Virus record (IMG/VR): IMGVR_UViG_3300029984_000008
Span: 1-64,000 of that record
Length of the DNA stretch: 64,000 bases
Strand: one strand, 5' to 3'
From: a virus
In this document: piece by piece, positions 1-64,000 of the stretch
Layout: every line of letters begins with the position of its first letter
Numbering within the stretch: position 1 is the first letter of the stretch
Notes under the pieces: generated by a model
The model's input: only the letters and a program-made list of their open reading frames with translations
The model's database searches: none
Told to the model about the DNA's origin: nothing
Position numbers and translations under genes: made by a program

Positions 1-120
1 TTACACCTGAAGCAGCAGCGGAGGTTACACCTGAAGCAGCAGCGGAGGTTACACCTGAAGCAGCAGCGGAAGTTACACCTGAAGCAGCAGCGGAGGTTAC
101 ACCTGAAGCAGCAGCGGAGG
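1..120 (+). repeat. five 24-bp tandem repeats (VTPEAAAE)
   Basis: Five consecutive 24-bp units fill 1-120 and may extend beyond the window. They are nearly identical; one has GAA instead of GAG. The period is a multiple of three, so the repeat is kept in frame at protein level. Copy number could vary by slippage. Confidence 0.9.
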
Positions 121-350
121 TTACACCCGAAGAAGTGGCAACAGGAACAACAGCTGAAGAAGCTGCAGCAGCTATGCAAACTATAAAAGATGCTATGCTT
201 GTATTGGAAGATTTTGTAAAGTCTGAATCAATTAATCCAGGACTTCTTGCAAGTTTTAAAGTAGAACCAGCAAATGACAGGGAAACACCAAGAAGTAAAG
301 AAGAGTGGGAAAGAGACTTCGACACTCAATCCCGCAGAGTATACAGATAA
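1..350 (+). CDS. 3' part of a protein with VTPEAAAE repeats, upstream of tail sheath
   Basis: The reading frame is open from the window edge (codons in phase from base 3) to a TAA at 348-350, so the 5' end is missing. The visible part starts with five 24-bp repeats encoding VTPEAAAE, then a degenerate sixth. A non-repetitive tail of about 70 residues follows, rich in Glu, Lys and Arg and ending SRRVYR. The repeat is acidic and Ala/Pro-rich, like a flexible linker. It lies 16 bp before the tail sheath gene, where head-completion or tail-terminator proteins often sit, but I do not recognise a family. The GTG at 135 is probably an internal Val codon. Confidence 0.6.
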   Translation, partial: TPEAAAEVTPEAAAEVTPEAAAEVTPEAAAEVTPEAAAEVTPEEVATGTTAEEAAAAMQTIKDAMLVLEDFVKSESINPGLLASFKVEPANDRETPRSKEEWERDFDTQSRRVYR

Positions 351-366
351 AAGGAGGTAACACAGT

Positions 367-1452
367 ATGGCTATTAATATATCTTTCGGAGGCGCTACTA
401 TTCAGCGTCCAGGTTCCTATTCAACTGTAGATACGACTAGCATGACAGCTGTAACTGCAGGTGGTTTTAAAACTCTAGCTATGGTTGGAGTACCAAATGC
501 ATCTAACACCTGTACTGTAGGCTCAGTGTCTGACTTCAATGACCCTATTCTAGCAGCCGCCGCACTAGGACAATGCGAAGCACTAGAACTTATGAAGATA
601 ATGTGGGCGCATGGAGCTGACCTTATAGAGTTCTCTCCAGTAGCACAATCAGCCACAGACACAGACTGGCAATCAGCTATTGACTGTCTACAAAGTGCCA
701 GCATAGACGGGATTGTAGTGGCATCAAACTCTGTATCTATTAATGCTAAGGCTTTTGCACATTGTACCCTAATGTCTAGTGTGCTAAATAAGAGAGAAAG
801 ATGGGCCTTTGTGGGTCATGCGGCAGGACTTACAGTATCTGCAATAGCAGCACTACAAGCAGCCTTTGCCTCTGAGTTAGTAGTACTAGCTACACCAGAG
901 GTTTATAACTATGATTCAACTGGTGCTTCAGTACTCTGTGGTTCTGAGTACCTAGCAGCAGCTTATGCAGGTACCTGGGCTGGTCAAGAACCTGAAGTCC
1001 CAATCACTTATAAATACGTATCATTCCCAGGACTAGGAAAAATATACAATGGTACTGACATTAATACGTTATTAGCGGCACATATAGCACCAACAGAGTA
1101 TGTACGTAATAAAGGCTATAGAATAGTTCAAGGGGTTACTACATCTGCAAGTGCTGACTTAACAGAGTGTGAATTATCTGTATCAACTACAAAAGTTTAT
1201 ATGAACCAAACTATTAGAGAATACATGGACGACAAGTTTGTAGGTCAAGCAGGTGTAGTAGGCATAGAGACTACTATGTACAATGATTTAGTAACTTTAA
1301 TAGAAGGGTTCAAAACAGCTAAGTATATATCTGGATACGACTCGGCTACTGTATCTGTAGTAAAAAACGGCACAGCATTTATACTACAGTGGGAAGGTTA
1401 CCCTACATTACCAATCAACAACTTCCTATTAACTACACATTTAACACTATAA
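367..1452 (+). CDS. contractile tail sheath protein
   Basis: This 361-residue protein should polymerise around the tail tube and contract to drive it through the host envelope. The N-terminus (MAINISFGGATIQRPGSYS) has the PG-x-YS pattern seen at the start of many Gram-positive myophage and PBSX-type sheaths. The next gene is tube-like and the tail order downstream is canonical. A strong site (AAAGGAGG) precedes the ATG. The length is in the normal range for compact sheaths. The family call is by sequence style and synteny. Confidence 0.85.
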   Translation: MAINISFGGATIQRPGSYSTVDTTSMTAVTAGGFKTLAMVGVPNASNTCTVGSVSDFNDPILAAAALGQCEALELMKIMWAHGADLIEFSPVAQSATDTDWQSAIDCLQSASIDGIVVASNSVSINAKAFAHCTLMSSVLNKRERWAFVGHAAGLTVSAIAALQAAFASELVVLATPEVYNYDSTGASVLCGSEYLAAAYAGTWAGQEPEVPITYKYVSFPGLGKIYNGTDINTLLAAHIAPTEYVRNKGYRIVQGVTTSASADLTECELSVSTTKVYMNQTIREYMDDKFVGQAGVVGIETTMYNDLVTLIEGFKTAKYISGYDSATVSVVKNGTAFILQWEGYPTLPINNFLLTTHLTL

Positions 1453-1471
1453 TCAAAGGAGGTATACGTAT

Positions 1472-1909
1472 ATGGCTAGTATTAGTAAACAAACTGCACA
1501 TGCAGGGCATACTATAAAACTAAAAATAGGTGGTGTAGAAGTCGGAAGAGCACAGTCTGTAGACGGTAAGCGTTCTTTCGGTCAAGAAGGCCAGTATGAA
1601 ATAGGCTCTATTATGCCACAAGAGCATGTACCATTGAAGTATGATGGCACAGTGTCCCTTGATAAATTTAAGATTAGAACTAAGTCTTTAAAAGATTTAG
1701 GGCTAGCTGCACTAGGTGTAGGTATCTTAAATATGGGTGTAATTGATATTGAGATTACAGACAGATTCACAAATGACATAGTAGTAGTTTACAGAGGTTG
1801 TTCACTTAATGACTATTCTGAGAACTTTAAAGCTAATGCTATAGCAGGTGAAAATGCCACATGGTCTTACTTAGCAGCTGACCAAGGAACTGCCGAATCA
1901 GTTTCGTAG
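1472..1909 (+). CDS. tail tube protein (XkdM-like)
   Basis: This 145-residue protein should form the inner tail tube, through which DNA passes. It lies 19 bp after the sheath gene with its own AAAGGAGG site, and the sheath-tube pair is near universal in contractile tails. Its size and beta-rich pattern (GHTIKLKIGGVEVGRAQSV, later DIEITDRFTNDIVVVYRG) fit XkdM/core-tail families. A terminator follows, so sheath and tube may be made in excess over later tail genes. Confidence 0.85.
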   Translation: MASISKQTAHAGHTIKLKIGGVEVGRAQSVDGKRSFGQEGQYEIGSIMPQEHVPLKYDGTVSLDKFKIRTKSLKDLGLAALGVGILNMGVIDIEITDRFTNDIVVVYRGCSLNDYSENFKANAIAGENATWSYLAADQGTAESVS

Positions 1910-1937
1910 GTATCCTACAGGGTATTTTAATTTTAAT

Positions 1938-1968
1938 AGCCTCTACCTTTTTGGTGGAGGCTGTTTTA
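1938..1968 (+). terminator. hairpin terminator after sheath and tube genes
   Basis: AGCCTCTACC (1938-1947) pairs with GGTGGAGGCT (1953-1962) over a TTTTT loop and is followed by GTTTTA. The T-tract is short, so partial read-through into the chaperone and tape measure genes is likely. Confidence 0.75.
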
Positions 1969-2016
1969 TAATCTAATTATGGTAAATATATAAAAATATG
2001 AAGGAGCTGGTTAACA

Positions 2017-2463
2017 ATGGAAAAGGCACAAAATGCAGAAAATATGGAAATAGTAAAAAAACTTATGGAAAATGCAGAGCAAGTTAGATTAGGTAGTGAA
2101 GCGCAAGAAGGTATACGTATAGACTATATGTCATTATATGGTAATAAGTATGAAGGCACCGTAGTATTCAAAAGACCTAGCATGAAGGACTATATGAGAA
2201 TGGGAGCTCTAAAATCAGAGTACTTAAGACTCAATGGTGTAGTAAATATTAACCTAGTAGATAGTAGTATAAAGGAAATGGCTCAAGTTATGGCTACTCT
2301 TACAGTGCTGCTAGTTAAGCGTCCTGAGTGGCTAATGAAGCTTGAAGAAGTAGAAGAACTTGATATGCTATTCCATGTATTTGCAAAGTACGAGGTATGG
2401 GAAAACTCCTTTCGTAAACCACGTGAGACAGAACCTACAGGAAATAGCGGAGTTACCGAGTGA
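2017..2463 (+). CDS. tail assembly chaperone, short form (gpG-like)
   Basis: This 148-residue protein sits between tube and tape measure, the fixed position of tail assembly chaperones. The KYEGTVVFKRPSMKDYMRMG stretch followed by a PEWL motif matches the chaperone family of Gram-positive siphoviruses and myoviruses. These proteins bind the tape measure protein while the tube polymerises around it. The ATG follows GAAGGAG. Its 3' end overlaps a second frame (2360-2746) with no plausible start, implying a frameshifted longer product. Confidence 0.8.
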   Translation: MEKAQNAENMEIVKKLMENAEQVRLGSEAQEGIRIDYMSLYGNKYEGTVVFKRPSMKDYMRMGALKSEYLRLNGVVNINLVDSSIKEMAQVMATLTVLLVKRPEWLMKLEEVEELDMLFHVFAKYEVWENSFRKPRETEPTGNSGVTE

Positions 2464-2746
2464 GCGTAAACTTTGGACGCTAAGGAAGTTTTATGCAGGT
2501 AACGGTGGCTGCCTGCCCCCTACTGACCCTAGAATACTAAGTATGACACCAGAACAAATAGACCTAGAGTTTACACATATGGCAGTGGACCAAAGGCTTA
2601 GTGACGAGGCTAGTGGTAATAAAGTATACGAAGATGCAGAATATGAGAACTATGACAAGGACACTGATGATATGGATGATAAACTATCAGATATGCCTAA
2701 AATAAACTACAATAGTGATAGTGATAGTTGGCAGGATGTAGACTAA
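2360..2746 (+). CDS. C-terminal extension of tail chaperone, reached by frameshift (gpGT-like)
   Basis: This frame overlaps the 3' end of the short chaperone and runs to TAG at 2746. Its first residues in the overlap are unlikely to be used. The real product should be a fusion joined within 2360-2463. The downstream frame is position 2 modulo 3 against 1 for the short form, so the shift is +1 or -2, not -1. The extension includes a DPRILSMTPEQIDLEF segment and a very acidic tail. I see no classic X-XXY-YYZ heptamer, and the slip site is unresolved. Confidence 0.65.
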   Translation: MICYSMYLQSTRYGKTPFVNHVRQNLQEIAELPSERKLWTLRKFYAGNGGCLPPTDPRILSMTPEQIDLEFTHMAVDQRLSDEASGNKVYEDAEYENYDKDTDDMDDKLSDMPKINYNSDSDSWQDVD

Positions 2747-2765
2747 TTAATAGGGGGTGAGAATT

Positions 2766-5700
2766 ATGGCAACGTCAGAACAGTCCATAAGAGTTTCAGC
2801 CAAAGGTGAATTTACGCAGCTAGAACGTAGCCTAAAAGACCTTAAAGGTGACCTTAAAGGCGTTATGGGTGAAATAGACAAAGGCGCACGGAAGGGTGGA
2901 ATTTTTGACGATTCATCTTTCCGTGCGCTTGACACGTTTAAGCAGCGTTTTAAGGGCACTATGGATGAGGTAAACGGTCAGTTCAAAAAGCAAAATGATA
3001 TAATAGACGACCTCACAGATAAAATGCGGTCTGCTAATATGGTCGATAAGATAGAAATTAATGATAAAATCAAAGCCAGGGAAAAAGAGCTAGATGTACT
3101 AAGAAGACAAGTCTTTGAGGTAGAAAAGCTATATAAGAAAAGGGACTCAGAGGCGAACAAATTTGAGTTTAAAGTACCAGGTAGTGGCAGCTCAGGTAGT
3201 GGCTCAGGCTCTTCAAGCGGCGGCGGTGGTAATAGCTTTTCAGCTGGGGCTATAACTAGCGCACTGGGTGGTGCAATCAGTAAAATTGGTAGCATTGCAG
3301 GCACTGTAGGTAAGTTTACCTTAGGCTTAGCAGGTCTTGGAAGTCTTATGTCAATGGCTACAGATGCATACCAAATTGCATACCAAAGGCAGGTAGGCTC
3401 GTTAGACCTAGCACAACGTATCAGAGGCTATAGCTATAACGGCTCTGCAGTCGATATGTACAAGCAAGCAGCAAATACAGGTAGAAGAAGCAATATGGGA
3501 TACACTGAGTCAGAGTCCTGGGCACTTCAAGATGCTTACAGCTCAAGAGGTGGCGCTCTCGGTGCTAACCAACAATATGGCTTACAAATGTTTTCCAGAG
3601 GCTATGGTTTAGACTCAGCTCAAGTAGGTAGTAGCATAGGGGGCATTAAACAGCTAGGTGGTGTTACACAGCCTAAAGAATTTGCAGATATGATAGCAGG
3701 CTCTGTAAGCCAATCAGGTATGCTTCCCCGTATTATGGAGGTTATGCAAGCACATACGTCCTTGCTTAGCAATATCAATACAACCTTTAAAGATGGAAGC
3801 TCCTCTCAAATACTAGCCTATCAGACTACTTTAGATAGGATAGGTAACGAGAACGGCATGACTAAGCTTACAGGGCAACAAGGTGCTAATGTTATCAGTG
3901 GCTTAAACGGTATTTTCCAACCTGATAATGATAAGTGGCAATGGATGGGAATGTCAGCCCTACAAAAGTATAACCCTGGCAAATACGGTGGCATGGGGCT
4001 TTATGACTTGCAATCAAGTTTTGAAGACGGTCTGCAAAATGGAGATAACCTACCAGCTATGGCTCAAGAGCTTAAGCAAATGTCAGGCGGTAATAATGAT
4101 ATATTTAAAAGAATGATGCAATCCTGGCTTCAAGATGGTGGCTTTAACGCTACTAAGAGTCAGGTTACTGAGCTGGATAAAGTAACCAACGGTTTCTCAG
4201 CTTTTGACAAGACTGCAATTGATAGTGTAATGAGCACTAATGCAGCTACAGACTCTGGGGCTAAGTATACTGCAGAAAGACAAGATGAATACGGCCAGCA
4301 CATTCTAGACGTTGAAGCTAACTTTGATAAGGCACTCGGAGACTTAGGTGAGAAGTTCTTACCTATAATTACAGACCTTAAAGAAGGTGCTACAGGTATT
4401 CTTAATGAACTTAATGACCATACGCAGTACTTAGATAAGATACTAGAGGGCGTATTAGGCATAGCCGCTATTGTTGCAATAAGTAGCTTAGCAGGTGGGG
4501 CAAGTAGTCTGCTTAGTAAGCTATTTAAGAAAGGTGGTGGCAGTGGTGCGGCTGGTGAAGCTATAGAGGCAACCACTGCAGAGGCCAGTGCTGCTGAAAA
4601 AGCTGCAAGTGGCTACACTCGTAAAGACTTAGAGGAAATAGGGGTAGGCCGAAATGGTAAAGCAGGCGCACTTACTGATACAGAGGTTGCGAAGCTAAAA
4701 GAGCTAAGTGGTGGAGATACCTATGCCCAAGGAAAACTTGAGCAACTATATAGGGCAACAGGTGACATGGAGTCTGTAGAGTATGCAGCCAGTGGAAAAG
4801 CAATGCCTAGTGACCTTATAGATATGATGGCTAGAGGTGACAAAGGTGCTTCAGCAAAATTATCTGCTTACTATGAAAAAACTGGTGACTTGGCTGCAAC
4901 TATAGACAAAGGTTCAGCTTTAAGTAAGGGTGTATCCTCCGCAGCAGTAGATGCAGAGTCAAGCAGTGGCCTATTGAGCAAACTCTTAGGTGGCGGTAAA
5001 AAAGTACTAGGTTTTGGTAGTAAAGTGCTAGGTGGGGGTTCCCTGCTAGGCGGTGCTATAGAACTAGGTACCAGCCTATACAGCGGCGAAGGTCTAGGAA
5101 GGTCTGCTAGTAAAGCAGGTGGCACAATGCTAGGGATGGCAGGCGGTGGCATGGCAGGCGGTTCTCTAGGTACTATGCTAGGTGGCGGTATAGGTGCCCT
5201 CTTCGGTGGTGTTGGTGCAATTCCAGGTGCAGCTATAGGTGGCTTTTTAGGGGAGCTCTTAGGCAGTGTAGGTGGTGGTATGGCAGGCTCCCAACTTGGG
5301 GGTGGCTTATATGATTCACTTAGTGGTAGCAACAGTGCAGCTAGTAAACAAGCCGCTACACAGCTACAAGACTTTGCACAAAAAGGGACCCTTGATATTA
5401 GTGGTTTAAATACAGAAGGGCTTGCAAAACTAGAAGAACTGAAGTCTCAAGGCCTTCTAAGTTACACAGACTTAGCTAAAAATGGGAAGTTACAAATAAC
5501 CAATCTATCTACAGAAGGTGCAACTAGCTTACTTAGCTTGCAGAAAAAAGGTGATGTTTCCTTAATTAGTATGGATAACACCACAGCAACTAAGCTTGCA
5601 CAGATAAGAAAAGATTCTAGTGACACAATGGATGACATTTATAAAGAGCATAAAAATATGAGTGCAACAACAACTGGATTTTTTGATAATTTTTGGAATG

Positions 5701-7058
5701 CTATAAAAGGTTTTCTAGGCATTACAAGTCCTGGTAGCTCAAGTAGCTCAGGGGGTAGTCACAATTCAGGGGGTGCGGCAGCACGAACTGGTGGCTCAAG
5801 TATAACTGCAGATACAGACGTAAGAGGTAATACAAACTCAACAACAGCAGGCGCTCTTAACTCATTATTAGGAGGTAAACTTGCAGGCCACGGCCAGGAC
5901 TTCATGGATGCAGGTGCTGCCTATAATATAGACCCTAGCTTCCTAGCCGCTGTATCTATGCATGAAACAGGTAACGGAAGTACTCTTAATTATAATAATC
6001 CAGCTGGCCTAATGAGGGGAAGCGGTGGTCTACAATCATTTGACAGCTTAGCAGAGGGCATTAGTGCAGAAGCTAAAAATCTAGGGGGTAGCCTCTACGT
6101 AGGGGATGGTCTAACTACACCAGCTACTATTCAGCCACGTTACTGCCCAGTAGGTGCAGATAATGATAATGGTAGTAATAAAGACTGGCTTAATGGAGTA
6201 ACCAAATTTTGGCAGGAACTACAGGGCGCATCAGGGGAAGGCCAAACCGCTGAAACTGCAGACAGCAGCGGCATTTATGCTGCTAGCGATGCTACTAGTA
6301 GTGGAACTAGCGATATGACTTATAATAGTAACACTACAGGTGATGCTAGTAATGCTATGAACGGTGGTACTATATTCAACGGCTGGGCAAACCATATTAA
6401 CTCTGCTTTTGGAGCTACAGCTGGTCGGGACCATGCACACGGAGGCATAGACTTAGCAGCAGCCCAAGGAACAGCAGTAGACGCATTACAAGGTGGTACC
6501 CTAGCTTTCTTAGACATGGATGACGGAGGTACAGATGACCCAGACGGTAAAGCTAACTCTCAGGCAGGCGGTACTGACATTGGTGTAACAATGGCTGACG
6601 GGAAAACTTATCTCTTCTATCATATGTCAGGTATAAACCCTGACCTACTCAGTAGATATAAACAATATGGTACACAGACAACTGTATCCCAAGGTGAATG
6701 GCTTGGAAACTCAGGTGGTACACCAGGTGTAGCAGGCTCAGGTTATAGCACTACAGGTGAACATTTACACATAGGCTATGAGGATGCAAGTGGTAACTTA
6801 CTAAACCCAGCAGACTTACTAAATGCTAATAATATAGGAGACGGTGACCGAGCAGGTACTTACACCGCTGTAAGTGCAGCAGATGCAGCTAAATCAACTG
6901 GTAGCGGTATACATGTCACTGTGGATGTAAATCTAAAGGGTGATGGTGTATCTAACCTAAATACTTCTACTGCAGCACAACTAAAAAATCTAATAAATCA
7001 GGCTATTCAAGCTTATGAAGCACAGAAGCTTGCTATGAACCCAACAGTAAGGGGGTAG
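2766..7058 (+). CDS. tape measure protein with glucosaminidase-like and M23 peptidase domains
   Basis: This protein of about 1430 residues sets tail length and is ejected first on infection. The ATG at 2766 is chosen because AGGGGGTGA precedes it at normal spacing; the upstream GTG at 2757 lies inside that site. Order: charged coiled coil (about 1-135), Ser/Gly linker, hydrophobic Gly/Ala-rich stretches (about 160-200, 560-590 and 740-860), a lysozyme/glucosaminidase-like domain (about 1040-1160, candidate catalytic Glu1067 in HETGNG), and an M23 endopeptidase domain (about 1205-1360). The M23 metal ligands are visible as HGGID (His1225, Asp1229) and HLH (His1333, His1335). These enzymes would open peptidoglycan locally during DNA entry. 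Confidence 0.9.
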   Translation: MATSEQSIRVSAKGEFTQLERSLKDLKGDLKGVMGEIDKGARKGGIFDDSSFRALDTFKQRFKGTMDEVNGQFKKQNDIIDDLTDKMRSANMVDKIEINDKIKAREKELDVLRRQVFEVEKLYKKRDSEANKFEFKVPGSGSSGSGSGSSSGGGGNSFSAGAITSALGGAISKIGSIAGTVGKFTLGLAGLGSLMSMATDAYQIAYQRQVGSLDLAQRIRGYSYNGSAVDMYKQAANTGRRSNMGYTESESWALQDAYSSRGGALGANQQYGLQMFSRGYGLDSAQVGSSIGGIKQLGGVTQPKEFADMIAGSVSQSGMLPRIMEVMQAHTSLLSNINTTFKDGSSSQILAYQTTLDRIGNENGMTKLTGQQGANVISGLNGIFQPDNDKWQWMGMSALQKYNPGKYGGMGLYDLQSSFEDGLQNGDNLPAMAQELKQMSGGNNDIFKRMMQSWLQDGGFNATKSQVTELDKVTNGFSAFDKTAIDSVMSTNAATDSGAKYTAERQDEYGQHILDVEANFDKALGDLGEKFLPIITDLKEGATGILNELNDHTQYLDKILEGVLGIAAIVAISSLAGGASSLLSKLFKKGGGSGAAGEAIEATTAEASAAEKAASGYTRKDLEEIGVGRNGKAGALTDTEVAKLKELSGGDTYAQGKLEQLYRATGDMESVEYAASGKAMPSDLIDMMARGDKGASAKLSAYYEKTGDLAATIDKGSALSKGVSSAAVDAESSSGLLSKLLGGGKKVLGFGSKVLGGGSLLGGAIELGTSLYSGEGLGRSASKAGGTMLGMAGGGMAGGSLGTMLGGGIGALFGGVGAIPGAAIGGFLGELLGSVGGGMAGSQLGGGLYDSLSGSNSAASKQAATQLQDFAQKGTLDISGLNTEGLAKLEELKSQGLLSYTDLAKNGKLQITNLSTEGATSLLSLQKKGDVSLISMDNTTATKLAQIRKDSSDTMDDIYKEHKNMSATTTGFFDNFWNAIKGFLGITSPGSSSSSGGSHNSGGAAARTGGSSITADTDVRGNTNSTTAGALNSLLGGKLAGHGQDFMDAGAAYNIDPSFLAAVSMHETGNGSTLNYNNPAGLMRGSGGLQSFDSLAEGISAEAKNLGGSLYVGDGLTTPATIQPRYCPVGADNDNGSNKDWLNGVTKFWQELQGASGEGQTAETADSSGIYAASDATSSGTSDMTYNSNTTGDASNAMNGGTIFNGWANHINSAFGATAGRDHAHGGIDLAAAQGTAVDALQGGTLAFLDMDDGGTDDPDGKANSQAGGTDIGVTMADGKTYLFYHMSGINPDLLSRYKQYGTQTTVSQGEWLGNSGGTPGVAGSGYSTTGEHLHIGYEDASGNLLNPADLLNANNIGDGDRAGTYTAVSAADAAKSTGSGIHVTVDVNLKGDGVSNLNTSTAAQLKNLINQAIQAYEAQKLAMNPTVRG

Positions 7059-7062
7059 TGAA

Positions 7063-8850
7063 ATGTCAACAGTAGTACAAGCAACACACAGGCTTATACC
7101 AAATGCAAAGCGTTATATACAGGTGGCTCAGGTGTCTTTTCACACTGATGCTAAATGTTACAGAGTAAGAGGCATAGTTAAAGGGGCTCAAGCTGATTAT
7201 GATGCTACAGACCAACTTATCTCTATAACTACAAATAAGACGTTAGACTCACCAGCTGGTACCTTTTCAATAACCCTAGCTGGTGACGAATGGTGGATGC
7301 CCGACGGTACACCAGTATTAAAGCCTAATGACCTAGTCGCTATTTACATGGGCTACATGGCTGAGTCTGACACGGTTACCTGGGTAGATGGAACTACTCA
7401 TGTAGCTGCAGAGGACTTAGATACTGTAATGATTGGTCTTATTGATACACCAACACGTACTAGAAACGGCGGTGGTACCAGTGCAACACCGAATATTCAA
7501 ACTGTAATAACTGGTAGAGACTTTGGTAAGGTGTTCATTAAAGCAATGTTAAAGTTCTACCCACAGCTAGGCACAAGCACAGAAGGCGAGCAGTTTCTAC
7601 TCACAACTACAGGCTGGGTGACTCTTATGAAGTACTTTACTAACGACGCTCTAATCAAAGGAAGCCCAGCTAGACTACTAGATACCATGATGATTCATTT
7701 ACTGAAGCCCTTAGTAAGCACTACCTGGATGGTATACGATGATGTTTCATACTCTCCAAGTGGTACACCTGGCTATAAGCCAGCTGCAATTGAAAACATG
7801 GTGCGCTACGTTTTTGCACAGACAAACTTCTTCACACCATTTACTGCAAGCGCTCAGCAGTATGAAGGCACCCTATGGAACTTTATGAGCAAGTACAATA
7901 TAAAGCCTTTTACAGAGCTATTTATTGATACTAGGGACAAGTGGGAAATAATCAACCAGGGTACTGTGGCGCAGACAGTAAATGAGACTGTGGAAGAAAC
8001 TAGTGAAGATGTAGAAAAAATAGCCTCTGGGGACTGGGGAACACCTGTAATGTTTGGTGAAAAAGATAATGCACAGGTACTCTTAACCTTCAGGAATACG
8101 CCTTTTGATAAGACTTCGTGGGATAAACTCAGAACGCATACAGTAGCGTATGTAGATGTGCTGCAAGAGTCGCTATCCTACTCAGACAATGAGAACTATA
8201 ATGTATTCTGGGCAGGGTCCACTATGTCGCCTCTGGGTAATACTAAGAATGTAATAACACCATTAATGAACCAAGACAATGTGACCAGGTATGGTATGAA
8301 CCCACTAGAAATTAGCATAGAGGGCCTCGAGATTGACCGCTCCCAGTCAGACACGACAGCTGTAGAGCTAGAGGTTATGTCAAATGACCTAAATACTAAG
8401 CTGAAGGCATGGTATGAGAACAATGTAGCTTATCTGTCAGGAATGCTTACTATCAGAGGTAAGGGCAGCGTTAAGATTGGTCAAAAGCTAAACTATAAGG
8501 ACCTAGGGAAAGAGTTCTATATCGAAGGCGTGGGCCAAAATTTTCAAGTATACGGAGAGTGGCAGACTCAGGTGACTGTAACCCGTGGAGGGGATTCAAC
8601 AACTACAGCCTCTACAGTGACTGTATCGCCTCCACTTGCAACGCAAACAGATGCTCAAGTTGCTGCAAAGTACTACACTGTGCAAGACGGTGACACGCTT
8701 CAGAGTATAGCTGACACCTGCTATGATGATAGTACTAAGTGGTCTACTCTTTGGGAGGCTAACAAAGATACACTTACAGCGAGAGATAGCAGAAATGCAG
8801 CTACCCCTGGTAAGTGGCTATACGCAGGTCAGACCCTAATAATTCCTTAA
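7063..8850 (+). CDS. baseplate hub or tail protein with C-terminal LysM domain
   Basis: This 595-residue protein follows the tape measure by 4 bp. Its last 65 or so residues form a LysM module (YYTVQDGDTLQSIADTCY, ending GQTLIIP), which binds peptidoglycan or serves as a structural knob in baseplates. The rest is beta-rich with DKWEIIN and GQKLNYKDLGKEFYIEGV segments, like XkdQ/gpD hub proteins. In PBSX-like tails LysM (XkdP) and hub (XkdQ) are adjacent genes, so this may be a merged or rearranged form. The hub assignment rests mainly on position. Confidence 0.65.
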   Translation: MSTVVQATHRLIPNAKRYIQVAQVSFHTDAKCYRVRGIVKGAQADYDATDQLISITTNKTLDSPAGTFSITLAGDEWWMPDGTPVLKPNDLVAIYMGYMAESDTVTWVDGTTHVAAEDLDTVMIGLIDTPTRTRNGGGTSATPNIQTVITGRDFGKVFIKAMLKFYPQLGTSTEGEQFLLTTTGWVTLMKYFTNDALIKGSPARLLDTMMIHLLKPLVSTTWMVYDDVSYSPSGTPGYKPAAIENMVRYVFAQTNFFTPFTASAQQYEGTLWNFMSKYNIKPFTELFIDTRDKWEIINQGTVAQTVNETVEETSEDVEKIASGDWGTPVMFGEKDNAQVLLTFRNTPFDKTSWDKLRTHTVAYVDVLQESLSYSDNENYNVFWAGSTMSPLGNTKNVITPLMNQDNVTRYGMNPLEISIEGLEIDRSQSDTTAVELEVMSNDLNTKLKAWYENNVAYLSGMLTIRGKGSVKIGQKLNYKDLGKEFYIEGVGQNFQVYGEWQTQVTVTRGGDSTTTASTVTVSPPLATQTDAQVAAKYYTVQDGDTLQSIADTCYDDSTKWSTLWEANKDTLTARDSRNAATPGKWLYAGQTLIIP

Positions 8851-8866
8851 TGAAAGAGGTGATAAT

Positions 8867-9349
8867 ATGCATGAACAATCTGGCCTAGGTGATAGGACAG
8901 TATACAAAAACGCTTCCTATGACCAAACACAGATAGGCAGAGTAACAAGCGTGGCAAACTATGACACTTATGGTCGCATTGAAGTAGTATTTTTAGACTT
9001 TAGTAAGCCAGCCCCTGTTTGGGTAGTAGGCGACTTAGATAAGAAGCCAAAAGAGGGTGACCTGGTGCTTGTAGGTTTCATACAGAGTAGGTCCGACTCA
9101 CCATATCTAGCAGGCTTCGTGAGAAATGACCACTACACAGCTAATTATATAAAGGTAGAACCAGATAAAATAACTATACAGCTGCCCACTAATACTACAG
9201 ACATAAGTGGACACATGCTAGATGATAGCTTAAAGGCAACTAGACAGAGCGTAGAAATTACAGCAAGCGAAATAAAAATACAGGGTTCACTAACCTGCAC
9301 AGGCTCGCTAACTTGCACGGGCACAGTACATGCTTCAAATATAAACTAG
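8867..9349 (+). CDS. baseplate spike-type protein (gpV/gp5-like OB fold)
   Basis: This is a 160-residue protein. The N-terminal half (IGRVTSVANYDTYGRIEVVF, then KPKEGDLVLVGFIQS) has the pattern of the OB fold of phage spike and assembly proteins. The C-terminus has beta repeats (GSLTCTGSLTCTGTV) like a beta-helical tip. Such proteins cap the tube and pierce the cell surface. Position after the hub gene agrees. The start has AGAGGTGATA upstream. Confidence 0.65.
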   Translation: MHEQSGLGDRTVYKNASYDQTQIGRVTSVANYDTYGRIEVVFLDFSKPAPVWVVGDLDKKPKEGDLVLVGFIQSRSDSPYLAGFVRNDHYTANYIKVEPDKITIQLPTNTTDISGHMLDDSLKATRQSVEITASEIKIQGSLTCTGSLTCTGTVHASNIN

Positions 9350-9365
9350 GGGGAGGTGACTTATA

Positions 9366-9968
9366 ATGTCAAATGCACGGGTATCAAGTGCTACACTTAA
9401 ACAAATGAAAAGCTATCATCACACCTTTGAAATTAGAAAAAATGATGTAATTATAGTGAGGCACACGCTGCTACTAAATCCACAGAGCTATAGCCAAACC
9501 GAGCAGGCTCGTGTAAATGTTACACAGACACTAGGAGGTTCTTATGTTGTAGACTTCGGTGCAGGCTTACCCACAGTGTCTATATCAGGTACAACTGGCT
9601 ATAGCCAAAGGTACAATGATGACGGTGAGTACAGGGATGGCTATGAAGAGTTTATGCACTTCAGAAATAAAGTTTATAGAGAATTTATAGAAACAAATGA
9701 CCCTGACTATACAATGTTTTGGTATAATTGGGAGGATAAGGAGTACTGGCGTATTCAGCCTACTTCGTTTCGATTACAAAGAAGCGTCTCTGAGTCGCTG
9801 CTATATCGTTATGAATTCGCCTTCACAGGGCTAGAGAAGGCTAACGTGTCAGTTAAGAAGGTATCTAATGCTAATGTGGATGCACTGTCTCTAGACACTG
9901 CCGCCTCAAGCAAACGTATACTAATAGCTATATCCAATGCTTCAGAGGTAATTGCAAGTCTTAGTTAA
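9366..9968 (+). CDS. baseplate or tail protein, family not certain
   Basis: This 200-residue protein contains LLNPQSYSQTEQARVNVTQT and an aromatic-rich centre with MFWYNWEDKEYW. The 'NPQSYS' opening recalls tail or baseplate proteins whose XkdP-like domain begins with a Pro-rich strand. It is translated from a strong GGGGGAGGTGAC site and lies in an unbroken baseplate operon. A structural role is inferred from position only. Confidence 0.5.
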   Translation: MSNARVSSATLKQMKSYHHTFEIRKNDVIIVRHTLLLNPQSYSQTEQARVNVTQTLGGSYVVDFGAGLPTVSISGTTGYSQRYNDDGEYRDGYEEFMHFRNKVYREFIETNDPDYTMFWYNWEDKEYWRIQPTSFRLQRSVSESLLYRYEFAFTGLEKANVSVKKVSNANVDALSLDTAASSKRILIAISNASEVIASLS

Positions 9969-9980
9969 GGAGGTGACAAG

Positions 9981-10340
9981 ATGGCTGTAATGTCAAGTAC
10001 CTACTATCTGCCCAGTGAGGAGCTTAGGTACAGAAACTACCCTGAAATAAACACGGTGCTAACTGATGTAAATAGTATTATTAGCTATGCTAAGCGTGTC
10101 AACATTGCACTGGTTAATTATAACTCAGGTGCCTACGATAAGATTGATGTAGACACCGTAGCTCTTCAAAACTATATAGACTTATGCCGCTCAGTAAATG
10201 CAATTTTAGGTAATGCTACTAATGTATGTTACGACCTTTTAGTTGAAATTAGAGCTCTGCAGACAGAGTTCCAGACAATAATGTACCTTAAAAATAAATA
10301 CAATAATAAGTATGTAGGAACACCTACAAGTACCACCTAG
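9981..10340 (+). CDS. small baseplate-region protein
   Basis: This 119-residue, largely helical protein has no motif I recognise. It has a strong AAGGAGGTGAC site and a 12-bp gap to each neighbour, and it sits between two baseplate genes. A structural or assembly role in the baseplate is inferred from context. Confidence 0.5.
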   Translation: MAVMSSTYYLPSEELRYRNYPEINTVLTDVNSIISYAKRVNIALVNYNSGAYDKIDVDTVALQNYIDLCRSVNAILGNATNVCYDLLVEIRALQTEFQTIMYLKNKYNNKYVGTPTSTT

Positions 10341-10352
10341 GGAGGTGATAAG

Positions 10353-11288
10353 ATGGCAACAGCACACGTTTTAGCTTATATGGATACCCTACAATCATTA
10401 GCACTACAGTACCTAGGTGATGCTACAAGTTGGACTACTATATCTGACTATAATAACTTGGCTAGCCCCTATATAGTGAGCAGCAAAGATGATACTTATC
10501 AGTTTTACGGAAGCGGTTATGCAACTGTGATAAGGTCTAATACCGCTGAGAATGCGACTGTACGAAAAGGCTGCCAGTTTAAAACAAAGCCTACACTATT
10601 TGAAGGCAGTGTAACTAGGACTTTTGAAGTTACCGAGGACACAGTTATACCAGCAGGTGTAGCCACTGCCTATCTACCTCTACGTTGCACAGCTCCAGGG
10701 ACCTTCGGAAATGTAATGGAGTACATGATTACTGAGGCTGGAAGCAACTTAGATAGCTTCAGTGACACAGCTTTTGTAGCTATATACAATGAGGCATGTT
10801 TTACGGGTGGGTGTGATATTAACGTGCTAATAGTAGGTGACACAATCTATATACCTGTAAGCTCCTCTGAAGAGGCTATTACACAAAATAGTACAGCTGA
10901 CTATGTAAACGGAGAGGACTTAGTGCTGGATATATATGGCAACCTGGTCTTTGATGACAGCGGCGGTGACCTATCCTCTGCATCAGGTGCACTTAATGTC
11001 AAGTATGCAGTAATTGCCAGAGTAACCACAATGCTTAATGAACTTACTATGCATCCGACATATGGCTCAGAGGTGCAAGACCTTATAGGAAACCCAAATA
11101 TAGCTAACCAAACTAAGCTTATAGAAGTAGCCGTGCTGAGAGCACTAGCTTCAGAGGACCGTATTGATAATGTAACAATAAACTCAGTTACCACCTTGGG
11201 GACTAGTGTAAGTGTAGATATTTCCTATACTTTAACTAGTAACAGTACTAGCGATAGTGCAGTGGCAACAGTAGCAGTAGCAGCATAG
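10353..11288 (+). CDS. baseplate wedge protein with gp25/XkdS-like C-terminal domain
   Basis: This is a 311-residue protein. The N-terminal part reads like a baseplate J-type or LysM-like segment (DTLQSLALQYLGDATSW). The C-terminal part of about 110 residues (EDLVLDIYGNLVF, then RVTTMLNELTMHPTYGSEV) matches the gp25/XkdS/W wedge family, which starts from a similar DI-x-x-x-G-N motif and has the conserved 'G-S-x-V' turn. Wedge proteins of this family nucleate sheath assembly. The next gene is J-like, the expected partner. Confidence 0.65.
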   Translation: MATAHVLAYMDTLQSLALQYLGDATSWTTISDYNNLASPYIVSSKDDTYQFYGSGYATVIRSNTAENATVRKGCQFKTKPTLFEGSVTRTFEVTEDTVIPAGVATAYLPLRCTAPGTFGNVMEYMITEAGSNLDSFSDTAFVAIYNEACFTGGCDINVLIVGDTIYIPVSSSEEAITQNSTADYVNGEDLVLDIYGNLVFDDSGGDLSSASGALNVKYAVIARVTTMLNELTMHPTYGSEVQDLIGNPNIANQTKLIEVAVLRALASEDRIDNVTINSVTTLGTSVSVDISYTLTSNSTSDSAVATVAVAA

Positions 11289-11304
11289 AAGGGAGGTAGA
11301 TAAA

Positions 11305-12450
11305 ATGTCTTTTGATAGAAAATCAATGGAAAGCATAGTAGCCGACATGATTACCTGGACTAAAGGGGTATCCGTTAAGCTAACTGATTTTACAGTAGGC
11401 TCTAAAGTAAGAACCATTTATGAAGCAGTAGCTATAGTACTGGAAGAGCAAACTGATAAGCTATATAGATACATGAAAGAGCTTATAGAAACTAATGTAT
11501 ATGCAGTGTTTGGTTTTGATAAAACACCAGCTGTGTATGCTACAGGGGTAGCTACATTTTCAAGGAGCACAGCGGCTACTGGTACCTACTATATTGCAGC
11601 TGGTACTACTCTAACATCTAAAGCTTCACAGTATAGTTCTCCCATTAAATTCTATACCACAGCAGCAGCAGTTATAGAAATAGGAGCTACTTCAGTGGAC
11701 GTAGCAGTAATATGTGCTGTGGCAGGAACAGCGGGTAATATATATGCCAACACACTAACAACATTTATAATGCAACCTACAGGTGTTGAAAGGGTAACTA
11801 ATGCCTCAGCCTTTATTAACGGGGCAGAGGAGGAGACTTCTGATAAGCAAAAAACTAGGTTTCAGGAATTTATGGAAGCTCAGTCTAGAGGGGTACTTCA
11901 GTCTATAGCATACGGAGCTAAAAAAGCCACTGTAACTAATAGTAGTGGCACAGTTATTGAGTTGGTAACTCAAGCCACAGCCACAGAGGACCTTGTTAAT
12001 AAACTTTGCCAAGTAGACCTCTATATATGGAATGGCGTAGGCACTGCCTCTGCAGCTTTAATAACTAACGTAGGCACCGTGCTAACAGGTTACTATGACT
12101 CTAACGGTGACCCAGTGTACGGTTATAAGCCAGCAGGTGTAAAGGTAAATGTATACTCTGCACCTATGAAAACTGTTAAAGTGAAGCTAGCGTTAACACC
12201 TGAAAGTTGGACTACTTTGGCTGCTATTCAAGCTACGGTGGAAGCAGAAGTAACTCGATACTTCAGTAGTCTTGTACTTAATCAAACAGCTATTCAGTCA
12301 GCAGTAGAGGCCTGTGTAAAAAATATCAGCGGTGTAAGTGACATTAAGCTCTATATGTCAATAGACTCAGGGGTTACCTATACTATGGACAATGTAACAC
12401 CTAGTACTAATGGCATCGTGGTAATGAATAGCCCAATTGTTTATGTGTAG
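11305..12450 (+). CDS. baseplate J-like wedge protein (XkdT/gpJ type)
   Basis: This is a 381-residue protein. Features typical of the baseplate J family are an N-terminal helix (SMESIVADMITWTKGV), a central beta domain (YYIAAGTTLTSK, then VAVICAVAGTAGNIYA), and an EEETSDKQKTRFQEFM helix. J proteins form the wedge body linking hub to fibres. It directly follows the gp25-like gene and precedes a gpI-like gene, the standard W-J-I order. Confidence 0.8.
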   Translation: MSFDRKSMESIVADMITWTKGVSVKLTDFTVGSKVRTIYEAVAIVLEEQTDKLYRYMKELIETNVYAVFGFDKTPAVYATGVATFSRSTAATGTYYIAAGTTLTSKASQYSSPIKFYTTAAAVIEIGATSVDVAVICAVAGTAGNIYANTLTTFIMQPTGVERVTNASAFINGAEEETSDKQKTRFQEFMEAQSRGVLQSIAYGAKKATVTNSSGTVIELVTQATATEDLVNKLCQVDLYIWNGVGTASAALITNVGTVLTGYYDSNGDPVYGYKPAGVKVNVYSAPMKTVKVKLALTPESWTTLAAIQATVEAEVTRYFSSLVLNQTAIQSAVEACVKNISGVSDIKLYMSIDSGVTYTMDNVTPSTNGIVVMNSPIVYV

Positions 12451-12464
12451 GGTGGTGATACTAC

Positions 12465-13496
12465 ATGAATGTACTAAATAAAGTTCTAGCAAACCTTACT
12501 AGTAAATGGAATACAGAGGCTCAGGATATTAGAGCTATAACCATAGCTAAAGGCACTGGCAAATACAACCTGGTAACTGTCACCTCTACACAGCTATATT
12601 TTCATTCAACTAGCTACCAAGCTAATATGCCAACGTCACAGTCTATTTACTTAGACGACTACACAATAGGTGAACTAATAACTGCTATTAATAAGCTGGG
12701 GTATATAGCAAATTTAGCTTCCGAGGCCACTGCACAGTCATATGATTCTATGAAAGCTTGTACCCTGATGGAGGTTACAGGCATACCACTTTCAGGTATA
12801 CCAACTTTAACAGTTTTCACTTCCACTTTATGGCAGCTATTATATCCTATTATGCGAGCCGTAGAGGCATGGGGTATTAATATGGACAATAGTATACCCC
12901 AAATGTATGCGAACGTCACAGGGGGCACCTGGGTAGATTACTGGGCTACTTTTTTCAATGTACAGAGAACTAATGGCCAAAGTGATGAGGCTGTGCGTAA
13001 AAATATGTTTATGAACCTAGCAGATATTAAAACAAATAATATAGCACTTGCAGAGCTTGTATCACTTATCACAAAGAGTAAAGTATCTGTAATAGACGTA
13101 TCCCCAGGGATATTTGAAATTGAAATAGGGCTTAGCTATATGAGTTCCGCTGTGGATGTTCACACGATTATTGATAGTGCTAAAGGTGGCGGCATAAAAT
13201 ACTACCTAAACTATACAGGTGTAGCTAGCACGGAGGACTATAAAGCAGAGTATAAAACTGTACATGGTAGTGACTTTGCAAGTAGCGCCGATGCGGGTGT
13301 TTCTGTGGCTATGACATTAGCTGAACCTGAAGCATTCCGAATGGTACAGATAAACGCCTCACTTACACTAAATAAAGATAATATAGGTCCAGACGGGGCT
13401 ACTATGCAGCTAGTACCAGCACCAGTTCGTATGAAGGATACAGCTACTATGACTTTAACATTAAACGGCACTGTCACAAGAACAGGCACAGTATAG
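12465..13496 (+). CDS. tail protein I-like / XkdU-like baseplate component
   Basis: This 343-residue protein follows J, the place of gpI or XkdU, which connect the wedge to the fibres. Visible pieces are LWQLLYPIMRAVEAWG and SDEAVRKNMFMNLADIKTNN, consistent with the helical N-terminal domain of that group, then a beta-rich C-terminus. Identity is inferred mostly from synteny. The ATG has GGGTGGTGAT upstream. Confidence 0.55.
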   Translation: MNVLNKVLANLTSKWNTEAQDIRAITIAKGTGKYNLVTVTSTQLYFHSTSYQANMPTSQSIYLDDYTIGELITAINKLGYIANLASEATAQSYDSMKACTLMEVTGIPLSGIPTLTVFTSTLWQLLYPIMRAVEAWGINMDNSIPQMYANVTGGTWVDYWATFFNVQRTNGQSDEAVRKNMFMNLADIKTNNIALAELVSLITKSKVSVIDVSPGIFEIEIGLSYMSSAVDVHTIIDSAKGGGIKYYLNYTGVASTEDYKAEYKTVHGSDFASSADAGVSVAMTLAEPEAFRMVQINASLTLNKDNIGPDGATMQLVPAPVRMKDTATMTLTLNGTVTRTGTV

Positions 13497-13512
13497 AAGG
13501 AGGTACAACTAA

Positions 13513-14115
13513 ATGAACGATACAAAGTTTATGGATTCATATCCAGAGGACTTAGGTGGTCCAAAAGGCTTTATAGGGGGCTACCTGCACAATGGAGAGG
13601 CTAAATTTATATCAATAGGCTCGGGGGCAGACCCTAGGCAGGGATACTTTGAAATTCCACAAGACAGTATAGTTAGGGAAATGCACGCCAAAAACCTTAT
13701 AGTTAGTGAAGCCTCTGTATTCATGGCTAAACGTATGGTACCAGGTACTTCATGGGGTAATGGTATAAATTACCTAGAGGTTGGCACAGGGGTGGGCACT
13801 GGTACAACAGCTGTGCCTCAAGCAGAAACACTTGCTCAGACAGCCCTAAGGGTGCCCTTAGCTAGAAAAGCTATCACAGCCTGGACATATTTAGACACGA
13901 ACGGTAATGCTACAGCCACTGAGACTAATGTTATACAATTTACCACCGTATTTGATGAAGCAGAGGCAGTAGGTAGCATAGTAGAAATGGGGCTCTTCGG
14001 TGGTAATGCAACTACTACCCTAAGCTCTGGCTATATGTTCAACTATAAAACATTCGGAGTATGGACCAAAGGCTCAACACTGAAACTCACAGTAGCCTGG
14101 GTTATAACATTTTAG
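13513..14115 (+). CDS. tail-associated structural protein, probable fibre connector
   Basis: This 200-residue protein contains NYLEVGTGVGTGTT and WTYLDTNGNATATETNVIQF, wording common in proteins encoded between baseplate and tail fibre genes of Gram-positive phages. Beta-rich with no enzyme motif. It has a GAAGGAGGT site. The role is inferred from position and style. Confidence 0.5.
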   Translation: MNDTKFMDSYPEDLGGPKGFIGGYLHNGEAKFISIGSGADPRQGYFEIPQDSIVREMHAKNLIVSEASVFMAKRMVPGTSWGNGINYLEVGTGVGTGTTAVPQAETLAQTALRVPLARKAITAWTYLDTNGNATATETNVIQFTTVFDEAEAVGSIVEMGLFGGNATTTLSSGYMFNYKTFGVWTKGSTLKLTVAWVITF

Positions 14116-14131
14116 AGGGAGGTGCTTTTAA

Positions 14132-15844
14132 ATGACAGTAAGCTATTCAGCAGTAGACAAATTTAATGTCAGTAATGGCTTTAACCAGGTCAAGTTCGGT
14201 AGCCCAGCTAAGATACTTGAAACTGAGCTTAATGAAATGCAAAAGATACAAAATAACCAATTAGGACTACTAGGGAAGTCACTTATAACAGATGGTTTCT
14301 ATACTAAAGCCACTATGACACTCTCAGGTACTGTGCTAACAGTACCAGCTACCACTGTAGTAATTGGGGGCATAGCCTATATAATACTGGGAGACATGAC
14401 CCTCAGTGTATCCAGTGGTGATATTGTATACTTAGCTGTTATTAATACAGAGGTCACTGGTGATACCTCACTGGTAGCTAGTGGTAACTTAAGTGGTGGC
14501 GCTGTTATAGCTAATAATATTAATGATACTAGAATGGGCGGCCTAGAGACAGCACACAGAATACAGGTACAATTTCAGCTTACAAAGACTAATACAAACT
14601 CAGCGGCTATTTATTTAGCTGTAGCTACTATGACAAGTGGCACTACATTTACAGACAATCGTATAAAATGCACGGTAGCTCTAGGGGACGTTACAAAAGC
14701 AGACAAAATTGCAGCGCCAGTAGCTGATGACATACTAACAATGGATGCCAGCGGTAACCTAAAAGATTCAGGTAAAAAAGTAACTGACCTTGTAGCTAAC
14801 ACCGACTTAATATACCCAGTAGCAGGTGGTACGGCTACAGCTCTTACAGTGACTGGTGTAACGCTGCTAAATAACTACCCTAAGACTTTTATAGCTGGTG
14901 CTAGCAACGGTGGCGCTGCTACTACTATTAACGGCATAAAGGCGTACAAGCCAGGGGGTACTCTACCTCCGACTTTTGTAGTGGGTAAGCCCTATACTAT
15001 TTACTACAATTTAGCAGGTCCCAATTTTTTTGTTTCTGCTAGTGCAGAGGGTACTGCACTAGCGTCTCAGGTTCTAGCACCTACAACATTCAGTAATGGT
15101 GTAGATGTCAATATTCCAGGAACTATGGTCGATAGAACAGGTACACTTTTAGGAGCAACAGGTGTAGCTGACGGAGTAGGGGATGTTACATTAATCCCTC
15201 CAATCGGATTTTACGACGGTGTTACTGCTAAAATAAAAGCATGGGATACTAACTTTATTGCTTCTAATTTTTTAAGCACTGTATCAATGTTTGGATTAAC
15301 TGGAAGTATTCCCGTTTTAACGGGCTATAGAAATGCCACAGGTGTTGGAAAATGGGGGAATGGAGATTTAGCTGTTTATCCTGAAAAGGGTTATCAAAAA
15401 GGTGGTGCAGGTGATGGTGAAATAAGAGTATCAGTTGCTCAGATACAATCTGTAAATGGAAATCTACAGTCTGGTAATATAGTAAACAATATGGAAATAT
15501 GTGGAATAATAGGTAATGTAACAATAGAAAGTTTGGGTGGAAAAAAATATGCTACTGGTACTTCCACTGTATCAACAGGTGTCATTTTAAGCACTATAAA
15601 TTTATCTGGGCTAGGGTTTACACCTTCTACGATAATGGGTATTGGAACAGCTATAGTTGATGGTAGTTATCAAGGTGTAGGGGTATTTTACCAAAGTAAT
15701 TTAAATACGTTTTATTATTACTATCAAGGTATTGGAATGAAATTGTTTAATACTTCATCGTATAACTTATCTAGCCTTAATGTGCTTCAAACAGAGGGTA
15801 AGCCAGTAACTAGCGGCACTATTACATGGTACGCTTACGAATAA
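14132..15844 (+). CDS. tail fibre / receptor-binding protein
   Basis: This 570-residue protein closes the baseplate operon. The first 200 or so residues are fibre-like. From about residue 320 it carries modules with IPGTMVDRTG, IPPIGFYDGVTAKIKAW and ASNFLSTVSMFGLTGSIPVL, a degenerate form of the 'PGYHDG...NI-SGV-IFGV-G' units of Bacillota phage fibres, with a second unit at GNLQSGNIVNNMEICGIIG. The C-terminus is Tyr/Ser-rich and should contact the receptor. Codon choice in the last third (from about 15130) looks more A/T-rich than in the rest, hinting at exchange of the host-range tip. Confidence 0.75.
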   Translation: MTVSYSAVDKFNVSNGFNQVKFGSPAKILETELNEMQKIQNNQLGLLGKSLITDGFYTKATMTLSGTVLTVPATTVVIGGIAYIILGDMTLSVSSGDIVYLAVINTEVTGDTSLVASGNLSGGAVIANNINDTRMGGLETAHRIQVQFQLTKTNTNSAAIYLAVATMTSGTTFTDNRIKCTVALGDVTKADKIAAPVADDILTMDASGNLKDSGKKVTDLVANTDLIYPVAGGTATALTVTGVTLLNNYPKTFIAGASNGGAATTINGIKAYKPGGTLPPTFVVGKPYTIYYNLAGPNFFVSASAEGTALASQVLAPTTFSNGVDVNIPGTMVDRTGTLLGATGVADGVGDVTLIPPIGFYDGVTAKIKAWDTNFIASNFLSTVSMFGLTGSIPVLTGYRNATGVGKWGNGDLAVYPEKGYQKGGAGDGEIRVSVAQIQSVNGNLQSGNIVNNMEICGIIGNVTIESLGGKKYATGTSTVSTGVILSTINLSGLGFTPSTIMGIGTAIVDGSYQGVGVFYQSNLNTFYYYYQGIGMKLFNTSSYNLSSLNVLQTEGKPVTSGTITWYAYE

Positions 15845-15859
15845 GGGGGGCGGTAAACA

Positions 15860-16114
15860 ATGAATCAAGTGCGTGCAAAAATATATTATGATACTACAAC
15901 AGGTGCTGTTTTACTGGTTACGCCAGAAATGCAGGGCTATGTAAGCACGACAACTAAAGAACAAGATATGCTAATATATGCAGAAATAAAAGGTAAAAGT
16001 ACGTATGCTATAGACTATATAGAGCTACCGTATGGTAGCATGGCTGCTACTTTTGCAAATGCCACTTCATGGTCTGTTGATATAAATACTAAGAAATTAA
16101 AATTAACATACTAA
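15860..16114 (+). CDS. small protein after tail fibre
   Basis: This 84-residue protein has no recognised family. It is translated from AAGGGGGGCGG and looks like a small mixed alpha/beta domain. Small genes at this position (XkdX-like or fibre chaperones) are common, but no motif proves either. Confidence 0.4.
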   Translation: MNQVRAKIYYDTTTGAVLLVTPEMQGYVSTTTKEQDMLIYAEIKGKSTYAIDYIELPYGSMAATFANATSWSVDINTKKLKLTY

Positions 16115-16213
16115 AAGTATAAAGTGACACACAGAATCTTCAAAATATGGTAATATTACAGATATAAAAACCTTTGAAAAGCTGGCAATAAAAAGCTTGA
16201 GGGGGAGATATAC

Positions 16214-16663
16214 ATGACTCTGAACTTATCTAATATCCCGTGGTGGGCTGCAGTTATTGTAGCACTAATAGCCTCTGGGGGCACTTACATGGCTGTTATT
16301 AGGAAATCCAACGACGAGGTACAGCGCACAATGGTTACACAGGCAGTAGCAAGACAGCAGCAGCTAGACGAGCGACAAGAGAAGATGATGAATGACTTAA
16401 GCATGGAGATAGGCAGATTAAAAGATGACCAACTTATAGTACGAAAGGAACTAAGTGAGGAGAGAGCAGCCAACCGTGTGCTTAATGAAAGTATGGAAAC
16501 TCTTAAAGATAAGAATGAACAGCTTACAGTAACTAACCTCGAACTAGTTAGACAGGTTAAAGAACTTACAGCTACTAATCTTGAGCTAGTTAAACAAATA
16601 AAAGAGCTACAGATGTCTTTGGCTAAATTTGAAAGTTCACAAAATAATGAAAAAGTTAATTAA
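16214..16663 (+). CDS. membrane-anchored coiled-coil protein
   Basis: This is a 149-residue protein. Residues 9-29 form one hydrophobic segment (IPWWAAVIVALIASGGTYMA). Residues 35-145 are a long charged coiled coil with heptads (QLTVTNLELVRQVKELTATN). It lies just before the holin-like gene, so a lysis role as holin partner or spanin-like tether is possible. The architecture alone does not decide. GGGGGAGATATAC precedes the ATG. Confidence 0.45.
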   Translation: MTLNLSNIPWWAAVIVALIASGGTYMAVIRKSNDEVQRTMVTQAVARQQQLDERQEKMMNDLSMEIGRLKDDQLIVRKELSEERAANRVLNESMETLKDKNEQLTVTNLELVRQVKELTATNLELVKQIKELQMSLAKFESSQNNEKVN

Positions 16664-16688
16664 AATAAAAATAGGAAGGATGATATAA

Positions 16689-17420
16689 ATGGATGAAAAT
16701 AATATCGTAATAACTGAACCAACCATAGCCACTGAAACTACTACAGGTGCAACTACTGGGGGTACTGATGCTATAGCAGCTGCTATTACTGCCGCTGTTA
16801 ACACAGCTATTGCTAATGCCGTAACTGCAGCTACTGCAACACCTGCAGATGCTACAAGCGCTGACGCTCAACCAGCTGCTACAACTGCTACAACTGCTAC
16901 AGATACTGGAGCTATACCTGCAGCCACTGAGGACAGCACTGCTAAAGTTGCTGAAGAAGTACAAGTCTCTGCACCTACAGAGGACAGCACTGATAAGGTC
17001 CCTGAAGACACTACTGTTACTTCTGAAGAAGCTACACCAGTAGAAGCTGAAGTAGTACAAGCCTCTACAGCTACTGAGGACACTGCTACCACAGGTTCTA
17101 CAGATACTTCAGCCTCTACATCTATTGTTGAGACTGACAAAGTTATTGCAGCTATCACTGAAGCTATTACAGCAGCTACTACTGCTACAACTACAGTGGC
17201 TACAACTAAAGTAGTAACAGTGGATAGCATGGTTAACAACATAGCTTCAAAAATGACTGCAGCTACTTTTTGGGTGGGAGCTATAGGAGTATTCAAATTA
17301 TGTACTGACTCTTTTGGTGTAAAATTTCCAGATGAACAATGGGATACAATAGCTAATGCTATGGCTACTATATGTACTGCCATTGGTGTTATAGCTAGTC
17401 ATATCAAGAGCGGAGAGTAG
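16689..17420 (+). CDS. probable holin with long Ala/Thr-rich N-terminal extension
   Basis: This is a 243-residue protein. Residues 1-180 are low complexity, almost all Ala, Thr, Val, Glu and Asp. The C-terminal 60 residues (KMTAATFWVGAIGVFKL, DEQWDTIANAM, ICTAIGVIASHI) fit the two-helix pattern of phi-LC3-type holins: 'TFW' before helix one, an amphipathic link, then a Gly-containing second helix. Holins permeabilise the membrane for lysis. A strong terminator follows, closing the late operon. No endolysin gene is visible in the window. Confidence 0.55.
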   Translation: MDENNIVITEPTIATETTTGATTGGTDAIAAAITAAVNTAIANAVTAATATPADATSADAQPAATTATTATDTGAIPAATEDSTAKVAEEVQVSAPTEDSTDKVPEDTTVTSEEATPVEAEVVQASTATEDTATTGSTDTSASTSIVETDKVIAAITEAITAATTATTTVATTKVVTVDSMVNNIASKMTAATFWVGAIGVFKLCTDSFGVKFPDEQWDTIANAMATICTAIGVIASHIKSGE

Positions 17421-17434
17421 TATATAGGTTTACG

Positions 17435-17468
17435 ATTACAGAGGCTAAATGGCCTCTGTAATTTTTTT
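17435..17468 (+). terminator. late operon terminator
   Basis: ATTACAGAGGC (17435-17445) pairs perfectly with GCCTCTGTAAT (17452-17462) and is followed by a run of T. A textbook intrinsic terminator between the structural genes and the HU promoter. Confidence 0.9.
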
Positions 17469-17480
17469 CTTTAAAAAGGG

Positions 17481-17513
17481 TTTACATAGTTGTGCAAAGT
17501 TGTTATAATTTGT
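17481..17513 (+). promoter_or_regulatory. HU gene promoter with 10-bp-phased TTGT motifs
   Basis: TTTACA (17481-17486) and TATAAT (17504-17509) are 17 bp apart. TTGT occurs at 17490, 17500 and 17510, exactly one helical turn apart. The same TTGT pattern recurs at five other promoters in the window, so these are probably operator sites for a shared regulator. Confidence 0.8.
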
Positions 17514-17574
17514 ATAGATGATGGTTAAAGCCACATTATACCAGGCACACAAAAAAACGTAGGAGGCATATAGT

Positions 17575-17898
17575 ATGAACAAAGAGGAATTAGTAAAATC
17601 AATAGCTGACAAAGCTACTAAGGAGACAGGGTTACAAATATCTCAAAAGGTGGCCAAGGCTTGCTTAGACGCTGTAATACTTACAGTGGAGGAAAGAACT
17701 AAGAAAAGAGAAGATGTAATATTAGTTGGTTTTGGGACATTCTCTACAGCAGACCGAGCTGCTAGAGTTGGTAGAAACCCAAGAACTAAAGAAGTAATAA
17801 ATATTCCTGCAAAAGTAGTACCTACATTTGCAGCTGGTAAAACTTTCAAAAGTTACACAGCTTCTTTAAAAGCTAAAGTTAAAAAAGTAAAGAAATAG
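17575..17898 (+). CDS. HU/IHF-family DNA-binding protein
   Basis: This is a 107-residue protein. The full HU signature is present: the N-terminal helices (MNKEELVKSIADKA), the VGFGTFSTADRAARVGRNPRTKE beta-arm region (given here only to locate it, about residues 44-66), and the FAAGKTFKS C-terminal strand. A lysine-rich tail (KAKVKKVKK) is added. It would bend DNA for replication, packaging or initiator complexes. It lies directly upstream of the RepA_N gene, fitting a role as an origin accessory protein. A terminator follows. Confidence 0.92.
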   Translation: MNKEELVKSIADKATKETGLQISQKVAKACLDAVILTVEERTKKREDVILVGFGTFSTADRAARVGRNPRTKEVINIPAKVVPTFAAGKTFKSYTASLKAKVKKVKK

Positions 17899-17966
17899 TC
17901 TTATCCTCATCGTGTTGACTATCTCATATCCCTAAAGCTACTCCTAGCACCCCCTTGATATAGAGT

Positions 17967-18003
17967 AAAAAGCTCCATCTAGCTAATAGATGGAGCTTTT
18001 TCG
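17967..18003 (+). terminator. terminator after HU gene
   Basis: AGCTCCATCT (17971-17980) pairs with AGATGGAGCT (17988-17997); an A-run lies before and a T-run after. It may work in both directions and isolates the HU and repA units. Confidence 0.88.
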
Positions 18004-18007
18004 TTAC

Positions 18008-18040
18008 GTATACTTTTAAAGGTCGCCTTTGTATGGTAAA
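18008..18040 (+). promoter_or_regulatory. phage-specific (class A) promoter for repA
   Basis: TATACT (18009) and TATGGT (18032) are 17 bp apart, with the shared GTATACTTT and GCCTTTGTAT blocks. This is the most divergent of nine copies in the window. The leader between it and the initiator gene is about 150 nt. Confidence 0.75.
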
Positions 18041-18044
18041 ATAG

Positions 18045-18070
18045 AATAGAGGTGCTTCAACACCTCTATT
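18045..18070 (+). promoter_or_regulatory. leader hairpin upstream of repA
   Basis: AATAGAGGTG (18045-18054) pairs perfectly with CACCTCTATT (18061-18070) over a CTTCAA loop, immediately downstream of the class A promoter. There is no T-run. Confidence 0.7.
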
Positions 18071-18098
18071 AAACAAGTAGCTAGGAGAATTGCACCTC

Positions 18099-18152
18099 TG
18101 TATACTATGAGTTACAAAACATCTACGTATTAAATTGTATCTATAGTATACA
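18099..18152 (+). repeat. inverted repeat in repA leader
   Basis: TGTATACTAT (18099-18108) and ATAGTATACA (18143-18152) are perfect inverted repeats separated by 34 nt. They could form a leader stem or be operator half-sites controlling initiator expression and hence copy number. Function inferred. Confidence 0.6.
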
Positions 18153-18194
18153 CGATGCAGGCCTTCTAGCGCAAGTACTTAGGAGGAGAAAATT

Positions 18195-18851
18195 TTGAAC
18201 AAAAATAAAATAATAACAGTGAATGACCTAAATTCAGATATATTTTACAAATTACCTAAGGCATTTTTCCTTAATCCTTTTTACACAAGCATGAAAAATG
18301 AGAGTAAGTTAGCTTATGCCTTACTGAAGGACCAGCTAAGTTTATCTGCTAAGAACGGGTGGATTAATGAGGATAATGAGATATACGTAAAATTGAGTAG
18401 AGAAAAACTAATGAAGTACTTAAATATAAAAGGTACACAAAAGATGACCCAAATTATGGACGAGCTAAAGAGCAAAAATTTGATAGTAGAAAAGCAGCTA
18501 GGTGTAAATAGATGCAATGAAATTTATATGTGTAGCCCTGATGAGCTGGACACTATATACTCAGATGATGAGTTGTTAGAAAATGGAAATGAATCCTCTG
18601 CAAGTACTGAAAATACTTTGACCTTTGAAAATCAAAACTCAGGACTTTTGAAAAACAAAGGTCAAGACTTTTTAAAATCAAAGGTCAAGACTTTTGAAAA
18701 TCAAATTCATAATAAGAATAACTATAATAAGACTAATTATAATAACAATAAGAGTGCAGGGGAGAAAAAATTAAAGTTTGATAATTTTGAAGCTAGAAAA
18801 TATGATTATGATGCCCTAGAGAAAAAACTACTAGGATGGGATAAAGATTAA
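18195..18851 (+). CDS. repA: RepA_N-family plasmid replication initiator
   Basis: This is a 218-residue protein. The N-terminal 120 residues match the RepA_N domain of Gram-positive plasmids: FYKLPKAFFLNPFYTSM, a LAYALLKDQLSLSAKNGWI stretch, then a winged-helix segment (LSREKLMKYLNIKGTQKMTQ). These proteins bind iterons in their own coding sequence and recruit host DnaA/DnaB. It begins with TTG at 18195 after AGGAGGAG. The variable linker (about residues 135-180) is encoded by 23-bp direct repeats. The C-terminus is short (YDYDALEKKLLGWDKD). An initiator of this class is expected on a plasmid, not on a typical virulent myophage. Confidence 0.85.
   Translation: MNKNKIITVNDLNSDIFYKLPKAFFLNPFYTSMKNESKLAYALLKDQLSLSAKNGWINEDNEIYVKLSREKLMKYLNIKGTQKMTQIMDELKSKNLIVEKQLGVNRCNEIYMCSPDELDTIYSDDELLENGNESSASTENTLTFENQNSGLLKNKGQDFLKSKVKTFENQIHNKNNYNKTNYNNNKSAGEKKLKFDNFEARKYDYDALEKKLLGWDKD
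18627..18705 (+). repeat. 23-bp iterons inside repA, candidate replication origin
   Basis: Three consecutive 23-bp units start at 18627, 18650 and 18673, each beginning with a form of GAAAATCAAA and ending GACTTTT. A fourth partial unit starts at 18696, and GACCTTT at 18620-18626 resembles a preceding unit end. A 23-bp period is not a multiple of three, so successive units encode different peptides; DNA sequence is what is conserved. A very A/T-rich tract (18706-18760) follows, as expected of an unwinding element. RepA_N plasmids carry their origin at this place in the gene. Confidence 0.8.
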
Positions 18852-18866
18852 GGAGGCTGATGTTAA

Positions 18867-19325
18867 GTGTATATACTTTCAGATTTTATTCGTGACGGGA
18901 ATTTTACTATGCCTGAAAAGATGACATATATGGTGCTATGGAGCTACAGAGAGCAAAATAGTCTCATCTGTAATGTTACTTGTAAGCAAATAGCACATGA
19001 TATGACGACCTCTACTAAAACAGCTTATAGGCTACTAGATTCGCTAGCTAAAAAGAAGCTGATAAAAATAAATAAGCTAAATGTATATGAAATCAAGAAA
19101 GAGTTAGAAGCTAAAAATATGCAAGGAAAAGGCATAGGTAGTAATACATGCACATGGTGTAAGTGTAAAACTTATATACTACATGCACACCATTTTCCCA
19201 TAAGGAAGGAAGCTGGTGGTAATGTAACAGTAGACATCTGCCCCAGCTGTCACCAGGAATTTCACTTTTTAGAGAATAGCATAGAACTAGTTGACAGCGG
19301 CTATATAGCAGATAAGTTGACATAA
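18867..19325 (+). CDS. winged-helix protein fused to an HNH-like zinc domain
   Basis: This is a 152-residue protein. Residues 1-75 form a winged-helix unit (KMTYMVLWSYREQN, then TCKQIAHDMTTSTKTAYRLL) typical of replication-initiator or DnaD-like N-termini. Residues 92-140 hold an HNH-type zinc motif: CTWCKCK, HAHHFP, then ICPSCHQEFH. It begins with GTG at 18867 after AGGAGG, 15 bp behind repA and probably cotranscribed. It may be a homing-type nuclease with a borrowed DNA-binding domain, or a regulator using the zinc fold. Function is not settled. Confidence 0.55.
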   Translation: MYILSDFIRDGNFTMPEKMTYMVLWSYREQNSLICNVTCKQIAHDMTTSTKTAYRLLDSLAKKKLIKINKLNVYEIKKELEAKNMQGKGIGSNTCTWCKCKTYILHAHHFPIRKEAGGNVTVDICPSCHQEFHFLENSIELVDSGYIADKLT

Positions 19326-19331
19326 GCTACC

Positions 19332-19362
19332 GTATACTTTCTGGGAAGACCTTTGTATAGTA
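19332..19362 (+). promoter_or_regulatory. class A phage promoter
   Basis: TATACT (19333) and TATAGT (19356) are 17 bp apart with the common ACCTTTGTATAGTAA block. It serves the small-gene cluster from 19412. Confidence 0.82.
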
Positions 19363-19369
19363 AGAATAG

Positions 19370-19386
19370 GGGAGCGACATGCTCCC
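19370..19386 (+). promoter_or_regulatory. leader hairpin
   Basis: GGGAGC (19370-19375) pairs with GCTCCC (19381-19386) over GACAT, followed by the shared A-rich run and AAGGATGGTGT ribosome site of the next gene. Confidence 0.7.
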
Positions 19387-19411
19387 AAAATAAAAAAGGA
19401 TGGTGTATTAA

Positions 19412-19699
19412 ATGAAAAAAGAATTTAGACTACCTAAAGTAGGAAATGGCGCAACTGTACTATGTGGAGAGGACAGAAAAGCATTTACAGTAATTGTAAT
19501 TGACGAGGATACAGGCGTAGTATTAATTCAAAGAGACATAGCTATTAGACTAGAAAGAGTAAGTGATGCACAAGTTTTTGACTATAAAAAGGATACTGGG
19601 GGCACAGTAAAAGTTGTAACTTTTATAAATGGCCGCTGGGAACTTATAGGTGAAGAGGTAGAAGTCATCTTTGGTGAGAGAGACGAGTATTGGAGCTAA
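19412..19699 (+). CDS. hypothetical early protein
   Basis: This 95-residue protein has beta-rich, charged sequence (TVIVIDEDTGVVLIQRDIAIRL) and no motif I recognise. It is the first gene after a class A promoter and leader hairpin, with an AAGGATGGTGTATTA site, so it is probably made early in infection. Confidence 0.55.
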   Translation: MKKEFRLPKVGNGATVLCGEDRKAFTVIVIDEDTGVVLIQRDIAIRLERVSDAQVFDYKKDTGGTVKVVTFINGRWELIGEEVEVIFGERDEYWS

Positions 19700-19718
19700 A
19701 TTAATAGAATATAGGAGA

Positions 19719-19738
19719 GTAGCTGCTTAGGCGGCTAC
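19719..19738 (+). promoter_or_regulatory. intergenic hairpin
   Basis: GTAGCTGC (19719-19726) pairs with GCGGCTAC (19731-19738), one G-T wobble, TTAG loop. No T-run. Member of the intergenic hairpin family. Confidence 0.65.
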
Positions 19739-19765
19739 TAAAAATTTTAAGGAGGACCAAATAAT

Positions 19766-19954
19766 ATGAAAGTAAGTGCTTTAAGTAAAAAGAAGATTGC
19801 TAAACTAAAATCATTCTATAAAACTGAAATGGATGTAGATGCTACAGAGGAGGACGTATTAGAGATATTAATATGCGAGGGGTATAAAAGCTTGCAAAGA
19901 GAATTGACCGCTAAAATGAAGTCTGAGGCTAAAATAAGAGGGGGTATAAGATAA
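19766..19954 (+). CDS. small basic protein
   Basis: This 62-residue lysine-rich protein (ALSKKKIAKLKSFYKT, then DVLEILICEGYKSLQREL) may be a short helical DNA-binding or adaptor protein, but no family is recognised. It has an AAGGAGGACC site; its stop overlaps the next start. Confidence 0.5.
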   Translation: MKVSALSKKKIAKLKSFYKTEMDVDATEEDVLEILICEGYKSLQRELTAKMKSEAKIRGGIR

Positions 19955-20097
19955 TGGCTAAAGTTTGTAAATGTGCACAAACACTAAAGGTAGAAATGTT
20001 TGAAGGACCAGAAAAAGAATGCGAAGAATTTTGTGATATGTATAACTGGGAATTTTGGGATGAAAATGATTTTTGCTGGTATTTAGAAATAATTTAG
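19954..20097 (+). CDS. 47-residue Cys-rich acidic protein
   Basis: The ATG shares an A with the stop of the previous gene, and AGAGGGGGTATAAG provides a ribosome site. Four cysteines (KCAQ, ECEEFCD, FCWY) and many Glu, Trp and Phe. Coupled translation and gene-like composition support it. Function unknown. Confidence 0.5.
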   Translation: MAKVCKCAQTLKVEMFEGPEKECEEFCDMYNWEFWDENDFCWYLEII

Positions 20098-20112
20098 AGG
20101 AGGTATAAGATA

Positions 20113-20289
20113 ATGAATAAAGAAGAAGTTAAAAATATGTTTATAACAATTAAGGCAGAGTGTGCTAAATATAACAACTGTGTAGATTGTACTTTTTATG
20201 CTAAAGAAATAGGAAATTGTATATTTAGTGAAATAGACTACCCAGGTGACTTAAATATAGATGACCTAGAAAATTTAAAGGAGGTATAA
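20113..20289 (+). CDS. 58-residue protein with Cys cluster
   Basis: It has AGAGGAGGTATAAG upstream. Cysteines at ECAKYNNCVDC and GNCIF suggest one zinc site, a common layout in small phage proteins. Its 3' end supplies the ribosome site of the next gene. Function unknown. Confidence 0.55.
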   Translation: MNKEEVKNMFITIKAECAKYNNCVDCTFYAKEIGNCIFSEIDYPGDLNIDDLENLKEV

Positions 20290-20293
20290 GATA

Positions 20294-20605
20294 ATGAATA
20301 AATATGAAATAGTATCAGGTTGGTATAATCCAGGAGGTAGCTGGTGTGAAGGCTCTACCTCCTATGCAACTATACCTGAATTAATTGAAGCTTACAAAAG
20401 CAAAAGACACAGAACTGGCATAATGATAAAAAGAATATGCTTAACTTGTGAGTATTCAAATAGCTTAGATTGGGATGAAAGAGCAGCTCAGAAGGCTAAA
20501 GACTACCTAGAACTATGCAAAGAGTTAGAGGTTAATGAAATATATGATAATTTTGTAGTTAGGATGGCTAACCTAGTGAGCCCAATAAAATCTAGCACAA
20601 TTTAG
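20294..20605 (+). CDS. hypothetical protein
   Basis: This 103-residue protein includes YNPGGSWCEGSTSYAT and RICLTCEYSN. No family recognised. It has AAAGGAGGTATAAG upstream and is the last gene before a long non-coding block. Confidence 0.5.
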   Translation: MNKYEIVSGWYNPGGSWCEGSTSYATIPELIEAYKSKRHRTGIMIKRICLTCEYSNSLDWDERAAQKAKDYLELCKELEVNEIYDNFVVRMANLVSPIKSSTI

Positions 20606-20666
20606 TTGTATACAACTAAACAGCAAAATATATATATATAATAAAAAATCAGTTTCAATTAGAATT

Positions 20667-20817
20667 ACTTACGTACTCGTAAGGAAATCTCGATATAACA
20701 CACTTTTATTTTTTCAAAAATTTTAATTTTTTCAGAAGAGGTTTTAAAAGTAAAATAAAAAAATTGTCATAGGCACTTGGTGTGATGTATCGACATTTGC
20801 TTACGAGTTGGTACGTG
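20667..20817. repeat. inverted pair of about 28-bp elements
   Basis: The left copy runs CTCGTAAG, AAAT, TCGATA, CACAC across 20676-20703. The right copy (20780-20807) is the same in inverse orientation with about four differences; weaker similarity (ACGTA) extends outward. The left copy also contains CTTACG-tact-CGTAAG, itself a small palindrome. The mismatches would not pair, which suits two protein-binding sites better than one RNA stem. Confidence 0.7.
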
Positions 20818-20843
20818 AAAACGATTTACATTGCATCTTTTTC

Positions 20844-20882
20844 AAAAAAAAAAAGAGACGGTCATTTAGCACCTGCCTCTTC
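20844..20882 (-). terminator. terminator-like hairpin on the minus strand
   Basis: Read on the - strand, AGAGGCAGGT folds with ACCGTCTCT and is followed by eleven T (A-run 20844-20854 on +). It would end a leftward transcript, but no leftward gene is seen to its right, so an antisense or small RNA is suggested. Confidence 0.5.
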
Positions 20883-20899
20883 CCCCAAAGCATAAAATA

Positions 20900-20921
20900 C
20901 TCAATATTGAGCATACTATAA
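20900..20921 (+). promoter_or_regulatory. palindromic operator overlapping a promoter
   Basis: CTCAATATTGAG (20900-20911) is a perfect 12-bp palindrome. A TATAAA-like -10 follows within 10 bp, ahead of the gene at 20953. A dimeric repressor site is plausible. Confidence 0.5.
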
Positions 20922-20952
20922 ATAGACTAAAATAAGAAAGGTGGAATAAACT

Positions 20953-21279
20953 ATGAATAAAGAATTATTAGTAAGTAAGTTAAAGGCTATTAAACTTAAA
21001 ACAGTAAAAGCTAAAATGATAATAGAAGCTATAGAGACTGGCACCTCTGAGAGAGGTAATCACTCAATGTGGTGCACTGGCAATGAAATAACTATGTGGT
21101 ACAGAGGCACACCAATAATAACTGTTTACCTATCAATAAGCGAACTTGGTGTAACCTACTTAATAACTAACTTATATGCTGGCGAATATGATAGAACACC
21201 AGCAACTATAAGACAGCGTAAAGACTTTGAGACCTCAGTGAATGAAATTGTATCGGATGCAATGCTATGGACATTATAG
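20953..21279 (+). CDS. hypothetical protein
   Basis: This 108-residue protein shows an alternating beta pattern (NEITMWYRGTPIITVYLS). No family recognised. It has AAGGTGGAATAAACT upstream; its end overlaps the next small membrane-protein gene. Confidence 0.5.
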   Translation: MNKELLVSKLKAIKLKTVKAKMIIEAIETGTSERGNHSMWCTGNEITMWYRGTPIITVYLSISELGVTYLITNLYAGEYDRTPATIRQRKDFETSVNEIVSDAMLWTL

Positions 21280-21362
21280 TATTATTTATAATCCTATGGC
21301 TATTTTTCACCTGGTGTGTTATATCACCATTTATTCCCAAAGACCCTAAAAATAAAAAATAG
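21267..21362 (+). CDS. 31-residue single-pass membrane microprotein
   Basis: The ATG lies within the last codons of the previous gene. About 22 hydrophobic residues (IVLFIILWLFFTWCVI) are followed by a polar KDPKNKK tail. Similar in layout to the microprotein at 46583. The overlap suggests translational coupling. Function unknown; superinfection exclusion or lysis timing would be guesses. Confidence 0.5.
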   Translation: MDIIVLFIILWLFFTWCVISPFIPKDPKNKK

Positions 21363-21382
21363 AAAGAAGGTATATTAAAAAA

Positions 21383-21679
21383 ATGGAAATGGATAAGACA
21401 ATTAGTCAATCACAGCTAGAAATTGATGCAACAGAATTTGAAAAGGCACGTAAGAGAGTATATGAAGCACATGATTCATTGCTTATAAAACTCTTTGGAT
21501 ATATCCCAGGAGAACCAGGTAACTACACAGTAAGCCGAAGTGCATATACTAAAGCAATGCACGAAGTCCAAAAAGAAACTGGCCTTGTTGAAGGCGACCC
21601 TGATATGATATTATTTGTACTAGAACAATTAAGTAGGTCACCAAGATTTTTAGATGAAGAGGAGGTATCAGAGCTATGA
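21383..21679 (+). CDS. hypothetical protein
   Basis: This 98-residue helical protein (ATEFEKARKRVYEAHDSLL) overlaps the next gene by 4 bp (ATGA), so the pair is probably translated together. No motif recognised. Confidence 0.5.
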   Translation: MEMDKTISQSQLEIDATEFEKARKRVYEAHDSLLIKLFGYIPGEPGNYTVSRSAYTKAMHEVQKETGLVEGDPDMILFVLEQLSRSPRFLDEEEVSEL

Positions 21680-21969
21680 GCCAACCACAGTGGGTAAAAT
21701 TACACTTAGCACCACAAACTTATGAAACAGACATGCCATCATATGTAGTGGGACTATTAATTAGTGAAGTACCAGGACAATATGTATTAAACCCTATGCT
21801 AGAGCTAGAACATGACGAGAGTACAGGCAAAGAAGCCTATGTGAGTGCAGGAATGAACCTTATCAGCAAAACTTACGTATGGCGCTGCCAGATACTGGAA
21901 AGAAAGCCTGAGATAGATGAAATAGACGATAACCCTTTATATGAAGACCTTGGAGGCGGCTTAGGCTAA
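21676..21969 (+). CDS. hypothetical protein
   Basis: This 97-residue protein starts inside the stop of its neighbour and ends at a terminator. Acidic C-terminus (PEIDEIDDNPLYEDLGGG). No family recognised. Confidence 0.5.
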   Translation: MSQPQWVKLHLAPQTYETDMPSYVVGLLISEVPGQYVLNPMLELEHDESTGKEAYVSAGMNLISKTYVWRCQILERKPEIDEIDDNPLYEDLGGGLG

Positions 21970-21997
21970 GGACTACAGATGTGGTCCTTTATTTTTT
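21968..21997 (+). terminator. intrinsic terminator
   Basis: AAGGACTACA (21968-21977) pairs with TGTGGTCCTT (21980-21989) with one wobble, followed by TATTTTTTA. It ends the small-gene cluster. Confidence 0.8.
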
Positions 21998-22008
21998 ATC
22001 TAAAAATA

Positions 22009-22039
22009 TTGTTCACACTTGTAAAAAGTTGTATATAAT
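22009..22039 (+). promoter_or_regulatory. promoter with phased TTGT motifs (helicase operon)
   Basis: TATAAT at 22034-22039. TTGT at 22009, 22019 and 22029, spaced exactly 10 bp. The -35 is weak (TTGTTC, 19 bp away, or GTTCAC, 17 bp), so activation by a factor binding TTGT is plausible. Confidence 0.75.
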
Positions 22040-22081
22040 GATATGATAAGAATATACTAAAATATAGGAGGTTGGAAATTA

Positions 22082-22312
22082 ATGAGAGAGCTACTAAATG
22101 CATATGCAGAGTATGTAAATATAATTAATTCATATAAAAAAGCAGTTAATATAGATTGGAGCAATGTAGGCAACAGACTAACAACACTACGTAGTAAGGT
22201 TTGCCTCATGAAAGTAAGAAGCTCCCACAAAACAGGTTTCATAGTTTGGACAAAGACTAATCTAGTTAAGGAGATTGATGCAGAGCTAGTTAGAATAAAA
22301 ATAAAATTGTAA
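22082..22312 (+). CDS. small helical protein before helicase
   Basis: This 76-residue, mainly helical protein (ELLNAYAEYVNIINSYKKAV) has a TAGGAGGTTGG site. First gene of the operon containing the SNF2-type helicase. No family recognised. Confidence 0.5.
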   Translation: MRELLNAYAEYVNIINSYKKAVNIDWSNVGNRLTTLRSKVCLMKVRSSHKTGFIVWTKTNLVKEIDAELVRIKIKL

Positions 22313-22325
22313 ATGAGGTGAGATT

Positions 22326-24077
22326 ATGATTCTAAAGCTATCAGAGGACAAGCAAACCGCCTACTTTGATGGTAATACAATGAGCTATCGAAGCATGATT
22401 AAAGCAATACCAGGAAATGACTGGAATAAGAAAAAGAGACAGTGGACCATTCCTATAGCATCTATAGAGGATGTAAAAAGAATATGGCCTGACATACAAG
22501 TAGCTACTGAGGTCCTGAAAATATATGTAGCACTAAAAGAGCGTAATAAGCAAGCTATAAAGGCTAAAGACATTGATATGAGCAGCATAGACACAGAGGT
22601 CCAAGGACTGAAGGGGCAGCTGTATCCATACCAAGCAAAAGGAAAAGCCTTCTTAGATGCTATAGGCTCAGGCATACTAGCTTTTGACATGGGGCTAGGT
22701 AAGTCACTCACAAGCCTAGCAACTTTCATTGACTGGCAACGCGCGGGTCTAGTAGACCATTGCTTAGTAATTTGTCCCTCTCCACTGAAGTATTCTACCT
22801 GGGAAAAAGAAATTAATAAATGGACCGACTTAAATTATATAGTAGTAGATGGTGACAAAACCGAACTAGTTGCCTGGGATGATGGAACGACACAAAAGCT
22901 AAAAGGTAGAGAGCTCAGAGCAATACAGTACATGCAGTGGGAGTACGGCACAGACGTTATAGTGATGAACTATGAGTTATTCCTAAAGGACATGGATATA
23001 ATACCAAAGCTGGACGAACGGTGGTGCGTTGTAATGGATGAGTGCCACAGAGTAAAGTCAAATAAGGCAAAAACTACTAAAAATATTATGAAGGCAGTAA
23101 AATCTGCAGGTAGAAAAATCCTAGGCTCAGGTACACCCCTTGAAAATAATATCCAAGAAATGTGGAGCCTAATAGATATATGTAAGCCTGGACTTTTAGG
23201 TAGCTACTTCAGGTTTGTGGACAGGTACTGTATAAAAGATTATTTTGGTAATGTAACAGCACCGAAGCCAGAGCTTATGCAGGAGCTAAGAAAAAAGATA
23301 GCCCCTATAATGTATCGGATGCTAAAGGCAGAGGCACTTCCAGACCTACCAGAGCTTATAGTTCAAGAATACTGGGTGACTATGACACCTCTACAAAAGA
23401 CTTTATACAAAACTGTTAAAGAAGGTATACTTGAGAATTTAAGTACAGGCGAATTTAGCTATTTAGAAGCTCTAGCACAGCTAACAAGACTTCAGCAACT
23501 ACTTGATAGTCCAAGACTATTGAAAGAGGTTCTGGGGGACGATAGCCTACCTATGGAGAGTGGTAAATTAAATGAGCTAGCAAATATAATTAAAGACCTT
23601 GACCCTACTAAAACCAAATTTATACTATTTAGTCAATATAGGCAAATGACAGACTTGTTATATCAGTGGCTTCAGGATAAGAAGTTGCTCACTGAGGACC
23701 AGATAGGCTATGTGAGAGGTGGCATGAAATCCTCAGACACTGCTAAGGTACAAGAAGGCTTTCAAGAAGGCAGCATACAGTGTGTGTTAATGACGACGGC
23801 TGGAAATTATGGTCTTGACTTAAGTGCTGGCAGCTATGTTATATGCTATGACTCCCTATTTAATCCTGCAAAAATGGAGCAAATTTATTCCAGAGCTCAT
23901 AGAAATGGTGTCAAAACTGCAGTGACAGCTATAAACCTAGTTACGAAGGACTCGTATGAAGAGAAGAAAGTAAAGATATTAGAGAGTAAGCGAGAGCTGT
24001 CTAGGGCAATGATAGATAATGATGATAATGCGTTTATGAAACTATTCACAGTGCAAGATATTATAAATATGATGTAG
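22326..24077 (+). CDS. SNF2-family DNA helicase/translocase
   Basis: This 583-residue superfamily 2 ATPase should remodel or translocate on duplex DNA during replication or recombination. Residues 1-60 form a small beta domain typical of phage SNF2-like proteins (AYFDGNTMSYRSMIKAIPG, then WTIP). Motif I is DMGLGKS (Lys126). Motif II is DECH (Asp238-His241). Motif III follows as LGSGTPLEN. The second RecA domain has FILFSQYRQMTDLL, then SAGSYVICYDSLFNPAKMEQ and SRAHRNG (arginine finger). All core motifs look intact. It opens the replication module. Confidence 0.9.
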   Translation: MILKLSEDKQTAYFDGNTMSYRSMIKAIPGNDWNKKKRQWTIPIASIEDVKRIWPDIQVATEVLKIYVALKERNKQAIKAKDIDMSSIDTEVQGLKGQLYPYQAKGKAFLDAIGSGILAFDMGLGKSLTSLATFIDWQRAGLVDHCLVICPSPLKYSTWEKEINKWTDLNYIVVDGDKTELVAWDDGTTQKLKGRELRAIQYMQWEYGTDVIVMNYELFLKDMDIIPKLDERWCVVMDECHRVKSNKAKTTKNIMKAVKSAGRKILGSGTPLENNIQEMWSLIDICKPGLLGSYFRFVDRYCIKDYFGNVTAPKPELMQELRKKIAPIMYRMLKAEALPDLPELIVQEYWVTMTPLQKTLYKTVKEGILENLSTGEFSYLEALAQLTRLQQLLDSPRLLKEVLGDDSLPMESGKLNELANIIKDLDPTKTKFILFSQYRQMTDLLYQWLQDKKLLTEDQIGYVRGGMKSSDTAKVQEGFQEGSIQCVLMTTAGNYGLDLSAGSYVICYDSLFNPAKMEQIYSRAHRNGVKTAVTAINLVTKDSYEEKKVKILESKRELSRAMIDNDDNAFMKLFTVQDIINMM

Positions 24078-24090
24078 AGGAGGTTCTAGT

Positions 24091-24354
24091 ATGAGCGAAT
24101 TACTGAAGCCAACACGCACAGGTAAAAAGGCTGTAGTAACTATGAAGATAGAAGTATTAGTAGAAGTTGAAGAGTCCGATGATTACTATGATATGGTAGA
24201 ACAGGCAGAGACTAAGCTAGGTAAACATGTAGTAGTAGGCAAAGGTTTTTTTCCTTTTAGAAAAGCGGCAGATATGGTGCAAGATGGCACCACAGTGGAT
24301 GAACTTATACAGAGGCTCACTGTGCAGCCTGGTACTGGCTGGTATGATAAATAG
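24091..24354 (+). CDS. hypothetical protein after helicase
   Basis: This 87-residue protein (VTMKIEVLVEVEESDDYYDM, later GKGFFPFRKAADM) may be a small alpha/beta domain. No recognised family. Probably cotranscribed with the helicase; AGAGGAGGTTC site. Confidence 0.5.
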   Translation: MSELLKPTRTGKKAVVTMKIEVLVEVEESDDYYDMVEQAETKLGKHVVVGKGFFPFRKAADMVQDGTTVDELIQRLTVQPGTGWYDK

Positions 24355-24448
24355 CAGCAGCGTTGTACATTATGTCATACAGCTAAAGCCACTGCTACCA
24401 GTACTTAGCCAATATGCTGTAAAACGTTATGTAGAACACAGAGGTTCC

Positions 24449-24478
24449 GTATACTTTTAGAAAACGCCTATGTATAGT
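24449..24478 (+). promoter_or_regulatory. class A phage promoter without adjacent gene
   Basis: TATACT (24450) and TATAGT (24473) with 17 bp between. Next start codon is about 210 nt away, behind another promoter. Confidence 0.75.
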
Positions 24479-24606
24479 GAGACTAAGACAAGCCCCCTAC
24501 TAATAATTATATAGTGCCCTCATATAAACAACTACAAAATAAAAGAGCTAGGATAGCCTCTACACCAAGAGGCACAACCTGTATGCCAAAAATAAATAAA
24601 AAATAT

Positions 24607-24649
24607 TTGTTCAAAGTTGTTGATTGTTGTGTATTTTTTGTGGTATACT
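24607..24649 (+). promoter_or_regulatory. promoter with phased TTGT motifs (HTH gene)
   Basis: TTGATT (24620-24625) and TATACT (24644-24649) are 18 bp apart. TTGT occurs at 24607, 24617 and 24627, again at 10-bp steps, and once more at 24638. Confidence 0.8.
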
Positions 24650-24684
24650 GAATATAATAGATAGTAGGAAGGAGCTGATGCACA

Positions 24685-24948
24685 TTGTTAAAGAAAAAGA
24701 AGAGCACAGTGCAATCTTGTACACCTCCTAAAACTAAGGGTGTAGGTAAGATGATAACCATGCAACAAGCAATGGATTATCTAAGTGAAAAAGGTGTACC
24801 ATGTAGAAGTCGTGCGACATTCTATAGAATATTAGAGGATTTTGGTGTACAATTTGTAGACATTAATCCAAATGGTAAGCATAAAGTAAGAAGATTCAGC
24901 ACTGAGGAGCTTAATAAAGTACTTCAGGCGAATGGACTACAGGAATGA
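24685..24948 (+). CDS. small helix-turn-helix protein
   Basis: This 87-residue protein contains a Lys-rich N-terminus, then MQQAMDYLSEKGVPCRSRATFYRILEDF-type helices (about residues 28-55) resembling excisionase/MerR-like helix-turn-helix units, ending KVRRFSTEELNKVLQ. It likely binds DNA as a regulator. The start is probably TTG at 24685 behind GAAGGAG, although spacing is long; ATG at 24751 is an alternative. It has its own TTGT-type promoter, so it could be the factor that controls that promoter family, which is speculative. Confidence 0.6.
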   Translation: MLKKKKSTVQSCTPPKTKGVGKMITMQQAMDYLSEKGVPCRSRATFYRILEDFGVQFVDINPNGKHKVRRFSTEELNKVLQANGLQE

Positions 24949-25091
24949 TTACCTACTAGGTTCCCAGCCTAGTACACAGCCCCCTTCTTTGCGGAGGCCG
25001 TGTAGTGGGCTGGAATTTTAACAGACCACGGTAGTGTGACAACAAGCAGCAAGCAGTATGAAACACGAAGTATGAGAGGAGATTAAAGATT

Positions 25092-25841
25092 ATGGCATTA
25101 AGAGCATTCAAACCAGTACCAAACACAGGAGCAGCAACACCAGGTGTAACACCAACAAATGTAGCACCAGTAGCAAACACAAATGTAGCAGCAGGTGTAG
25201 GAAATCCAGCACCAAACGCAAATGTAGCAGCAGGTGCAGCAACACCAGTAACAAATACACAAGTAGCTCCAGTAAAACAACCAACAGCACCAGTACACGT
25301 TAGTGCAGCAGGTGCAGTGATGCAAGATTTAAATGCAGGAATACTAGACAATATTGATGGTATGGGAAATACAGGAAACTATGTTAGTATGGACGGCTCA
25401 GAGTTTTTGTACAAGTCTACAGAGGCTAGAGTGAACTATATTGACCTTATAGTTAACTACGGTAAAAGATACTATCAATTTGTAGATGACTCAGACCCTG
25501 ATAACAAAGTATTCAACAACAGTGACACAAAATTAGATGACAGATATAAACTTAAATTTGAAATCCACTGGGAAGAAGAAGTTACAGAGGGTGAAGTTAT
25601 TGAACCTGAGTTCCATTTACCTACAGCAAGCGCTATGAGATTCATTGACTATGTTAAAGAATTAGCTAAAGCTGGTTACGGAATTGGCCAAGTAGTAACT
25701 CGTATGACTATATCTAGGCAAGTGCAAAAAAATTCTACCAACAGATATAGCAGAGCAGAGTTTACTATGCTAGGTATCATGAATGCAGATGGAACTTACA
25801 CTGAGATAGCTAATGGTATTACTACAGTTAATAAAAAATAG
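25092..25841 (+). CDS. hypothetical replication-module protein with Ala/Pro-rich N-terminus
   Basis: This is a 249-residue protein. Residues 1-75 are low complexity (repeats of AAG, TPV, NTN, VAP). The remaining domain is folded and aromatic/acidic (YIDLIVNYGKRYYQFVDDSD, then KFEIHWEEEV). It lies directly upstream of the primase-helicase and downstream of an HTH gene, with its own terminator, implying high expression. A single-strand DNA-binding role would suit but no OB signature is certain. Confidence 0.5.
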   Translation: MALRAFKPVPNTGAATPGVTPTNVAPVANTNVAAGVGNPAPNANVAAGAATPVTNTQVAPVKQPTAPVHVSAAGAVMQDLNAGILDNIDGMGNTGNYVSMDGSEFLYKSTEARVNYIDLIVNYGKRYYQFVDDSDPDNKVFNNSDTKLDDRYKLKFEIHWEEEVTEGEVIEPEFHLPTASAMRFIDYVKELAKAGYGIGQVVTRMTISRQVQKNSTNRYSRAEFTMLGIMNADGTYTEIANGITTVNKK

Positions 25842-25867
25842 ATAACAGGGGCATAAGCCCGTAGACC

Positions 25868-25904
25868 AAGGGCTTCTGAATTATAGTATTCAGAGGCCCT
25901 TTTA
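25868..25904 (+). terminator. strong intrinsic terminator
   Basis: AAGGGCTTCTGAAT (25868-25881) pairs with ATTCAGAGGCCCTT (25888-25901), one wobble, then TTT. The following 170 bp to the primase start hold no gene I can support. Confidence 0.88.
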
Positions 25905-26075
25905 TATATCAAATATAAAACTTATAATTTAGGGAACTAGCATATGAATTACAGTGGCTTTCCATTTTAGGCACAGTAGCAGAATGTACTGAAAGGACAC
26001 ATATGCTGACCAGCTGTGCGGATAGCAAAACTTATTTCAATGCTAGCAAGCTCAAAGAAGCAGGGGGAAAACAAT

Positions 26076-29000
26076 ATGACAAAAGGAACAGACCAAAAGA
26101 GCGCAGAGACAAATAATGTAACAGATAACATAGCAGAGTTTAAATATGTAGATGCTTTTCATCAAAACCCAAAAACAGGGGATAGAACCAAATGGATAAG
26201 ACTTGAGGTAGGCGAAGCAATAGAGAAGTACAGAAGCCAGTGTAACAACTATAATGTATTTAATACAGTACAGCTATATAGGAATAAAGTAAGGCAAGCA
26301 GGCAATGAGCCGATGTATATGCCTTTATATTTTGACATAGACTCTAAGATGCTACTTGCAGCCGATTATACAACTACACCAGCTGCACCAGGGCTTATAG
26401 AGGCTGGCTGTGTAAAAGCAGCAGAGCTACAAGGAATACTACCAGCTGAGCTTTTAGCACATGTCAGCAATAGTGAAATGGGGATACCCTTAACACAGGA
26501 CACATGTACTAAAATCAATCAAGTAATAGACGCCTCTAACTTAAACGATTTTGTTTGGATAAGAAATCTAGAACAGAGTAGAGCAGACGCTGTTAAAATT
26601 ATAAGATTCTTTAGAGATAGGTTTGGTTTTACTGAGGATGAAATAAGAGTATACTTCAGTGGCTCTAAAGGATTTCACCTATTGGTTAATCCAGTAGTGC
26701 TCGGTATAAAACCTGATAAAAACCTACACAGAGTATATAAATTGATAGCAACCTATTTAGAAACACAGCTAGGCTTAAAATGTTTAGACACTGCCTCCAT
26801 ATATGGACATAGCCGCCAACTAAGGCTACAAAACTCAATACATTACAAATCAGGTCTCTTCAAAGTAGAGCTTACACCTGCAGAGCTTATGGGGGATATT
26901 AGAGATATAATTACTAATATAGCAAAATCCCCTAGAGGGGACATATACCCACCAGAACAAGTAGAGTATCAACTAAATGTAAAAGCTAATGAGTGGTACC
27001 TAACTAAAGTACAAGAATACACAGAGGCTAAAAGATTGGAAGATACCAGAGCTTCTATAACTGATGATGTGCTATCTAGTATGGAGAGTGTACCAACATG
27101 CGTACAATATGTACTAGACAAAGGTATCCTCAAAAATGGCGATAGAAACAAAGCTACAATGGCCCTAGCCTCCTATTATAAAGGTATAGGCACAACTGTA
27201 GGTGAAACTTGTGATATATTGACAGCCTGGGCTAAGAAAATACCAGCATCAATGACCTCTAGCTCAAGTACTGAGGTCGAAGCATCTACTATATCTTGTG
27301 TAAAAACAGTTTATCAGGAAGATAGGTATAAGTTCCACTGTGCATATATTAGAAGCTTGCACGGAGATAAGAACGGCCAAGGCTATGAAAATATACCATG
27401 TAGTGGTAGGGGCTGCCCTGCACACTCAGACCATGCTATAGAAGCAGAGCCAGCTGAGTTTATGCACCTATCACAAACAGGTAGGGCAGAGTATACAGGT
27501 AAGAAGGTAGCCTTTAATGCCTTAGTTAGTGGCAAGATGGATACACCTTATATAATACCAAGCAAGGTTAGATTTACATGTCACCATGAAGAAGATTGTC
27601 AAAAGCCTTGTATATTACATGACTACAGCGGAATGTATGAAAAGGAATTTCATGAAAATGACAGCTTTCTAATTGAGGCTACTAACCAAAATGCTACACA
27701 GCTAAAAGGTATATTAAGATATCATAGTGGAGCTAGCTGCACTAAAGTAGTTCACGAAGTTATAGACACAGTTAATATAAGTGAGCTGCTAGTAGTACCA
27801 ATGGCAGAGCGTATTAAGTCTGTGAAGACCTCTGAGGATGGCCCTATAGTAGATATAGATGAAAGCGGTAATGAATATGTTACACGTAAAATTTATGCTG
27901 TAGGGGATGACGTAAAGTCTAATAGTCACTATAGAATAGAGGGCTATGTATACCCACACCCAAAGAATAGAATGGCTACACTACTAAGTCAAGCGCAGGA
28001 GCCTCTACAAGATAGTGTTTCTAGGTTTGAGCTCACTGACGAAATAAAGGACAGCTTTAAAGTACTTCAAGTGCAGCCAGGAGAGACCCTAGACGATAGA
28101 ATAAGCTTAATTGTAGACGACCTAGTAAACAATGTCACCCTAGTAAGAGATAGGTTTGCACCACACTTAGCAGTGCTTTTAACTTACCACTCATGCTTGA
28201 ATTATTACTTTCAGGGGCAACTTGAAAAGAGAGGCTGGGTAGAAACTATTCTTGTAGGGGACAGCGGTCAGGCTAAGAGCCAATTGGTGTCAAATATTAT
28301 GGAATTTAGTGGCTTAGGTAGCTTAGCTTCAGGTGAAGGTGCCAGTCGTACAGGTCTTGTTTATAGATTGGACCAATTTGGTGACCGCTGGTTTATTACC
28401 TGGGGTAAGTACCCTTTATCTGATAGAAAACTTATTGCAATAGATGAGTTTTCAGAGCTAGACCCTGAAGACTTTGGAAAGATTACAGAGGCTAGAACCA
28501 CTGGGGTACTAAGAGTAGATAGGACAGTAAATGCAGAGACAAATGCCAGAGTAAGAACTATACTTATGACTAACCCAGCAAAAGCAAAAGAACTAAGTAG
28601 TTTTACTCATGGTGTGGAAGCACTGAAGCCCTTATTTGCCTCTCCAGCAGATATTAGAAGACTAGACCTAGCTGTATTTCTAGAGTCTGGGGACGTTTCA
28701 AAGGATGTATTAAATGCAGAGTATGAGAAATCAACTAAACAGCTAATAGACTCTACAGTATTTAGAGACTCAATACTGTGGGCCTGGAGCCGTAGTGCTA
28801 GTGATATAGAAATAGATAAGAAAACTATGAAGGCTATACTAGCAAAAGCCGAGTCTCTTGGTGAAAAGTATGGCTATTCAAAGGACGTACCGCTAATGGA
28901 ACCTGCAGACTTGCGTAAGAAAATAGCCAGACTAGCAATAGCTCTAGCTGCCTTAGTGCATTCTACAGATGAAACACATACTAAGGTTATAGTTAAAAAA

Positions 29001-29360
29001 GAGCATGTAGATGCAGTAGAAGATTTTATAACTATCATATATGATGATAACAACTGTAGGTTAGATGAATATTCCGCACGAAGTCGTGCAGAGTCTGAGC
29101 TTACAGATGAAGAGAGAGCTGAGGTATCTAAAGCATTAAAAGCCTTAGACTTTGGTGATAACGCTGCAGTATCTGCAGAAATATTAGCACTCTTCAGGAG
29201 AAATGACATATTGAAGCCTAACGAGATTATGGATATGTTAGGTTATGACCGTGCTCAGGTAACTGCTAGACTAGCTATATTAAATAAGCATAGCATGACA
29301 AAGAGCACCAGGTCAGGTCTTAAGAAGCTACCAAAGTTTATAGACTTTTTAATGCAATAA
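26076..29360 (+). CDS. AEP primase fused to MCM-like replicative helicase
   Basis: About 1094 residues; ATG at 26076 is preceded by CAGGGGGAAAAC, better than the upstream GTG. The N-terminal archaeo-eukaryotic primase domain has the metal motif FDIDS (Asp87, Asp89) and SGSKGFH (Lys198, His201). A Cys cluster (HCAY, CSGRGCPAH) follows, then a zinc/OB-like section (FTCHHEEDCQKPC). The C-terminal AAA+ domain is MCM-like: Walker A GDSGQAKS (Lys734), the SGEGASRTGLVY insert-helix region, Walker B IDEF (Asp790, Glu791), LMTNP sensor and an RRLDL arginine finger near residue 860, then a winged-helix tail. It should both prime and unwind. A similar fusion is known from a Bacillus cereus prophage element. 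Confidence 0.88.
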   Translation: MTKGTDQKSAETNNVTDNIAEFKYVDAFHQNPKTGDRTKWIRLEVGEAIEKYRSQCNNYNVFNTVQLYRNKVRQAGNEPMYMPLYFDIDSKMLLAADYTTTPAAPGLIEAGCVKAAELQGILPAELLAHVSNSEMGIPLTQDTCTKINQVIDASNLNDFVWIRNLEQSRADAVKIIRFFRDRFGFTEDEIRVYFSGSKGFHLLVNPVVLGIKPDKNLHRVYKLIATYLETQLGLKCLDTASIYGHSRQLRLQNSIHYKSGLFKVELTPAELMGDIRDIITNIAKSPRGDIYPPEQVEYQLNVKANEWYLTKVQEYTEAKRLEDTRASITDDVLSSMESVPTCVQYVLDKGILKNGDRNKATMALASYYKGIGTTVGETCDILTAWAKKIPASMTSSSSTEVEASTISCVKTVYQEDRYKFHCAYIRSLHGDKNGQGYENIPCSGRGCPAHSDHAIEAEPAEFMHLSQTGRAEYTGKKVAFNALVSGKMDTPYIIPSKVRFTCHHEEDCQKPCILHDYSGMYEKEFHENDSFLIEATNQNATQLKGILRYHSGASCTKVVHEVIDTVNISELLVVPMAERIKSVKTSEDGPIVDIDESGNEYVTRKIYAVGDDVKSNSHYRIEGYVYPHPKNRMATLLSQAQEPLQDSVSRFELTDEIKDSFKVLQVQPGETLDDRISLIVDDLVNNVTLVRDRFAPHLAVLLTYHSCLNYYFQGQLEKRGWVETILVGDSGQAKSQLVSNIMEFSGLGSLASGEGASRTGLVYRLDQFGDRWFITWGKYPLSDRKLIAIDEFSELDPEDFGKITEARTTGVLRVDRTVNAETNARVRTILMTNPAKAKELSSFTHGVEALKPLFASPADIRRLDLAVFLESGDVSKDVLNAEYEKSTKQLIDSTVFRDSILWAWSRSASDIEIDKKTMKAILAKAESLGEKYGYSKDVPLMEPADLRKKIARLAIALAALVHSTDETHTKVIVKKEHVDAVEDFITIIYDDNNCRLDEYSARSRAESELTDEERAEVSKALKALDFGDNAAVSAEILALFRRNDILKPNEIMDMLGYDRAQVTARLAILNKHSMTKSTRSGLKKLPKFIDFLMQ

Positions 29361-29381
29361 AAATTATATGAGGCAACCACT

Positions 29382-29410
29382 GAGGGGAGACAACTAAGCC
29401 CCTCTTTTTT
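29382..29410 (+). terminator. terminator after primase-helicase
   Basis: GAGGGG (29382-29387) pairs with CCCCTC (29399-29404) and is followed by TTTTTT. Confidence 0.85.
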
Positions 29411-29413
29411 ATG

Positions 29414-29445
29414 TTGACAAATTGTTCAATGTTGTTTAAACTTGT
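29414..29445 (+). promoter_or_regulatory. promoter with phased TTGT motifs (polymerase operon)
   Basis: TTGACA (29414-29419) with TAAACT 17 bp on (29437-29442). TTGT at 29422, 29432 and 29442. The phasing relative to the -35 box is within one base of that at the HU promoter. Confidence 0.78.
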
Positions 29446-29488
29446 ATATATAGACAGTAATAAACAAATGGTATAGGAGGAGTTAATT

Positions 29489-29767
29489 ATGATGGAAAGT
29501 GGAATATTCTTAGAAGAGCAAGTGCAACAATTTTGTTCTAAGTACAACAAAGAAGAGGGCTATATATGGCAGGCTATAAATAGCATCCATACAAAGACCT
29601 ATAACAGAAATATTATGTGGGAAAAGCAAAAAGAAGAGCAAGAAAATAATACAGGGGACATACCTATGGCACAAGCATTTGCAAAGGCACAGTTAGTACA
29701 CAATGTTATAAGCATTCTAAGGGGGCTAACAAATTGCTGTGAGCACGGGTGGAGCCTGGAAGATTAA
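29489..29767 (+). CDS. hypothetical protein
   Basis: This 92-residue helical protein with a glutamate/glutamine-rich centre is the first gene of the polymerase operon, with a TAGGAGGAG site. No recognised family. Confidence 0.5.
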   Translation: MMESGIFLEEQVQQFCSKYNKEEGYIWQAINSIHTKTYNRNIMWEKQKEEQENNTGDIPMAQAFAKAQLVHNVISILRGLTNCCEHGWSLED

Positions 29768-29786
29768 TCAAAAGGAGCTGGAATAT

Positions 29787-30161
29787 ATGATTACACCAGA
29801 AAAGATATTAGAGGATTATAAATTGCGTGTGCAACTAATGTATGCGCAAAAGGTACCAAGTAAAGAGGTGCAGGACTTAAGCACGCAGGACGTAATGTAT
29901 ATAAGAGCTATACTACATCCAACAAAAAGAGTAGAATCTAAAGCTATGACACGGGAGCTGCTTAAGTTCATATATGAAAATAAGATAGTAACCGCAGAAC
30001 AGATATACGACACCTACGGCTGGAGCGACAATCCAGTAATGAAGAGACTAAAGCTGCTGAAAGGTTTTGGCTTAGTTAAAAGAGTATCTAAAAAGTACTA
30101 TTTAGCTACACCGAGGCTAGGAATACTAATGACCGAGTATTTAGACGAGCTATGTAAATAA
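29787..30161 (+). CDS. winged-helix protein
   Basis: This 124-residue protein starts at ATG 29787 with AAAGGAGCTGG; the upstream GTG overlaps the previous gene and lacks a site. A winged-helix pattern is visible in the C-terminal half (KIVTAEQIYDTYGWSDNP, then RLKLLKGFGLVKRVSKKYYL). It may be a DNA-binding accessory of replication or a regulator. Confidence 0.6.
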   Translation: MITPEKILEDYKLRVQLMYAQKVPSKEVQDLSTQDVMYIRAILHPTKRVESKAMTRELLKFIYENKIVTAEQIYDTYGWSDNPVMKRLKLLKGFGLVKRVSKKYYLATPRLGILMTEYLDELCK

Positions 30162-30181
30162 GACAGAGGAGCTGGGGGAAA

Positions 30182-30712
30182 ATGGGAAATTTATCAATGC
30201 TAAAAAAGAAAATAGAAGACCAGAAAAATAAAAAGCCAACTAATAATGATATAGATGCTGGTACAGGCATCGGAATTACGCGTAAGAGGACGCCTGTGCA
30301 ATTAAAAGAGGTTACCGAGGCCAATTTATCGACCACTATAGTGGCACCTCTTAAAAAGGCTGTAAAGCCTATTGTAAAAGCAGTGGCCTCTACAGGTGGA
30401 TTGCCTGAAAGTGGCTACCATATTATAAGTAGAAATGAACCTGAGAAGCTTGAGCTTCTAAGACAGCATATAATAAAAGGGGGCATATGTGCCCTAGACT
30501 ATGAAACAGACGGGGACCCAGATGATGAAGCACAGGACCCACAAGACCATCATTTAACTATGGTGTCATTTGCCTATAAGGTGGGTCAAGCTTTCTGTAT
30601 GCCTTTGGCTATGGATAGCTATGGAGCTAATTGGAACCTAGACGAATTTATAAAGGACTTTATGAAGCCTATAATGGAAGACCCTAATATTTTATTGGTC
30701 ATCCACAACGTT
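30182..30712 (+). CDS. DNA polymerase family A, exon 1 (3'-5' exonuclease N-terminus)
   Basis: The first 177 codons of a DNA polymerase that continues at 31496 after a group I intron; joined protein about 883 residues. A Lys-rich N-terminus is followed by the proofreading exonuclease domain with motif I DYETDG (Asp106, Glu108). The exon ends at base 30712 within motif II: joining gives VIHNV then KAEHEW, matching the HN-x-K-x-E pattern of phage polymerases. Without splicing the frame stops at 30724, just inside the intron. Confidence 0.85.
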
Positions 30713-31495
30713 AGACATAATTGATGTTGTAAAACCCCTCTCACAACGGTGAATCCTAAGTTGAAAGATAAGGTAACGCCGTGTCTACAGTAATGGTGAC
30801 ATTAGCTGGGATGTAACGACTGATACGAGCCTTTGCAGGGCAAGTAGAGAAGTGATGTAAAAAATAAATTAAAGTAGGTGATATGATGATATGTACTAAA
30901 TGTGGAGCAGATAAGACACCTGAAGAGTTTGCTACTTTCTTAGTTAAAGGCGAAAGACGCTTAAGAGGTCATTGTAAAGTCTGTGAAAAAGATTATAAAC
31001 ATGCATGGAGAGAAAAGAATATAGAAAAGTGTTTAGCTCACTCTAGGGAATGGAGAGAGCAAGACCCTGAGGCATATAAAGCGTATTTAAAGCAAAACTA
31101 TAAAGAGCATAAAGATGAGCGCATAGCTAAAGAGAAGGTCAGGCTTAGCACACCTGAAGGAAAGGCCAGGCGTAATGCTAATTCAAGAAAATATAGGCGC
31201 ACAGCGGAGGGCAAGCTGAAGGAGAATACCAGAGCTAAAGTTAATGCAGCTATTAAGTATGGTAAGCTAGTAAAGCCCACTAATTGCACTATATGTGGTA
31301 AAGAATGTAATACTGAAGCCCACCATGTAGACTACAATAAACCTTTTGAAATTACATGGTTATGCAAGCAGTGTCACGAGAATATACATCACTTAAATGA
31401 GGGGCAAGAGTCCTAGGGGGTAACTGCAAACAAACCTCCTGCAAAAGGGTTCTTGAAGGCATAGTCTGTGCCACTAGAAATAGTGGAATTACATG
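30713..31495 (+). ncRNA. group I self-splicing intron in polymerase gene
   Basis: The 783-nt intron keeps frame. Splice sites are set by P1: exon bases 30705-30712 (ACAACGTT) pair with the guide 30723-30730 (GATGTTGT), ending in the diagnostic U-G pair at 30712/30723. The intron ends in G (31495). P7 strands are likely in AACGACTGATACG (near 30805-30820) and GGCATAGTCTGTGCC (31458-31472). The HNH gene lies between them, in the P8 region. Splicing restores the exonuclease motif II. Confidence 0.85.
30883..31416 (+). CDS. intron-encoded HNH homing endonuclease
   Basis: 177-residue protein inside the intron. N-terminal zinc finger CTKCG...HCKVCEKDY, a long basic helical linker, then a C-terminal HNH domain with NCTICGKEC, EAHHVDY and WLCKQCHENIHH. 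It would cut intronless polymerase alleles at the insertion site and spread the intron. AGTAGGTGAT precedes the ATG. Confidence 0.88.
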   Translation: MMICTKCGADKTPEEFATFLVKGERRLRGHCKVCEKDYKHAWREKNIEKCLAHSREWREQDPEAYKAYLKQNYKEHKDERIAKEKVRLSTPEGKARRNANSRKYRRTAEGKLKENTRAKVNAAIKYGKLVKPTNCTICGKECNTEAHHVDYNKPFEITWLCKQCHENIHHLNEGQES

Positions 31496-33616
31496 AAAGC
31501 AGAGCATGAGTGGTCAATGTTATATGGAATTGATATGTTTGACAAAGCCTGCAATGGTAAGGTAATGGATACTATGATAATGGTAAAAGCTGCAGCATTA
31601 GATGAGAATATAGTGCCTATGAATGATGGTTATGAAGTCCAAGTAGGGCTAAAGCCAGCAACTAAGGCTCTGCTAGCTGATAAAGATGGTATGGTACACG
31701 GCCTTATACACGTAGATGATATAAAGAGTTTTAAAGAGACAGTAGGCAAGCATAACTGGGAAGAACCTACAGGTGAGTTTTATAAGTCAGGTCCTAACAA
31801 AGGGCTGCCTAAAACTAAGAAGTTCTCACGAAGCAGAACATTTAATGAGCTACCTATAACTCAGGAAATTATAGACTACAGCTGCTCAGATAGTGACTGG
31901 GCACTTGGGATATACTATAAGCTCTTACCTATACTAATAGCTGAAGGTATGATGGAAGTAATAACAGAGATAGACATACCTAGAATGATGGTATTAGGTG
32001 AGTATGAGCTTGCTGGTTGGAAAATAAATCCTAATAAGCTTATAGCTATGGGGCATATAGCCGACAGAGCCTTAAAAGGTGAATATGATGATGCAGGGAC
32101 CCTAATAAAAGAGGGGCTTGAAGCTAAGCTACAAGAAGTATTAGTTGAAGTCACCAGGGGCTATGCAGACATGAAAGAGGACGGCCAGGTAATAGTACCA
32201 GCAGGTAGCTACGACATGGGAAAATGGAAAGGTGACCCTACTATACTAAAAATATCGACACCGAGACCCTTTACCTGGGGAAGCACACAGCATTTAGCAT
32301 GGCTATTTTTCCACGTGCTTAAGGTATCCACTGCAGGCCTTGATAGGTCTAAGACCACAGGGATGCCTGCAACAGGTAAAAAGAATATAGATGCTATCAT
32401 AGAGAGCTATGAAGCGAGCAGCGATAATAAATTTATGAAAGTTTTAAATGAGAAAAGAAAATATGATAAAATTAAAAGCACTTACGTGGGAAGCTATGAT
32501 GATGAATCTGGTAAATATGTAGGGGGTATGCTTCAGTTCTGTAGAGCAGATACGCATAAGCTGCATACATGCCTAAACCTAGTAAACACATGGAGGCTAG
32601 CGTCTAAGAAACCAAATCTTCAGAACATACCTCGTGCTGATAATGACCCGATGGGTATACGTGGTGTATTTGAAGCTCCAGACTATGACCCTAAGAAGGA
32701 CTACAGCGGCCTCAGAAGCCCTTTGACTAGACCTACAGTATATATAAATACTAATAAACTATCAGGCAAAACTGTCTGGGTAGGCGCTGATTATTCACAA
32801 GTAGAATTAAAAGTGCTAGCCTGGTATGCAGGAGAGCAAGGTATGATAGATGTATTAGCTCACGGAGGCGACTTACACGCGAAAGCTGCACTAGATGTAT
32901 TTAAGCTACCTTGTAAACTTGAAGAAGTGGCAAAATTATACAAGCCAGCCAGGTATAGAGCTAAAAAGGTAAACTTTGGATTAGTTTATGGAATGACAGA
33001 ATATGGATTATCAGCTGACCCTAAGATGTGTATGACTGTGGACGAGGCTAAAAACTTTATAGCTCAGTACATGGCTACTTATCCAGGGGTTAGACAGTAC
33101 CAACATGACCTTATAGCATATGCTAGACAACACGGTTACGTTGAGACTATGTTTGGCCACCGAAGACCTATACCTGAAATAAATAGTCCCAATAAGTGGC
33201 TAAGAAAAAAAGGTGAAAATAAAGCAATGAACACACCTATTCAGGGCTCAGCGGCTGATATTATAGCTGCAGCTATGGTAAACCTAAGAAGAGAAGCACC
33301 TAAGTGGCTAAAGCCAGTTATACAAATACATGATGAATTAATGTGTGAGACACCAGTAGAGTATGCTATAGAAGGTTGCAAGATATTACAGTCTATTATG
33401 GAAAGACCAGTAGACGGCTTCAGTGATATAATGCCTCTAATAGCAGAGCCTTCAGTGGGTAAGATATGGAGCCACGCGCTAGACTTAAAGCATGATGAAC
33501 ACGGGGCACCATATGTACACCCTAAGGAAACTCGTAAAGAAGCTACAGACGTAACTTACGACGATATTAAACCTGATATGCACCTATTTAAGTTAGCAGG
33601 GATTGAGGTGCGTTGA
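31496..33616 (+). CDS. DNA polymerase family A, exon 2 (exonuclease remainder and polymerase)
   Basis: 706 residues completing the polymerase. Residue numbers are for the joined protein. Palm motif A is ADYSQVELKVLAWYAGE (catalytic Asp609), finger motif B is RYRAKKVNFGLVYG (Arg, Lys and Tyr of the O helix), motif C is QIHDE (His789, Asp790, Glu791). All three are intact, so this should be the phage replicative polymerase. The ATG at 31493 is the intron end, not a start: there is no ribosome site. Confidence 0.9.
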   Translation, partial: KAEHEWSMLYGIDMFDKACNGKVMDTMIMVKAAALDENIVPMNDGYEVQVGLKPATKALLADKDGMVHGLIHVDDIKSFKETVGKHNWEEPTGEFYKSGPNKGLPKTKKFSRSRTFNELPITQEIIDYSCSDSDWALGIYYKLLPILIAEGMMEVITEIDIPRMMVLGEYELAGWKINPNKLIAMGHIADRALKGEYDDAGTLIKEGLEAKLQEVLVEVTRGYADMKEDGQVIVPAGSYDMGKWKGDPTILKISTPRPFTWGSTQHLAWLFFHVLKVSTAGLDRSKTTGMPATGKKNIDAIIESYEASSDNKFMKVLNEKRKYDKIKSTYVGSYDDESGKYVGGMLQFCRADTHKLHTCLNLVNTWRLASKKPNLQNIPRADNDPMGIRGVFEAPDYDPKKDYSGLRSPLTRPTVYINTNKLSGKTVWVGADYSQVELKVLAWYAGEQGMIDVLAHGGDLHAKAALDVFKLPCKLEEVAKLYKPARYRAKKVNFGLVYGMTEYGLSADPKMCMTVDEAKNFIAQYMATYPGVRQYQHDLIAYARQHGYVETMFGHRRPIPEINSPNKWLRKKGENKAMNTPIQGSAADIIAAAMVNLRREAPKWLKPVIQIHDELMCETPVEYAIEGCKILQSIMERPVDGFSDIMPLIAEPSVGKIWSHALDLKHDEHGAPYVHPKETRKEATDVTYDDIKPDMHLFKLAGIEVR

Positions 33617-33617
33617 T

Positions 33618-34001
33618 ATGGCTATATTGAAGAAGAGGGTACCACAAGGTGCCCTAGTGCCCAATAGACCAGCAGCCCCAGTGACTAAGCCTCTACAGGC
33701 CAAAGACCCTGAAAAGATACTGGAGCTAATAAATAGAAGACAGAGACAGATTATAGTGCATAGTGTAATCTACTATCGTATGAACAGTAATCTACTACCA
33801 GACAAGACCTGGGACATCTGGGCTAGAGAATTAGTGGCACTACAAAAAGACCACCCAGATATAGCTGCAGAGTCAGTGTTCTGGGAGGATATGAAGGACT
33901 TTGACGGTACTACAGGCTTTCACTTAGCAGACCATGTCTGGGGACTTAAGATAGCCCCTAGCCTCATGCGTGTGCATACTAATATAGCAGGAGGTAAATA
34001 G
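33618..34001 (+). CDS. hypothetical protein after polymerase
   Basis: 127 residues from ATG 33618, one base after the polymerase stop; GAGGTGCG precedes. Conserved-looking acidic/aromatic centre (YYRMNSNLLPDKTWDIWARE). No recognised family. Likely translated with the polymerase. Confidence 0.5.
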   Translation: MAILKKRVPQGALVPNRPAAPVTKPLQAKDPEKILELINRRQRQIIVHSVIYYRMNSNLLPDKTWDIWARELVALQKDHPDIAAESVFWEDMKDFDGTTGFHLADHVWGLKIAPSLMRVHTNIAGGK

Positions 34002-34004
34002 CTT

Positions 34005-34280
34005 ATGAATAGAATAATGGCATTTTGGAAATATGATATGTACCCATACCTACTCTGGGGCGAAGTTGTAGAGTTTAAAGCTAAAGGTAGTATTGTGGCT
34101 AAAGGCTATGAACCTATGGCATTTATGCCTGAGTTTATACTAGAATACGAAGAAGGACTTAAGCTAAGTGTACGGCTAGAAACGCTTAGGAAAAACTATA
34201 ATGCGCAGAAAAAAAGTCTGCTAAAGACTTACCAAGACCTAGCTACCGAGGTAGTTAGTAAGTGTATAGGAGGTAAATAA
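34005..34280 (+). CDS. hypothetical protein
   Basis: 91 residues; aromatic N-terminus (MAFWKYDMYPYLLWGEVVEF) and helical basic C-terminus. No recognised family. Three-base gap from the previous gene and AGGAGGTAAATAG site. Confidence 0.5.
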   Translation: MNRIMAFWKYDMYPYLLWGEVVEFKAKGSIVAKGYEPMAFMPEFILEYEEGLKLSVRLETLRKNYNAQKKSLLKTYQDLATEVVSKCIGGK

Positions 34281-34282
34281 AG

Positions 34283-35002
34283 ATGATAAGTACAAGACTT
34301 AGCCCTATGCCCTCTATGGACATAAATGAAGATTATATTATTGACGGTATATCTATTAAAGCATTAGTTAGTGAGATAGACAAGTTTAACGGGAACTCAG
34401 TGGCTACGATAGCCCTGACTATTAAGAGGATTCCATCCTATAGTGAGCCTTATGCCATTATAGGCAACTACCCCTATGCAATGCGCCCTGAATTTAAGTT
34501 TGATTTTATGTTTGAAATAAAGGACCTATACAGCTCTGGTACCACTATCACAGCCTACAGCACAGAACAAGTGGCTAGTGCCTTTGAGCTAAGCAAGCTG
34601 ATATGTACTAGAACCAATATAACATTTAAAATAGACTCACTAGTACAAGAGCACTGTGCCTCTGTAATAAATGGGTATGAGAAACATACAGAGGACTGGA
34701 ATAAGTATTTAGCAAACTGGCATCACCAAAGGCACTGGGAGTCATTCAGTGAAACTATGGCTGCATATGACAAGTTTTCTTGCAGCTTAAAAGGTGAGAT
34801 AAAAGAGCACTTAAAACTACACTATCCTGAGGTCTTAAAAAAGATAAACGAGCTAAACAAGCAACTAGCTAAGGGGTCCGCTAGGCTAGTAGAAATAAAA
34901 GCTACTGCTTGCTTACACATGGACACAGAGTTTAGTGGAAGTTATGCCTGCAATTTCCCTAGATATGCTTATAATTTTAATGAGGAGATAAGGTATGAGT
35001 AA
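34283..35002 (+). CDS. hypothetical protein
   Basis: 239 residues, no motif recognised. A beta-rich first half and a helical, His-rich centre (NWHHQRHWESFSETM). Overlaps the next gene by 8 bp, so coupled translation is likely. Confidence 0.5.
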   Translation: MISTRLSPMPSMDINEDYIIDGISIKALVSEIDKFNGNSVATIALTIKRIPSYSEPYAIIGNYPYAMRPEFKFDFMFEIKDLYSSGTTITAYSTEQVASAFELSKLICTRTNITFKIDSLVQEHCASVINGYEKHTEDWNKYLANWHHQRHWESFSETMAAYDKFSCSLKGEIKEHLKLHYPEVLKKINELNKQLAKGSARLVEIKATACLHMDTEFSGSYACNFPRYAYNFNEEIRYE

Positions 35003-35294
35003 GATATGTGCAACATGTGATACTAAGAATAGATTAGGCCTATGTCCTGGAAAAGAAGAAGACTTTAAGTACTGTTATAGAAGAGTAGGCTCTCTCGAAG
35101 GCCTAGAAGATACCATAACACCTTTTAATACAGTAGAGCAGCTATACGATAAGCTACCAGAGACCCTCTCCGATGTAGAAAAGGACAGCTTAATAATTAA
35201 AGAATACGGTGGTGCACATGTAGGAATTTTAGTTGGAAAATATAAATATTGTGGCAGGGATAAAGAATACCCTATAGGTTATATAATAAAATAA
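34995..35294 (+). CDS. small Cys-containing protein
   Basis: 99 residues. CATCDTKNRLGLC followed by FKYCYRRVG suggests a zinc site at the N-terminus. No other motif. Start overlaps the upstream gene. Confidence 0.5.
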   Translation: MSKICATCDTKNRLGLCPGKEEDFKYCYRRVGSLEGLEDTITPFNTVEQLYDKLPETLSDVEKDSLIIKEYGGAHVGILVGKYKYCGRDKEYPIGYIIK

Positions 35295-35317
35295 GCTATG
35301 AAAGAAGGTGAAATAAT

Positions 35318-35476
35318 ATGCAAGTACAAATACAATCATTAAATCAGTGGTTAAAATACTATGGCTACGTTTGGGTAGAGGGCAAAGAAGAGATTAACAA
35401 AGCTCAAATAGATGCAAACACTGCCCGTAATCAAATTTATACCTTGTTAGCTAAGGGGGCAATCAAGCATGAATAA
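35318..35476 (+). CDS. 52-residue protein
   Basis: ATG after AAGAAGGTGAAATAAT. Sequence (SLNQWLKYYGYVWVEGKEEI) looks like a short helical domain. Ends 8 bp inside the next gene. Function unknown. Confidence 0.5.
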   Translation: MQVQIQSLNQWLKYYGYVWVEGKEEINKAQIDANTARNQIYTLLAKGAIKHE

Positions 35477-35750
35477 TGATAAACTTACCACAGAGGACCT
35501 AGACTTATTCTTTAAGCAGCTCAATGAGCTAGAGAGTCAGTATATTTACTGGGCACAAGAGCCCCCAAAGAAGCTAATTATAAACCCAGGGATTATAGCT
35601 AAACTTGCTAGAGTTGAAGGATTCTACCAGAGGCCAGAGCTGCAATCTACAGTGACTATATATGCACCAGTAGTAAGACATTTTAAGCTGGAGCACACAG
35701 TGGTTACGATACGTGAGGACTATGATGAGAACTATCTACACTTTGAATAA
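35469..35750 (+). CDS. hypothetical protein
   Basis: 93 residues, acidic at both ends, no motif. AAGGGGGCAATC site; cotranscribed with the kinase-like gene 12 bp downstream. Confidence 0.5.
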   Translation: MNNDKLTTEDLDLFFKQLNELESQYIYWAQEPPKKLIINPGIIAKLARVEGFYQRPELQSTVTIYAPVVRHFKLEHTVVTIREDYDENYLHFE

Positions 35751-35762
35751 AGGAGAGGACCT

Positions 35763-36386
35763 ATGAAGAAACACAGAGGCTTATTTATAACTTTCGAGAA
35801 AACAGCAGAAGGCCTAGGAGGTACTCTCCAAAGCCTTCTGCTACAAAAAAACATACAAAAATTAGGAATAGAGGCCGTCCTAACCAGGGAGCCAGGGGGC
35901 ACACCGTTAGGACAAGAACTCCGTAAAATATTGCTAGACCCAGCGGCACAGCTGAGTAAAGCTACTTCGCTATTTTTAATGATGGCCGACCGAAGCCAAC
36001 ATTATAAGGAAGTACTAAAGCCTACATTATTTAAACGAGGTGGTATAGTAATATCTGACCGTTATTTTGACAGCTCGTTAGTGTATCAGGGTAGCTGCGA
36101 GGGCTGGAAAACTGCATTTTTATTGCAGCTACATCATGCCGCTACGGGGTTGCTATTGCCTGACCTAACGTTTGTGCTGGATGGAAAACCATATAGAGAA
36201 CTTAGTGCTCAAGACAGCTACGAGAGCAAAGGTGCTGCCTATCATGCTAAAGTAAAAGCAGGAATGCTTTACTTTGCCTCTAAGTCAGACCGCTACGTTA
36301 TACTAAATGCCAATCAACCCAAAGAGGTGCTGGCAGAACAAATATTAAATATTGTTAAGACTCGTCATCCCAGTTACTTTGAGTAG
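35763..36386 (+). CDS. thymidylate kinase-like protein with degenerate P-loop
   Basis: 207 residues, the normal TMK length. TMK phosphorylates dTMP to dTDP. Family features kept: FITFEKTAEGLGG at the P-loop position, TREPGGTPLGQELR, DRYFDSSLVYQG and FVLDGKP. The P-loop, normally GxDGxGKTTQ, reads EKTAEGLGGTLQ here: the Lys that contacts the beta and gamma phosphates is Gly and the acidic residue after the first Gly is lost. The rest of the fold seems intact. It may bind nucleotide without catalysis, use a compensating residue, or act as a partner of the host enzyme. Confidence 0.8.
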   Translation: MKKHRGLFITFEKTAEGLGGTLQSLLLQKNIQKLGIEAVLTREPGGTPLGQELRKILLDPAAQLSKATSLFLMMADRSQHYKEVLKPTLFKRGGIVISDRYFDSSLVYQGSCEGWKTAFLLQLHHAATGLLLPDLTFVLDGKPYRELSAQDSYESKGAAYHAKVKAGMLYFASKSDRYVILNANQPKEVLAEQILNIVKTRHPSYFE

Positions 36387-36404
36387 CTTAATATATTATA
36401 TGCC

Positions 36405-36435
36405 TTGCATATCATAGTATGCACAGTTTTATAAT
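36405..36435 (+). promoter_or_regulatory. possible promoter for resolvase and ribonucleotide reductase
   Basis: TTGCAT (36405-36410) and TATAAT (36430-36435) with a 19-bp spacer. Spacing is longer than ideal. Lies in the only gap of this operon. Confidence 0.35.
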
Positions 36436-36483
36436 ATGTTATTCAACTTTTAAAATAAAAATTGGAAAGTGGTGAATTATAAT

Positions 36484-37008
36484 ATGGCTATAATCACTCT
36501 ACTAGCCTTTGACCCAGGGACCGCTAATATGGGATACTCCGTGTTAGTGGGTAATACAGCTACATCTGAAATCCACATCACTAACACCATTGGTGTACTA
36601 AATACATCAAAGCGTAAAGACGGTGTAGAGGTACAGGTTAGAGACCGAATAGACCACCTTGGCCTTAGTATACAACAAATTGTCGAAAAAGTAAACCCTA
36701 CGGACATAGTTATGGAAGATTTTGTTGAACAAGGGAAGTTTGTGGGGAAGACATATAAAGAAATGGCGTTTCTAACTGAGCATATGCGCCTGCTTACTAG
36801 GCAGCTTGGGCTACCCGCTACTATATATGCAAACGGGTATTGGAAGAAGCAAACACTAGGAATCATGAGAGCTAGCAAGCTGCAAGTGCAGCATTATATT
36901 AAGCATAAACTACCAGAGGCAGCTACAGTATTACACAAGCAACCAGACCATGTTTGGGACTCAGTGGGTATCGGTTACTGCAAATGGTTAGAAATACAGG
37001 GGGTATAG
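36484..37008 (+). CDS. RuvC-like Holliday junction resolvase
   Basis: 174 residues from ATG 36484 behind GTGGTGA; GTG 36469 is less likely. RNase H-like fold motifs: FDPGTANMGYS (Asp10), VMEDF (Glu78), and C-terminal DHVWDSVGIG (two Asp near 155-159). These acidic residues place it with RuvC/poxvirus-like phage resolvases that cut branched DNA before packaging or at recombination intermediates. It lies 3 bp before the reductase gene. Confidence 0.82.
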   Translation: MAIITLLAFDPGTANMGYSVLVGNTATSEIHITNTIGVLNTSKRKDGVEVQVRDRIDHLGLSIQQIVEKVNPTDIVMEDFVEQGKFVGKTYKEMAFLTEHMRLLTRQLGLPATIYANGYWKKQTLGIMRASKLQVQHYIKHKLPEAATVLHKQPDHVWDSVGIGYCKWLEIQGV

Positions 37009-37011
37009 GAT

Positions 37012-39090
37012 ATGAAGAAATTATTAAGTACAGAATTTTTAGGTGAGTACCTGGATTTTCCAGAAGAAATGAATGCACTAGGTAAATTTGTCTACTACAG
37101 AACTTACAGTAGGTGGCTACCTGAGGTGCATAGGAGAGAGACTTGGAAAGAGACTTGTGCTAGAGCCACTGAGTACAATGTATCTTTAGCACCTATCACT
37201 GAAGCAAGCACAGCAGAGGCTGAAGAATACTTTGACAACATGTTCCACCTTAGAGAATTCCTTAGTGGTAGGACTTTGTGGGTAGGTGGCACAGAGGCTG
37301 CTAGGAAGTTTCCAATGTCAAATTTCAACTGTGCATTTACTACTATTGAGAAGTGGGAAGACTTCAGAGACCTTCAATATCTACTGCTATTAGGCACAGG
37401 GGTAGGCTTCAGAATACTACAAAAAGATGTAGCTAAACTAAAGCCAGTGCGCCAGGGTATAAGATTAATTAGTCATGATTACAACCCAGTAAGAGGCAAA
37501 AATGCTAGGGAGGATGATACAAGCTTAAAAGTATACGGTAGCGTTGCAGCTATAGTAATTGGTGATAGCAAAGAAGGCTGGTGTGAAGCTATATACCAAT
37601 ACTTCAGACTAATCACCGAGGATGAGTACTCAAAAGTAGATACTATTCGTGTAGTCTATGATTTTATAAGACCTAAGGGTGAGAGACTAAAAACATTCGG
37701 AGGCACAGCTAGTGGTGGTGAGAGCATGAAAATTATGCTTACAAAAATACACAATGTCCTAATGACTGATATGTATGCACCGAGACCAGTAGATGGTAAA
37801 ATAAGACCTATACATGCACTAGATATAGCTAATATAATAGGTGCACTAGTTGTAAGCGGCGGTGTAAGAAGAACCTCCGAGATAGCTTTAATAGACCCTA
37901 AGGACACTGAGACCTTACAAGCTAAGGCTAAGATAACCCTAGAAAATAACTTCAGGTATATGAGTAATAACAGTGTATTCTATGAAGAGAAACCAACTAG
38001 AGAGCAGCTAACTAAACACTTTGAGACTATGAGAGCTAATGGAGAACCTGGTTTTGTTAATGCCTATGCAGCCAGACTACGTAAGCCTACGTTCCAAGGT
38101 ATTAACCCATGTGCAGAAATCTTACTAGAAAATAAGGAACTCTGTAACCTAGTAACTACTAACGCTATGGCCTTTGTAGTAGGTAATATGCTAGATATAC
38201 CAGCTTTTGTACAAGCGCATAGAATGAATGCAAGGGCAGCCCTTAGAATGACCCTAGTAACACTGGAGCTACCTGAATGGGATAAAGTAGCTAAAGCAGA
38301 TAGAATAGTAGGTGTAAGCTTATTAGGCTGGTACGATATGCTAGACAGCGTAGGAATTGCAGCAGGTAGCCCCCCTGAAAAGCTACTACAAATGCAATTA
38401 AAAGAGGCAGTAAAAGAAGCACTTGAAGAATACGCCTGTGAGCTAGGAATAGATACACCTAAGTTAGCCACTACTATGAAGCCTGAGGGTACATTATCCA
38501 AAGTAGCTGGGGGTAGGTCACCAGGAGCACACAGAAGCCGTGCACCTTACTATATAAGAAGAGTAAGAGTAAATGCGAATGACCCAGTTTTAAAGACTGT
38601 GGAAGCTCAAGGGTGGCCAGTAGTTAACGAAACAGGGCAAGGTGTGTATAATGCTAAGGGTAAACTTACACCAGTTACTACTAGGGTTGTTGAGCTACCA
38701 GTAAAGAGTGGAGCTATTCACACTACGATGGACGTAACAGCAAAGGACCAGCTTGATACGTACTTTGGATTTCAAAGGAACTACACAGAACACAACACAA
38801 GCATAACTATAGATGTGCACCCTCACGAGTGGCCTGAAGTAGAGCAAGCTATCTGGGATAACTGGGACGACTTTGTAGGTGTAAGCTTCTTAGAGAGATT
38901 TACTACATTCTATCCACTATTACCTGAAGAAGCTTGTACTGAGGAGGAGTATGAGGCTAGAGAAGCTAAGATGACTGTATTAGACTCAGAGCTTTTAAAT
39001 AAGTTTGAAGCTGAGCTTGATACTGCAGGTGAGGACTTTGATTTATCTAAGGAAGATGGATGCTCCAACGGAGTTTGTCCCGTGAGGTGA
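37012..39090 (+). CDS. nrdJ: class II (B12-dependent) ribonucleoside-triphosphate reductase
   Basis: 692 residues, similar in length to monomeric Lactobacillus-type RTPR. It makes deoxynucleotides without oxygen or a radical subunit, using adenosylcobalamin. Motifs: SNFNCAFTTIEKW (first active-site Cys), LGTGVGFRIL, the finger-loop NPCAEILLENKELCNL (radical Cys and partner Cys), KPEGTLSKVAG, and a C-terminal CSNGVC pair that shuttles electrons. All key cysteines are present. Use of class II suits an anaerobic or oxygen-variable host that supplies B12. Confidence 0.9.
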   Translation: MKKLLSTEFLGEYLDFPEEMNALGKFVYYRTYSRWLPEVHRRETWKETCARATEYNVSLAPITEASTAEAEEYFDNMFHLREFLSGRTLWVGGTEAARKFPMSNFNCAFTTIEKWEDFRDLQYLLLLGTGVGFRILQKDVAKLKPVRQGIRLISHDYNPVRGKNAREDDTSLKVYGSVAAIVIGDSKEGWCEAIYQYFRLITEDEYSKVDTIRVVYDFIRPKGERLKTFGGTASGGESMKIMLTKIHNVLMTDMYAPRPVDGKIRPIHALDIANIIGALVVSGGVRRTSEIALIDPKDTETLQAKAKITLENNFRYMSNNSVFYEEKPTREQLTKHFETMRANGEPGFVNAYAARLRKPTFQGINPCAEILLENKELCNLVTTNAMAFVVGNMLDIPAFVQAHRMNARAALRMTLVTLELPEWDKVAKADRIVGVSLLGWYDMLDSVGIAAGSPPEKLLQMQLKEAVKEALEEYACELGIDTPKLATTMKPEGTLSKVAGGRSPGAHRSRAPYYIRRVRVNANDPVLKTVEAQGWPVVNETGQGVYNAKGKLTPVTTRVVELPVKSGAIHTTMDVTAKDQLDTYFGFQRNYTEHNTSITIDVHPHEWPEVEQAIWDNWDDFVGVSFLERFTTFYPLLPEEACTEEEYEAREAKMTVLDSELLNKFEAELDTAGEDFDLSKEDGCSNGVCPVR

Positions 39091-39101
39091 TTATTTACCC
39101 G

Positions 39102-39130
39102 TTGACTAACCACCTTTTATGCAGTATAAT
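39102..39130 (+). promoter_or_regulatory. near-consensus sigma-70 type promoter for homing endonuclease gene
   Basis: TTGACT (39102-39107), 17-bp spacer, TATAAT (39125-39130). It begins 11 bp after the reductase stop and serves only the endonuclease gene, unlike the phage-type promoters. Confidence 0.85.
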
Positions 39131-39151
39131 AAGGCTAGGAGGTGGTAATCT

Positions 39152-39919
39152 ATGGAAACAAAGATATGCCAGACATGTGGGAAAGAAAAAAATGTAGGTG
39201 ACTTTGCAAAAAACGGCTTTAAAAGGAATGGAGAACAGTCATACAGACCTAATTGTAGGCACTGCGAAGGACATGATAAACCAAAACGTGCTGCAATGGT
39301 AACTAAGGTAGTTAAAGGCACGCTGTATAGGAAATGTGCGGCATGTAACAGCTATAAACCGAGCACATCTGAATACTTTGAGGGAAATCGGACTATGTGC
39401 CTTATGTGCAAGGCCTTTGCTAACAAGCAAAGAAGACAGAGACAAAAAGAGACTGATATTGTTATGTATAAGTGCAGAGAAATGGCATGGTCTGCCTACG
39501 CTAGGGTATTTGCTAAATCTAAATCGTATAAAAAGGGCTACAGACATTTAGTGGAACCTTTTGGCTTTAGTACACCCACAGAAATGAAACTATACTTGTA
39601 TGCAAACTTCTATGCTGATATAAAGACCCTACTAGATAAAGGGCTAGTACCTAGTGTAGACCGCAAAGATACTAGTATAGGCTATACACCTGCTAATATT
39701 CATATCTTAGACTTTGTAGAGAATACTGAGTTGGGAGTGAATACTAGGAAACACCCTGTTAGTGTAAGCTATCCAGACGGTGCAATAAAAAACTTTAGTA
39801 GCGTGAGGCAGTGTGCTGATTTTTTTAATACAAATGACTCGCATATTAGACAATGGATTAAAGGTACTTATAAGCCGTTAAATAAGTGTAAATTTGCCTA
39901 CACAGAGGCAGTAAAATAG
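39152..39919 (+). CDS. free-standing HNH homing endonuclease with HTH tail
   Basis: 255 residues. N-terminal zinc knuckles (CQTCGKEK, CRHCEGH, CAACNS, CLMCKA), an AP2-type HNH core with VDRKDTSIGYTPANIHIL, and a C-terminal NUMOD1-like unit (SSVRQCADFFNTNDSHIRQW). It probably cuts phage DNA near the reductase gene and spreads with it. It has its own host-type promoter, and a class A promoter follows for the next gene, as expected of an inserted cassette. Confidence 0.85.
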   Translation: METKICQTCGKEKNVGDFAKNGFKRNGEQSYRPNCRHCEGHDKPKRAAMVTKVVKGTLYRKCAACNSYKPSTSEYFEGNRTMCLMCKAFANKQRRQRQKETDIVMYKCREMAWSAYARVFAKSKSYKKGYRHLVEPFGFSTPTEMKLYLYANFYADIKTLLDKGLVPSVDRKDTSIGYTPANIHILDFVENTELGVNTRKHPVSVSYPDGAIKNFSSVRQCADFFNTNDSHIRQWIKGTYKPLNKCKFAYTEAVK

Positions 39920-39924
39920 CCACC

Positions 39925-39954
39925 GTATACTTTCTAAAAAGACCTTTGTATAGT
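39925..39954 (+). promoter_or_regulatory. class A phage promoter
   Basis: TATACT (39926) and TATAGT (39949), 17-bp spacer, ACCTTTGTATAGTA block. Serves the genes at 40006 and 40261. Confidence 0.82.
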
Positions 39955-39961
39955 AGGAGTA

Positions 39962-39979
39962 AGAGGTCGCAAGGCCTCT
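39962..39979 (+). promoter_or_regulatory. leader hairpin
   Basis: AGAGGTC (39962-39968) pairs with GGCCTCT (39973-39979) over a GCAA tetraloop, one wobble. Confidence 0.68.
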
Positions 39980-40005
39980 ACAAATAAAATTATGGAGGTA
40001 TCAGT

Positions 40006-40203
40006 ATGTTATACAGAGTAGTAGCTAACATGAATAAAAATGAGAGGGTAACTTTTGAAGGTGTGACAAAGGAAAAGGCGTTAGAGTACGCAAAGGATAC
40101 TCTAACAAGTGCTAGGTTTGCAAAGGATAATATTACAGGAATATTAGTATATGAAGTCAAAGAAGTTGGGGAGCTTACTTACGACGAACTATTAAGTAAA
40201 TAA
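40006..40203 (+). CDS. small hypothetical protein
   Basis: 65 residues (YRVVANMNKNERVTFEGVTK) forming a probable small alpha/beta domain. TGGAGGTATC site. Leads the dUTPase operon. Function unknown. Confidence 0.5.
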   Translation: MLYRVVANMNKNERVTFEGVTKEKALEYAKDTLTSARFAKDNITGILVYEVKEVGELTYDELLSK

Positions 40204-40212
40204 AGATATTGG

Positions 40213-40228
40213 GAGGCCTTATGACCTC
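40213..40228 (+). promoter_or_regulatory. weak intergenic hairpin
   Basis: GAGG (40213-40216) pairs with CCTC (40225-40228); followed by ACAAATAAATAAAATAAG before the dUTPase ribosome site. Shortest member of the family. Confidence 0.4.
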
Positions 40229-40260
40229 TACAAATAAATAAAATAAGAGGAGAGATTATT

Positions 40261-40893
40261 ATGAAAAAATGGTCAACTAGAAGAAAAAAGGAAATAGCAG
40301 CAAAAATTGAAGAGTCAGCAGAGGCTGCACAACTACAACTTATGGGAAAATTAATAATTGAGAAATTACATGTAGATGCAATAATACCAACTTATGCATC
40401 AGATGGTGATAGCGGTATGGATGTGTACGCTGTAGAAGATATTACATTGCAGCCAGGGGAAACTAAAATAATTAAAATAGGAATTAAAATGGAAATACCT
40501 AGACACCCTCTACATGAATTAGGCTATCGTTTTGAGTGTCAAGTAAGGCCTAAATCAGGCATAAGCGCTGCTACACTTATTAGAATGGCTAATGCCCCAG
40601 GCACAGTAGATAATTTTTTCAGGGATGAGATAGGTGTTATATTAACTAACACAGCCGATAGAGTTAATCTACTATATCGTACAGACCACTTCTTAGACCT
40701 AAAAGGAAATAAGGTGCCTGTAGAAGATGTAGAGACAGCAGCCGCTATACCAGCTAAAACTTACCTTATACGTAAGGGTAACAAAATAGCTCAATTAGTA
40801 TTCAATGAAGTAATAAGACCTCTAGTCATTGAAGAAGGAATAGTCAATGATGAAGACAGCAGAGGCGGTGGCTTCGGACATACTGGAATATAA
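40261..40893 (+). CDS. dut: dUTPase, trimeric family
   Basis: 210 residues. Hydrolyses dUTP to dUMP, keeping uracil out of DNA and feeding dTMP synthesis. Motifs in order: DSGMDVYA (1), VRPKSGIS (2), APGTVDNFFRDEIGVI (3, catalytic Asp region), NKIAQLVF (4), RGGGFGHTG (5, P-loop-like tail). An extra N-terminal helix of about 35 residues and an insert of about 30 residues between motifs 3 and 4 (TDHFLDLKGNKVPVEDVETA) lengthen it relative to the usual 140-150. Confidence 0.92.
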   Translation: MKKWSTRRKKEIAAKIEESAEAAQLQLMGKLIIEKLHVDAIIPTYASDGDSGMDVYAVEDITLQPGETKIIKIGIKMEIPRHPLHELGYRFECQVRPKSGISAATLIRMANAPGTVDNFFRDEIGVILTNTADRVNLLYRTDHFLDLKGNKVPVEDVETAAAIPAKTYLIRKGNKIAQLVFNEVIRPLVIEEGIVNDEDSRGGGFGHTGI

Positions 40894-40988
40894 ACATTGT
40901 ATAAATAGGTAAGTAATAGTATAGTAATAGCAAGACCTTAGAATATAGTCAAAAATTTATTTAACAAGTATATTGCGTAAGGTCAAAG

Positions 40989-41025
40989 AAAGCACCTAGG
41001 GCCCACTCTCTAGGCGCTTTTCTTA
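40989..41025 (+). terminator. terminator after dUTPase
   Basis: AAAGCACCTAG (40989-40999) pairs with CTAGGCGCTTT (41010-41020), one mismatch, followed by TCTT. Between the dUTPase stop and this hairpin lie about 95 bp with no gene; GACCTTA and TAAGGTC there form a further inverted pair. Confidence 0.7.
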
Positions 41026-41036
41026 TGACTTAAAAG

Positions 41037-41088
41037 TTGTTCATGTTTGTAAAAAGTTGTTGACTAATTCTAACCGTTAGTATATACT
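41037..41088 (+). promoter_or_regulatory. promoter with phased TTGT motifs (nuclease gene)
   Basis: TTGACT (41060-41065), 17-bp spacer, TATACT (41083-41088). TTGT at 41037, 41047 and 41057, exactly 10 bp apart, here just upstream of and touching the -35 box. Confidence 0.82.
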
Positions 41089-41155
41089 ATTATATAACAG
41101 CATAAGTTATAGCAAAGAGAGTAAATAATATAAATGAAAGAGAGTTGATATATTG

Positions 41156-42784
41156 ATGTTAATGCAAGCAGTGAACAAATTTATAATGGCCAGTAGAGAG
41201 TACAGTGAGCAATCAAAAGCTCAATACACAGATAAAGGGAATGTTAAGAACTATTTCAGAGCCTCAGAGTTAGGCGGTGGTGATAGAAAAATCTTATACG
41301 GATTCTTCAAACACCAAATACCAGTTATACCTAGAACAACAAAAAACCTTAGACAGCTAGCAAATGGAGACAGTATGCATGCCAGATACCAAAAGTGGTG
41401 GGAAGACATGGGTGTTCTAATCTCAATGGAAGAACGTCTAAGCTCAAAGGACGACGATTACTTAAAGCAATTTGAATGGGAATGGGCAGGACACTATGAT
41501 GGATTACTAGACGTAAATATCCTCAGAGCTCATGCACAAGATTTATGCACTATAGGTTACAGCAAGAATGAAGACACTGACCAGTGGGAAATTGAAGTAG
41601 ACATAGACGACACATACGCTAAGTCAATAGGTTTATATACAGCCGAAGGAGAGTACAACGAAGCATACGAAGCTCTTCCAATGGTAGCGGACCTTAAGAC
41701 TATGAACCCTTGGGGATTTAAAAGAGTAGCTAATGGTGATGTATCTGAGCTCAGAGGCTATATAGACCAAATAACTTTCTATATGTACATGCTAAATACA
41801 CCATATGGAAGCATCTACATTGAAGATAAGGGCAGCAATGATTTAGTAGAGGTCCAAATACTATGGCATGATATGCACGAAGGCGCTGACTACCAGTTTA
41901 CACCTGAGATACACGGTGAGCCAGCAGACGGTGTGCTTAGAGTAGTAGTAGACAGTGAAAGATTCTACGGAAGCGACCAAGTATTAGGTGTAGTAGCTAG
42001 AGTAAATCAACTTTGGGAAACAAAGAAATTACTAGAGGCAGCGCAAGCAACTAATGCAGATATGGCAGATATAATGCCACCAAGATGTTCTGAGTCTCCT
42101 GATGCTTTTCCTTGTTCGTGGGGAAAAGGCGCTGAAAAGTGTGAGTTCTTCAATCATTGCTGGAATCAGTACACTAACGGCCTTTCAATAGTAGCATATG
42201 AAGCGTGTCCTGAAGAGCTTCAGTGGGAAATTATAGCTGAAGGTGAAGCTAATTATAAAGTAGACAGCAGAAAAGTACCTGCAGGTGTAACACTAGAAGC
42301 ATTACAAGCTTTAGTAGATATGCAAGCAGTAGACATAAGCCAGTTCTTAGTTGATACAGAGGCTGATGTAGCACCCGAAGTTGAAGAAGAAGACTTAAAT
42401 GCAGACCACTTATTTGACTCAGGCGGCGAGCTTAATCTAGGTCCTGCTACAGTAGAATTTATAGGGCAAGCACTTAATGTACCTATTACACCAGCAGCAG
42501 CTACACCAGCAGCAGCTACACCTACTAAAACTGTAGGTTCACCTGCAGCGAAGTCTCCAAGTGTAGGAAAGCCTGTGCTTCAAGGTGGCCCAGCACCAGC
42601 AAATAAGGTAGATACAGCAGCCACAGCACTACCAAACGTAGCTGTAGAGTATATAAATGCGGATAATAAAAAAGCAATTAAGTGTTTGAAGTGTAGTGAA
42701 GAGCTAACTTATATGAAGCTAGGAAATGGTTGCACTAAGAAATGTGAAAAATGTGGCAATGTAAATAAAGTATTAAGAGCATAA
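41156..42784 (+). CDS. Cas4/RecB-like PD-(D/E)XK nuclease with Cys cluster
   Basis: About 542 residues. N-terminal YFRASELGGGDRK, then MVADLKTMNPWG (Asp179, Lys181 of the D-x-K motif) and RGYIDQITFYMYML, the QxxxY helix of RecB-family nucleases. Four cysteines around CSESPDAFPCSWG and CEFFNHC could hold an iron-sulfur cluster as in Cas4/AddB. An acidic/Ala-Pro linker (about 415-500) leads to a C-terminal zinc ribbon (IKCLKCSEEL, CEKCGNVNK). A recombination or replication exonuclease is likely. No CRISPR genes are near, so Cas4 here means fold only. Confidence 0.78.
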   Translation: MLMQAVNKFIMASREYSEQSKAQYTDKGNVKNYFRASELGGGDRKILYGFFKHQIPVIPRTTKNLRQLANGDSMHARYQKWWEDMGVLISMEERLSSKDDDYLKQFEWEWAGHYDGLLDVNILRAHAQDLCTIGYSKNEDTDQWEIEVDIDDTYAKSIGLYTAEGEYNEAYEALPMVADLKTMNPWGFKRVANGDVSELRGYIDQITFYMYMLNTPYGSIYIEDKGSNDLVEVQILWHDMHEGADYQFTPEIHGEPADGVLRVVVDSERFYGSDQVLGVVARVNQLWETKKLLEAAQATNADMADIMPPRCSESPDAFPCSWGKGAEKCEFFNHCWNQYTNGLSIVAYEACPEELQWEIIAEGEANYKVDSRKVPAGVTLEALQALVDMQAVDISQFLVDTEADVAPEVEEEDLNADHLFDSGGELNLGPATVEFIGQALNVPITPAAATPAAATPTKTVGSPAAKSPSVGKPVLQGGPAPANKVDTAATALPNVAVEYINADNKKAIKCLKCSEELTYMKLGNGCTKKCEKCGNVNKVLRA

Positions 42785-42798
42785 TAATAGTAGAAGCC

Positions 42799-42824
42799 AA
42801 GGACCTCTACGGAGGTCCTTTTCT
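42799..42824 (+). terminator. terminator after nuclease gene
   Basis: AAGGACCTC (42799-42807) pairs perfectly with GAGGTCCTT (42812-42820) over TACG, then TTCTT. Confidence 0.85.
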
Positions 42825-42854
42825 TGCACAATAATTTATAGGGGGACGATGTAA

Positions 42855-43298
42855 ATGTTTATAGAAGAAGATTTTTATTCAGCAATAAGTGCTAAAACTA
42901 CCTGGAGCACAAAGAATTTAGTAATGGAACTATTTAAGCAAGTAGATAAAATAGAGGATAGCAACACCGCAAAAGTATATGCGCAGGCGTTAGAGAATTT
43001 TAGTGATTATGCTAAAGCTAATAATATAACTTCAATAGGGCGTAACCAATTTTATAGCTGGTTTAAGCCCGAGGTTGGCAAACTTTCACATATGGCTAGA
43101 CATGAAACTATTCATGAAACTATTAAGCCAGTGCAAGTAGCCACCTCGGCCTTAGATTACCACTTCTCAAGCTATGAGGAGCTACTGCATGAAAATGACC
43201 AGCTAAAAAGGCTACTAAATCAGGCGATGAGTCAGACAACTATATTACTACGCACTACACAAGCCCTAGCATCAGCTCTGGGGATGCAAAGTAAGTAG
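42855..43298 (+). CDS. hypothetical helical protein
   Basis: 147 residues, no family recognised. A likely coiled coil in the last 50 residues (YEELLHENDQLKRLLNQAMS). TAGGGGGACGATG site. Confidence 0.5.
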   Translation: MFIEEDFYSAISAKTTWSTKNLVMELFKQVDKIEDSNTAKVYAQALENFSDYAKANNITSIGRNQFYSWFKPEVGKLSHMARHETIHETIKPVQVATSALDYHFSSYEELLHENDQLKRLLNQAMSQTTILLRTTQALASALGMQSK

Positions 43299-43319
43299 GA
43301 ATGTAATTGCACCTGAAAT

Positions 43320-43363
43320 CTATATTTGCCTCTCCAGGAGGTCATATAACGTGGCAAATATAG
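43320..43363 (+). promoter_or_regulatory. long leader hairpin
   Basis: CTATATTTGCC (43320-43330) pairs perfectly with GGCAAATATAG (43353-43363), 22-nt loop that contains CCAGGAGGTC. The loop could present or hide an extra ribosome-like site ahead of the gene at 43400. Confidence 0.65.
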
Positions 43364-43399
43364 GTTTAACTGTAAAGAACTAAAAGGAGAGGGTATAGT

Positions 43400-43624
43400 A
43401 TGAAAAAAGAACCAGAAGAACCAGTAATCTTAAGAAAGGCAAAAGAGACTGTAACAGACCAGTATGATAGGGTGCACCTTATAGAAGACCATGACTATTC
43501 ATTATTTTATGAGACCGAGGATAAAATATATGTACATGATGAGTTCCATCATGTGGTCGGATTTAGTAGGAATGCTTTTTATGCAGAGGGTGAAGCTGCA
43601 CCTAATAACTTAAGCACAGAATAA
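43400..43624 (+). CDS. small hypothetical protein
   Basis: 74 residues, acidic, beta-like centre (DHDYSLFYETEDKIYVHDEF). No family. AAAGGAGAGGG site. Confidence 0.5.
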   Translation: MKKEPEEPVILRKAKETVTDQYDRVHLIEDHDYSLFYETEDKIYVHDEFHHVVGFSRNAFYAEGEAAPNNLSTE

Positions 43625-43639
43625 GGGGGGTACAAAATT

Positions 43640-43963
43640 ATGGGTAAAGTTTTAAGCCTCAGCACAGGGGCTCAATTGGATAAACAAGATTGTAGTGAAA
43701 ATGATAAGCTTGCAGCTCAGGGGATATACCTAGGCCGTATATCAGTGCTTGAAGCAGAGGCTATGCGTGGTCTACAGGATAGACTTACATGTGAAAAAGC
43801 TAAGCTAGATGAGCTTATAGCAGACTTCGATATGCACTATCAGGACTACCTAGAGAATGTATTAAATGTTTATATACTGCTAGATATGGATTATAACAAG
43901 TACACTACTAAGGACTTACTAATGTTTAGTGAGGATGGCAATGTGTGGTTAGCTAAAAAATAA
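43640..43963 (+). CDS. hypothetical protein
   Basis: 107 residues, mostly helical (EAEAMRGLQDRLTCEKAKLD). No family recognised. Strong AAGGGGGG site. Confidence 0.5.
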   Translation: MGKVLSLSTGAQLDKQDCSENDKLAAQGIYLGRISVLEAEAMRGLQDRLTCEKAKLDELIADFDMHYQDYLENVLNVYILLDMDYNKYTTKDLLMFSEDGNVWLAKK

Positions 43964-43982
43964 TAGAGGGGGATTGAGGGTA

Positions 43983-44318
43983 ATGAATAAATACTGTGAC
44001 CACTGTGATTGGTTGTCTTTAACAGAAGAGAGACAGCGCTATTTAAGATACAGGGCGAAGACAGAAGGACTAGTTTTACATGCAACGGAGGAGAATCATT
44101 ACTGCAATATGTATAGAAAAAAGCTATTGCACTTTAATGAGCATCCACTAATACCTAGGCTACCAGAGTGCATTAAAGCTGAGATAGAGACCGACCTGAA
44201 AGCACAGCTAGAAAATGATATAGAGATTGTAGAGCTTAAAGAGTCTTTTGCACCTGGCTCTGAAGCAATTGTACACAGCATAGATATAACTTATAGCACT
44301 GAGGAGGCTAAGAAGTAG
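43983..44318 (+). CDS. small protein with N-terminal zinc site
   Basis: 111 residues from ATG 43983 (GGATTGAGGG before it; TTG at 43974 is an alternative). YCDHCDW, then HYCNMY may bind one metal. Acidic C-terminus. Function unknown. Confidence 0.5.
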   Translation: MNKYCDHCDWLSLTEERQRYLRYRAKTEGLVLHATEENHYCNMYRKKLLHFNEHPLIPRLPECIKAEIETDLKAQLENDIEIVELKESFAPGSEAIVHSIDITYSTEEAKK

Positions 44319-44320
44319 CT

Positions 44321-44701
44321 ATGAATAAAGTAAGGATGACCAGAAAAAATAACGGTAAATGTATACAGTGTGGTCAACCATTGGATAGGGAGGGTATATA
44401 TTGTGCTGCATGCAACAGCTATAATAATAAAAATAGTAGAAAGCATGTGCATGAGCTGCATGAGCAGGGGATATGTAGTACTTGCAGAAAGCCTCTGGAG
44501 GCAGGTAGAAAAACCTTACTGTGTGGGCCTTGTGCAGCTAAGCTAAGACTCCGAGCAAGAATGGTAACGGCAGAACGCAGAGAAAAACATTTATGTGTAC
44601 AGTGTGGGGCACCAGCTGATGGAAGGTCACAGTGTCGCAGATGTTTGGACATGGTAATAGAAAGACGTAGAAAAGCATTAAATTTAGAGTTGAGGTGGTA
44701 A
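44321..44701 (+). CDS. triple zinc-ribbon protein, paralogue of the gene at 46073
   Basis: 126 residues with three consecutive metal sites: CIQCGQPLDREGIYCAAC, CSTCRKPLEAGRKTLLCGPC and CVQCGAPADGRSQCRRC, linked by basic helices (NSYNNKNSRKHVHEL). The layout and wording repeat in the gene at 46073, so one arose by duplication. Basic linkers suggest nucleic-acid binding. Related domains occur beside HNH nucleases, but no HNH core is present here. Confidence 0.6.
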   Translation: MNKVRMTRKNNGKCIQCGQPLDREGIYCAACNSYNNKNSRKHVHELHEQGICSTCRKPLEAGRKTLLCGPCAAKLRLRARMVTAERREKHLCVQCGAPADGRSQCRRCLDMVIERRRKALNLELRW

Positions 44702-44703
44702 TA

Positions 44704-44919
44704 ATGGTTATAGGAAAAGATAGCCTAGTAAAAGTGGTGAGAACCAACAGTGTACCTATAGAGCTTTTAGGTGCATACGGTATTGTTACTTGTAGAGCAT
44801 ATGAAGATAAATGGTTAGTAGAATTTAAGGGTCGTACAGGAGGCACAATGGCGCTATCTTGTACTGTAAGAGAGGAAGACCTGGAAGTAATTGGCACAGT
44901 GGTTAGGCTAGAGGTGTAA
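44704..44919 (+). CDS. small beta-barrel-like protein
   Basis: 71 residues from ATG 44704, after GAGGTGG. Sequence (KDSLVKVVRTNSVPIELLGA, later WLVEFKGRTGG) has the look of a KOW/SH3-like barrel. Not a firm family call. Confidence 0.5.
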   Translation: MVIGKDSLVKVVRTNSVPIELLGAYGIVTCRAYEDKWLVEFKGRTGGTMALSCTVREEDLEVIGTVVRLEV

Positions 44920-44925
44920 AACTTA

Positions 44926-44947
44926 TCGGGAAACGTAAATTTCCCGA
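44926..44947 (+). terminator. hairpin, possible attenuator
   Basis: TCGGGAAA (44926-44933) pairs perfectly with TTTCCCGA (44940-44947) over CGTAAA; followed by AATTTCG, so the T-run is poor. It lies 50 bp before the ClpX-type zinc domain gene. Confidence 0.5.
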
Positions 44948-44998
44948 AATTTCGACACTAAATGTAAGTATAGCGAATTGAGTTTAAGGGGTGATTAT

Positions 44999-45154
44999 AT
45001 GAAAGTATGCAGTTTTTGTGGTAAAACTGAAAAACAAGCAAAGAGAATAATAACATCTACAAATGCTGATATATGCGATGAATGTATTTTAGTTTGTCTT
45101 GATATTCTTATTAAATCCCAAGCAGAATACAAAGAAATAGCATTTAAAAAGTAA
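44999..45154 (+). CDS. free-standing ClpX-type zinc-binding domain
   Basis: 51 residues: VCSFCGK near the start, then DICDEC and VCLDIL. This is the pattern of the ClpX N-terminal zinc-binding domain (CSFCGK, ICDEC, C-x-x-II) and covers the whole domain with no AAA+ part. All four zinc cysteines (4, 7, 26, 29) are present. In ClpX this domain dimerises and binds adaptors and some substrates. A phage copy could compete for adaptors, insert into ClpX dimers, or recruit ClpXP. ATG 44999 follows AAGGGGTGATT, good spacing. The gene lies in a cluster of small zinc proteins. Confidence 0.8.
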   Translation: MKVCSFCGKTEKQAKRIITSTNADICDECILVCLDILIKSQAEYKEIAFKK

Positions 45155-45171
45155 TGAGAGGGTGAAGAGCT

Positions 45172-45357
45172 ATGGGAAAATATGAAATGAGAAAATGCAA
45201 AAGTTGTGGTAAAGACTTTGAGCCAAAAAGAAAAAATCAAGTTAATTGTACAGCAGAGTGTCCTATGCTATTCGGTGGTGGGGTAACAAGAAAAGGTAAG
45301 ACAACTACTGTAAAAGGTGCTTTAAATTGCTATATGTATATGAAAGGGTGGTTATAA
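45172..45357 (+). CDS. small zinc-finger protein
   Basis: 61 residues: CKSCGKDFEPKRKNQVNCTAEC is a typical C-x2-C...C-x3-C ribbon (residues 9-30), with a basic tail. Family unknown; binding to nucleic acid or protein is possible. GAGAGGGTGAAGAG site. Confidence 0.55.
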   Translation: MGKYEMRKCKSCGKDFEPKRKNQVNCTAECPMLFGGGVTRKGKTTTVKGALNCYMYMKGWL

Positions 45358-45358
45358 A

Positions 45359-45556
45359 ATGAATGAAAATGGAGAACAATTTAAAAAGGAATTAGCAGAG
45401 CTATGTGCAAAATATAACGTAGCTATTTTTGCAGGGTTCCGTGGGCTGATGTTTAATTTTATGAATGAGGCTGATAAAGAAAATAGCGCTCATGACTACT
45501 ACAGTCAAAATTTAGAAACAAAGGAGCTTATAGTATATGAAGAAAGTAAAAGATAA
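45359..45556 (+). CDS. small hypothetical protein
   Basis: 65 residues (KKELAELCAKYNVAIFAGFR), short alpha/beta pattern. Starts one base after the previous stop and overlaps the next gene by 20 bp. Confidence 0.5.
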   Translation: MNENGEQFKKELAELCAKYNVAIFAGFRGLMFNFMNEADKENSAHDYYSQNLETKELIVYEESKR

Positions 45557-45782
45557 TATGGTGGAGAAAATAATAGTCAAATATGACGACGGCACAGAGA
45601 AGGAAATATTAAAAGGTGTAATAATTACAGATGAAGACACTTATAATGAAGACGGGGACCATAATTTAACTTTCGAGTTTGCTAGTATGAGTGGTACTGA
45701 GGTCGCTAATGTTATCATAGGCTGTGTGCAATTAGGTACAGAGCTAGGCCTATTCAATGATGCTGAGGAGGCTGATGAGTAA
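45537..45782 (+). CDS. small acidic hypothetical protein
   Basis: 81 residues, beta then helical (KIIVKYDDGTEKEILKGVII). AAAGGAGCTTATAGT precedes ATG 45537. Ends overlapping the next start by one base. Confidence 0.5.
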   Translation: MKKVKDNMVEKIIVKYDDGTEKEILKGVIITDEDTYNEDGDHNLTFEFASMSGTEVANVIIGCVQLGTELGLFNDAEEADE

Positions 45783-46063
45783 TGGCATGTAAGTGTATCT
45801 ATGAAATTGAAGCAGAGCTAAAAGAACGCTATGCAAAAAATAAAGATATAGAAGAGGTGCTAGGCGCAAAGCTACAGAATACAGCTTTAATGTTCAGTGA
45901 CGGAGGCGCAGTTAAGCAGGAGCTATATAGTCCTGTAGTAATTGAGCACACCTACAAAAATAGGAAGGGTGAGCCTAAGACCAAAAAATCAAAGGCAAAT
46001 ATGGCCTATAAATACTGTCCGTTCTGTGGTGTACCTTATAATGAAGAGGAGGCTAAAAAATAA
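45782..46063 (+). CDS. small zinc-binding hypothetical protein
   Basis: 93 residues. CKC near the N-terminus and YCPFCGVPY at the C-terminus may form one metal site. No family recognised. Confidence 0.5.
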   Translation: MACKCIYEIEAELKERYAKNKDIEEVLGAKLQNTALMFSDGGAVKQELYSPVVIEHTYKNRKGEPKTKKSKANMAYKYCPFCGVPYNEEEAKK

Positions 46064-46072
46064 TTGGGAAAT

Positions 46073-46453
46073 ATGACGATAGATTATCGTAAGGCGAATG
46101 GGCTATGTATAAAGTGTGGAGAACTTTTGGATAGAAAAGGCACGTATTGTGTGGATTGTTGTAAGTATCTGAGAGCAGAGCATAAGTTGCAATTAATACG
46201 GTTACGAGCAAAAGGGCTATGCACAGCTTGTGGAAAACCAGTAGACCGTGATGGGTCAGTGTGCTCTAGTTGTGTAGCTAAATATAGTCAGATGCAAAAA
46301 GATAGAATAGCTGAGCGTAAGGCAAATGGCCAATGTGCTCAGTGTGGGGTTAAGAATACTAATGGTAGAATTAGATGCGAGACATGTCTAGCCTGGCACA
46401 GGATAGCTGCAAAAGCGTCAAGAGAAGAGAAAAGAAAAAGCATTAAAAACTAG
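46073..46453 (+). CDS. triple zinc-ribbon protein, paralogue of the gene at 44321
   Basis: About 126 residues with CIKCGELLDRKGTYCVDC, CTACGKPVDRDGSVCSSC and CAQCGVKNTNGRIRCETC, matching the three-site layout at 44321. TTG 46064 is an alternative start; neither has a strong ribosome site. Likely a duplicate with nucleic-acid-binding potential. Confidence 0.58.
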   Translation: MTIDYRKANGLCIKCGELLDRKGTYCVDCCKYLRAEHKLQLIRLRAKGLCTACGKPVDRDGSVCSSCVAKYSQMQKDRIAERKANGQCAQCGVKNTNGRIRCETCLAWHRIAAKASREEKRKSIKN

Positions 46454-46500
46454 TATAAAAAGCTTAAACTTGGACATACTAATAATAGACCCAGAGGACT

Positions 46501-46530
46501 GTATACTTTTTAGAAAGACCTTTGTATATT
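46501..46530 (+). promoter_or_regulatory. class A phage promoter
   Basis: TATACT (46502) and TATATT (46525), 17-bp spacer. Drives the microprotein at 46583 and following genes. Confidence 0.78.
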
Positions 46531-46538
46531 AACAATAA

Positions 46539-46557
46539 GGAAGTGGGAAACATTTCC
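46539..46557 (+). promoter_or_regulatory. leader hairpin
   Basis: GGAAGTG (46539-46545) pairs with CATTTCC (46551-46557), one wobble, GGAAA loop. Confidence 0.66.
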
Positions 46558-46582
46558 AATTAATATATAAGGAGAGGGTAGT

Positions 46583-46672
46583 ATGCTAATATTTGTAGGG
46601 TATGTGGTAGCTCTATTTGCAACTCTATTGTGGCTAGAGAGTGCGCTGTATAAAAAAGACCCAAGAGACTAG
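46583..46672 (+). CDS. 29-residue membrane microprotein
   Basis: ATG after AAGGAGAGGGTAGT, stop at 46672. Hydrophobic span VGYVVALFATLLWL, then ALYKKDPRD. Its own promoter, leader and ribosome site make it a real gene despite size. Layout resembles the 31-residue protein at 21267. Confidence 0.55.
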   Translation: MLIFVGYVVALFATLLWLESALYKKDPRD

Positions 46673-46678
46673 CTAAGT

Positions 46679-46695
46679 GGAGCATACAGTGCTCC
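46679..46695 (+). promoter_or_regulatory. intergenic hairpin
   Basis: GGAGCA (46679-46684) pairs perfectly with TGCTCC (46690-46695), TACAG loop, then the shared CAAAATAAAATAAAG run. Confidence 0.7.
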
Positions 46696-46725
46696 CAAAA
46701 TAAAATAAAGAGGATGTGTTAATTA

Positions 46726-47001
46726 ATGAATAAAGAAGAGATATTTGAAATAATGAAAGAAATAACTGGTAGGTGCTTTGAAAGCCCCCAAGAAGTAGAG
46801 GTATTTTTTGGTGTATCGTACAGCGAAATTTATATAGAAATACATCATATAATAGTTAGTAATAATGACCCAGAGCTTTTTGAAATGGCTGTGAGGGCAC
46901 ATACAGCTCTAACATATATAACATTACAAAAATCTACTAATAGGGCAGAAATAGAATTATATCTATTATCATTATTAAAAAATAAAAAGGATGGTGAATA
47001 A
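46726..47001 (+). CDS. hypothetical helical protein
   Basis: 91 residues, helical and acidic (EEIFEIMKEITGRCFE). No family recognised. AGAGGATGTGTTAATTA site, typical of early genes here. Confidence 0.5.
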   Translation: MNKEEIFEIMKEITGRCFESPQEVEVFFGVSYSEIYIEIHHIIVSNNDPELFEMAVRAHTALTYITLQKSTNRAEIELYLLSLLKNKKDGE

Positions 47002-47003
47002 TT

Positions 47004-47594
47004 ATGAAATTGAATAAAAATACACCTGTAAAACAAGCTGTAAAACAAGAGGTAGTACAAACTGTAAAACAACCAGTAACAAAGGCACCTGTAAAACCTA
47101 CTATACCTGCACCTAAGGCTACAGAGGCTGTAAAACAAGTAGCACCTAAAGTTGTTGCACAAGCTGTAAAACCTACACCTATAAATCTACCTATAAATCT
47201 AGATGATGCTAAGCTATTATTTAAGCCAGAGCCTAACGAGACAGCTGTAGCTCAGGAACAAAAAGGAATAATGATAAGTGATAAGTATATGATACAGACT
47301 CTGGACGTACTTAATGTAGTATTAAAAGAAAAGTATATACCTAAGCCTAAGGTTATAGCTGGGGAACCTACAGAGGACTCTGAGGATATAGAAGAGCCTG
47401 ATGCTGAGGTGCCTGAAGGTCAATGGAAAATAGTAGCGTTCTGCGCTAGCATAGAGCTTGCATTTAAGGTTATTGTAAATAGAGAAATCAATATCACCAT
47501 TAATAAAGGACTCGAAGAAGTAGTTAAGAAGGTAGCAGAGCTTAAGACCTTTAAAACTAAATTAGTAGAGAGGTGCAGTAGTGAGAATGAATAG
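47004..47594 (+). CDS. protein with Val/Lys/Pro-rich repeats at N-terminus
   Basis: 196 residues. Residues 8-60 are repeats of VKQ and APK/KPT, basic and disordered. An acidic stretch (about 118-135) precedes a folded C-terminus (WKIVAFCASIELAFKVIV, later EEVVKKVAELKTFKTKL). No family recognised; looks like a scaffold or DNA-associated accessory protein. Confidence 0.5.
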   Translation: MKLNKNTPVKQAVKQEVVQTVKQPVTKAPVKPTIPAPKATEAVKQVAPKVVAQAVKPTPINLPINLDDAKLLFKPEPNETAVAQEQKGIMISDKYMIQTLDVLNVVLKEKYIPKPKVIAGEPTEDSEDIEEPDAEVPEGQWKIVAFCASIELAFKVIVNREINITINKGLEEVVKKVAELKTFKTKLVERCSSENE

Positions 47595-47907
47595 AATATC
47601 AAATGCTTATAGCGATGTAGTAAATACTCTTACAGAGGCTAGTATAGAGGTCACAGTGTTAACACTAAATGCTATTAGATTTATAGACCTGAAGGATGAG
47701 ATGCAGCTGCAGGAAGCACTGGCTACGGCTAGGCAGCTAGAGCCTATAGAGAACGACTATGTGGTTAATAGATATGCTGACGTATTAGACTTCTTAATAG
47801 AGCATAGGCTAGAAACTAATAAAGCTAACATACATGTATTCACTTTCATAGACCTTAATGACAAAGATAGGGTTAAGAGTGCCCTAAGAAATCTAGAGGT
47901 GGTGTAG
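47581..47907 (+). CDS. protein with internal duplication
   Basis: 108 residues in two similar halves: YSDVVNTLTEASIE ... IRFIDLKDE and YADVLDFLIEHRLE ... FTFIDLNDK. GTG 47581 suits the AGAGGTG site; ATG 47587 is an alternative. Overlaps the previous gene by 14 bp. Function unknown. Confidence 0.5.
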   Translation: MRMNRISNAYSDVVNTLTEASIEVTVLTLNAIRFIDLKDEMQLQEALATARQLEPIENDYVVNRYADVLDFLIEHRLETNKANIHVFTFIDLNDKDRVKSALRNLEVV

Positions 47908-47954
47908 TACGTAATATGTTTAAATTGCGTAGTAAATTTAAGGAGGAATTAAAA

Positions 47955-48488
47955 ATGAAAAAAGTAAATGGGACTTATGTAATTAGTGCTTTTCCTGCAT
48001 GTGGAAAAAGTTATTGCTTTAATAATCATCAAGATGAGTTTTCTATGTTGGATAGTGATAGTAGCGAGTTTAGTTGGATTAAAGGTGCTGATGGAAAAAA
48101 TACTACAGAAAGAAATCCCAATTTCCCACAAAATTATATCGAGTATATAAAGGCTAATATAGGCAAGGTAGATATAATATTTGTATCAAGCCATGATGTA
48201 GTTAGAAAGGCTCTAAAAGACAATAATATAAAAGTAATTATAGTATATCCTATTAAAGATTTGAAAGAAGAATGGATAAGAAGATTCAAAGAAAGAGGTA
48301 ATAACGAAGGCTTTATTAACTTTATATCAAGCAATTGGGATAATTTTATTGATGATATAGAGAATGAAGATTATGGTTTTCTAAAAGAAGGATTGAGTCG
48401 TGCAGATATATACTTAGATTTGAATTTCTTATACGGTTGTTTTGACAATTCAATGGGAAATTTAACTTGTCTTTGGAAAAATGAGTAA
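47955..48488 (+). CDS. P-loop nucleotide kinase-like protein
   Basis: 177 residues from ATG 47955, after TTAAGGAGGAAT; the upstream ATG at 47916 is weaker. ISAFPACGKSY is a Walker A motif (GxxxxGK[ST]-like), followed by MLDSDSSEF and VDIIFVSSHDVVRKAL. Small phage nucleoside or polynucleotide kinases have such a layout, but substrate is not clear. Confidence 0.6.
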   Translation: MKKVNGTYVISAFPACGKSYCFNNHQDEFSMLDSDSSEFSWIKGADGKNTTERNPNFPQNYIEYIKANIGKVDIIFVSSHDVVRKALKDNNIKVIIVYPIKDLKEEWIRRFKERGNNEGFINFISSNWDNFIDDIENEDYGFLKEGLSRADIYLDLNFLYGCFDNSMGNLTCLWKNE

Positions 48489-48509
48489 TTCGCAATACTA
48501 AAATATGAC

Positions 48510-48560
48510 GAAGAAAAGCCCGTAGCCTCTACACTATAGTAGAGACACGGGCTTTTCTTC
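48510..48560. terminator. bidirectional terminator between convergent operons
   Basis: GAAGAAAAGCCCGT (48510-48523) pairs with ACGGGCTTTTCTTC (48547-48560), with an inner CTCTAC/GTAGAG stem. A-run and T-run on both sides serve both strands. The last codons of the leftward gene lie within it. Confidence 0.85.
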
Positions 48561-49451
48561 TTTTCCATACCATATGCTACCCAGTGGATTTATCTCTACT
48601 TCATCTTTTGAAGCAAAGAGCCACTGAAGGTCTGTATTATCTATTCCGTATATACAGTCTCTTAGTACCAGGGCCCTAGCTTTTGTAGGGGCAACGGTTA
48701 GCACTAAAGGAAAACTTCCATAGGTAGCCTCAAAGGTTCCTGAGCCATAGAAAGCTGCATATCTTTTATGCTTACGCTGGAATACTTGCGGTGTCATAGT
48801 CCCATTGTCCCACTCTAAAAAGAAGTGAAAGCCTTCATCTTCAGAGAACCAATACTGGCCGTAGGCATCTGGATTGCATATCATACGCTCGCCCCAGAAC
48901 TTAAAACTATGCCTACAGTGGTTCTCTGTTCTGAAGCCAGTTACCTCATGACCTAGCTCTCTAGCTTTTCTAAGCAAGTAGAGATAGAAGTTATTAGTAT
49001 CTACCATGTGCTCTAGGTACGGAAGTCTAGCCTCATTCATTTCATAGGACCAGGAAATATCTTCTATCTTTTGGCCTAGCATACCAGCGACTACCTTAGC
49101 ACCTAATTCATCTAGGACCACGTGCCCCTGTGAGCTGCCTTCATTTCCTACGTCAACAAAGAACCTGTCTACTATACGGTTATCAAATAATTTTCTAATC
49201 CTACGTCTTGCTATGAGTTCTGCTTGTGTATTTTCTTTGCCTCTGAAGCTATACTTATAGTGCATTTCAGCTATTTGCCTAGTGGTGAGGCAGCGCTGAT
49301 AGTAGAGAGACAGCAGCATTTCTTTATCTCTAGGGGTTAGACTAGCTTTTTGAAGAGCTTCAGGGGTACTACGACTCACCTCTGTATACTTACGACTAAA
49401 CTTAGATATTCTGCGACTAGTTATACACCTAGCCTTTTCTTTATCGTCCAC
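48534..49451 (-). CDS. replication-relaxation family protein
   Basis: 305 residues from GTG 49451 with AAGGAGG upstream. N-terminal helix-turn-helix (LTPRDKEMLLSLYYQRCLTT, RQIAEMHY), a RRIRKLFDNRIVDRF winged part, and FHFFLEWDNGTMTPQVFQRK plus HKRYAAF, matching the plasmid replication-relaxation family. Such genes sit next to TraG-like ATPases in Gram-positive plasmids and integrative elements and are thought to act at a transfer or replication origin. Here it follows that ATPase, the same arrangement. Confidence 0.75.
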   Translation of the reverse strand: MDDKEKARCITSRRISKFSRKYTEVSRSTPEALQKASLTPRDKEMLLSLYYQRCLTTRQIAEMHYKYSFRGKENTQAELIARRRIRKLFDNRIVDRFFVDVGNEGSSQGHVVLDELGAKVVAGMLGQKIEDISWSYEMNEARLPYLEHMVDTNNFYLYLLRKARELGHEVTGFRTENHCRHSFKFWGERMICNPDAYGQYWFSEDEGFHFFLEWDNGTMTPQVFQRKHKRYAAFYGSGTFEATYGSFPLVLTVAPTKARALVLRDCIYGIDNTDLQWLFASKDEVEINPLGSIWYGKEEKPVSLL

Positions 49452-49464
49452 TTTTTTAACCTCC

Positions 49465-51993
49465 TTATTTTTTCTTTTTAATGCGTCCTGTGGCCTTACC
49501 TATTTTCACAGGAGCACTGTCATCCTCTGTAATCTGGTTCTTTTGAGTTAAGCTATATCTTTCTTGTATATCATCTTTAATCTGGTCTAGCCTCATATAG
49601 TTCTTTTTCTTATACTGCTCTTTCCACGCTTGCACTTCCTTAAGTCTAGTAGCCTCTGCAACTACTCTGCCTTTATCATCTACATATGGAAAATAGACAT
49701 TCATATCTAAATTGTCAAATGTGAAGGGATTAGGGTGAATCTTTTTAAACCTACCATAGCCAGTATACTGAATCATAGAGGTCAGGTCGTCCTCTGTTAC
49801 GCCAGGGAACATTCTTTTAATCTTAGTGGCTGAAGAGGTACCAATGAGTAGACTAATTTGAGTAAAGGTATTATCCTCTATCATACCCATAAGCTGTGCT
49901 GGAATCTGCTCTACGCTCTGATGAGCCATGATTAAGCCTAGGCCGTAACTTCTAGCCAGCTCAAGGAACTTTTGTATATCCTCTGACTGATTAATGAATA
50001 GTTCAAACTCATCCATGAATAGTATATGAGGTACACGGTCCTTAACTGGTATATCACCTCTAGAGAATATTCCATTAGATACAAGGGCTGTGAAAAGTGT
50101 ACCAAAAAAGGACACTATTTCTGTGGTATTTTTATCCATAGCATAATTAACTATAATTATAGCTTTTTCATCTAATAATTTACGCCAGTCGAATAAATTA
50201 GCCCTTTGACACATACTATAGCGAGGTAGCTCATTTTGTGTAATAATTTCAAGTTTATTTAATATAGCCTTAGCTTCATTTTGTCGAGCCTTTGGTGTCA
50301 TATGAGCATAGCTCAGCCAGTAACTGAGGACGTCAGGAAAGTCTGTGTGGTCCTGCATCTTTTCAATAGTGTGTATTAGGTAGTCTTCATCTGTGAACAT
50401 ACGATATACTTCGAGGATAGAACCCTCTTCATTAGTAGATATAACAGCTATAAGAGCTCTCCTTAGTATACTTTGGCTGTGCTCTTTTATAGAGCCTTCA
50501 GAGTTTAATTTTAGGAATACACTTACTATCATAGTTGCTAGGTTATAAGTGCTCATGCCTGGCTGTCTTAGAAAATTGATAGGCATAAACATTGTTAGGT
50601 CCTGCATATCTATATACTGTATGCGGTTCCACTCAGACTTAGGTAAGTGGGCCATAAGGTCATCTGCTACGTCTCCCTTTACATCAAAGAATGTCATGCC
50701 GCAAAATCTAGTAATCTGAAGAGCTATAAATGATAACCAGTAGCTCTTACCTGAGCCTGTACCTCCTATACAGTAGACATGCTGCATTAGCATCTTAAGG
50801 TCCTTAAAAGCTAGGTATTTTTGTCTACCTCTGAAGTTAGACATTCCGAATACTATAGCTTTATCTGCCCATGCCTCTTCAATAGTGTTATATTGATATA
50901 CACCGTCTGGTACTGCCATTTTCTTAGCTCGGAGTCTTATTACACCTGGAATGTTTTTGGAGGGAAAGTGGAGCACTGTGGCGAGTTCTGGAGGGGTCAC
51001 ATAGTTTTCTGTAGGGTAGACTGCAATGCTTCTATCTGAATATTCTTTCAGAAATTTACTCACTTGAGTTATATTAAATATCTTAAGCCAGGGCCTCTTC
51101 ACTGTCTGCTTATAGACTTCACGGTAGTTTGTATAAGCTCTAAATCTATTTTTATCGGTGGCTGGTGCAAAGGCGCTTATTACAGTATTTAATCTAGCCC
51201 TACCTTTTTTAAAGTCTGGGTTATAACAAACTGCCCTAATATTGAGGTCAAAATATACACCAGCTTCCAGCTTTTTCTGAATACTGGAGAGACTGGTGTT
51301 ATGGTCTTTAGCTCCTGAATTACCCACTACTGCATACTTTAATGCGCCTACCAGAGCTTTTGGTGATTCTAATAAGCCCGTCCACTTAGTGTAAGGCTGG
51401 TGTAATTTAGAAGGTCTGGAGCTTGTCTTTTTATATATTTCATAATAGCTACTGGCTATAGTAAGTGCTCTGAAGTTGATAGGGCGTAGTGTAAACTGCA
51501 CCCATACCTCTTCATTATCATCTAAATTTTGCATACTAGCACAGAGGCTAGCCACCATGTCAGCACCTACACGCTCACCGTCACTCTGTAGTAGATTAAA
51601 TATATAATGACTATCAAGGTCCAGGGTAGCACAGGCACTTTTTACAGCGGTTATACTACCAGGTTTGGCGTAGTCTTTATTTGCATCTATTGCTACTATC
51701 TCTGCAGCTGGGTGGATTGAGTTTATATTAGACTGTAAAAATTCCTGTGTAACATTATCTGATAGCCATGCGTAGAGGCTTATACCTTTAGCTGTCCCTT
51801 GAAACTCAAAGGTTAGCCAGGTATAAGGATTTTTAGAATTATATATAGTGTAGAGGCTATCGAATAGGTTGTTATACTGTGAAGGTTTAAACTCTGCATC
51901 TTTCTCTATATAAATCTGGTAGAGGTGGCCACCTTCAGAGGCCTTTCTTAATTTATTTCTACAGTAAGGGTACATTAATGATTTAATTATCAT
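49465..51993 (-). CDS. TraG/VirD4-like coupling ATPase
   Basis: 842 residues. Walker A GGTGSGKS near residue 414, FFDVKGDVADDLM, Walker B-type HILFMDEFELF and IMAHQS sensor show a TraG/VirD4/HerA-type ring ATPase. Residues 1-400 are beta-rich with no clear membrane span, like the large N-terminal domain of coupling ATPases that pair with replication-relaxation proteins. It would pump DNA or protein through a membrane pore. Membrane anchors are probably supplied by the two small proteins encoded just upstream. AGGAGG precedes the ATG. Confidence 0.8.
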   Translation of the reverse strand: MIIKSLMYPYCRNKLRKASEGGHLYQIYIEKDAEFKPSQYNNLFDSLYTIYNSKNPYTWLTFEFQGTAKGISLYAWLSDNVTQEFLQSNINSIHPAAEIVAIDANKDYAKPGSITAVKSACATLDLDSHYIFNLLQSDGERVGADMVASLCASMQNLDDNEEVWVQFTLRPINFRALTIASSYYEIYKKTSSRPSKLHQPYTKWTGLLESPKALVGALKYAVVGNSGAKDHNTSLSSIQKKLEAGVYFDLNIRAVCYNPDFKKGRARLNTVISAFAPATDKNRFRAYTNYREVYKQTVKRPWLKIFNITQVSKFLKEYSDRSIAVYPTENYVTPPELATVLHFPSKNIPGVIRLRAKKMAVPDGVYQYNTIEEAWADKAIVFGMSNFRGRQKYLAFKDLKMLMQHVYCIGGTGSGKSYWLSFIALQITRFCGMTFFDVKGDVADDLMAHLPKSEWNRIQYIDMQDLTMFMPINFLRQPGMSTYNLATMIVSVFLKLNSEGSIKEHSQSILRRALIAVISTNEEGSILEVYRMFTDEDYLIHTIEKMQDHTDFPDVLSYWLSYAHMTPKARQNEAKAILNKLEIITQNELPRYSMCQRANLFDWRKLLDEKAIIIVNYAMDKNTTEIVSFFGTLFTALVSNGIFSRGDIPVKDRVPHILFMDEFELFINQSEDIQKFLELARSYGLGLIMAHQSVEQIPAQLMGMIEDNTFTQISLLIGTSSATKIKRMFPGVTEDDLTSMIQYTGYGRFKKIHPNPFTFDNLDMNVYFPYVDDKGRVVAEATRLKEVQAWKEQYKKKNYMRLDQIKDDIQERYSLTQKNQITEDDSAPVKIGKATGRIKKKK

Positions 51994-52009
51994 AATAGTC
52001 TGTGCCTCC

Positions 52010-52201
52010 TTATATTAGCGCTTTTACAGCTTCCCAAATATGGGTAACTAGGTCTGTAGCTAATTTTCCGCTACCAATGTAGTCCCGTAGTAAGAATAGT
52101 ATTTTTGTTACGAAGATAACTGTTACACCTGTATATGTGGTTACTAGAGTCCATTTAATTATAAAACCTTCAACTTCTGTGTGCTTTTGAGCATCATACA
52201 T
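52010..52201 (-). CDS. small membrane protein of the TraG-like operon
   Basis: 63 residues. One long hydrophobic span (TTYTGVTVIFVTKILFLL) with polar ends. AGGAGGTGTTGGC before ATG. Probably the membrane partner of the ATPase. No family recognised; pilin-like proteins have similar size. Confidence 0.5.
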   Translation of the reverse strand: MYDAQKHTEVEGFIIKWTLVTTYTGVTVIFVTKILFLLRDYIGSGKLATDLVTHIWEAVKALI

Positions 52202-52212
52202 GCCAACACCTC

Positions 52213-52779
52213 CTACATATTAAGCATAGTGCTTATTGACTGATAGATAGTAGTGAATAGACCTATTACTTCCTTGAGTATAATTGCACCGCCTACAAAG
52301 GATACTAGAGGTATAAAATCACCACGGCCTGTAAACTTTAAGAAGCTGCATACTACTAGAGTAATAAATCCTATAATTAGCATATGAAGCAGTATAGCCC
52401 CTTGACCTGAGAAGAAGTTACCTCCACCTTCAGCGTATACTTCAATTGCGTCGCCACCGTATTTATTGTAGGCTACAATTTTTTGTAGAAATTCTCCTGG
52501 ATGTAGTTTAAATAAACCAAAACTAAATGCAGGTACCCCTATCATAATAGCAGCTGTGATTTTTTTATTATTCATGAACCAGCGGATAAAATGTCTGCTA
52601 TTTACTATAGCTGAAATATCCTCTGTAGAGGCTGTAGGAAATACTGTTTTACATGTTACTATGTCATCTACAACGCCCCTTCGACCTAGTTTAAATACCT
52701 CTGACATAGTAGTACCAGGCATTAGCTCCTTTATAGTATTTAGTTCACTAAATTTTACTGAATAGCTGTTGTTTAACAT
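52213..52779 (-). CDS. multi-pass membrane protein of the TraG-like operon
   Basis: 188 residues. Soluble N-terminus of about 80 residues, then about three hydrophobic spans (ITAAIMIGVPAFSFGLF, AILLHMLIIGFITLVVC, FVGGAIILKEVIGLF). First gene of the leftward operon, after AGGAGAGGATTTAG. A transfer-channel part is inferred from context only. Confidence 0.5.
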   Translation of the reverse strand: MLNNSYSVKFSELNTIKELMPGTTMSEVFKLGRRGVVDDIVTCKTVFPTASTEDISAIVNSRHFIRWFMNNKKITAAIMIGVPAFSFGLFKLHPGEFLQKIVAYNKYGGDAIEVYAEGGGNFFSGQGAILLHMLIIGFITLVVCSFLKFTGRGDFIPLVSFVGGAIILKEVIGLFTTIYQSISTMLNM

Positions 52780-52810
52780 CTAAATCCTCTCCTATATGTT
52801 TTTGTTGTAT

Positions 52811-52827
52811 CAGGGTATATTACCCTG
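52811..52827 (-). promoter_or_regulatory. palindrome in leader of the TraG-like operon
   Basis: CAGGGTA-TAT-TACCCTG is a perfect 7-bp inverted repeat about 30 bp before the first gene on the - strand. A candidate operator or leader hairpin. A TTCACA / TAATTT pair further upstream may be the promoter. Confidence 0.5.
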
Positions 52828-52914
52828 TATTCCTACTAATAAATTATGCTGTTTTACAAAATGTGTGAATATTTTTACTGTACTTGAAGGTGTATTGGCT
52901 ATGAATAATACATA

Positions 52915-52961
52915 AAAAGAACACAGCAAGCGCCTAAATAGCTGCATTTGCTGTGTTCTTA
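52915..52961 (-). terminator. terminator for the partition operon
   Basis: AAGAACACAGCAA (52918-52930) pairs with TTGCTGTGTTCTT (52948-52960), with T-runs on the - strand side. It ends the ParM-ParR-YdjM unit. Confidence 0.8.
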
Positions 52962-52996
52962 ATCAATGTGACTTATTTCTATTTTTTATTTTTCTT

Positions 52997-53419
52997 TTAC
53001 CATATTTTAATAAGAAATTTGTGTCTCTTCATTGCGGAACTTAGTTTGTCACCAAATAAATGTGATAAGCCGCCTATAACTACCATATAATACATATCTG
53101 TTCCTTTTATTGTATCTGTAGTTAATAGTAAGAAAGGTATTGATATTATTAGTAGGCCAACTATACTATGACAATGTCCTCTGTGTTTCATAAATGGTGT
53201 AAATGGATTATATCGCCCTAGTGTACTATTTCTCTGGTCAATATCTGGTAATAAGCTGCCTATAAGTACTGCCATGAATAATACTGGACTATGCGCTATA
53301 AAGTAAGCTACTATGGAACCTATGACCAAATGTCCTGTATAATTGAAGATAACACACCTTCCTTCTATCTCTCTTATTTCTCTACTATTAGTATGTGCAT
53401 TTCTAGCTTTTATATGCAC
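52997..53419 (-). CDS. YdjM-family membrane-bound metal-dependent hydrolase-like protein
   Basis: About 140 residues. GSLLPDIDQRNSTLGR and MKHRGHCHSIVGLL carry the Asp/His motifs of the YdjM (DUF457) family, with about four hydrophobic spans. The substrate is unknown in the family. The start is unclear: GTG 53419 lacks a ribosome site, while GAAGGAAGGTG lies 60 bp inside, without an in-frame ATG nearby. Ends near the partition operon terminator. Confidence 0.65.
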   Translation of the reverse strand: MHIKARNAHTNSREIREIEGRCVIFNYTGHLVIGSIVAYFIAHSPVLFMAVLIGSLLPDIDQRNSTLGRYNPFTPFMKHRGHCHSIVGLLIISIPFLLLTTDTIKGTDMYYMVVIGGLSHLFGDKLSSAMKRHKFLIKIW

Positions 53420-53435
53420 GGTAAATAATGGAATT

Positions 53436-53873
53436 TTAAAAATTATTGCCTAATAGCCTACTCTTCACTGAGCTTCTTAGCTGCTCTTTATCCTTATTCT
53501 TAGCTAGGGGGCTTGGCTTAACTGTAGGCTCTGGGAAGTTCTGCCAAAAAAAGTCCTCTCTCTTATGTTCTTCTTTTACCTCTTCAGGTGTATTAACTAC
53601 TTTCTCCTCTTCCTGTATGTTGTTAGCTACTACTAGTTTATCTATTTGACGCTGTGGTAGCACCTCTGTGGCTACTTGAGTCTCTGTTGCTGCTCTGTCT
53701 ATTTGATGCTGTGTTAAAGCACCTGGGTACTTTTGTTGCTCTATAGCAAGCACCCTACGATATACCTCTTTAAGCCTGCTTGTCCTATCTTTGTATTTGT
53801 CTAGGTCCTTTATTATATCAGCATCTGTATTTGGATTAAGTCGAAAACCAACTGGTTTACTAATCATAGCCAT
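53436..53873 (-). CDS. parR: ParR-like DNA-binding adaptor of actin-type partition
   Basis: 145 residues. N-terminal KPVGFRLNPNTDADIIKDLD followed by SRLKEVYRRVLAIEQ fits the ribbon-helix-helix StbB/ParR group. The C-terminal 90 residues are charged and disordered, as expected for the part that meets the filament. Begins one base after the ParM stop, so the two are cotranslated. ParR binds the centromere and the filament end. Confidence 0.75.
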   Translation of the reverse strand: MAMISKPVGFRLNPNTDADIIKDLDKYKDRTSRLKEVYRRVLAIEQQKYPGALTQHQIDRAATETQVATEVLPQRQIDKLVVANNIQEEEKVVNTPEEVKEEHKREDFFWQNFPEPTVKPSPLAKNKDKEQLRSSVKSRLLGNNF

Positions 53874-53874
53874 C

Positions 53875-54909
53875 TTATATCAATCCTTCCTTAATCTTTA
53901 GCATTCCATATTTCCTATAGCCACTGGCGTTAGAGTACTCAGGCTCGTCTAACTTTATAACGGGGATGCCTGTAAGCTCTACTAGATAGTCATAGTAGAG
54001 GTTTGCGCCACCTCCACATATTAGTATAGCTGAGAACCTTCTGAAGTCTGGAACCCATACACTAAGCTCCTGAGCAAGCTCTGGGAATACCTGGTCTATT
54101 GCTTGCTTGCATAAGTCAGCAACGTCTGTGCTAACACCTCCGAGTTTAACTAGTCCTGTTCTTAGGACCTCATCAACTTTATAAGGGGGTATAGCGTACT
54201 TATGCTTCTTAAGCACAAGCTTCCTAAGCTCATTTTGTACTTTATGAACGCCGTGCTGTATAGTGAAGCTATCCTGGCTGAAGCTTGCAGCCTCCATGAT
54301 ACAACCATCTGTAGTCTTTCCACCGAGGTCAAGCACTAGCACATCCTCTGAGGCTAATTCTATGTGGTCCATGTTCTCAGTGCCATCTTCATTTAATACA
54401 AAGTCAAAGAACGCCCCAGCGGACTGTGGGAGAGTAAGAGACCTTTTAACTTGCACAAACTTCTCACTATCACCAAAACCAAACTTGAAGTCACCTTTAA
54501 GCCTCTCCGTAAAGTTATCCCTTATCTCATCTACCATAAACTCTTCTACGGGTAAGCCGCTAACTATTAAGTCTATAACACTCTTTCCAGTCTCCTCATT
54601 GTAGAGGCCTAGCATTGCAAGCATCTTCGGTGTATCGCTCTGAGATACTAGACGCTCTGCGTTAAAGTCATATGAACCCTTAGCACCTACATTCCATACA
54701 CCTACCTGGTCTGTTATGATATAGCCCTCTGAGTCTGCTAAACCTGAAACTACGACCTCCGAACGTCTCTTTACTATGCTAGCAAATTTACAGCTCCAGT
54801 GAGCTGCTACTGCCTTACCTTGGGTATAGCCTAGGTCAATTGCTAATACTTCTGGGTCCACTGTAATTGCTGGTTTTAGATTTGTTTTCTTGATTGCTGT
54901 ATTTGTCAT
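53875..54909 (-). CDS. parM: ParM/StbA-like actin ATPase for plasmid segregation
   Basis: About 344 residues from ATG 54909 (AGGAG at good spacing; GTG 54915 is less likely). Actin-fold motifs: phosphate 1 VLAIDLGYTQGK, phosphate 2 LVLDLGGKTTDG, adenosine AILICGGGANLYY. ParM filaments push sister replicons apart. With ParR downstream and repeated sites upstream, the full partition set is present. A tubulin-like PhuZ is not seen here, so this is a plasmid-type system. Confidence 0.85.
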   Translation of the reverse strand: MTNTAIKKTNLKPAITVDPEVLAIDLGYTQGKAVAAHWSCKFASIVKRRSEVVVSGLADSEGYIITDQVGVWNVGAKGSYDFNAERLVSQSDTPKMLAMLGLYNEETGKSVIDLIVSGLPVEEFMVDEIRDNFTERLKGDFKFGFGDSEKFVQVKRSLTLPQSAGAFFDFVLNEDGTENMDHIELASEDVLVLDLGGKTTDGCIMEAASFSQDSFTIQHGVHKVQNELRKLVLKKHKYAIPPYKVDEVLRTGLVKLGGVSTDVADLCKQAIDQVFPELAQELSVWVPDFRRFSAILICGGGANLYYDYLVELTGIPVIKLDEPEYSNASGYRKYGMLKIKEGLI

Positions 54910-54931
54910 TTTCACTGCTCCTATTCCTTTA

Positions 54932-55068
54932 TTGTTATACAGAAAACTAAGTCCCTGTAATACACTATATTCGACACCATTACAGAAGTTCCTGCCTGGC
55001 TGTATAACACTTATATAAATTTTTGTTGTACACAGACTATACTACCAGAGTTATCCTTGTATAACAAG
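54932..55068. repeat. candidate parC centromere, repeated TGTATAACA sites
   Basis: Upstream of parM are TTGTTATACAG (54932), CTGTAATACAC (54953), CTGTATAACAC (55000), TTGTTGTACACAG (55023) and the palindrome CTTGTATAACAAG (55056-55068). Spacing is roughly two or more helical turns. ParR-type centromeres consist of such repeats before the operon. Role inferred. Confidence 0.55.
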
Positions 55069-55103
55069 CAGCGTAAAGGGTATACTATTACTATAAAGAT
55101 AGC

Positions 55104-55133
55104 GTATACTTTTTAGAAAGGCCTTTGTATAGT
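55104..55133 (+). promoter_or_regulatory. class A phage promoter
   Basis: TATACT (55105) and TATAGT (55128), 17-bp spacer. Drives the rightward gene at 55184, divergent from the partition operon. Confidence 0.85.
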
Positions 55134-55141
55134 AATATTGA

Positions 55142-55156
55142 GGGGATACAGTCCCC
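55142..55156 (+). promoter_or_regulatory. leader hairpin
   Basis: GGGGA (55142-55146) pairs with TCCCC (55152-55156) over TACAG, then A-rich run and AAGGATGGTG site. Confidence 0.66.
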
Positions 55157-55183
55157 CAGAATAAAAAGGATGGTGTTGTATAA

Positions 55184-55741
55184 ATGGAAAGAATATCAAA
55201 CATTATTAATGAATTAGAACTTGACTCTTATGTAGGAACTTATGAAGGTAAAGACTTCCTAGTTGTTAGCAGCTGGAATGAACACGCACAAATTGAAAAG
55301 GCGCTAGGTAATAGCATAGACAGCGAAATAAGCAACGACTGGGGCTTCGATGATGAGTATTCAACTTGCAGCAGATGCAATAAAATAGTTAGGATTAGTC
55401 CTGACAGCTATAGCTGGTTACCTGACTATGTAGATATGAACTGTGAGCGTATATGTCATGAGTGCTTAAACATTGAAGACTACTTTGAGTTTATAAGTAA
55501 TAACCCTAAAAACGCTAATACCATATATAAAGATACTGACATAATAGAACAAGGCTACGAGCTACTAGGTGTCTATGAATCTGGATGGGATGGTGTTAAT
55601 ACTAGACCCGTAGATATATACAATAGATATAAAGATGACTATGAAAGTATAATATTCTCTATATTCAATCAAGAACAATTTAGAACTGAATACAGTGCCT
55701 GGGGAAAAGGTAAAATAGAGATAGTAGAGGATGAAGAGTAA
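55184..55741 (+). CDS. hypothetical protein with zinc site
   Basis: 185 residues, acidic. TCSRCNKIVRISPDS and ERICHECLN form a C-x2-C...C-x2-C metal site (about residues 62-97). Surrounding domain unknown. Single-gene early unit closed by a terminator. Confidence 0.55.
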   Translation: MERISNIINELELDSYVGTYEGKDFLVVSSWNEHAQIEKALGNSIDSEISNDWGFDDEYSTCSRCNKIVRISPDSYSWLPDYVDMNCERICHECLNIEDYFEFISNNPKNANTIYKDTDIIEQGYELLGVYESGWDGVNTRPVDIYNRYKDDYESIIFSIFNQEQFRTEYSAWGKGKIEIVEDEE

Positions 55742-55759
55742 GCCTCTACAATAATTAAC

Positions 55760-55793
55760 AATATATGCACTTCAAAGAGGTGCATATATTTTT
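55760..55793 (+). terminator. intrinsic terminator
   Basis: AATATATGCAC (55760-55770) pairs with GTGCATATATT (55780-55790), followed by TTT. Confidence 0.82.
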
Positions 55794-55831
55794 GGTTCCT
55801 GGACATACTAATACTGTAGACATAAAGGGCC

Positions 55832-55861
55832 GTATACTTTTTAGAATGGCCTTTGTATAGT
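55832..55861 (+). promoter_or_regulatory. class A phage promoter
   Basis: TATACT (55833) and TATAGT (55856), 17-bp spacer. Confidence 0.85.
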
Positions 55862-55869
55862 AATAATAA

Positions 55870-55889
55870 GGGAAGTGCAGTACACTCCC
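55870..55889 (+). promoter_or_regulatory. leader hairpin
   Basis: GGGAAGTG (55870-55877) pairs with CACTCCC (55883-55889) with one bulged A. Confidence 0.62.
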
Positions 55890-55916
55890 AAAATAAAAAA
55901 AGGATGGTGTATTAAT

Positions 55917-56654
55917 ATGAGTAAAACAAAAAACAATTTCAAAGAATTAGTAGAAGGTACAGTTACTGAAGTAGTAAACAAAGAAAATGAAATAAAGGAA
56001 ATACAAGAGAAGCTTCGTAACCTACAAAAGGATTTAACAGAAAAAGAAGAAATTAGAAATTATCATTATAAATTATATGCAATGGTAAATTGGACTGAAA
56101 AACCTTATACATGGCACTGTAGAAAACAAGAAGGTAGTAGCTACCAAAAAGTAGCCTGGTATGAGGTTTACGAATATAAAACAGTTAACTATGAATTTAC
56201 TATAAGCATGAAGGAAAGAACAGACCTTAAAAAGATGAAATGGGAAGTTTCAGTAAGAGGCCAAAAGCTTACACTTGCAGGTGATAAATATAATCATAAA
56301 AACTTAGGTGACAGCGTACACGATACCTATAGAGACCAAGACTACTTAATTAAAAAATATAGAAATTACCACTATGATAATACTAGTAGTAGCTGGATAT
56401 GCTCAGAGGAGCCAGGAAAAGAGTTTATAGACTTAGAACAAAAATTTAGTAGTGAAGCTAAAGCTAGAACCTGGGCCAATGCATGGATGGCTAAACTAGT
56501 TGAAGACCACAAAGAAATCATAGACAAAGAAGTAGAGCTATATAAGCAAGCTACAGAGGCTAGGCCTGCTATGGAAAAAGAAGCAGCAGCTAAACAGGCA
56601 GCTGAAAAAGCCAGAATAGCTGAAATAATGGCTAAGCATAGAAATAAAAAGTAA
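55917..56654 (+). CDS. hypothetical coiled-coil protein
   Basis: 245 residues from ATG 55917, right after the conserved AAGGATGGTGTATTAAT site; an upstream ATG at 55875 would overlap the leader hairpin. Coiled coil at 15-60 and again in the Ala/Lys-rich C-terminus; beta-rich centre (YTWHCRKQEGSSYQKVAWYE). No family recognised. Confidence 0.55.
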   Translation: MSKTKNNFKELVEGTVTEVVNKENEIKEIQEKLRNLQKDLTEKEEIRNYHYKLYAMVNWTEKPYTWHCRKQEGSSYQKVAWYEVYEYKTVNYEFTISMKERTDLKKMKWEVSVRGQKLTLAGDKYNHKNLGDSVHDTYRDQDYLIKKYRNYHYDNTSSSWICSEEPGKEFIDLEQKFSSEAKARTWANAWMAKLVEDHKEIIDKEVELYKQATEARPAMEKEAAAKQAAEKARIAEIMAKHRNKK

Positions 56655-56661
56655 ATAATAG

Positions 56662-56679
56662 GTGGGCCTCAGGGTCCAC
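56662..56679 (+). promoter_or_regulatory. intergenic hairpin
   Basis: GTGGGCC (56662-56668) pairs with GGTCCAC (56673-56679), one wobble, TCAG loop. Confidence 0.66.
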
Positions 56680-56703
56680 TATAATATAAGGATGGTGTAT
56701 TAA

Positions 56704-56952
56704 ATGAAATTACCAGTTAAAGAAGCAGAGTGTGACAGACTAAAAAGTATAGAAGCAGCTATAGAGCTATTAAAAACTAAAGTAGAATATACACAGAATA
56801 ATTGTATGTCAATTATAGTTGGGCATGATTTATACCAGGACTATGAAAGAATAAACAGACACTTACACAGGGCACTATTAGAAACTGAAAAGCTAAGAAA
56901 AGCCTACGAACATGCATTAAATGAAAATATAAATGAGGATGGTGTTAAATAA
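56704..56952 (+). CDS. small helical protein
   Basis: 82 residues, helical hairpin pattern (KSIEAAIELLKTKVEYTQNN, then RALLETEKLRKAYEHAL). ATAAGGATGGTGTATTA site. Shares one base with the next gene. Confidence 0.5.
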   Translation: MKLPVKEAECDRLKSIEAAIELLKTKVEYTQNNCMSIIVGHDLYQDYERINRHLHRALLETEKLRKAYEHALNENINEDGVK

Positions 56953-57515
56953 TGGATTATAAAAAATTAGCAGCTGTATTAGAACAACATGAGTACGACG
57001 TAACTAGTATTAAAATTATAGATAACGATGAAGTAGAAATAGACGGGTGCGACACCTATAAAGTGTATACAAGACATGAGGCTGATGCCGCTTTTAAGCA
57101 ATTTGAAAAGGACCTATATGATGACTTAGGCCTAGACTTTGTATCAAAAGAGACACAAAAGTACTTCCTAGACAACTATGTAGATACAGAGTGGTTTGAC
57201 GACTGTATGCATGACCACTTTGAAGGCGAAATAGGCTGTATGGACGAAGAAGAGCTTAAGGTTGAGCTTGAAGGCGCAGATGCAGCGGACGAGGACGAGC
57301 TAGTAGAGACTATGTGTGGAGAGCAAGACCCTATAGAGTGGTATAAAAATGAATATGGTGATGAAATGTTTAAAGACGCTATAAAATATAATAGCCTACT
57401 AGACTTGAAAGCATGTATAGAGTATATACAAGATAATGACGGTAGAGGCATCTTATCCCCCGTAGATGGTGAAGAGCACTATATGAATGGTTTTTACATC
57501 TATCAAATACACTAA
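56952..57515 (+). CDS. acidic hypothetical protein
   Basis: 187 residues, strongly acidic (EEELKVELEGADAADEDELV). DNA-mimic properties are possible for such a charge, but no specific family is seen. Followed by two hairpins. Confidence 0.5.
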   Translation: MDYKKLAAVLEQHEYDVTSIKIIDNDEVEIDGCDTYKVYTRHEADAAFKQFEKDLYDDLGLDFVSKETQKYFLDNYVDTEWFDDCMHDHFEGEIGCMDEEELKVELEGADAADEDELVETMCGEQDPIEWYKNEYGDEMFKDAIKYNSLLDLKACIEYIQDNDGRGILSPVDGEEHYMNGFYIYQIH

Positions 57516-57518
57516 ATA

Positions 57519-57552
57519 AAATTAGACACTGGTTTACCGTCCAGTATCTAAT
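57519..57552 (+). repeat. hairpin after acidic gene
   Basis: ATTAGACACTGG (near 57521) pairs with CCAGTATCTAAT, one mismatch. No T-run. Precedes the terminator at 57621. Confidence 0.5.
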
Positions 57553-57620
57553 AGCCCTTGAAATTAATTCTCTCTATTAACTCTTGCATTTACATTATAA
57601 CCCAATTAAATAAAATATTC

Positions 57621-57657
57621 AAGGACCAGCAGCTCATGTAGCCTCTGGTCCTTTTTT
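57621..57657 (+). terminator. intrinsic terminator
   Basis: AAGGACCAG (57621-57629) pairs with CTGGTCCTT (57645-57653), followed by TTTT. Confidence 0.82.
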
Positions 57658-57685
57658 ATGCCCTGGAGAGACCCTAGAATGGGGC

Positions 57686-57715
57686 GTATACTTTCTCGAA
57701 TGGCCTTTGTATAGT
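57686..57715 (+). promoter_or_regulatory. class A phage promoter
   Basis: TATACT (57687) and TATAGT (57710), 17-bp spacer. Confidence 0.85.
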
Positions 57716-57723
57716 AATAGTGA

Positions 57724-57738
57724 GGGGATACAGTCCCC
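57724..57738 (+). promoter_or_regulatory. leader hairpin
   Basis: GGGGA (57724-57728) pairs with TCCCC (57734-57738), TACAG loop; identical to the copy at 55142. Confidence 0.66.
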
Positions 57739-57768
57739 CAAAATAAAATAAAAGGATGTGTATTAATA

Positions 57769-58080
57769 ATGAGTAAAAGAATCGGTTGTGTAGAAAACAT
57801 GGTAAAAAGAGCAATGGAAAATGTAGAGGCGCATATAACAAGAAATGGAAAACACGTATATGCTGCTACTTATGCGGCTGGAATATTAGAGCTAGAGCAC
57901 TATGACACTACAATACTAGAGTATGACCTAAACGCTAAAAAGATAGTAAGCTGGGGTGGCTGGAGCAACTCAGACAGAGATGCTCTAAATACAGTATTAG
58001 AGCATTGCATGTATCATCCAGGTAATGAATACTTCTACATGAAAAAAGATGAATTACACCTCGGCGGTGTAACTGAATAG
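57769..58080 (+). CDS. hypothetical protein
   Basis: 103 residues, alpha/beta mix (HVYAATYAAGILELEHYDTT). No family recognised. First of a five-gene unit (to 59677), each preceded by a leader hairpin or overlapping its neighbour. Confidence 0.5.
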   Translation: MSKRIGCVENMVKRAMENVEAHITRNGKHVYAATYAAGILELEHYDTTILEYDLNAKKIVSWGGWSNSDRDALNTVLEHCMYHPGNEYFYMKKDELHLGGVTE

Positions 58081-58094
58081 CTACTAAATAATAC

Positions 58095-58115
58095 AGGGGC
58101 TACAGCATAGCCCCT
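58095..58115 (+). promoter_or_regulatory. intergenic hairpin
   Basis: AGGGGCTA (58095-58102) pairs perfectly with TAGCCCCT (58108-58115), CAGCA loop. Confidence 0.72.
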
Positions 58116-58143
58116 ACAATAAAATAAAAGGATGGTGTTAATT

Positions 58144-58395
58144 ATGAAAACAACAGTAATGAGTATATCTGAATACAACCAATATATGAATAAAGAGCTT
58201 ACTTTGAGACAGATAAGGAAGCAACATTCAAATAATAATAAAGCAGCAATTGCACTAGGGATAGCCGCAGCACTTTTAATAGCTGGGATTACTTTAAATG
58301 CAATGGATGGTGCGGTGGCTTATGCGTATGTTACAGAGGCTGAAACAGCTTCAGCTATTCAAGCATTTTTTATAGGAACTGGTTTATCAATATAA
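58144..58395 (+). CDS. small single-pass membrane protein
   Basis: 83 residues from ATG 58144. Charged N-terminus, one hydrophobic span (AAIALGIAAALLIAGITL), then an Ala-rich C-terminus. Function unknown. Confidence 0.52.
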   Translation: MKTTVMSISEYNQYMNKELTLRQIRKQHSNNNKAAIALGIAAALLIAGITLNAMDGAVAYAYVTEAETASAIQAFFIGTGLSI

Positions 58396-58403
58396 CAAAT
58401 AGA

Positions 58404-58422
58404 GGGGACCTCAGGGTCCTCC
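58404..58422 (+). promoter_or_regulatory. intergenic hairpin
   Basis: GGACC (58406-58410) pairs with GGTCC (58415-58419), TCAG loop, with partial outer pairing of GG and CC. Confidence 0.62.
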
Positions 58423-58451
58423 AAAATAAATAAGAAAGATGTGTATTAATT

Positions 58452-58694
58452 ATGGCAGGTAAAAAAGAATTTAAGTGGGATAAAGAAGAGTTAGTAAGTA
58501 CAGAGATTATAAGTGAGCATGAAAAGAGAGAGGCTAGAATCTGTGAATTAAAAGGTAAAGAGTTTGTGGTATTCACTACTCTTAAATATATCAAGAATGC
58601 GTGGTTACCCTGTAGCGGCTATAGTATACCCAAAGAAATCTGGTCAAGTATCGTAGAGGCTGTAAATAAAACATTAAAAGGAGGTAAAAAATAA
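58452..58694 (+). CDS. small hypothetical protein
   Basis: 80 residues, basic (KREARICELKGKEFVVFTTL). AAAGATGTGTATTAATT site. Its stop shares a base with the next start. Confidence 0.5.
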   Translation: MAGKKEFKWDKEELVSTEIISEHEKREARICELKGKEFVVFTTLKYIKNAWLPCSGYSIPKEIWSSIVEAVNKTLKGGKK

Positions 58695-59206
58695 TGTTAG
58701 ATAAGTTTGGTGTATCATACGGAAGTGATAGAGTAGAAAATGGTTTAAAAGGTGATTGTAAGCGATATGCTGGTAAAATAGGTGCTGAGCGTGTAGCTAG
58801 AATAGGTGAAGAAAAAATGAAGTACTACCACCAATTGCAAGAGCTTAATGCAACCATAGAAGCTACGACTAAAAATAAACGTATCAAAAATAAACAAATA
58901 AGTCATAAGGTATTAGCAGATAGATATAGAGCCTTATTTAATTATAGAAGTTTAGACTATTACATGTATAGACTAGGTGTTGACTCACTAATTACTAGTA
59001 CTACTAAAGTTGGCGTTGAGTATGAGCTACATGAGCTATATGATGAAGCTAGTTATATGCTATTAGCATTAGGTGAGTATAAAGGCTATGGCTCAATACA
59101 CTGGATGTATGGCTGTGGCTGCCATGCCTGGGAAGCAGCAGGTGAACCAGACTTTCCTGAAAAAGACAGCTATTTACGTGAGGATTTAGGAATCCTGCTT
59201 TACTAG
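58694..59206 (+). CDS. hypothetical protein
   Basis: 170 residues, helical, Tyr-rich. Cys/His pattern YGCGCHAW late in the sequence. AAAGGAGG lies in the end of the previous gene. No family recognised. Confidence 0.5.
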   Translation: MLDKFGVSYGSDRVENGLKGDCKRYAGKIGAERVARIGEEKMKYYHQLQELNATIEATTKNKRIKNKQISHKVLADRYRALFNYRSLDYYMYRLGVDSLITSTTKVGVEYELHELYDEASYMLLALGEYKGYGSIHWMYGCGCHAWEAAGEPDFPEKDSYLREDLGILLY

Positions 59207-59220
59207 GATATAATGATAGT

Positions 59221-59236
59221 GGGGCCTCTGGGCTCC
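59221..59236 (+). promoter_or_regulatory. intergenic hairpin
   Basis: GGGGCC (59221-59226) pairs with GGCTCC (59231-59236), one wobble, TCTG loop. Confidence 0.64.
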
Positions 59237-59263
59237 CAAAATAAATAAAAGGGTGTGTATTAA

Positions 59264-59677
59264 ATGAAAAAAGATAATATAAGTGTTAAAGGATTTAAAG
59301 GGACTTGGTATATAATAGATGAGGCTTATTTCAGTGGCAAAGAGGTGTATCTATTAGAGCATGAAGAGTTTGGAGACGAGGCAGCATGCATAATAATAAA
59401 TAAAGAACTTGAATTAATCTTAAATAATGTATGGAATGGTTTTGATGACCTAGAGGAGCAAGTAGAAAAGAAGGAGCTTGACTTCAGTACCTGGAGACGA
59501 GACAACGGATATAAGTCTAAAGCTCAGCTATATATTGACATAGTAGAGAGCCCTGAAGAGGACGAAGATGCAGAGGAGACGCAAGACAGGGCACATGATG
59601 AGCAAGAAGAGCTAGAACAAAAGTTTTACGACTACTGTGAAAGCTACGGCTTTACAGCGGTAATGGATGAAGACTAA
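59264..59677 (+). CDS. acidic hypothetical protein
   Basis: 137 residues; C-terminal third very acidic (SPEEDEDAEETQDRAHDEQE). No family recognised. Last gene of its unit. Confidence 0.5.
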   Translation: MKKDNISVKGFKGTWYIIDEAYFSGKEVYLLEHEEFGDEAACIIINKELELILNNVWNGFDDLEEQVEKKELDFSTWRRDNGYKSKAQLYIDIVESPEEDEDAEETQDRAHDEQEELEQKFYDYCESYGFTAVMDED

Positions 59678-59685
59678 CAAGTAGA

Positions 59686-59711
59686 GGGTGCCGACAGTGG
59701 TGCCCTTTTTT
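59686..59711 (+). terminator. intrinsic terminator
   Basis: GGGTGCC (59686-59692) pairs with GGTGCCC (59699-59705) with two wobbles, followed by TTTTTT. Confidence 0.75.
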
Positions 59712-59723
59712 GTCAGAAAAAAG

Positions 59724-59754
59724 ATGTTTAAATTTGTTCAATATTGTGTATAAT
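59724..59754 (+). promoter_or_regulatory. promoter with phased TTGT motifs
   Basis: TATAAT (59749-59754); TGTTTA 18 bp upstream. TTGT at 59734 and 59744, with ATGT at 59724 in the same 10-bp register. Confidence 0.7.
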
Positions 59755-59811
59755 AATAGTATAGCAATAATATAAAATATGTAAAAAACGTAAGCGAGAG
59801 GATGAAGATAT

Positions 59812-60216
59812 ATGATATTAAAATTTATAAATCAACATGGTCACATTAAATTAGTAGAGGTTCCTGAGGATACTATGTGTATAAAGATAGAGATAAATGA
59901 CAGTATTACCAATAGCATAGTGATAAATGATGAGGGTAGAGTACCAGGCAGCGTAAGCACTGAGGTAATAGTGGACGGTGCAACTTATAATTTTGATACA
60001 CCTGAAACAGCTCTTAGCATAGGCAAGATGGATGAAGAGGGTTACCTATGGAGAACAGAGGCCGTGTTATACGCTACAGACAACGGCAGGTTATTAGCGC
60101 AAAACCAAACTCAAGGATACTCAAGTACACCTAAACCTGTGGCAACAAAACCTTGGACCAGAAGAGATATAAGCTACAGGTATATTAAGAAATCAGAAAA
60201 AGGAGGTACACTATAA
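59812..60216 (+). CDS. hypothetical protein
   Basis: 134 residues, beta-rich (NQHGHIKLVEVPEDTMCIKI). Stop overlaps the next start. No family recognised. Confidence 0.5.
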   Translation: MILKFINQHGHIKLVEVPEDTMCIKIEINDSITNSIVINDEGRVPGSVSTEVIVDGATYNFDTPETALSIGKMDEEGYLWRTEAVLYATDNGRLLAQNQTQGYSSTPKPVATKPWTRRDISYRYIKKSEKGGTL

Positions 60217-60374
60217 TGGCCTGTAAATTTGAGGACCTATGTGAACACAGGGGCACTAGCTACTGTGAAGATTGTACACATGACCCTGAATATGTAAGAG
60301 AATGCCAATTTGACTGGAACGGTGAAGACGAGGAGCCTACGCAAGAAGAATTAGCTGATGAGACCTATTCATAG
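60216..60374 (+). CDS. 52-residue Cys-rich protein
   Basis: ATG shares a base with the previous stop; AAAGGAGGTAC site. CKFEDLCEHRGTSYCEDC and RECQF suggest a small metal site; acidic tail. Function unknown. Confidence 0.52.
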   Translation: MACKFEDLCEHRGTSYCEDCTHDPEYVRECQFDWNGEDEEPTQEELADETYS

Positions 60375-60379
60375 AGCCC

Positions 60380-60409
60380 ATATACTTTCTGGAAAGGCCT
60401 TTGTATAGT
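60380..60409 (+). promoter_or_regulatory. class A phage promoter
   Basis: TATACT (60381) and TATAGT (60404), 17-bp spacer. Confidence 0.84.
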
Positions 60410-60418
60410 AAGAGTAGA

Positions 60419-60432
60419 GGAGCAGCAGCTCC
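60419..60432 (+). promoter_or_regulatory. leader hairpin
   Basis: GGAGC (60419-60423) pairs with GCTCC (60428-60432), AGCA tetraloop, then CAAAATAAAATAAAAGG. Confidence 0.66.
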
Positions 60433-60462
60433 CAAAATAAAATAAAAGGATGTGTATTAATA

Positions 60463-60996
60463 ATGAGAACTATCCATAATAAAAAGACTATACCTATTAA
60501 CGGCTGGAGAAGTAGAACATTAGCTCAATATTATTTTAGTGATTATCATGCAGAGGATAAGTTTTTTGATGACATGAAGTTTATAGTACCAGCAAAAATT
60601 ATTCAATTACTACCAGACTTTGACGGGACAAACCAAGCTTATGCTAATAGCTTCAAGGGTGAGCTACTATGCACAATAGAGGACATGGACGGTGACTACG
60701 GCTTCCATATAAGTTTAGAGCCTATTAAAACTGTAGAGCAAATGAGAGAGGCTTATGGCGTATGGAGCGACTGTCTTAAAACTAGTATAGAACGCAAATG
60801 TGTAGGCCTCTACTGGAAAGATGTAAGACCAGAGGACCTTATAATGCTTATAAGATTGGACGAGATAAGAGGCGCAAGACTTTTAATAAATGAACACGAC
60901 CACGGGTACTTGTATGACAACGACTTAATATACACAATGCTACAATTATACGGGGACGATATTTTCGACAAGCTAAATAAAGCATGTATGCTATAA
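60463..60996 (+). CDS. hypothetical protein
   Basis: 177 residues, alpha/beta mix (RTLAQYYFSDYHAEDKFFDD, later GVWSDCLKTSIERKCVGLYW). No family recognised. Confidence 0.5.
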   Translation: MRTIHNKKTIPINGWRSRTLAQYYFSDYHAEDKFFDDMKFIVPAKIIQLLPDFDGTNQAYANSFKGELLCTIEDMDGDYGFHISLEPIKTVEQMREAYGVWSDCLKTSIERKCVGLYWKDVRPEDLIMLIRLDEIRGARLLINEHDHGYLYDNDLIYTMLQLYGDDIFDKLNKACML

Positions 60997-61013
60997 AAGG
61001 GGTGTGGGTGTAA

Positions 61014-61265
61014 ATGAAAAAGATGCATGTATATGAGTTTAATGAGGGACTAGATGGTGTGATAGTGGCTAAGAGTGATAAGCAAGCGGCTAAGATGCTG
61101 GTAAAAGTCTATGATGGCTATACTGTTAATCAAATATTAGCACTTTGTAAAAATAAAGACTGTGAGGCAAAGATAGGGGGCGACGACTGGATAGTGGACA
61201 TAGGAAAAGAGCCCAAAAAAGAGTGCTATAAGAAAGCAGCATTCCTAGGCTGGTGCAACTATTAG
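61014..61265 (+). CDS. small hypothetical protein
   Basis: 83 residues (MHVYEFNEGLDGVIVAKSDK, then AAKMLVKVYDG) with the look of a small phage alpha/beta domain. AAAGGGGTGTGGG site. Confidence 0.5.
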   Translation: MKKMHVYEFNEGLDGVIVAKSDKQAAKMLVKVYDGYTVNQILALCKNKDCEAKIGGDDWIVDIGKEPKKECYKKAAFLGWCNY

Positions 61266-61276
61266 TAAATAAATAG

Positions 61277-61302
61277 GTTCTGGGGCAGGGGTGCCTCAGG
61301 AC
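61277..61302 (+). promoter_or_regulatory. intergenic hairpin, longest stem
   Basis: GTTCTGGGGCA (61277-61287) pairs with TGCCTCAGGAC (61292-61302), 11 bp with two wobbles, GGGG loop. Confidence 0.68.
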
Positions 61303-61345
61303 TTAACTTAAGAAATAAATTTGAATAGTGAAAGGATGTAATGTA

Positions 61346-61534
61346 ATGAAACCAATGGTAGAAATTAAGGACTTAAAGGACTGGGATATATTCAATATGT
61401 TAGAGCTAGCACAGGGTGCCCTAGCTAATGCAGGGCAGGCTGAGCAATTAGTATCAATGACTAGTCGTGTACTGAGTAGCCAAAGCTACAGCGACTCAAA
61501 ACTTATATTACAGGACTATGTGGATTTTAAGTAA
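61346..61534 (+). CDS. small hypothetical protein
   Basis: 62 residues from ATG 61346 after AAAGGATGTAATGTA. Helical (FNMLELAQGALANAGQAEQL). No family recognised. Confidence 0.5.
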   Translation: MKPMVEIKDLKDWDIFNMLELAQGALANAGQAEQLVSMTSRVLSSQSYSDSKLILQDYVDFK

Positions 61535-61603
61535 GGTAAACTAAATGGTATAAGGGTAAACAATTGAGAAATAAATAGATATATGTGAGAGGGGAAGTTA
61601 ATT

Positions 61604-61951
61604 ATGCTAAGGTTGTTAAAAGTAATAAATAAATCAGAGGATAGAGAGAGTACAGGTTCACCTGAGGTGGGCTTTGCGCACTATACAGTTAATTACCCAG
61701 CACTTAATTCAAGACTATTTAAAAATGATAGAAGAACCTATGACCTCTGTATTATTCATGTACATGCTAAGGAGTGTGGCTTAGGGTTCAAGGTAGTAGA
61801 AATAGGTAAGCCTCATTTAATAGGCACCAGGGTCCACTATGAAGCACTACAGGGGCCAGTAGATTTTAATGCTTATCAAGATGTGCTACAAGCGCTAATA
61901 ACTAAGTTTAATGAAACCTATAAGGAGGACTTAAGCTATGACTGTATATAG
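61604..61951 (+). CDS. hypothetical protein
   Basis: 115 residues, mixed alpha/beta. No family recognised. Carries AAGGAGG near its end, the site for the overlapping membrane microprotein. Confidence 0.5.
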   Translation: MLRLLKVINKSEDRESTGSPEVGFAHYTVNYPALNSRLFKNDRRTYDLCIIHVHAKECGLGFKVVEIGKPHLIGTRVHYEALQGPVDFNAYQDVLQALITKFNETYKEDLSYDCI

Positions 61952-62048
61952 GTGGCTGCTTATAGCAAAGGTTATACTAGAGCTAATTGTATTACGCTTA
62001 TTTATAATAGCATTAATAGTGCGCTTAAAGAATTTTAAACATAGATAG
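61938..62048 (+). CDS. 36-residue membrane microprotein
   Basis: ATG within the end of the previous gene, with AAGGAGG 8 bp upstream. Hydrophobic span VILELIVLRLFIIALIV, basic tail KNFKHR. Third such microprotein in the window. Confidence 0.52.
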   Translation: MTVYRWLLIAKVILELIVLRLFIIALIVRLKNFKHR

Positions 62049-62059
62049 TAGGAAGTAAG

Positions 62060-62083
62060 TGCACAGCGTCTAGGCGTTGTGCA
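62060..62083 (+). promoter_or_regulatory. intergenic hairpin
   Basis: TGCACAGCG (62060-62068) pairs with CGTTGTGCA (62075-62083), one wobble, TCTAGG loop. Confidence 0.68.
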
Positions 62084-62113
62084 TTAATATTTTATAGGAG
62101 AGGATGATAGATA

Positions 62114-62875
62114 GTGAATGTAACGGGTGTGTGCACACATGGTATGAGCAATACTAAAATATACAAAAAGTGGCGAAGTATGAAGAGAAGGTGCAATGCT
62201 AAAAACACTGAAAGTAAAATGTATAAAAACTACAGTGGCAGGGGCATTACAGTATGTGACGAGTGGAAAAATGATTTCATGGCCTTCTATACTTGGGCTA
62301 TGGCCAATGGTTATGCTGAGGGACTAGAACTAGATAGAAAAGATAATGACAAAGGCTATAGCCCTGACAATTGTAGGTTTATAACGCATAAAGAAAATGA
62401 GAGGCATAAGAGAACCGCTAAATATGCAACTATAAACGGTGTCACAAAAACAGGCACTGAGTGGGCAGAAGAATATGGGTTGTCACCACACGTAGTTAAT
62501 GAGAGAATTAAGCATGGCTGGGAGCCTGAAAGAATACTAGAAGCATCACAGTATAAAATAAGACGTATAACTATAGATGGGGAAACGAAGTCCATAAAAG
62601 AGTGGGCAGCTATCAGTGGCCTAGCCATAGACACAATCCAAGCCAGAATGGACAGGCAATGGGACAACAGCAGGCTACTAGAGCCTTTAGCTAAGCCTGG
62701 CCACCGCGCTACACGTATAACTATCAATGGAGAAACTAAAACAGTGTCTGAGTGGGCAGACGTTAGCGGTGTAGCTAAAAGTACTATACAAGGCAGACTT
62801 GCAAGAGGTTGGACTGGTGAAGACCTATTAAAACCAGCTGAGTACATTGCTAATTTTATGAAAGGGAGGAATTAA
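62114..62875 (+). CDS. HNH/AP2-type homing endonuclease with three HTH repeats
   Basis: 253 residues from GTG 62114. HNH/AP2-type core: YKKWRSMKRRCNAKN, YKNYSGRGITVCDEW, LDRKDNDKGYSPDNCRF. Then three repeats of about 45 residues built on I-x-G-x-TK-x-x-x-EWA and a helix-turn-helix ending GW (near 105-150, 152-195 and 200-243). Such tails set DNA site choice. Free-standing mobile endonuclease, inserted before the DnaQ-like gene. Confidence 0.85.
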   Translation: MNVTGVCTHGMSNTKIYKKWRSMKRRCNAKNTESKMYKNYSGRGITVCDEWKNDFMAFYTWAMANGYAEGLELDRKDNDKGYSPDNCRFITHKENERHKRTAKYATINGVTKTGTEWAEEYGLSPHVVNERIKHGWEPERILEASQYKIRRITIDGETKSIKEWAAISGLAIDTIQARMDRQWDNSRLLEPLAKPGHRATRITINGETKTVSEWADVSGVAKSTIQGRLARGWTGEDLLKPAEYIANFMKGRN

Positions 62876-62877
62876 AG

Positions 62878-63555
62878 ATGTTAAAGAAAATAAGTAAGGC
62901 TTATAGTGTTAAAGAAATGCCACTTTCATTTACAGTAATTGATTTCGAGACAACTGGTCTTGACCCAACTAACAGCGCAATAATAGAGATAGGCGCAGTA
63001 AGATTTACAGAGTTTGAACCTGTGGCTATGTTCAATACAATGGTATGTCAAGACCCTGTGCTTTATCCAATGAGTGAAGAAATGACTAAGCTCACTGGTC
63101 ATACAACTGAAGACATTGCTAAGGGTCTGACCGAGGAGCTAGCAATAGATGTACTAATACAATTTATAGATGATAGCTTAGTAGTGGGTCAAAATATACT
63201 ATTTGATTACTCATTTCTAACTACAGCGGCAGAGGGCTATGGCTATGCACTAGAACATGATTTACTTGATACACTAACAATAGCCAGGGATAGGAAGCCC
63301 TACCCACATAAACTAGAAAGCCTATGCAAATACTACGGGGTCGAGAATATGGCATGGCACAGCGCCTACTATGATGCCTTAGCAACTGGTCAAGTATTAC
63401 TTGCAATGTATGCAGAGGACCACACATATATAGCAGGCAAGCAAGTAATGGACTATGTAAATGTAATTGGATATAAAAGGAAATATGGTGAGCCTAGCTG
63501 GATACCTGGGTGGACAACGCTTAAGGCTCAGGGTTCAACTACAGTGCAGCACTAA
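62878..63555 (+). CDS. DnaQ-like 3'-5' exonuclease (DEDDh)
   Basis: 225 residues. ExoI DFETTGLD (Asp, Glu), ExoII QNILFDYSFL (Asp), ExoIII HSAYYDALATG (His, Asp) give the DEDDh set of PolIII-epsilon-like proteins. It may proofread, trim RNA or DNA, or recycle host nucleotides. The phage polymerase has its own exonuclease domain, so this is an additional activity. Confidence 0.88.
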   Translation: MLKKISKAYSVKEMPLSFTVIDFETTGLDPTNSAIIEIGAVRFTEFEPVAMFNTMVCQDPVLYPMSEEMTKLTGHTTEDIAKGLTEELAIDVLIQFIDDSLVVGQNILFDYSFLTTAAEGYGYALEHDLLDTLTIARDRKPYPHKLESLCKYYGVENMAWHSAYYDALATGQVLLAMYAEDHTYIAGKQVMDYVNVIGYKRKYGEPSWIPGWTTLKAQGSTTVQH

Positions 63556-63567
63556 GGAGGCTACTAT

Positions 63568-63726
63568 ATGCAAAAGAAACTGGTAATAGAATATTGGATT
63601 GATGAAAAAAGGGAAGCTGAGGCTAATAAAATATTAAATGATTTAACATCACAAGGGATACAGGGTGCGTATTTTAGCACTAAAGATGGTGTAAAAATAA
63701 TTGATGTTAAAGTTATAGAAATGTAG
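63568..63726 (+). CDS. 52-residue hypothetical protein
   Basis: ATG 63568 after TAAGGAGGCTAC. Alpha/beta sequence (KKLVIEYWIDEKREAEANKI). Follows the exonuclease by 12 bp. Function unknown. Confidence 0.52.
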   Translation: MQKKLVIEYWIDEKREAEANKILNDLTSQGIQGAYFSTKDGVKIIDVKVIEM

Positions 63727-63735
63727 CTAATTAAG

Positions 63736-63757
63736 GCACAATTCTTAAATATTGTGC
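63736..63757 (+). promoter_or_regulatory. intergenic hairpin
   Basis: GCACAAT (63736-63742) pairs perfectly with ATTGTGC (63751-63757), 8-nt loop. Confidence 0.66.
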
Positions 63758-63781
63758 ATTAGTAGGAGGTGGAAATATACT

Positions 63782-63940
63782 ATGTTTTTAGTTAAAAAAG
63801 ATGAAATAATAACTTTAAACGGAATTGAGTTTAGATGCAAAGTTAATGCATTTCAGATGCCTAGCATAATAAGTAGACAACTGTTGCACCAATTGGTTGA
63901 CGATAATGTATTTGAAGAAATAGAAGAGGAGGAGCAGTAA
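63782..63940 (+). CDS. small hypothetical protein
   Basis: 52 residues from ATG 63782, behind AGGAGGTGG; a TTG at 63752 lies inside the hairpin and is less likely. Ends with acidic EEIEEEEQ. Function unknown. Confidence 0.5.
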   Translation: MFLVKKDEIITLNGIEFRCKVNAFQMPSIISRQLLHQLVDDNVFEEIEEEEQ

Positions 63941-63969
63941 TATGATGACTAAATTAGAGGTGATGATAA

Positions 63970-64000
63970 ATGCTAAAAAGAAATGATAAGGGACTACTGG
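63970..64000 (+). CDS. 5' end of a gene cut by the window
   Basis: ATG 63970 after AGAGGTGATGATAA, open to the window end (MLKRNDKGLL). A 14-codon frame at 63942-63986 overlaps it and may be a leader or chance. Confidence 0.35.
   Translation, partial: MLKRNDKGLL

What the first reader, a model, noticed from the sequence alone, without database searches (positions are those of the whole stretch)
18627..18705. 23-bp iterons out of codon phase inside a RepA_N gene: candidate phage-plasmid origin
Three 23-bp units plus a partial one lie in the repA linker. Because 23 is not divisible by three, each copy is read in a different frame, yet DNA identity is kept. Selection is therefore on DNA, as for initiator-binding iterons. 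A/T-rich DNA follows. Known RepA_N plasmids place their origin in the same part of rep. In a tailed phage this suggests a dual-mode replicon.
Basis: partly seen in the sequence, partly recalled or inferred. Interest (0 to 1): 0.82.

Follow-up and report, generated by a model that had tools for sequence, protein, structure and literature searches.

The report
Plasmid-type origin inside phage repA gene
A roughly 102-kb tailed phage, probably of Clostridia, carries a plasmid-type replication-start gene whose own DNA contains the landing sites for the protein it encodes, and the protein ends in a copy of the tail of a host replication protein (DnaD), so it probably replicates like a plasmid by borrowing the host's helicase-loading machinery.

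Summary
Window 18620-18705 has three 23-bp units plus a 17-bp fourth. Each is a 21-bp imperfect palindrome, GACYTTTG-AAAAT-CAAARGTC, lying in the linker of a RepA_N initiator gene (PF06970, E 2.7e-21). The repeat exceeds codon shuffles and 2000 synonymous recodings.

It is not a one-off. In 23 of 26 RepA_N genes from plasmids and phages the strongest tandem repeat has a period of 23 (or 45/46) bp, mostly at the same place. Many share the plan GA-N5-G-AAAAT-C-N5-TC, and AT-rich 15-bp repeats usually follow. pTZ2162 RepA, crystallised on its iteron, is the closest solved relative. This is therefore a standard RepA_N origin embedded in rep.

Less ordinary: the protein lacks the globular C-terminal domain of staphylococcal RepA_N. 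It ends in a 27-residue tail 23/27 identical to that of Clostridium chromosomal DnaD, also found on unrelated Rep_3, phage and DnaD-type initiators.

The genome closes at about 102.5 kb. It encodes ParM and a ParR-like protein, has no detected integrase, and relatives (65-68% identical primase-MCM) lack RepA_N. Phage-plasmid is likely but unproven: lytic phages also carry ParM, and RepA_N also drives lytic replication.

The parts
17967..18001 (+). perfect 15-bp inverted repeat with a T-run inside its 3' arm, upstream of the repA transcription unit; probable intrinsic terminator
   Evidence: the repeat finder I3; sequence. The consensus terminator scan did not list it, so the terminator role is inference.
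18004..18042 (+). copy of a dispersed phage promoter-like element (cgtatactttt...CCTTTGTATGGTAA) driving repA
   Evidence: one of at least ten well-matched copies of the core in the phage records, most in front of genes
18045..18163 (+). strongly structured repA leader: hairpin 18045-18070 plus a long stem-loop
   Evidence: RNA fold of 18045-18230: -46.7 kcal/mol, z -4.28 against 200 shuffles; regulatory role is inference
18195..18851 (+). repA, 218-aa RepA_N initiator (TTG start behind AGGAGG)
   Evidence: PF06970 E 2.7e-21; PDB relatives 4pt7, 4pql, 5kbj
18195..18545 (+). sequence for the folded DNA-binding N-terminal domain (aa 1-117)
   Evidence: AlphaFold2 pLDDT mostly 82-94 over residues 21-110; nearly all of residues 118-196 below 50
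18620..18640 (+). iteron 1, GACCTTTGAAAATCAAAACTC, then 2-bp spacer
18643..18663 (+). iteron 2, GACTTTTGAAAAACAAAGGTC, then 2-bp spacer
18666..18686 (+). iteron 3, GACTTTTTAAAATCAAAGGTC, then 2-bp spacer
18689..18705 (+). iteron 4, partial (17 bp: GACTTTTGAAAATCAAA)
18709..18751 (+). AT-rich 15-bp tandem repeats, candidate DNA-unwinding element
   Evidence: TRF period 15, 2.9 copies; same kind of repeat with AAnACTRA follows the iterons in most RepA_N genes compared
18780..18848 (+). sequence for most of the DnaD-type C-terminal tail (aa 196-218, FDNFEARKYDYDALEKKLLGWDKD region)
   Evidence: 27-residue segment KLKF...WDKD 23/27 identical to Clostridium DnaD tails; short helix 205-212 in the model
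18867..19325 (+). downstream gene, HTH_36 winged helix plus a Cys/His-rich end, in the same segment absent from relatives
   Evidence: PF13730 E 1.2e-6; no hit in three relatives
53875..54915 (-). ParM-type actin (supports plasmid-mode maintenance)
   Evidence: PF17989 E 8e-12; PRK13917 plasmid segregation protein ParM 111 bits, below its equivalog cut-off of 417; PDB ParM relatives
53436..53873 (-). ParR-like gene directly behind parM
   Evidence: position and a short basic N-terminal region; no family model matched, so this is inference
54932..55067 (-). three copies of TGTATAACA/TGTTATACA upstream of parM, possible parC or operator sites
   Evidence: only 5 copies in 64 kb, 3 of them here; weak

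Best explanation
This is the replication origin of a RepA_N replicon, embedded in its own initiator gene. RepA dimers bind through the winged-helix N-terminal domain to the 23-bp palindromic iterons at 18620-18705. This opens the AT-rich 15-bp repeats at 18709-18751. The disordered linker that this DNA encodes tolerates whatever amino acids the iterons spell in each frame. The protein then offers a C-terminal tail copied from, or shared with, the tail of the host's DnaD, which recruits the host helicase-loading machinery. In this ~102.5-kb phage the replicon most likely maintains the prophage as a low-copy plasmid together with ParM and a ParR-like protein, while the phage's own primase-MCM and DNA polymerase serve lytic growth. 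Shown here: the repeats, their DNA-level constraint, family membership, shared iteron plan, missing globular C-terminal domain, tail match, ParM gene, no detected integrase. Inferred: binding, melting, docking, plasmid state.
For: RepA_N domain. Non-triplet palindromic repeats, far above codon shuffles and synonymous recoding. Best tandem period 23 or 45/46 bp in 23 of 26 RepA_N genes, mostly in the linker after the domain, and AT-rich 15-mers next to it. Shared unit plan, e.g. GAAGTTCGAAAATCGAACGTC in the plasmid whose RepA sequence matches the crystallised pTZ2162-type protein 4pt7, 17/23 identical to this unit. Published: pSK41 ori lies in rep, its domain 1-120 binds it, the linker is dispensable (PMC5703833); iteron description (PMC7145576). 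Linker disordered, no globular C-terminal domain, helix at 205-212. Tail 23/27 identical to Clostridium DnaD; B. subtilis DnaD tail binds ssDNA and DnaB (PMC10201434, PMC13326638). Plasmid mode: ParM and neighbour, no tyrosine or serine recombinase found, closed genome, HTH_3 and Bro-N genes.
Against: No functional data. The three records with this gene are nearly identical (one difference in 20.6 kb), so repeat conservation within the lineage cannot be tested. Relatives with the same replication core lack RepA_N, and three of the four lineages have ParM whether or not they have RepA_N, so ParM and RepA_N are not strictly coupled. ParM-like genes occur in lytic phages SPO1 and G. GC skew shows no switch near 18.6 kb. 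No GTDB genome was found with the phage's primase-MCM, so no lysogen is known. The Clostridium DnaD tail match gives a host guess only; the phage has about 39% G+C.
Confidence: 0.62

Rival explanations
1. Same embedded RepA_N origin, but its job is lytic-phase replication (or a start-up origin that feeds the primase-MCM replisome), not plasmid maintenance. ParM then serves intracellular DNA positioning during lysis.
For: RepA_N genes with 45-bp iteron arrays sit next to helicase-loader genes in Streptococcus phages. ParM-like genes occur in SPO1 and phage G. repA has a phage-type dispersed promoter. A RepA_N initiator of the satellite PLE replicates only with its helper phage present (PMC7145576).
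Against: Relatives with the same primase-MCM, polymerase and helicase lack RepA_N, so the lytic core does not need it. No integrase was found, while regulatory genes of temperate phages are present. The tail points to host, not phage, machinery.
Confidence: 0.27
2. A recently acquired plasmid replicon cassette that is silent or degenerate here; the repeats persist only because the acquisition is young, or they serve only repA autoregulation.
For: The segment from repA to about 20.6 kb is missing in three relatives, and only one lineage of RepA_N carriers is known in this phage group. The fourth iteron is incomplete. The protein lacks a globular C-terminal domain.
Against: The reading frame is intact with a ribosome-binding site and a phage-type promoter in front. 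Both ends of the protein are well conserved. A Clostridium MAG RepA_N has the same combination of iterons, 15-mers and tail (L092).
Confidence: 0.09
3. A protein-level repeat or a chance low-complexity A/T stretch with no DNA function.
For: The region is 70-75% A+T and the encoded linker is low in complexity.
Against: Codon shuffle and synonymous recoding tests; non-triplet period; the same plan in many RepA_N genes.
Confidence: 0.02

Closest known systems
RepA_N replicons of staphylococcal plasmids pSK41 and pTZ2162 (PF06970; structures 4PTA, 4PT7, 5KBJ)
   Same: N-terminal DNA-binding domain, semi-palindromic iterons around an A-tract, 23-bp period (pTZ2162-type plasmids), origin inside rep just after the domain, AT-rich 15-mers next to it; pSK41 also uses a ParM
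   Different: 218 aa instead of 312-355 aa for the staphylococcal plasmid proteins compared (pSK41 319 aa); no globular C-terminal domain, a DnaD-type tail instead; carried by a ~102-kb tailed phage
RepA_N genes of Streptococcus phages (CHPC1198, 7201, Javan349)
   Same: Phage-borne RepA_N with iterons in the linker and AT-rich 15-mers
   Different: Array period 45 bp; followed by a DnaI-type helicase loader; phages of about 33-37 kb; different C-terminus
RepA_N of a Clostridium MAG (L092, contig JARLHR010000249.1)
   Same: 23-bp iterons, AATAAGACTAATATAAATAAA 15-mers and the same DnaD-type tail (21/27 identical)
   Different: 326 aa, keeps about 100 residues between the 15-mers and the tail; weaker iteron array
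PLE RepA (RepA_N of a Vibrio phage satellite, PMC7145576)
   Same: RepA_N initiator with A-tract palindromic iterons in a phage-linked element
   Different: Origin in a non-coding region; replicates only during helper phage infection
Lambda O protein and its iterons inside gene O (own knowledge, not tested)
   Same: Initiator-binding repeats inside the initiator gene of a phage
   Different: Unrelated protein family and lytic-phase use

Membership tests
RepA_N replicon | PF06970 N-terminal domain | tested here: met
   75.7 bits, cut-off 30, E 2.7e-21; PDB relatives E ~1e-23; Foldseek to 4pql/5kbj E <= 6e-10
RepA_N replicon | semi-palindromic direct-repeat iterons converging on an A-tract | tested here: met
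   GACYTTTG-AAAAT-CAAARGTC, period 23
RepA_N replicon | iterons inside rep, after the N-terminal domain (typical, not universal) | tested here: met
   codons 142-171, domain ends ~117
RepA_N replicon | initiator binds the iterons and drives replication | not testable with these tools
   needs binding and minireplicon assays
Staphylococcal three-domain RepA_N initiators (pSK41 type) | globular C-terminal domain that binds DnaG primase | tested here: not met
   218 aa; residues 118-196 disordered, then one short helix
Phage-plasmid | tailed-phage structural genes | tested here: met
   portal, terminase, major head, baseplate, endolysin families
Phage-plasmid | plasmid replication and partition genes | tested here: met
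   RepA_N; ParM; the ParR-like partner is inferred
Phage-plasmid | no integrase | tested here: met
   no PF00589 or PF00239 in the records covering the closed genome; other recombinase families were not searched
Phage-plasmid | found as a stable plasmid in cells | not testable with these tools
   no isolate known; genome-contig scan with the primase-MCM alignment found none
DnaD C-terminal-tail carriers | tail motif FxNFxxRxYDYDxLExxLLGW at or near the C-terminus | tested here: met
   23/27 identical to Clostridium DnaD tails; families carrying the tail
DnaD C-terminal-tail carriers | tail binds host helicase loader or ssDNA | not tested
   known for B. subtilis DnaD only (PMC10201434, PMC13326638)

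The most novel reading that the evidence does not exclude
A stripped-down initiator that fuses a RepA_N DNA-binding domain, its own origin as the linker, and a copy of the host DnaD tail, so that one 657-bp gene is close to a complete self-addressed replicon. The same tail is a portable helicase-loading module that unrelated initiators (Rep_3, phage replisome organisers, Lin1244-type, RepA_N) of clostridial mobile elements carry to enter the host replisome.
Probability: 0.5. Interest if true: 0.68.

Novelty: new variant of a known kind. Interest (0 to 1): 0.52.

Why it matters
The iterons and their place are what RepA_N replicons are known for, so the origin itself is a new member of a known kind. 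The variant is the protein: no globular C-terminal domain, ending instead in a DnaD-type tail. How RepA_N proteins recruit the replisome is called unknown in the literature read here (PMC7145576). A tail shared by host DnaD and several unrelated mobile-element initiators gives a simple, testable answer for Clostridia. A 657-bp self-contained replicon could also be useful as a vector for that group. The comparison also gives a common plan for RepA_N origins (23-bp palindrome with a fixed centre and variable arms, then 15-bp AT-rich repeats) that can be used to find origins by sequence alone.

Tried and rejected
Protein-repeat or chance origin of the array: rejected by codon shuffles and synonymous recoding. 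A second iteron set elsewhere in the genome: none found. Another known plasmid Rep replacing RepA_N in relatives: the genes at the equivalent place and Pfam scans of accessory genes (one search lists only 25 of 34 families) gave no plasmid Rep family. Host through the primase-MCM in GTDB genomes: no hit. ParM relatives in IMG/VR by single-sequence search: none; they were found by family search in the relatives instead. Antisense copy-control RNA over the structured leader, as in pSK41: no convincing promoter on the minus strand, left open. GC skew as an origin mark: uninformative. A literature search for the Moorella phage with related genes found nothing.

Full report
WHAT WAS CLAIMED. Three 23-bp units and a partial one at 18627-18705 inside a RepA_N gene, out of codon phase, taken as iterons of a phage-plasmid origin.

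CHECK OF THE REPEATS. The array runs from 18620 to 18705: GACCTTTGAAAATCAAAACTCAG, GACTTTTGAAAAACAAAGGTCAA, GACTTTTTAAAATCAAAGGTCAA and GACTTTTGAAAATCAAA. Each full unit is an imperfect 21-bp palindrome, GACYTTTG-AAAAT-CAAARGTC, plus 2 bp. The self-repeat score of 43.0 compares with at most 16 in 100 codon shuffles and at most 22.5 in 2000 synonymous recodings of the same protein. The pattern occurs three times in the window, all here, with none expected. Of all scored tandem arrays of period 17-30 in this record and three relatives, only this one has a period that is not a multiple of three. Selection on DNA is the sensible reading. Copies 1 and 4 do share a frame.

THE GENE. 18195-18851 encodes 218 aa with a RepA_N domain. 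The nearest solved structures are the RepA_N domains 4pt7, 4pql and 5kbj, the last one bound to DNA. AlphaFold2 gives a folded domain to about residue 117, disorder from 118 to 196, and a short helix at 205-212. The iterons are codons 142-171, so they lie in the disordered linker.

THE SAME ORIGIN ELSEWHERE. I compared 26 RepA_N genes from plasmids, phages, viral contigs and one Clostridium MAG, some of them close to each other. The best tandem period is 23 bp in 15 and 45 or 46 bp in 8; the three others have none or only the AT-rich repeats. In a few (L046, L056, L062, L064, L065) the array is weak, near or below the shuffle maximum. Units centred on the A-tract include GAAGTTCGAAAATCGAACGTC, GACGTGTGAAAATCACACGTC, GAATTGTGAAAATCACAATTC and GAAGTTTGAAAAACAAACTTC; the window unit fits the same plan. 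The outer GA/TC and the centre recur while the arms vary. After the iterons come 15-bp AT-rich repeats, often with AAnACTRA, also in the window at 18709-18751. Published work agrees: the pSK41 origin is four Rep boxes inside rep, bound by residues 1-120, and the linker is dispensable (PMC5703833); [quoted passage not shown]

THE TAIL. The window protein stops soon after the AT-rich repeats and has no room for a globular C-terminal domain. It ends KLKFDNFEARKYDYDALEKKLLGWDKD. A scan of GTDB genomes with this tail gave 51 loci, mostly Clostridium. The best are DnaD-domain proteins (TIGR01446) with 23 of 27 residues identical at their last residues. The scan selects for the tail, so the tail itself is no surprise; that the carriers are almost all initiators, and that the tail sits at or near the C-terminus, is not built in. 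The carriers scanned include DnaB_2/DnaD, Rep_3, Phage_rep_org_N, Lin1244_N and RepA_N proteins. In B. subtilis the DnaD tail binds single-stranded DNA and its last eight residues, with W229, bind the helicase co-loader DnaB (PMC10201434, PMC13326638). I infer that the phage RepA presents a DnaD-type tail to load the host helicase. Equivalence of the B. subtilis and clostridial tails was not tested.

THE PHAGE. The window is part of a 71,835-base IMG/VR record. A second record of 80,258 bases overlaps it at both ends, closing a genome of about 102.5 kb, either a circle or a permuted linear molecule. Portal, terminase, head, baseplate and endolysin families are present, with a primase-MCM protein, PolA, SNF2 helicase, HU and class II ribonucleotide reductase. 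No tyrosine or serine recombinase was found in the records. A ParM gene lies at 53875-54915, directly followed by a ParR-like gene. An HTH_3 gene and a Bro-N anti-repressor lie in the record beyond the window. repA is preceded by a phage-type dispersed promoter element, so it is wired into the phage's own expression.

RELATIVES. Three ~100-kb contigs share the replication core (primase-MCM 65-68% identical) and most late genes. They lack RepA_N, and the segment 18195 to about 20.6 kb has no counterpart in them. Two of the three have ParM. RepA_N is therefore an accessory cassette of this lineage and not needed for the lytic core.

HOW IT MOST LIKELY WORKS. RepA binds the iterons (shown for relatives, inferred here), melts the AT-rich 15-mers (inferred), and recruits host helicase loading through the DnaD-type tail (inferred from sequence and from B. 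subtilis data). Used together with ParM it would keep the prophage as a low-copy plasmid (inferred). The main rival is that the same origin serves lytic replication: RepA_N genes sit beside helicase-loader genes in Streptococcus phages, and ParM-like genes occur in lytic phages. The evidence does not settle this.

VERDICT. Observation confirmed, interpretation supported, with phage-plasmid the likely but unproven lifestyle. The embedded origin is an ordinary member of the RepA_N kind; the minimal protein with a DnaD-type tail is a new variant, and the tail as a shared module is the part worth following.

Noticed in passing
window 18780-18848; L074-L124, L127-L144: A DnaD-type C-terminal tail (FxNFxxRxYDYDxLExxLLGW) recurs at or near the C-terminus of unrelated initiators (DnaD, Rep_3, phage replisome organisers, Lin1244-type, RepA_N) in Clostridia.
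   Followed up: partly
window 18709-18751; RepA_N genes L041-L065, L092: 15-bp AT-rich tandem repeats with AAnACTRA follow the iterons in most RepA_N genes compared; a common candidate unwinding element.
   Followed up: partly
window 18026, 19350, 24467, 39943, 46519, 55122, 55850, 57704, 60398; L021:9452(-): Dispersed promoter-like element (cgtatacttt...CCTTTGTATAGTAA), usually followed by a hairpin of varying sequence and a gene start; probably the phage's own promoter class.
   Followed up: partly
window 48534-54915 (-): Operon-like block ParM, ParR-like, unknown, SpoIIIAC/AD-like membrane protein (52213-52779), T4SS coupling-type ATPase and Replic_Relax protein; largely kept in the relatives.
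   Followed up: partly
window 26016-29360: 1114-aa protein joining an archaeal/eukaryotic-type primase region and an MCM helicase domain; relatives in Bacillus, Microbacterium and Thermus phages.
   Followed up: no
window 18045-18163: Strongly structured repA leader (z -4.28); possible copy-number control, but no clear antisense promoter.
   Followed up: partly
window 1-132: 24-bp in-phase tandem repeats in a coding region; the second record carries more copies than this one.
   Followed up: no
L145 (MN270259.1): The RepA_N of 'Streptococcus phage phi-SgaBSJ31_rum' sits among Tn5252/TrsE-type conjugation genes and resistance genes, so that stretch looks like an integrative conjugative element rather than phage.
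   Followed up: no
L122, L123: The tail motif also appears near the start of long proteins in Sulfurimonas/Sulfurovum MAGs, whose later part looks like an ABC-transporter ATPase; probably unrelated to replication.
   Followed up: no

What the first reader, a model, noticed from the sequence alone, without database searches (positions are those of the whole stretch)
44999..45154. Stand-alone ClpX zinc-binding domain encoded by a phage
The 51-residue product copies the ClpX N-terminal zinc domain almost completely (CSFCGK, ICDEC, C-x-DI) and nothing else. In ClpX this domain mediates dimerisation and adaptor or substrate choice. A free copy could inhibit, redirect or bait host ClpXP. I know of no well-described phage system based on it.
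Basis: partly seen in the sequence, partly recalled or inferred. Interest (0 to 1): 0.82.

Follow-up and report, generated by a model that had tools for sequence, protein, structure and literature searches.

The report
Phage-encoded lone ClpX zinc domain
A phage carries a 51-residue gene that is just the zinc-binding "hand" with which the bacterial protease motor ClpX picks up proteins; many unrelated phages carry such a lone copy, it is kept by selection, and what it does has apparently not been tested.

Summary
Window 44999-45154 (+) encodes an intact 51-aa protein with a good ribosome-binding site. Residues 3-37 match PF06689 (zf-C4_ClpX) at E 3.8e-13, far over the curated cut-off. The AlphaFold model matches E. 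coli ClpX ZBD crystal structures (0.7-0.9 A over 37-39 residues) much better than any other treble clef. Neither a second PF06689 match nor ClpP is in the record. The gene is not a decayed stump: lone ZBDs occur in many unrelated phages and prophages (71 of 80 viral loci retrieved; 12 of 12 records checked hold exactly one, stand-alone), and prophage copies evolve under purifying selection. In 148 genomes of one bacterial class the hits were ClpX-sized, so the lone form looks phage-borne.

It is not a new kind: NCBI already names such proteins "ClpX C4-type zinc finger protein" and PHROGs holds four matching families. I found no paper that assigns a function. Best reading: a host-directed mimic of the ClpX N-domain that competes for adaptors/substrates or pairs with host ClpX and so retunes ClpXP (about 0.45). 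Adaptor-pocket residues F16 and I46 are kept, but the aromatic at position 34 is Asp. Interaction with ClpX is untested; a ClpX-independent zinc module is the main rival.

The parts
44999..45154 (+). 51-aa stand-alone ClpX-type zinc-binding domain protein (P0001)
   Evidence: PF06689 E 3.8e-13; PDB sequence hits only to ClpX; AF2 pLDDT 88 and Foldseek hits to 2ds5-2ds8 and 1ovx
45005..45109 (+). zf-C4_ClpX domain proper (residues 3-37)
44986..44993 (+). Shine-Dalgarno-like AAGGGGTG
   Evidence: read directly from sequence
44926..44949 (.). Hairpin (TCGGGAAA...TTTCCCGA) between the upstream gene and this one; the scan calls it terminator-like on the minus strand only
   Evidence: number found is not above shuffles
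45172..45357 (+). Downstream neighbour: 61-aa protein with a weak match to the NinG N-terminal zinc region
   Evidence: PF05766 E 5e-4, below cut-off; phrog_171 E 2.9e-5

Best explanation
[quoted passage not shown] Shown: the sequence signature and predicted fold of ClpX's ZBD, with no AAA+ engine, kept as a stand-alone gene by selection in many phages. Inferred: during infection it occupies the partners of the ClpX N-domain (adaptors such as SspB/RssB-type proteins, trigger factor, N-domain-dependent substrates), or pairs with ClpX's own ZBDs, and so weakens or redirects N-domain-dependent ClpXP degradation while leaving tag-only degradation largely untouched. The likely benefit is protection of phage proteins or a change in which host or phage regulators are degraded.
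For: PF06689 at 49.5 bits; the solved-structure search hits only ClpX; the AF2 model matches ClpX ZBD crystals at 0.7-0.9 A with probability 1.0, while generic treble clefs (LIM, GATA) stay below 0.45. PMC7804408: ZBD dimers are the binding hotspot for trigger factor, SspB, RssB and lambda O; F16 and I46 lie in the hydrophobic pocket; ZBD dose changes lambda O degradation. Both residues are kept here (F6, I36), and position 46 is I/V/L/M/F in 36 of 39 lone ZBDs (position 46 was not in the search pattern). PMC3983244: occupying this site with the SspB-tail peptide blocks FtsZ and lambda O degradation, so a competitor at this interface would have an effect. Lone copies occur in unrelated phages, one per record and without ClpX; purifying selection (dN about 0.2 with dS at or above 1). 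In E. coli prophages the gene is next to the repressor on the integrase side, an early-region position. Phage targeting of a Clp unfoldase N-domain has precedent in SPO1 Gp53-ClpC (PMC6873191).
Against: No interaction was shown. Position 34, usually aromatic in ClpX, is Asp here and in the two nearest relatives, and G30-P31 are changed to S-T, so some of the ClpX surface is not conserved. Lone ZBDs are more hydrophobic at position 44 than ClpX (8 of 11 against 3 of 14; seen post hoc, small), which may mean a different partner. In Pseudomonas phages the gene lies in a nin-like region beside a DksA/TraR-type zinc protein, and here among other small zinc proteins, a context that fits nucleic-acid or transcription roles as well. 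Whether the lone domain dimerises, or can exchange into ClpX's ZBD dimers, is unknown.
Confidence: 0.45

Rival explanations
1. The ZBD fold has been reused as a general small zinc module that binds nucleic acid or some other phage or host protein, for example in transcription or replication, with no link to host ClpX.
For: Context among small zinc-ribbon proteins in the window and beside DksA/TraR, NinB and NinG in Pseudomonas phages; changed positions 30, 31 and 34; more hydrophobic position 44 in lone ZBDs.
Against: The fold match is specific to ClpX ZBD, not to treble clefs at large; pocket residues F16 and I46 kept; no charged nucleic-acid-binding tail common to the family.
Confidence: 0.3
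2. It is a delivery adaptor: the ZBD pairs with ClpX's ZBD and the variable tail brings a chosen host or phage protein to ClpXP, rather than blocking it.
For: Tails and N-terminal extensions vary strongly among lone ZBDs, as expected for variable cargo; SPO1 Gp53 is adaptor-like.
Against: In the window protein only about 13 residues lie beyond the domain, and the model makes them a helix of lower confidence; that is little room for a cargo site.
Confidence: 0.12
3. A recently captured or decayed fragment of host clpX without function.
For: The gene is much more AT-rich than its surroundings (26.9% G+C, lowest 1.3% of the window), consistent with recent acquisition of the gene.
Against: Intact start, stop and RBS; it groups with other phage lone ZBDs rather than with ClpX (local support 0.82 on few columns); purifying selection in relatives; same design in unrelated phages.
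Confidence: 0.05

Closest known systems
[quoted passage not shown] PDB 1OVX, 2DS5-2DS8)
   Same: Cys4 treble clef, CSFCGK...ICDEC...C motif, F16 and I46 pocket residues, predicted fold within 0.7-0.9 A of the crystal structures
   Different: No AAA+ domain; about 10 residues shorter at the N-terminus than E. coli ClpX; Y34 to D24 and GP to ST
NCBI 'ClpX C4-type zinc finger protein' (e.g. WP_001083098.1 in E. coli prophages) and phrog_12435, 5259, 20296, 6797
   Same: Stand-alone ZBD of 60-120 aa in phages and prophages; the window gene is one more member
   Different: Low sequence identity (about 35-59%); shorter than most; other gene neighbourhoods
Moorella phage MTATph1 CDS0150 (annotated 'protease')
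   Same: 58 aa, begins MKVCSFCGK, shares the ADIC signature before the second CxxC, 59% identical over 39 residues; no other PF06689 match in that complete genome
   Different: Longer charged tail; lies beside a DHH phosphoesterase. The 'protease' label is unfounded
SPO1 Gp53 (adaptor-like modulator of ClpC)
   Same: Small phage protein that modulates a Clp protease through the unfoldase's N-domain, the kind of effect proposed here
   Different: No sequence link; acts on ClpC; experimentally shown, unlike here

Membership tests
zf-C4_ClpX domain family (PF06689) | Profile match over the curated cut-off | tested here: met
   49.5 bits against 27, positions 2-37 of 39
zf-C4_ClpX domain family (PF06689) | Four zinc-ligand cysteines (CxxC...CxxC) and treble-clef fold | tested here: met
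   C4, C7, C26, C29; AF2/Foldseek match to 2ds5-2ds8. Zinc binding itself not measured
ClpX (NF003745 / TIGR00382) | AAA+ ATPase domain with Walker motifs; whole-protein score over cut-off | tested here: not met
   34.8 bits against a cut-off of 359, residues 2-43 only; the ORF ends at 51 aa
Stand-alone phage ClpX-ZBD proteins ('ClpX C4-type zinc finger protein') | Single ZBD, no AAA+, encoded in a phage or prophage | tested here: met
   12 of 12 phage records likewise
Functional ClpX-N-domain mimic | Adaptor/substrate pocket residues F16 and I46 | tested here: met
   F6 and I36 by alignment against the residues named in PMC7804408
Functional ClpX-N-domain mimic | Dimerises, binds ClpX or its adaptors, alters ClpXP | not testable with these tools
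   Needs complex prediction or biochemistry
Known anti-phage defence proteins | PADLOC model match | tested here: not met
   No family for P0001

The most novel reading that the evidence does not exclude
Lone ClpX zinc domains are a widespread, phage-specific family of host-takeover proteins that hijack the N-domain interface of host ClpXP, acquired or reduced more than once from ClpX, and constitute an undescribed class of phage proteolysis modulators.
Probability: 0.35. Interest if true: 0.72.

Novelty: new member of a known kind. Interest (0 to 1): 0.48.

Why it matters
ClpXP controls lambda O, Mu proteins and many stress regulators, so a small phage protein shaped like its substrate-picking domain is a plausible lever on the host. 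The family is broad, tiny and easy to express, with ready E. coli prophage members, so the question is directly testable; such a protein could also serve as a tool for switching off only the N-domain-dependent part of ClpXP. As a single gene it is another member of an annotated but apparently unstudied family.

Tried and rejected
Decayed clpX remnant: rejected. Partner of a phage ClpP or phage ClpX: neither is in the record. Generic zinc-ribbon resemblance: rejected by fold and sequence specificity. Defence system component: no PADLOC match. A shared neighbour gene across phages that would point to function: none beyond related temperate phages. IQ-TREE run failed, then timed out; FastTree on about 35 columns gives only weak support. 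The excess of hydrophobic residues at position 44 in the full set was partly an artefact of the search pattern; it persists in the unbiased subset, but that is small. Literature searches for a phage lone ClpX ZBD found nothing; the library holds only open-licence papers, so this is weak evidence of absence. Host of the phage: not identified; the best DNA polymerase and RNR relatives are at most about 40% identical.

Full report
Observation. The ORF at 44999-45154 (+) is real and as described: MKVCSFCGKTEKQAKRIITSTNADICDECILVCLDILIKSQAEYKEIAFKK, with AAGGGGTG just before the ATG. An in-frame TTG at 44978 would add seven residues, but the ATG has the better ribosome-binding site. PF06689 (zf-C4_ClpX) matches residues 3-37 at E 3.8e-13. 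NCBI's ClpX models match only their first ~50 positions, so it is not ClpX. Among all PDB sequences only ClpX chains are hit. An AF2 model on 36 viral sequences has block-mean pLDDT of 93-96 for residues 1-40. Its closest PDB structures are ClpX and its ZBD (2ds5-2ds8, 1ovx; 0.7-0.9 A for the crystals), with a clear gap to LIM, GATA and other treble clefs.

Alone in the genome. The 71.8-kb virus record has one PF06689 match and no ClpP. A second contig of the same phage (80 kb, identical over the region compared) has the same single copy. Both may be incomplete.

Relatives. tblastn finds 40 phage records with similar stretches. Some are full ClpX in jumbo phages (phage G gp258, next to a ClpP-like gene). 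Others are stand-alone: Moorella phage MTATph1, Salmonella phage F1055, Caulobacter phage Cr30, Pseudomonas phage PP9W2. An alignment-based scan of viral contigs gave 166 loci; of the 80 kept, 71 have open frames under 200 aa with a lone ZBD and 9 are ClpX-sized. The scan pattern came from lone ZBDs, so 71 of 80 is not an unbiased rate. In 12 phage records searched whole, two of them deposited as complete genomes, each has exactly one copy and it is stand-alone. By contrast, 148 genomes drawn from the class of a Clostridia MAG gave only frames of 302 aa or more, apart from one match cut by a contig end. In E. coli 130 of 5426 complete genomes carry relatives of one lone-ZBD gene, in the two examples examined inside prophages, and RefSeq names it 'ClpX C4-type zinc finger protein'.

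Selection and origin. Among enterobacterial prophage copies the ZBD codons show dN about 0.16-0.27 with dS around 1 or saturated, and 0.04-0.08 against 0.35-0.47 for close pairs: purifying selection on the stand-alone form. Window against L003: pS 0.58, pN 0.25. A FastTree of ~35 columns puts the window gene with nine other phage lone ZBDs (L003, MTATph1 and the enterobacterial group; local support 0.82) before any ClpX, and needs about ten lone/ClpX changes overall against 22 for shuffled labels. The resolution is low: 'a phage lineage, perhaps with several captures' is as far as it goes. The gene's 26.9% G+C is among the lowest 1.3% of the window.

Function. From PMC7804408 and PMC3983244: the ClpX ZBD forms dimers, is needed for lambda O and FtsZ degradation and for adaptor delivery, and binds trigger factor, SspB, RssB and lambda O at a hydrophobic pocket that includes F16 and I46. 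A peptide that occupies the site inhibits these substrates, and changing the number of ZBDs per hexamer changes lambda O degradation. The window protein keeps F16 (F6) and I46 (I36). F16 is part of the search pattern and so uninformative in the family set; I46 is not, and is hydrophobic (I/V/L/M/F) in 36 of 39 lone ZBDs. It loses the aromatic at 34 (Asp) and the GP turn. This supports a ClpX-N-domain mimic with an altered surface. I commit to 'competitor or partner of the ClpX N-domain interface' at 0.45, with a ClpX-independent module at 0.30. The precedent for a phage protein acting on a Clp unfoldase N-domain is SPO1 Gp53 (PMC6873191).

Context. In the window the gene stands among small genes, several of them zinc proteins: two paralogous multi-CxxC proteins at 44321-44701 and 46064-46453 (38% identical) and a NinG-N-like protein directly downstream. 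In E. coli prophages it is near the repressor, on the repressor's strand and on the integrase side, i.e. where early leftward operons begin (the operon reading is inference). In PP9W2 it sits after a DksA/TraR-like gene and shortly before NinB. No neighbour recurs across unrelated phages.

Novelty. The kind is known at annotation level (Pfam, PHROGs, RefSeq), and the individual gene is a new, divergent member. No functional description was found in the open-licence library, with the limits that implies.

Noticed in passing
window 44321-44701 and 46064-46453 (+): Two paralogous proteins (38% identical over 103 aa) made of repeated CxxC zinc-ribbon-like units, flanking the ClpX-ZBD gene region.
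   Followed up: partly
window 45172-45357 (+): 61-aa protein resembling only the N-terminal zinc part of NinG, i.e. a second possible stand-alone zinc domain right after the ClpX ZBD gene.
   Followed up: partly
window 48534-54915 (-): Plasmid-like block on the minus strand: Replic_Relax, a T4SS-coupling-type ATPase (PF02534; also matches PADLOC mad8), a YdjM-like membrane protein and an actin-like ParM/ALP segregation protein, inside a tailed-phage genome; suggests a phage-plasmid.
   Followed up: partly
window 26016-29360 (+): 1114-aa fusion of an archaeo-eukaryotic-primase-like N-terminal part (weak, below cut-off) and an MCM helicase domain, probably the phage's replication protein.
   Followed up: partly
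window 30182-33616 (+): Family A DNA polymerase gene split in two ORFs with an ORF between them that looks like an HNH homing endonuclease (30883-31416; by eye, no Pfam match); no Rfam intron match at gathering threshold.
   Followed up: partly
OR602862.1 CDS0150 (L005) and phrog_12435: Lone ClpX ZBDs annotated as 'protease' in phage records; the label is misleading because no catalytic or ATPase domain is present.
   Followed up: yes
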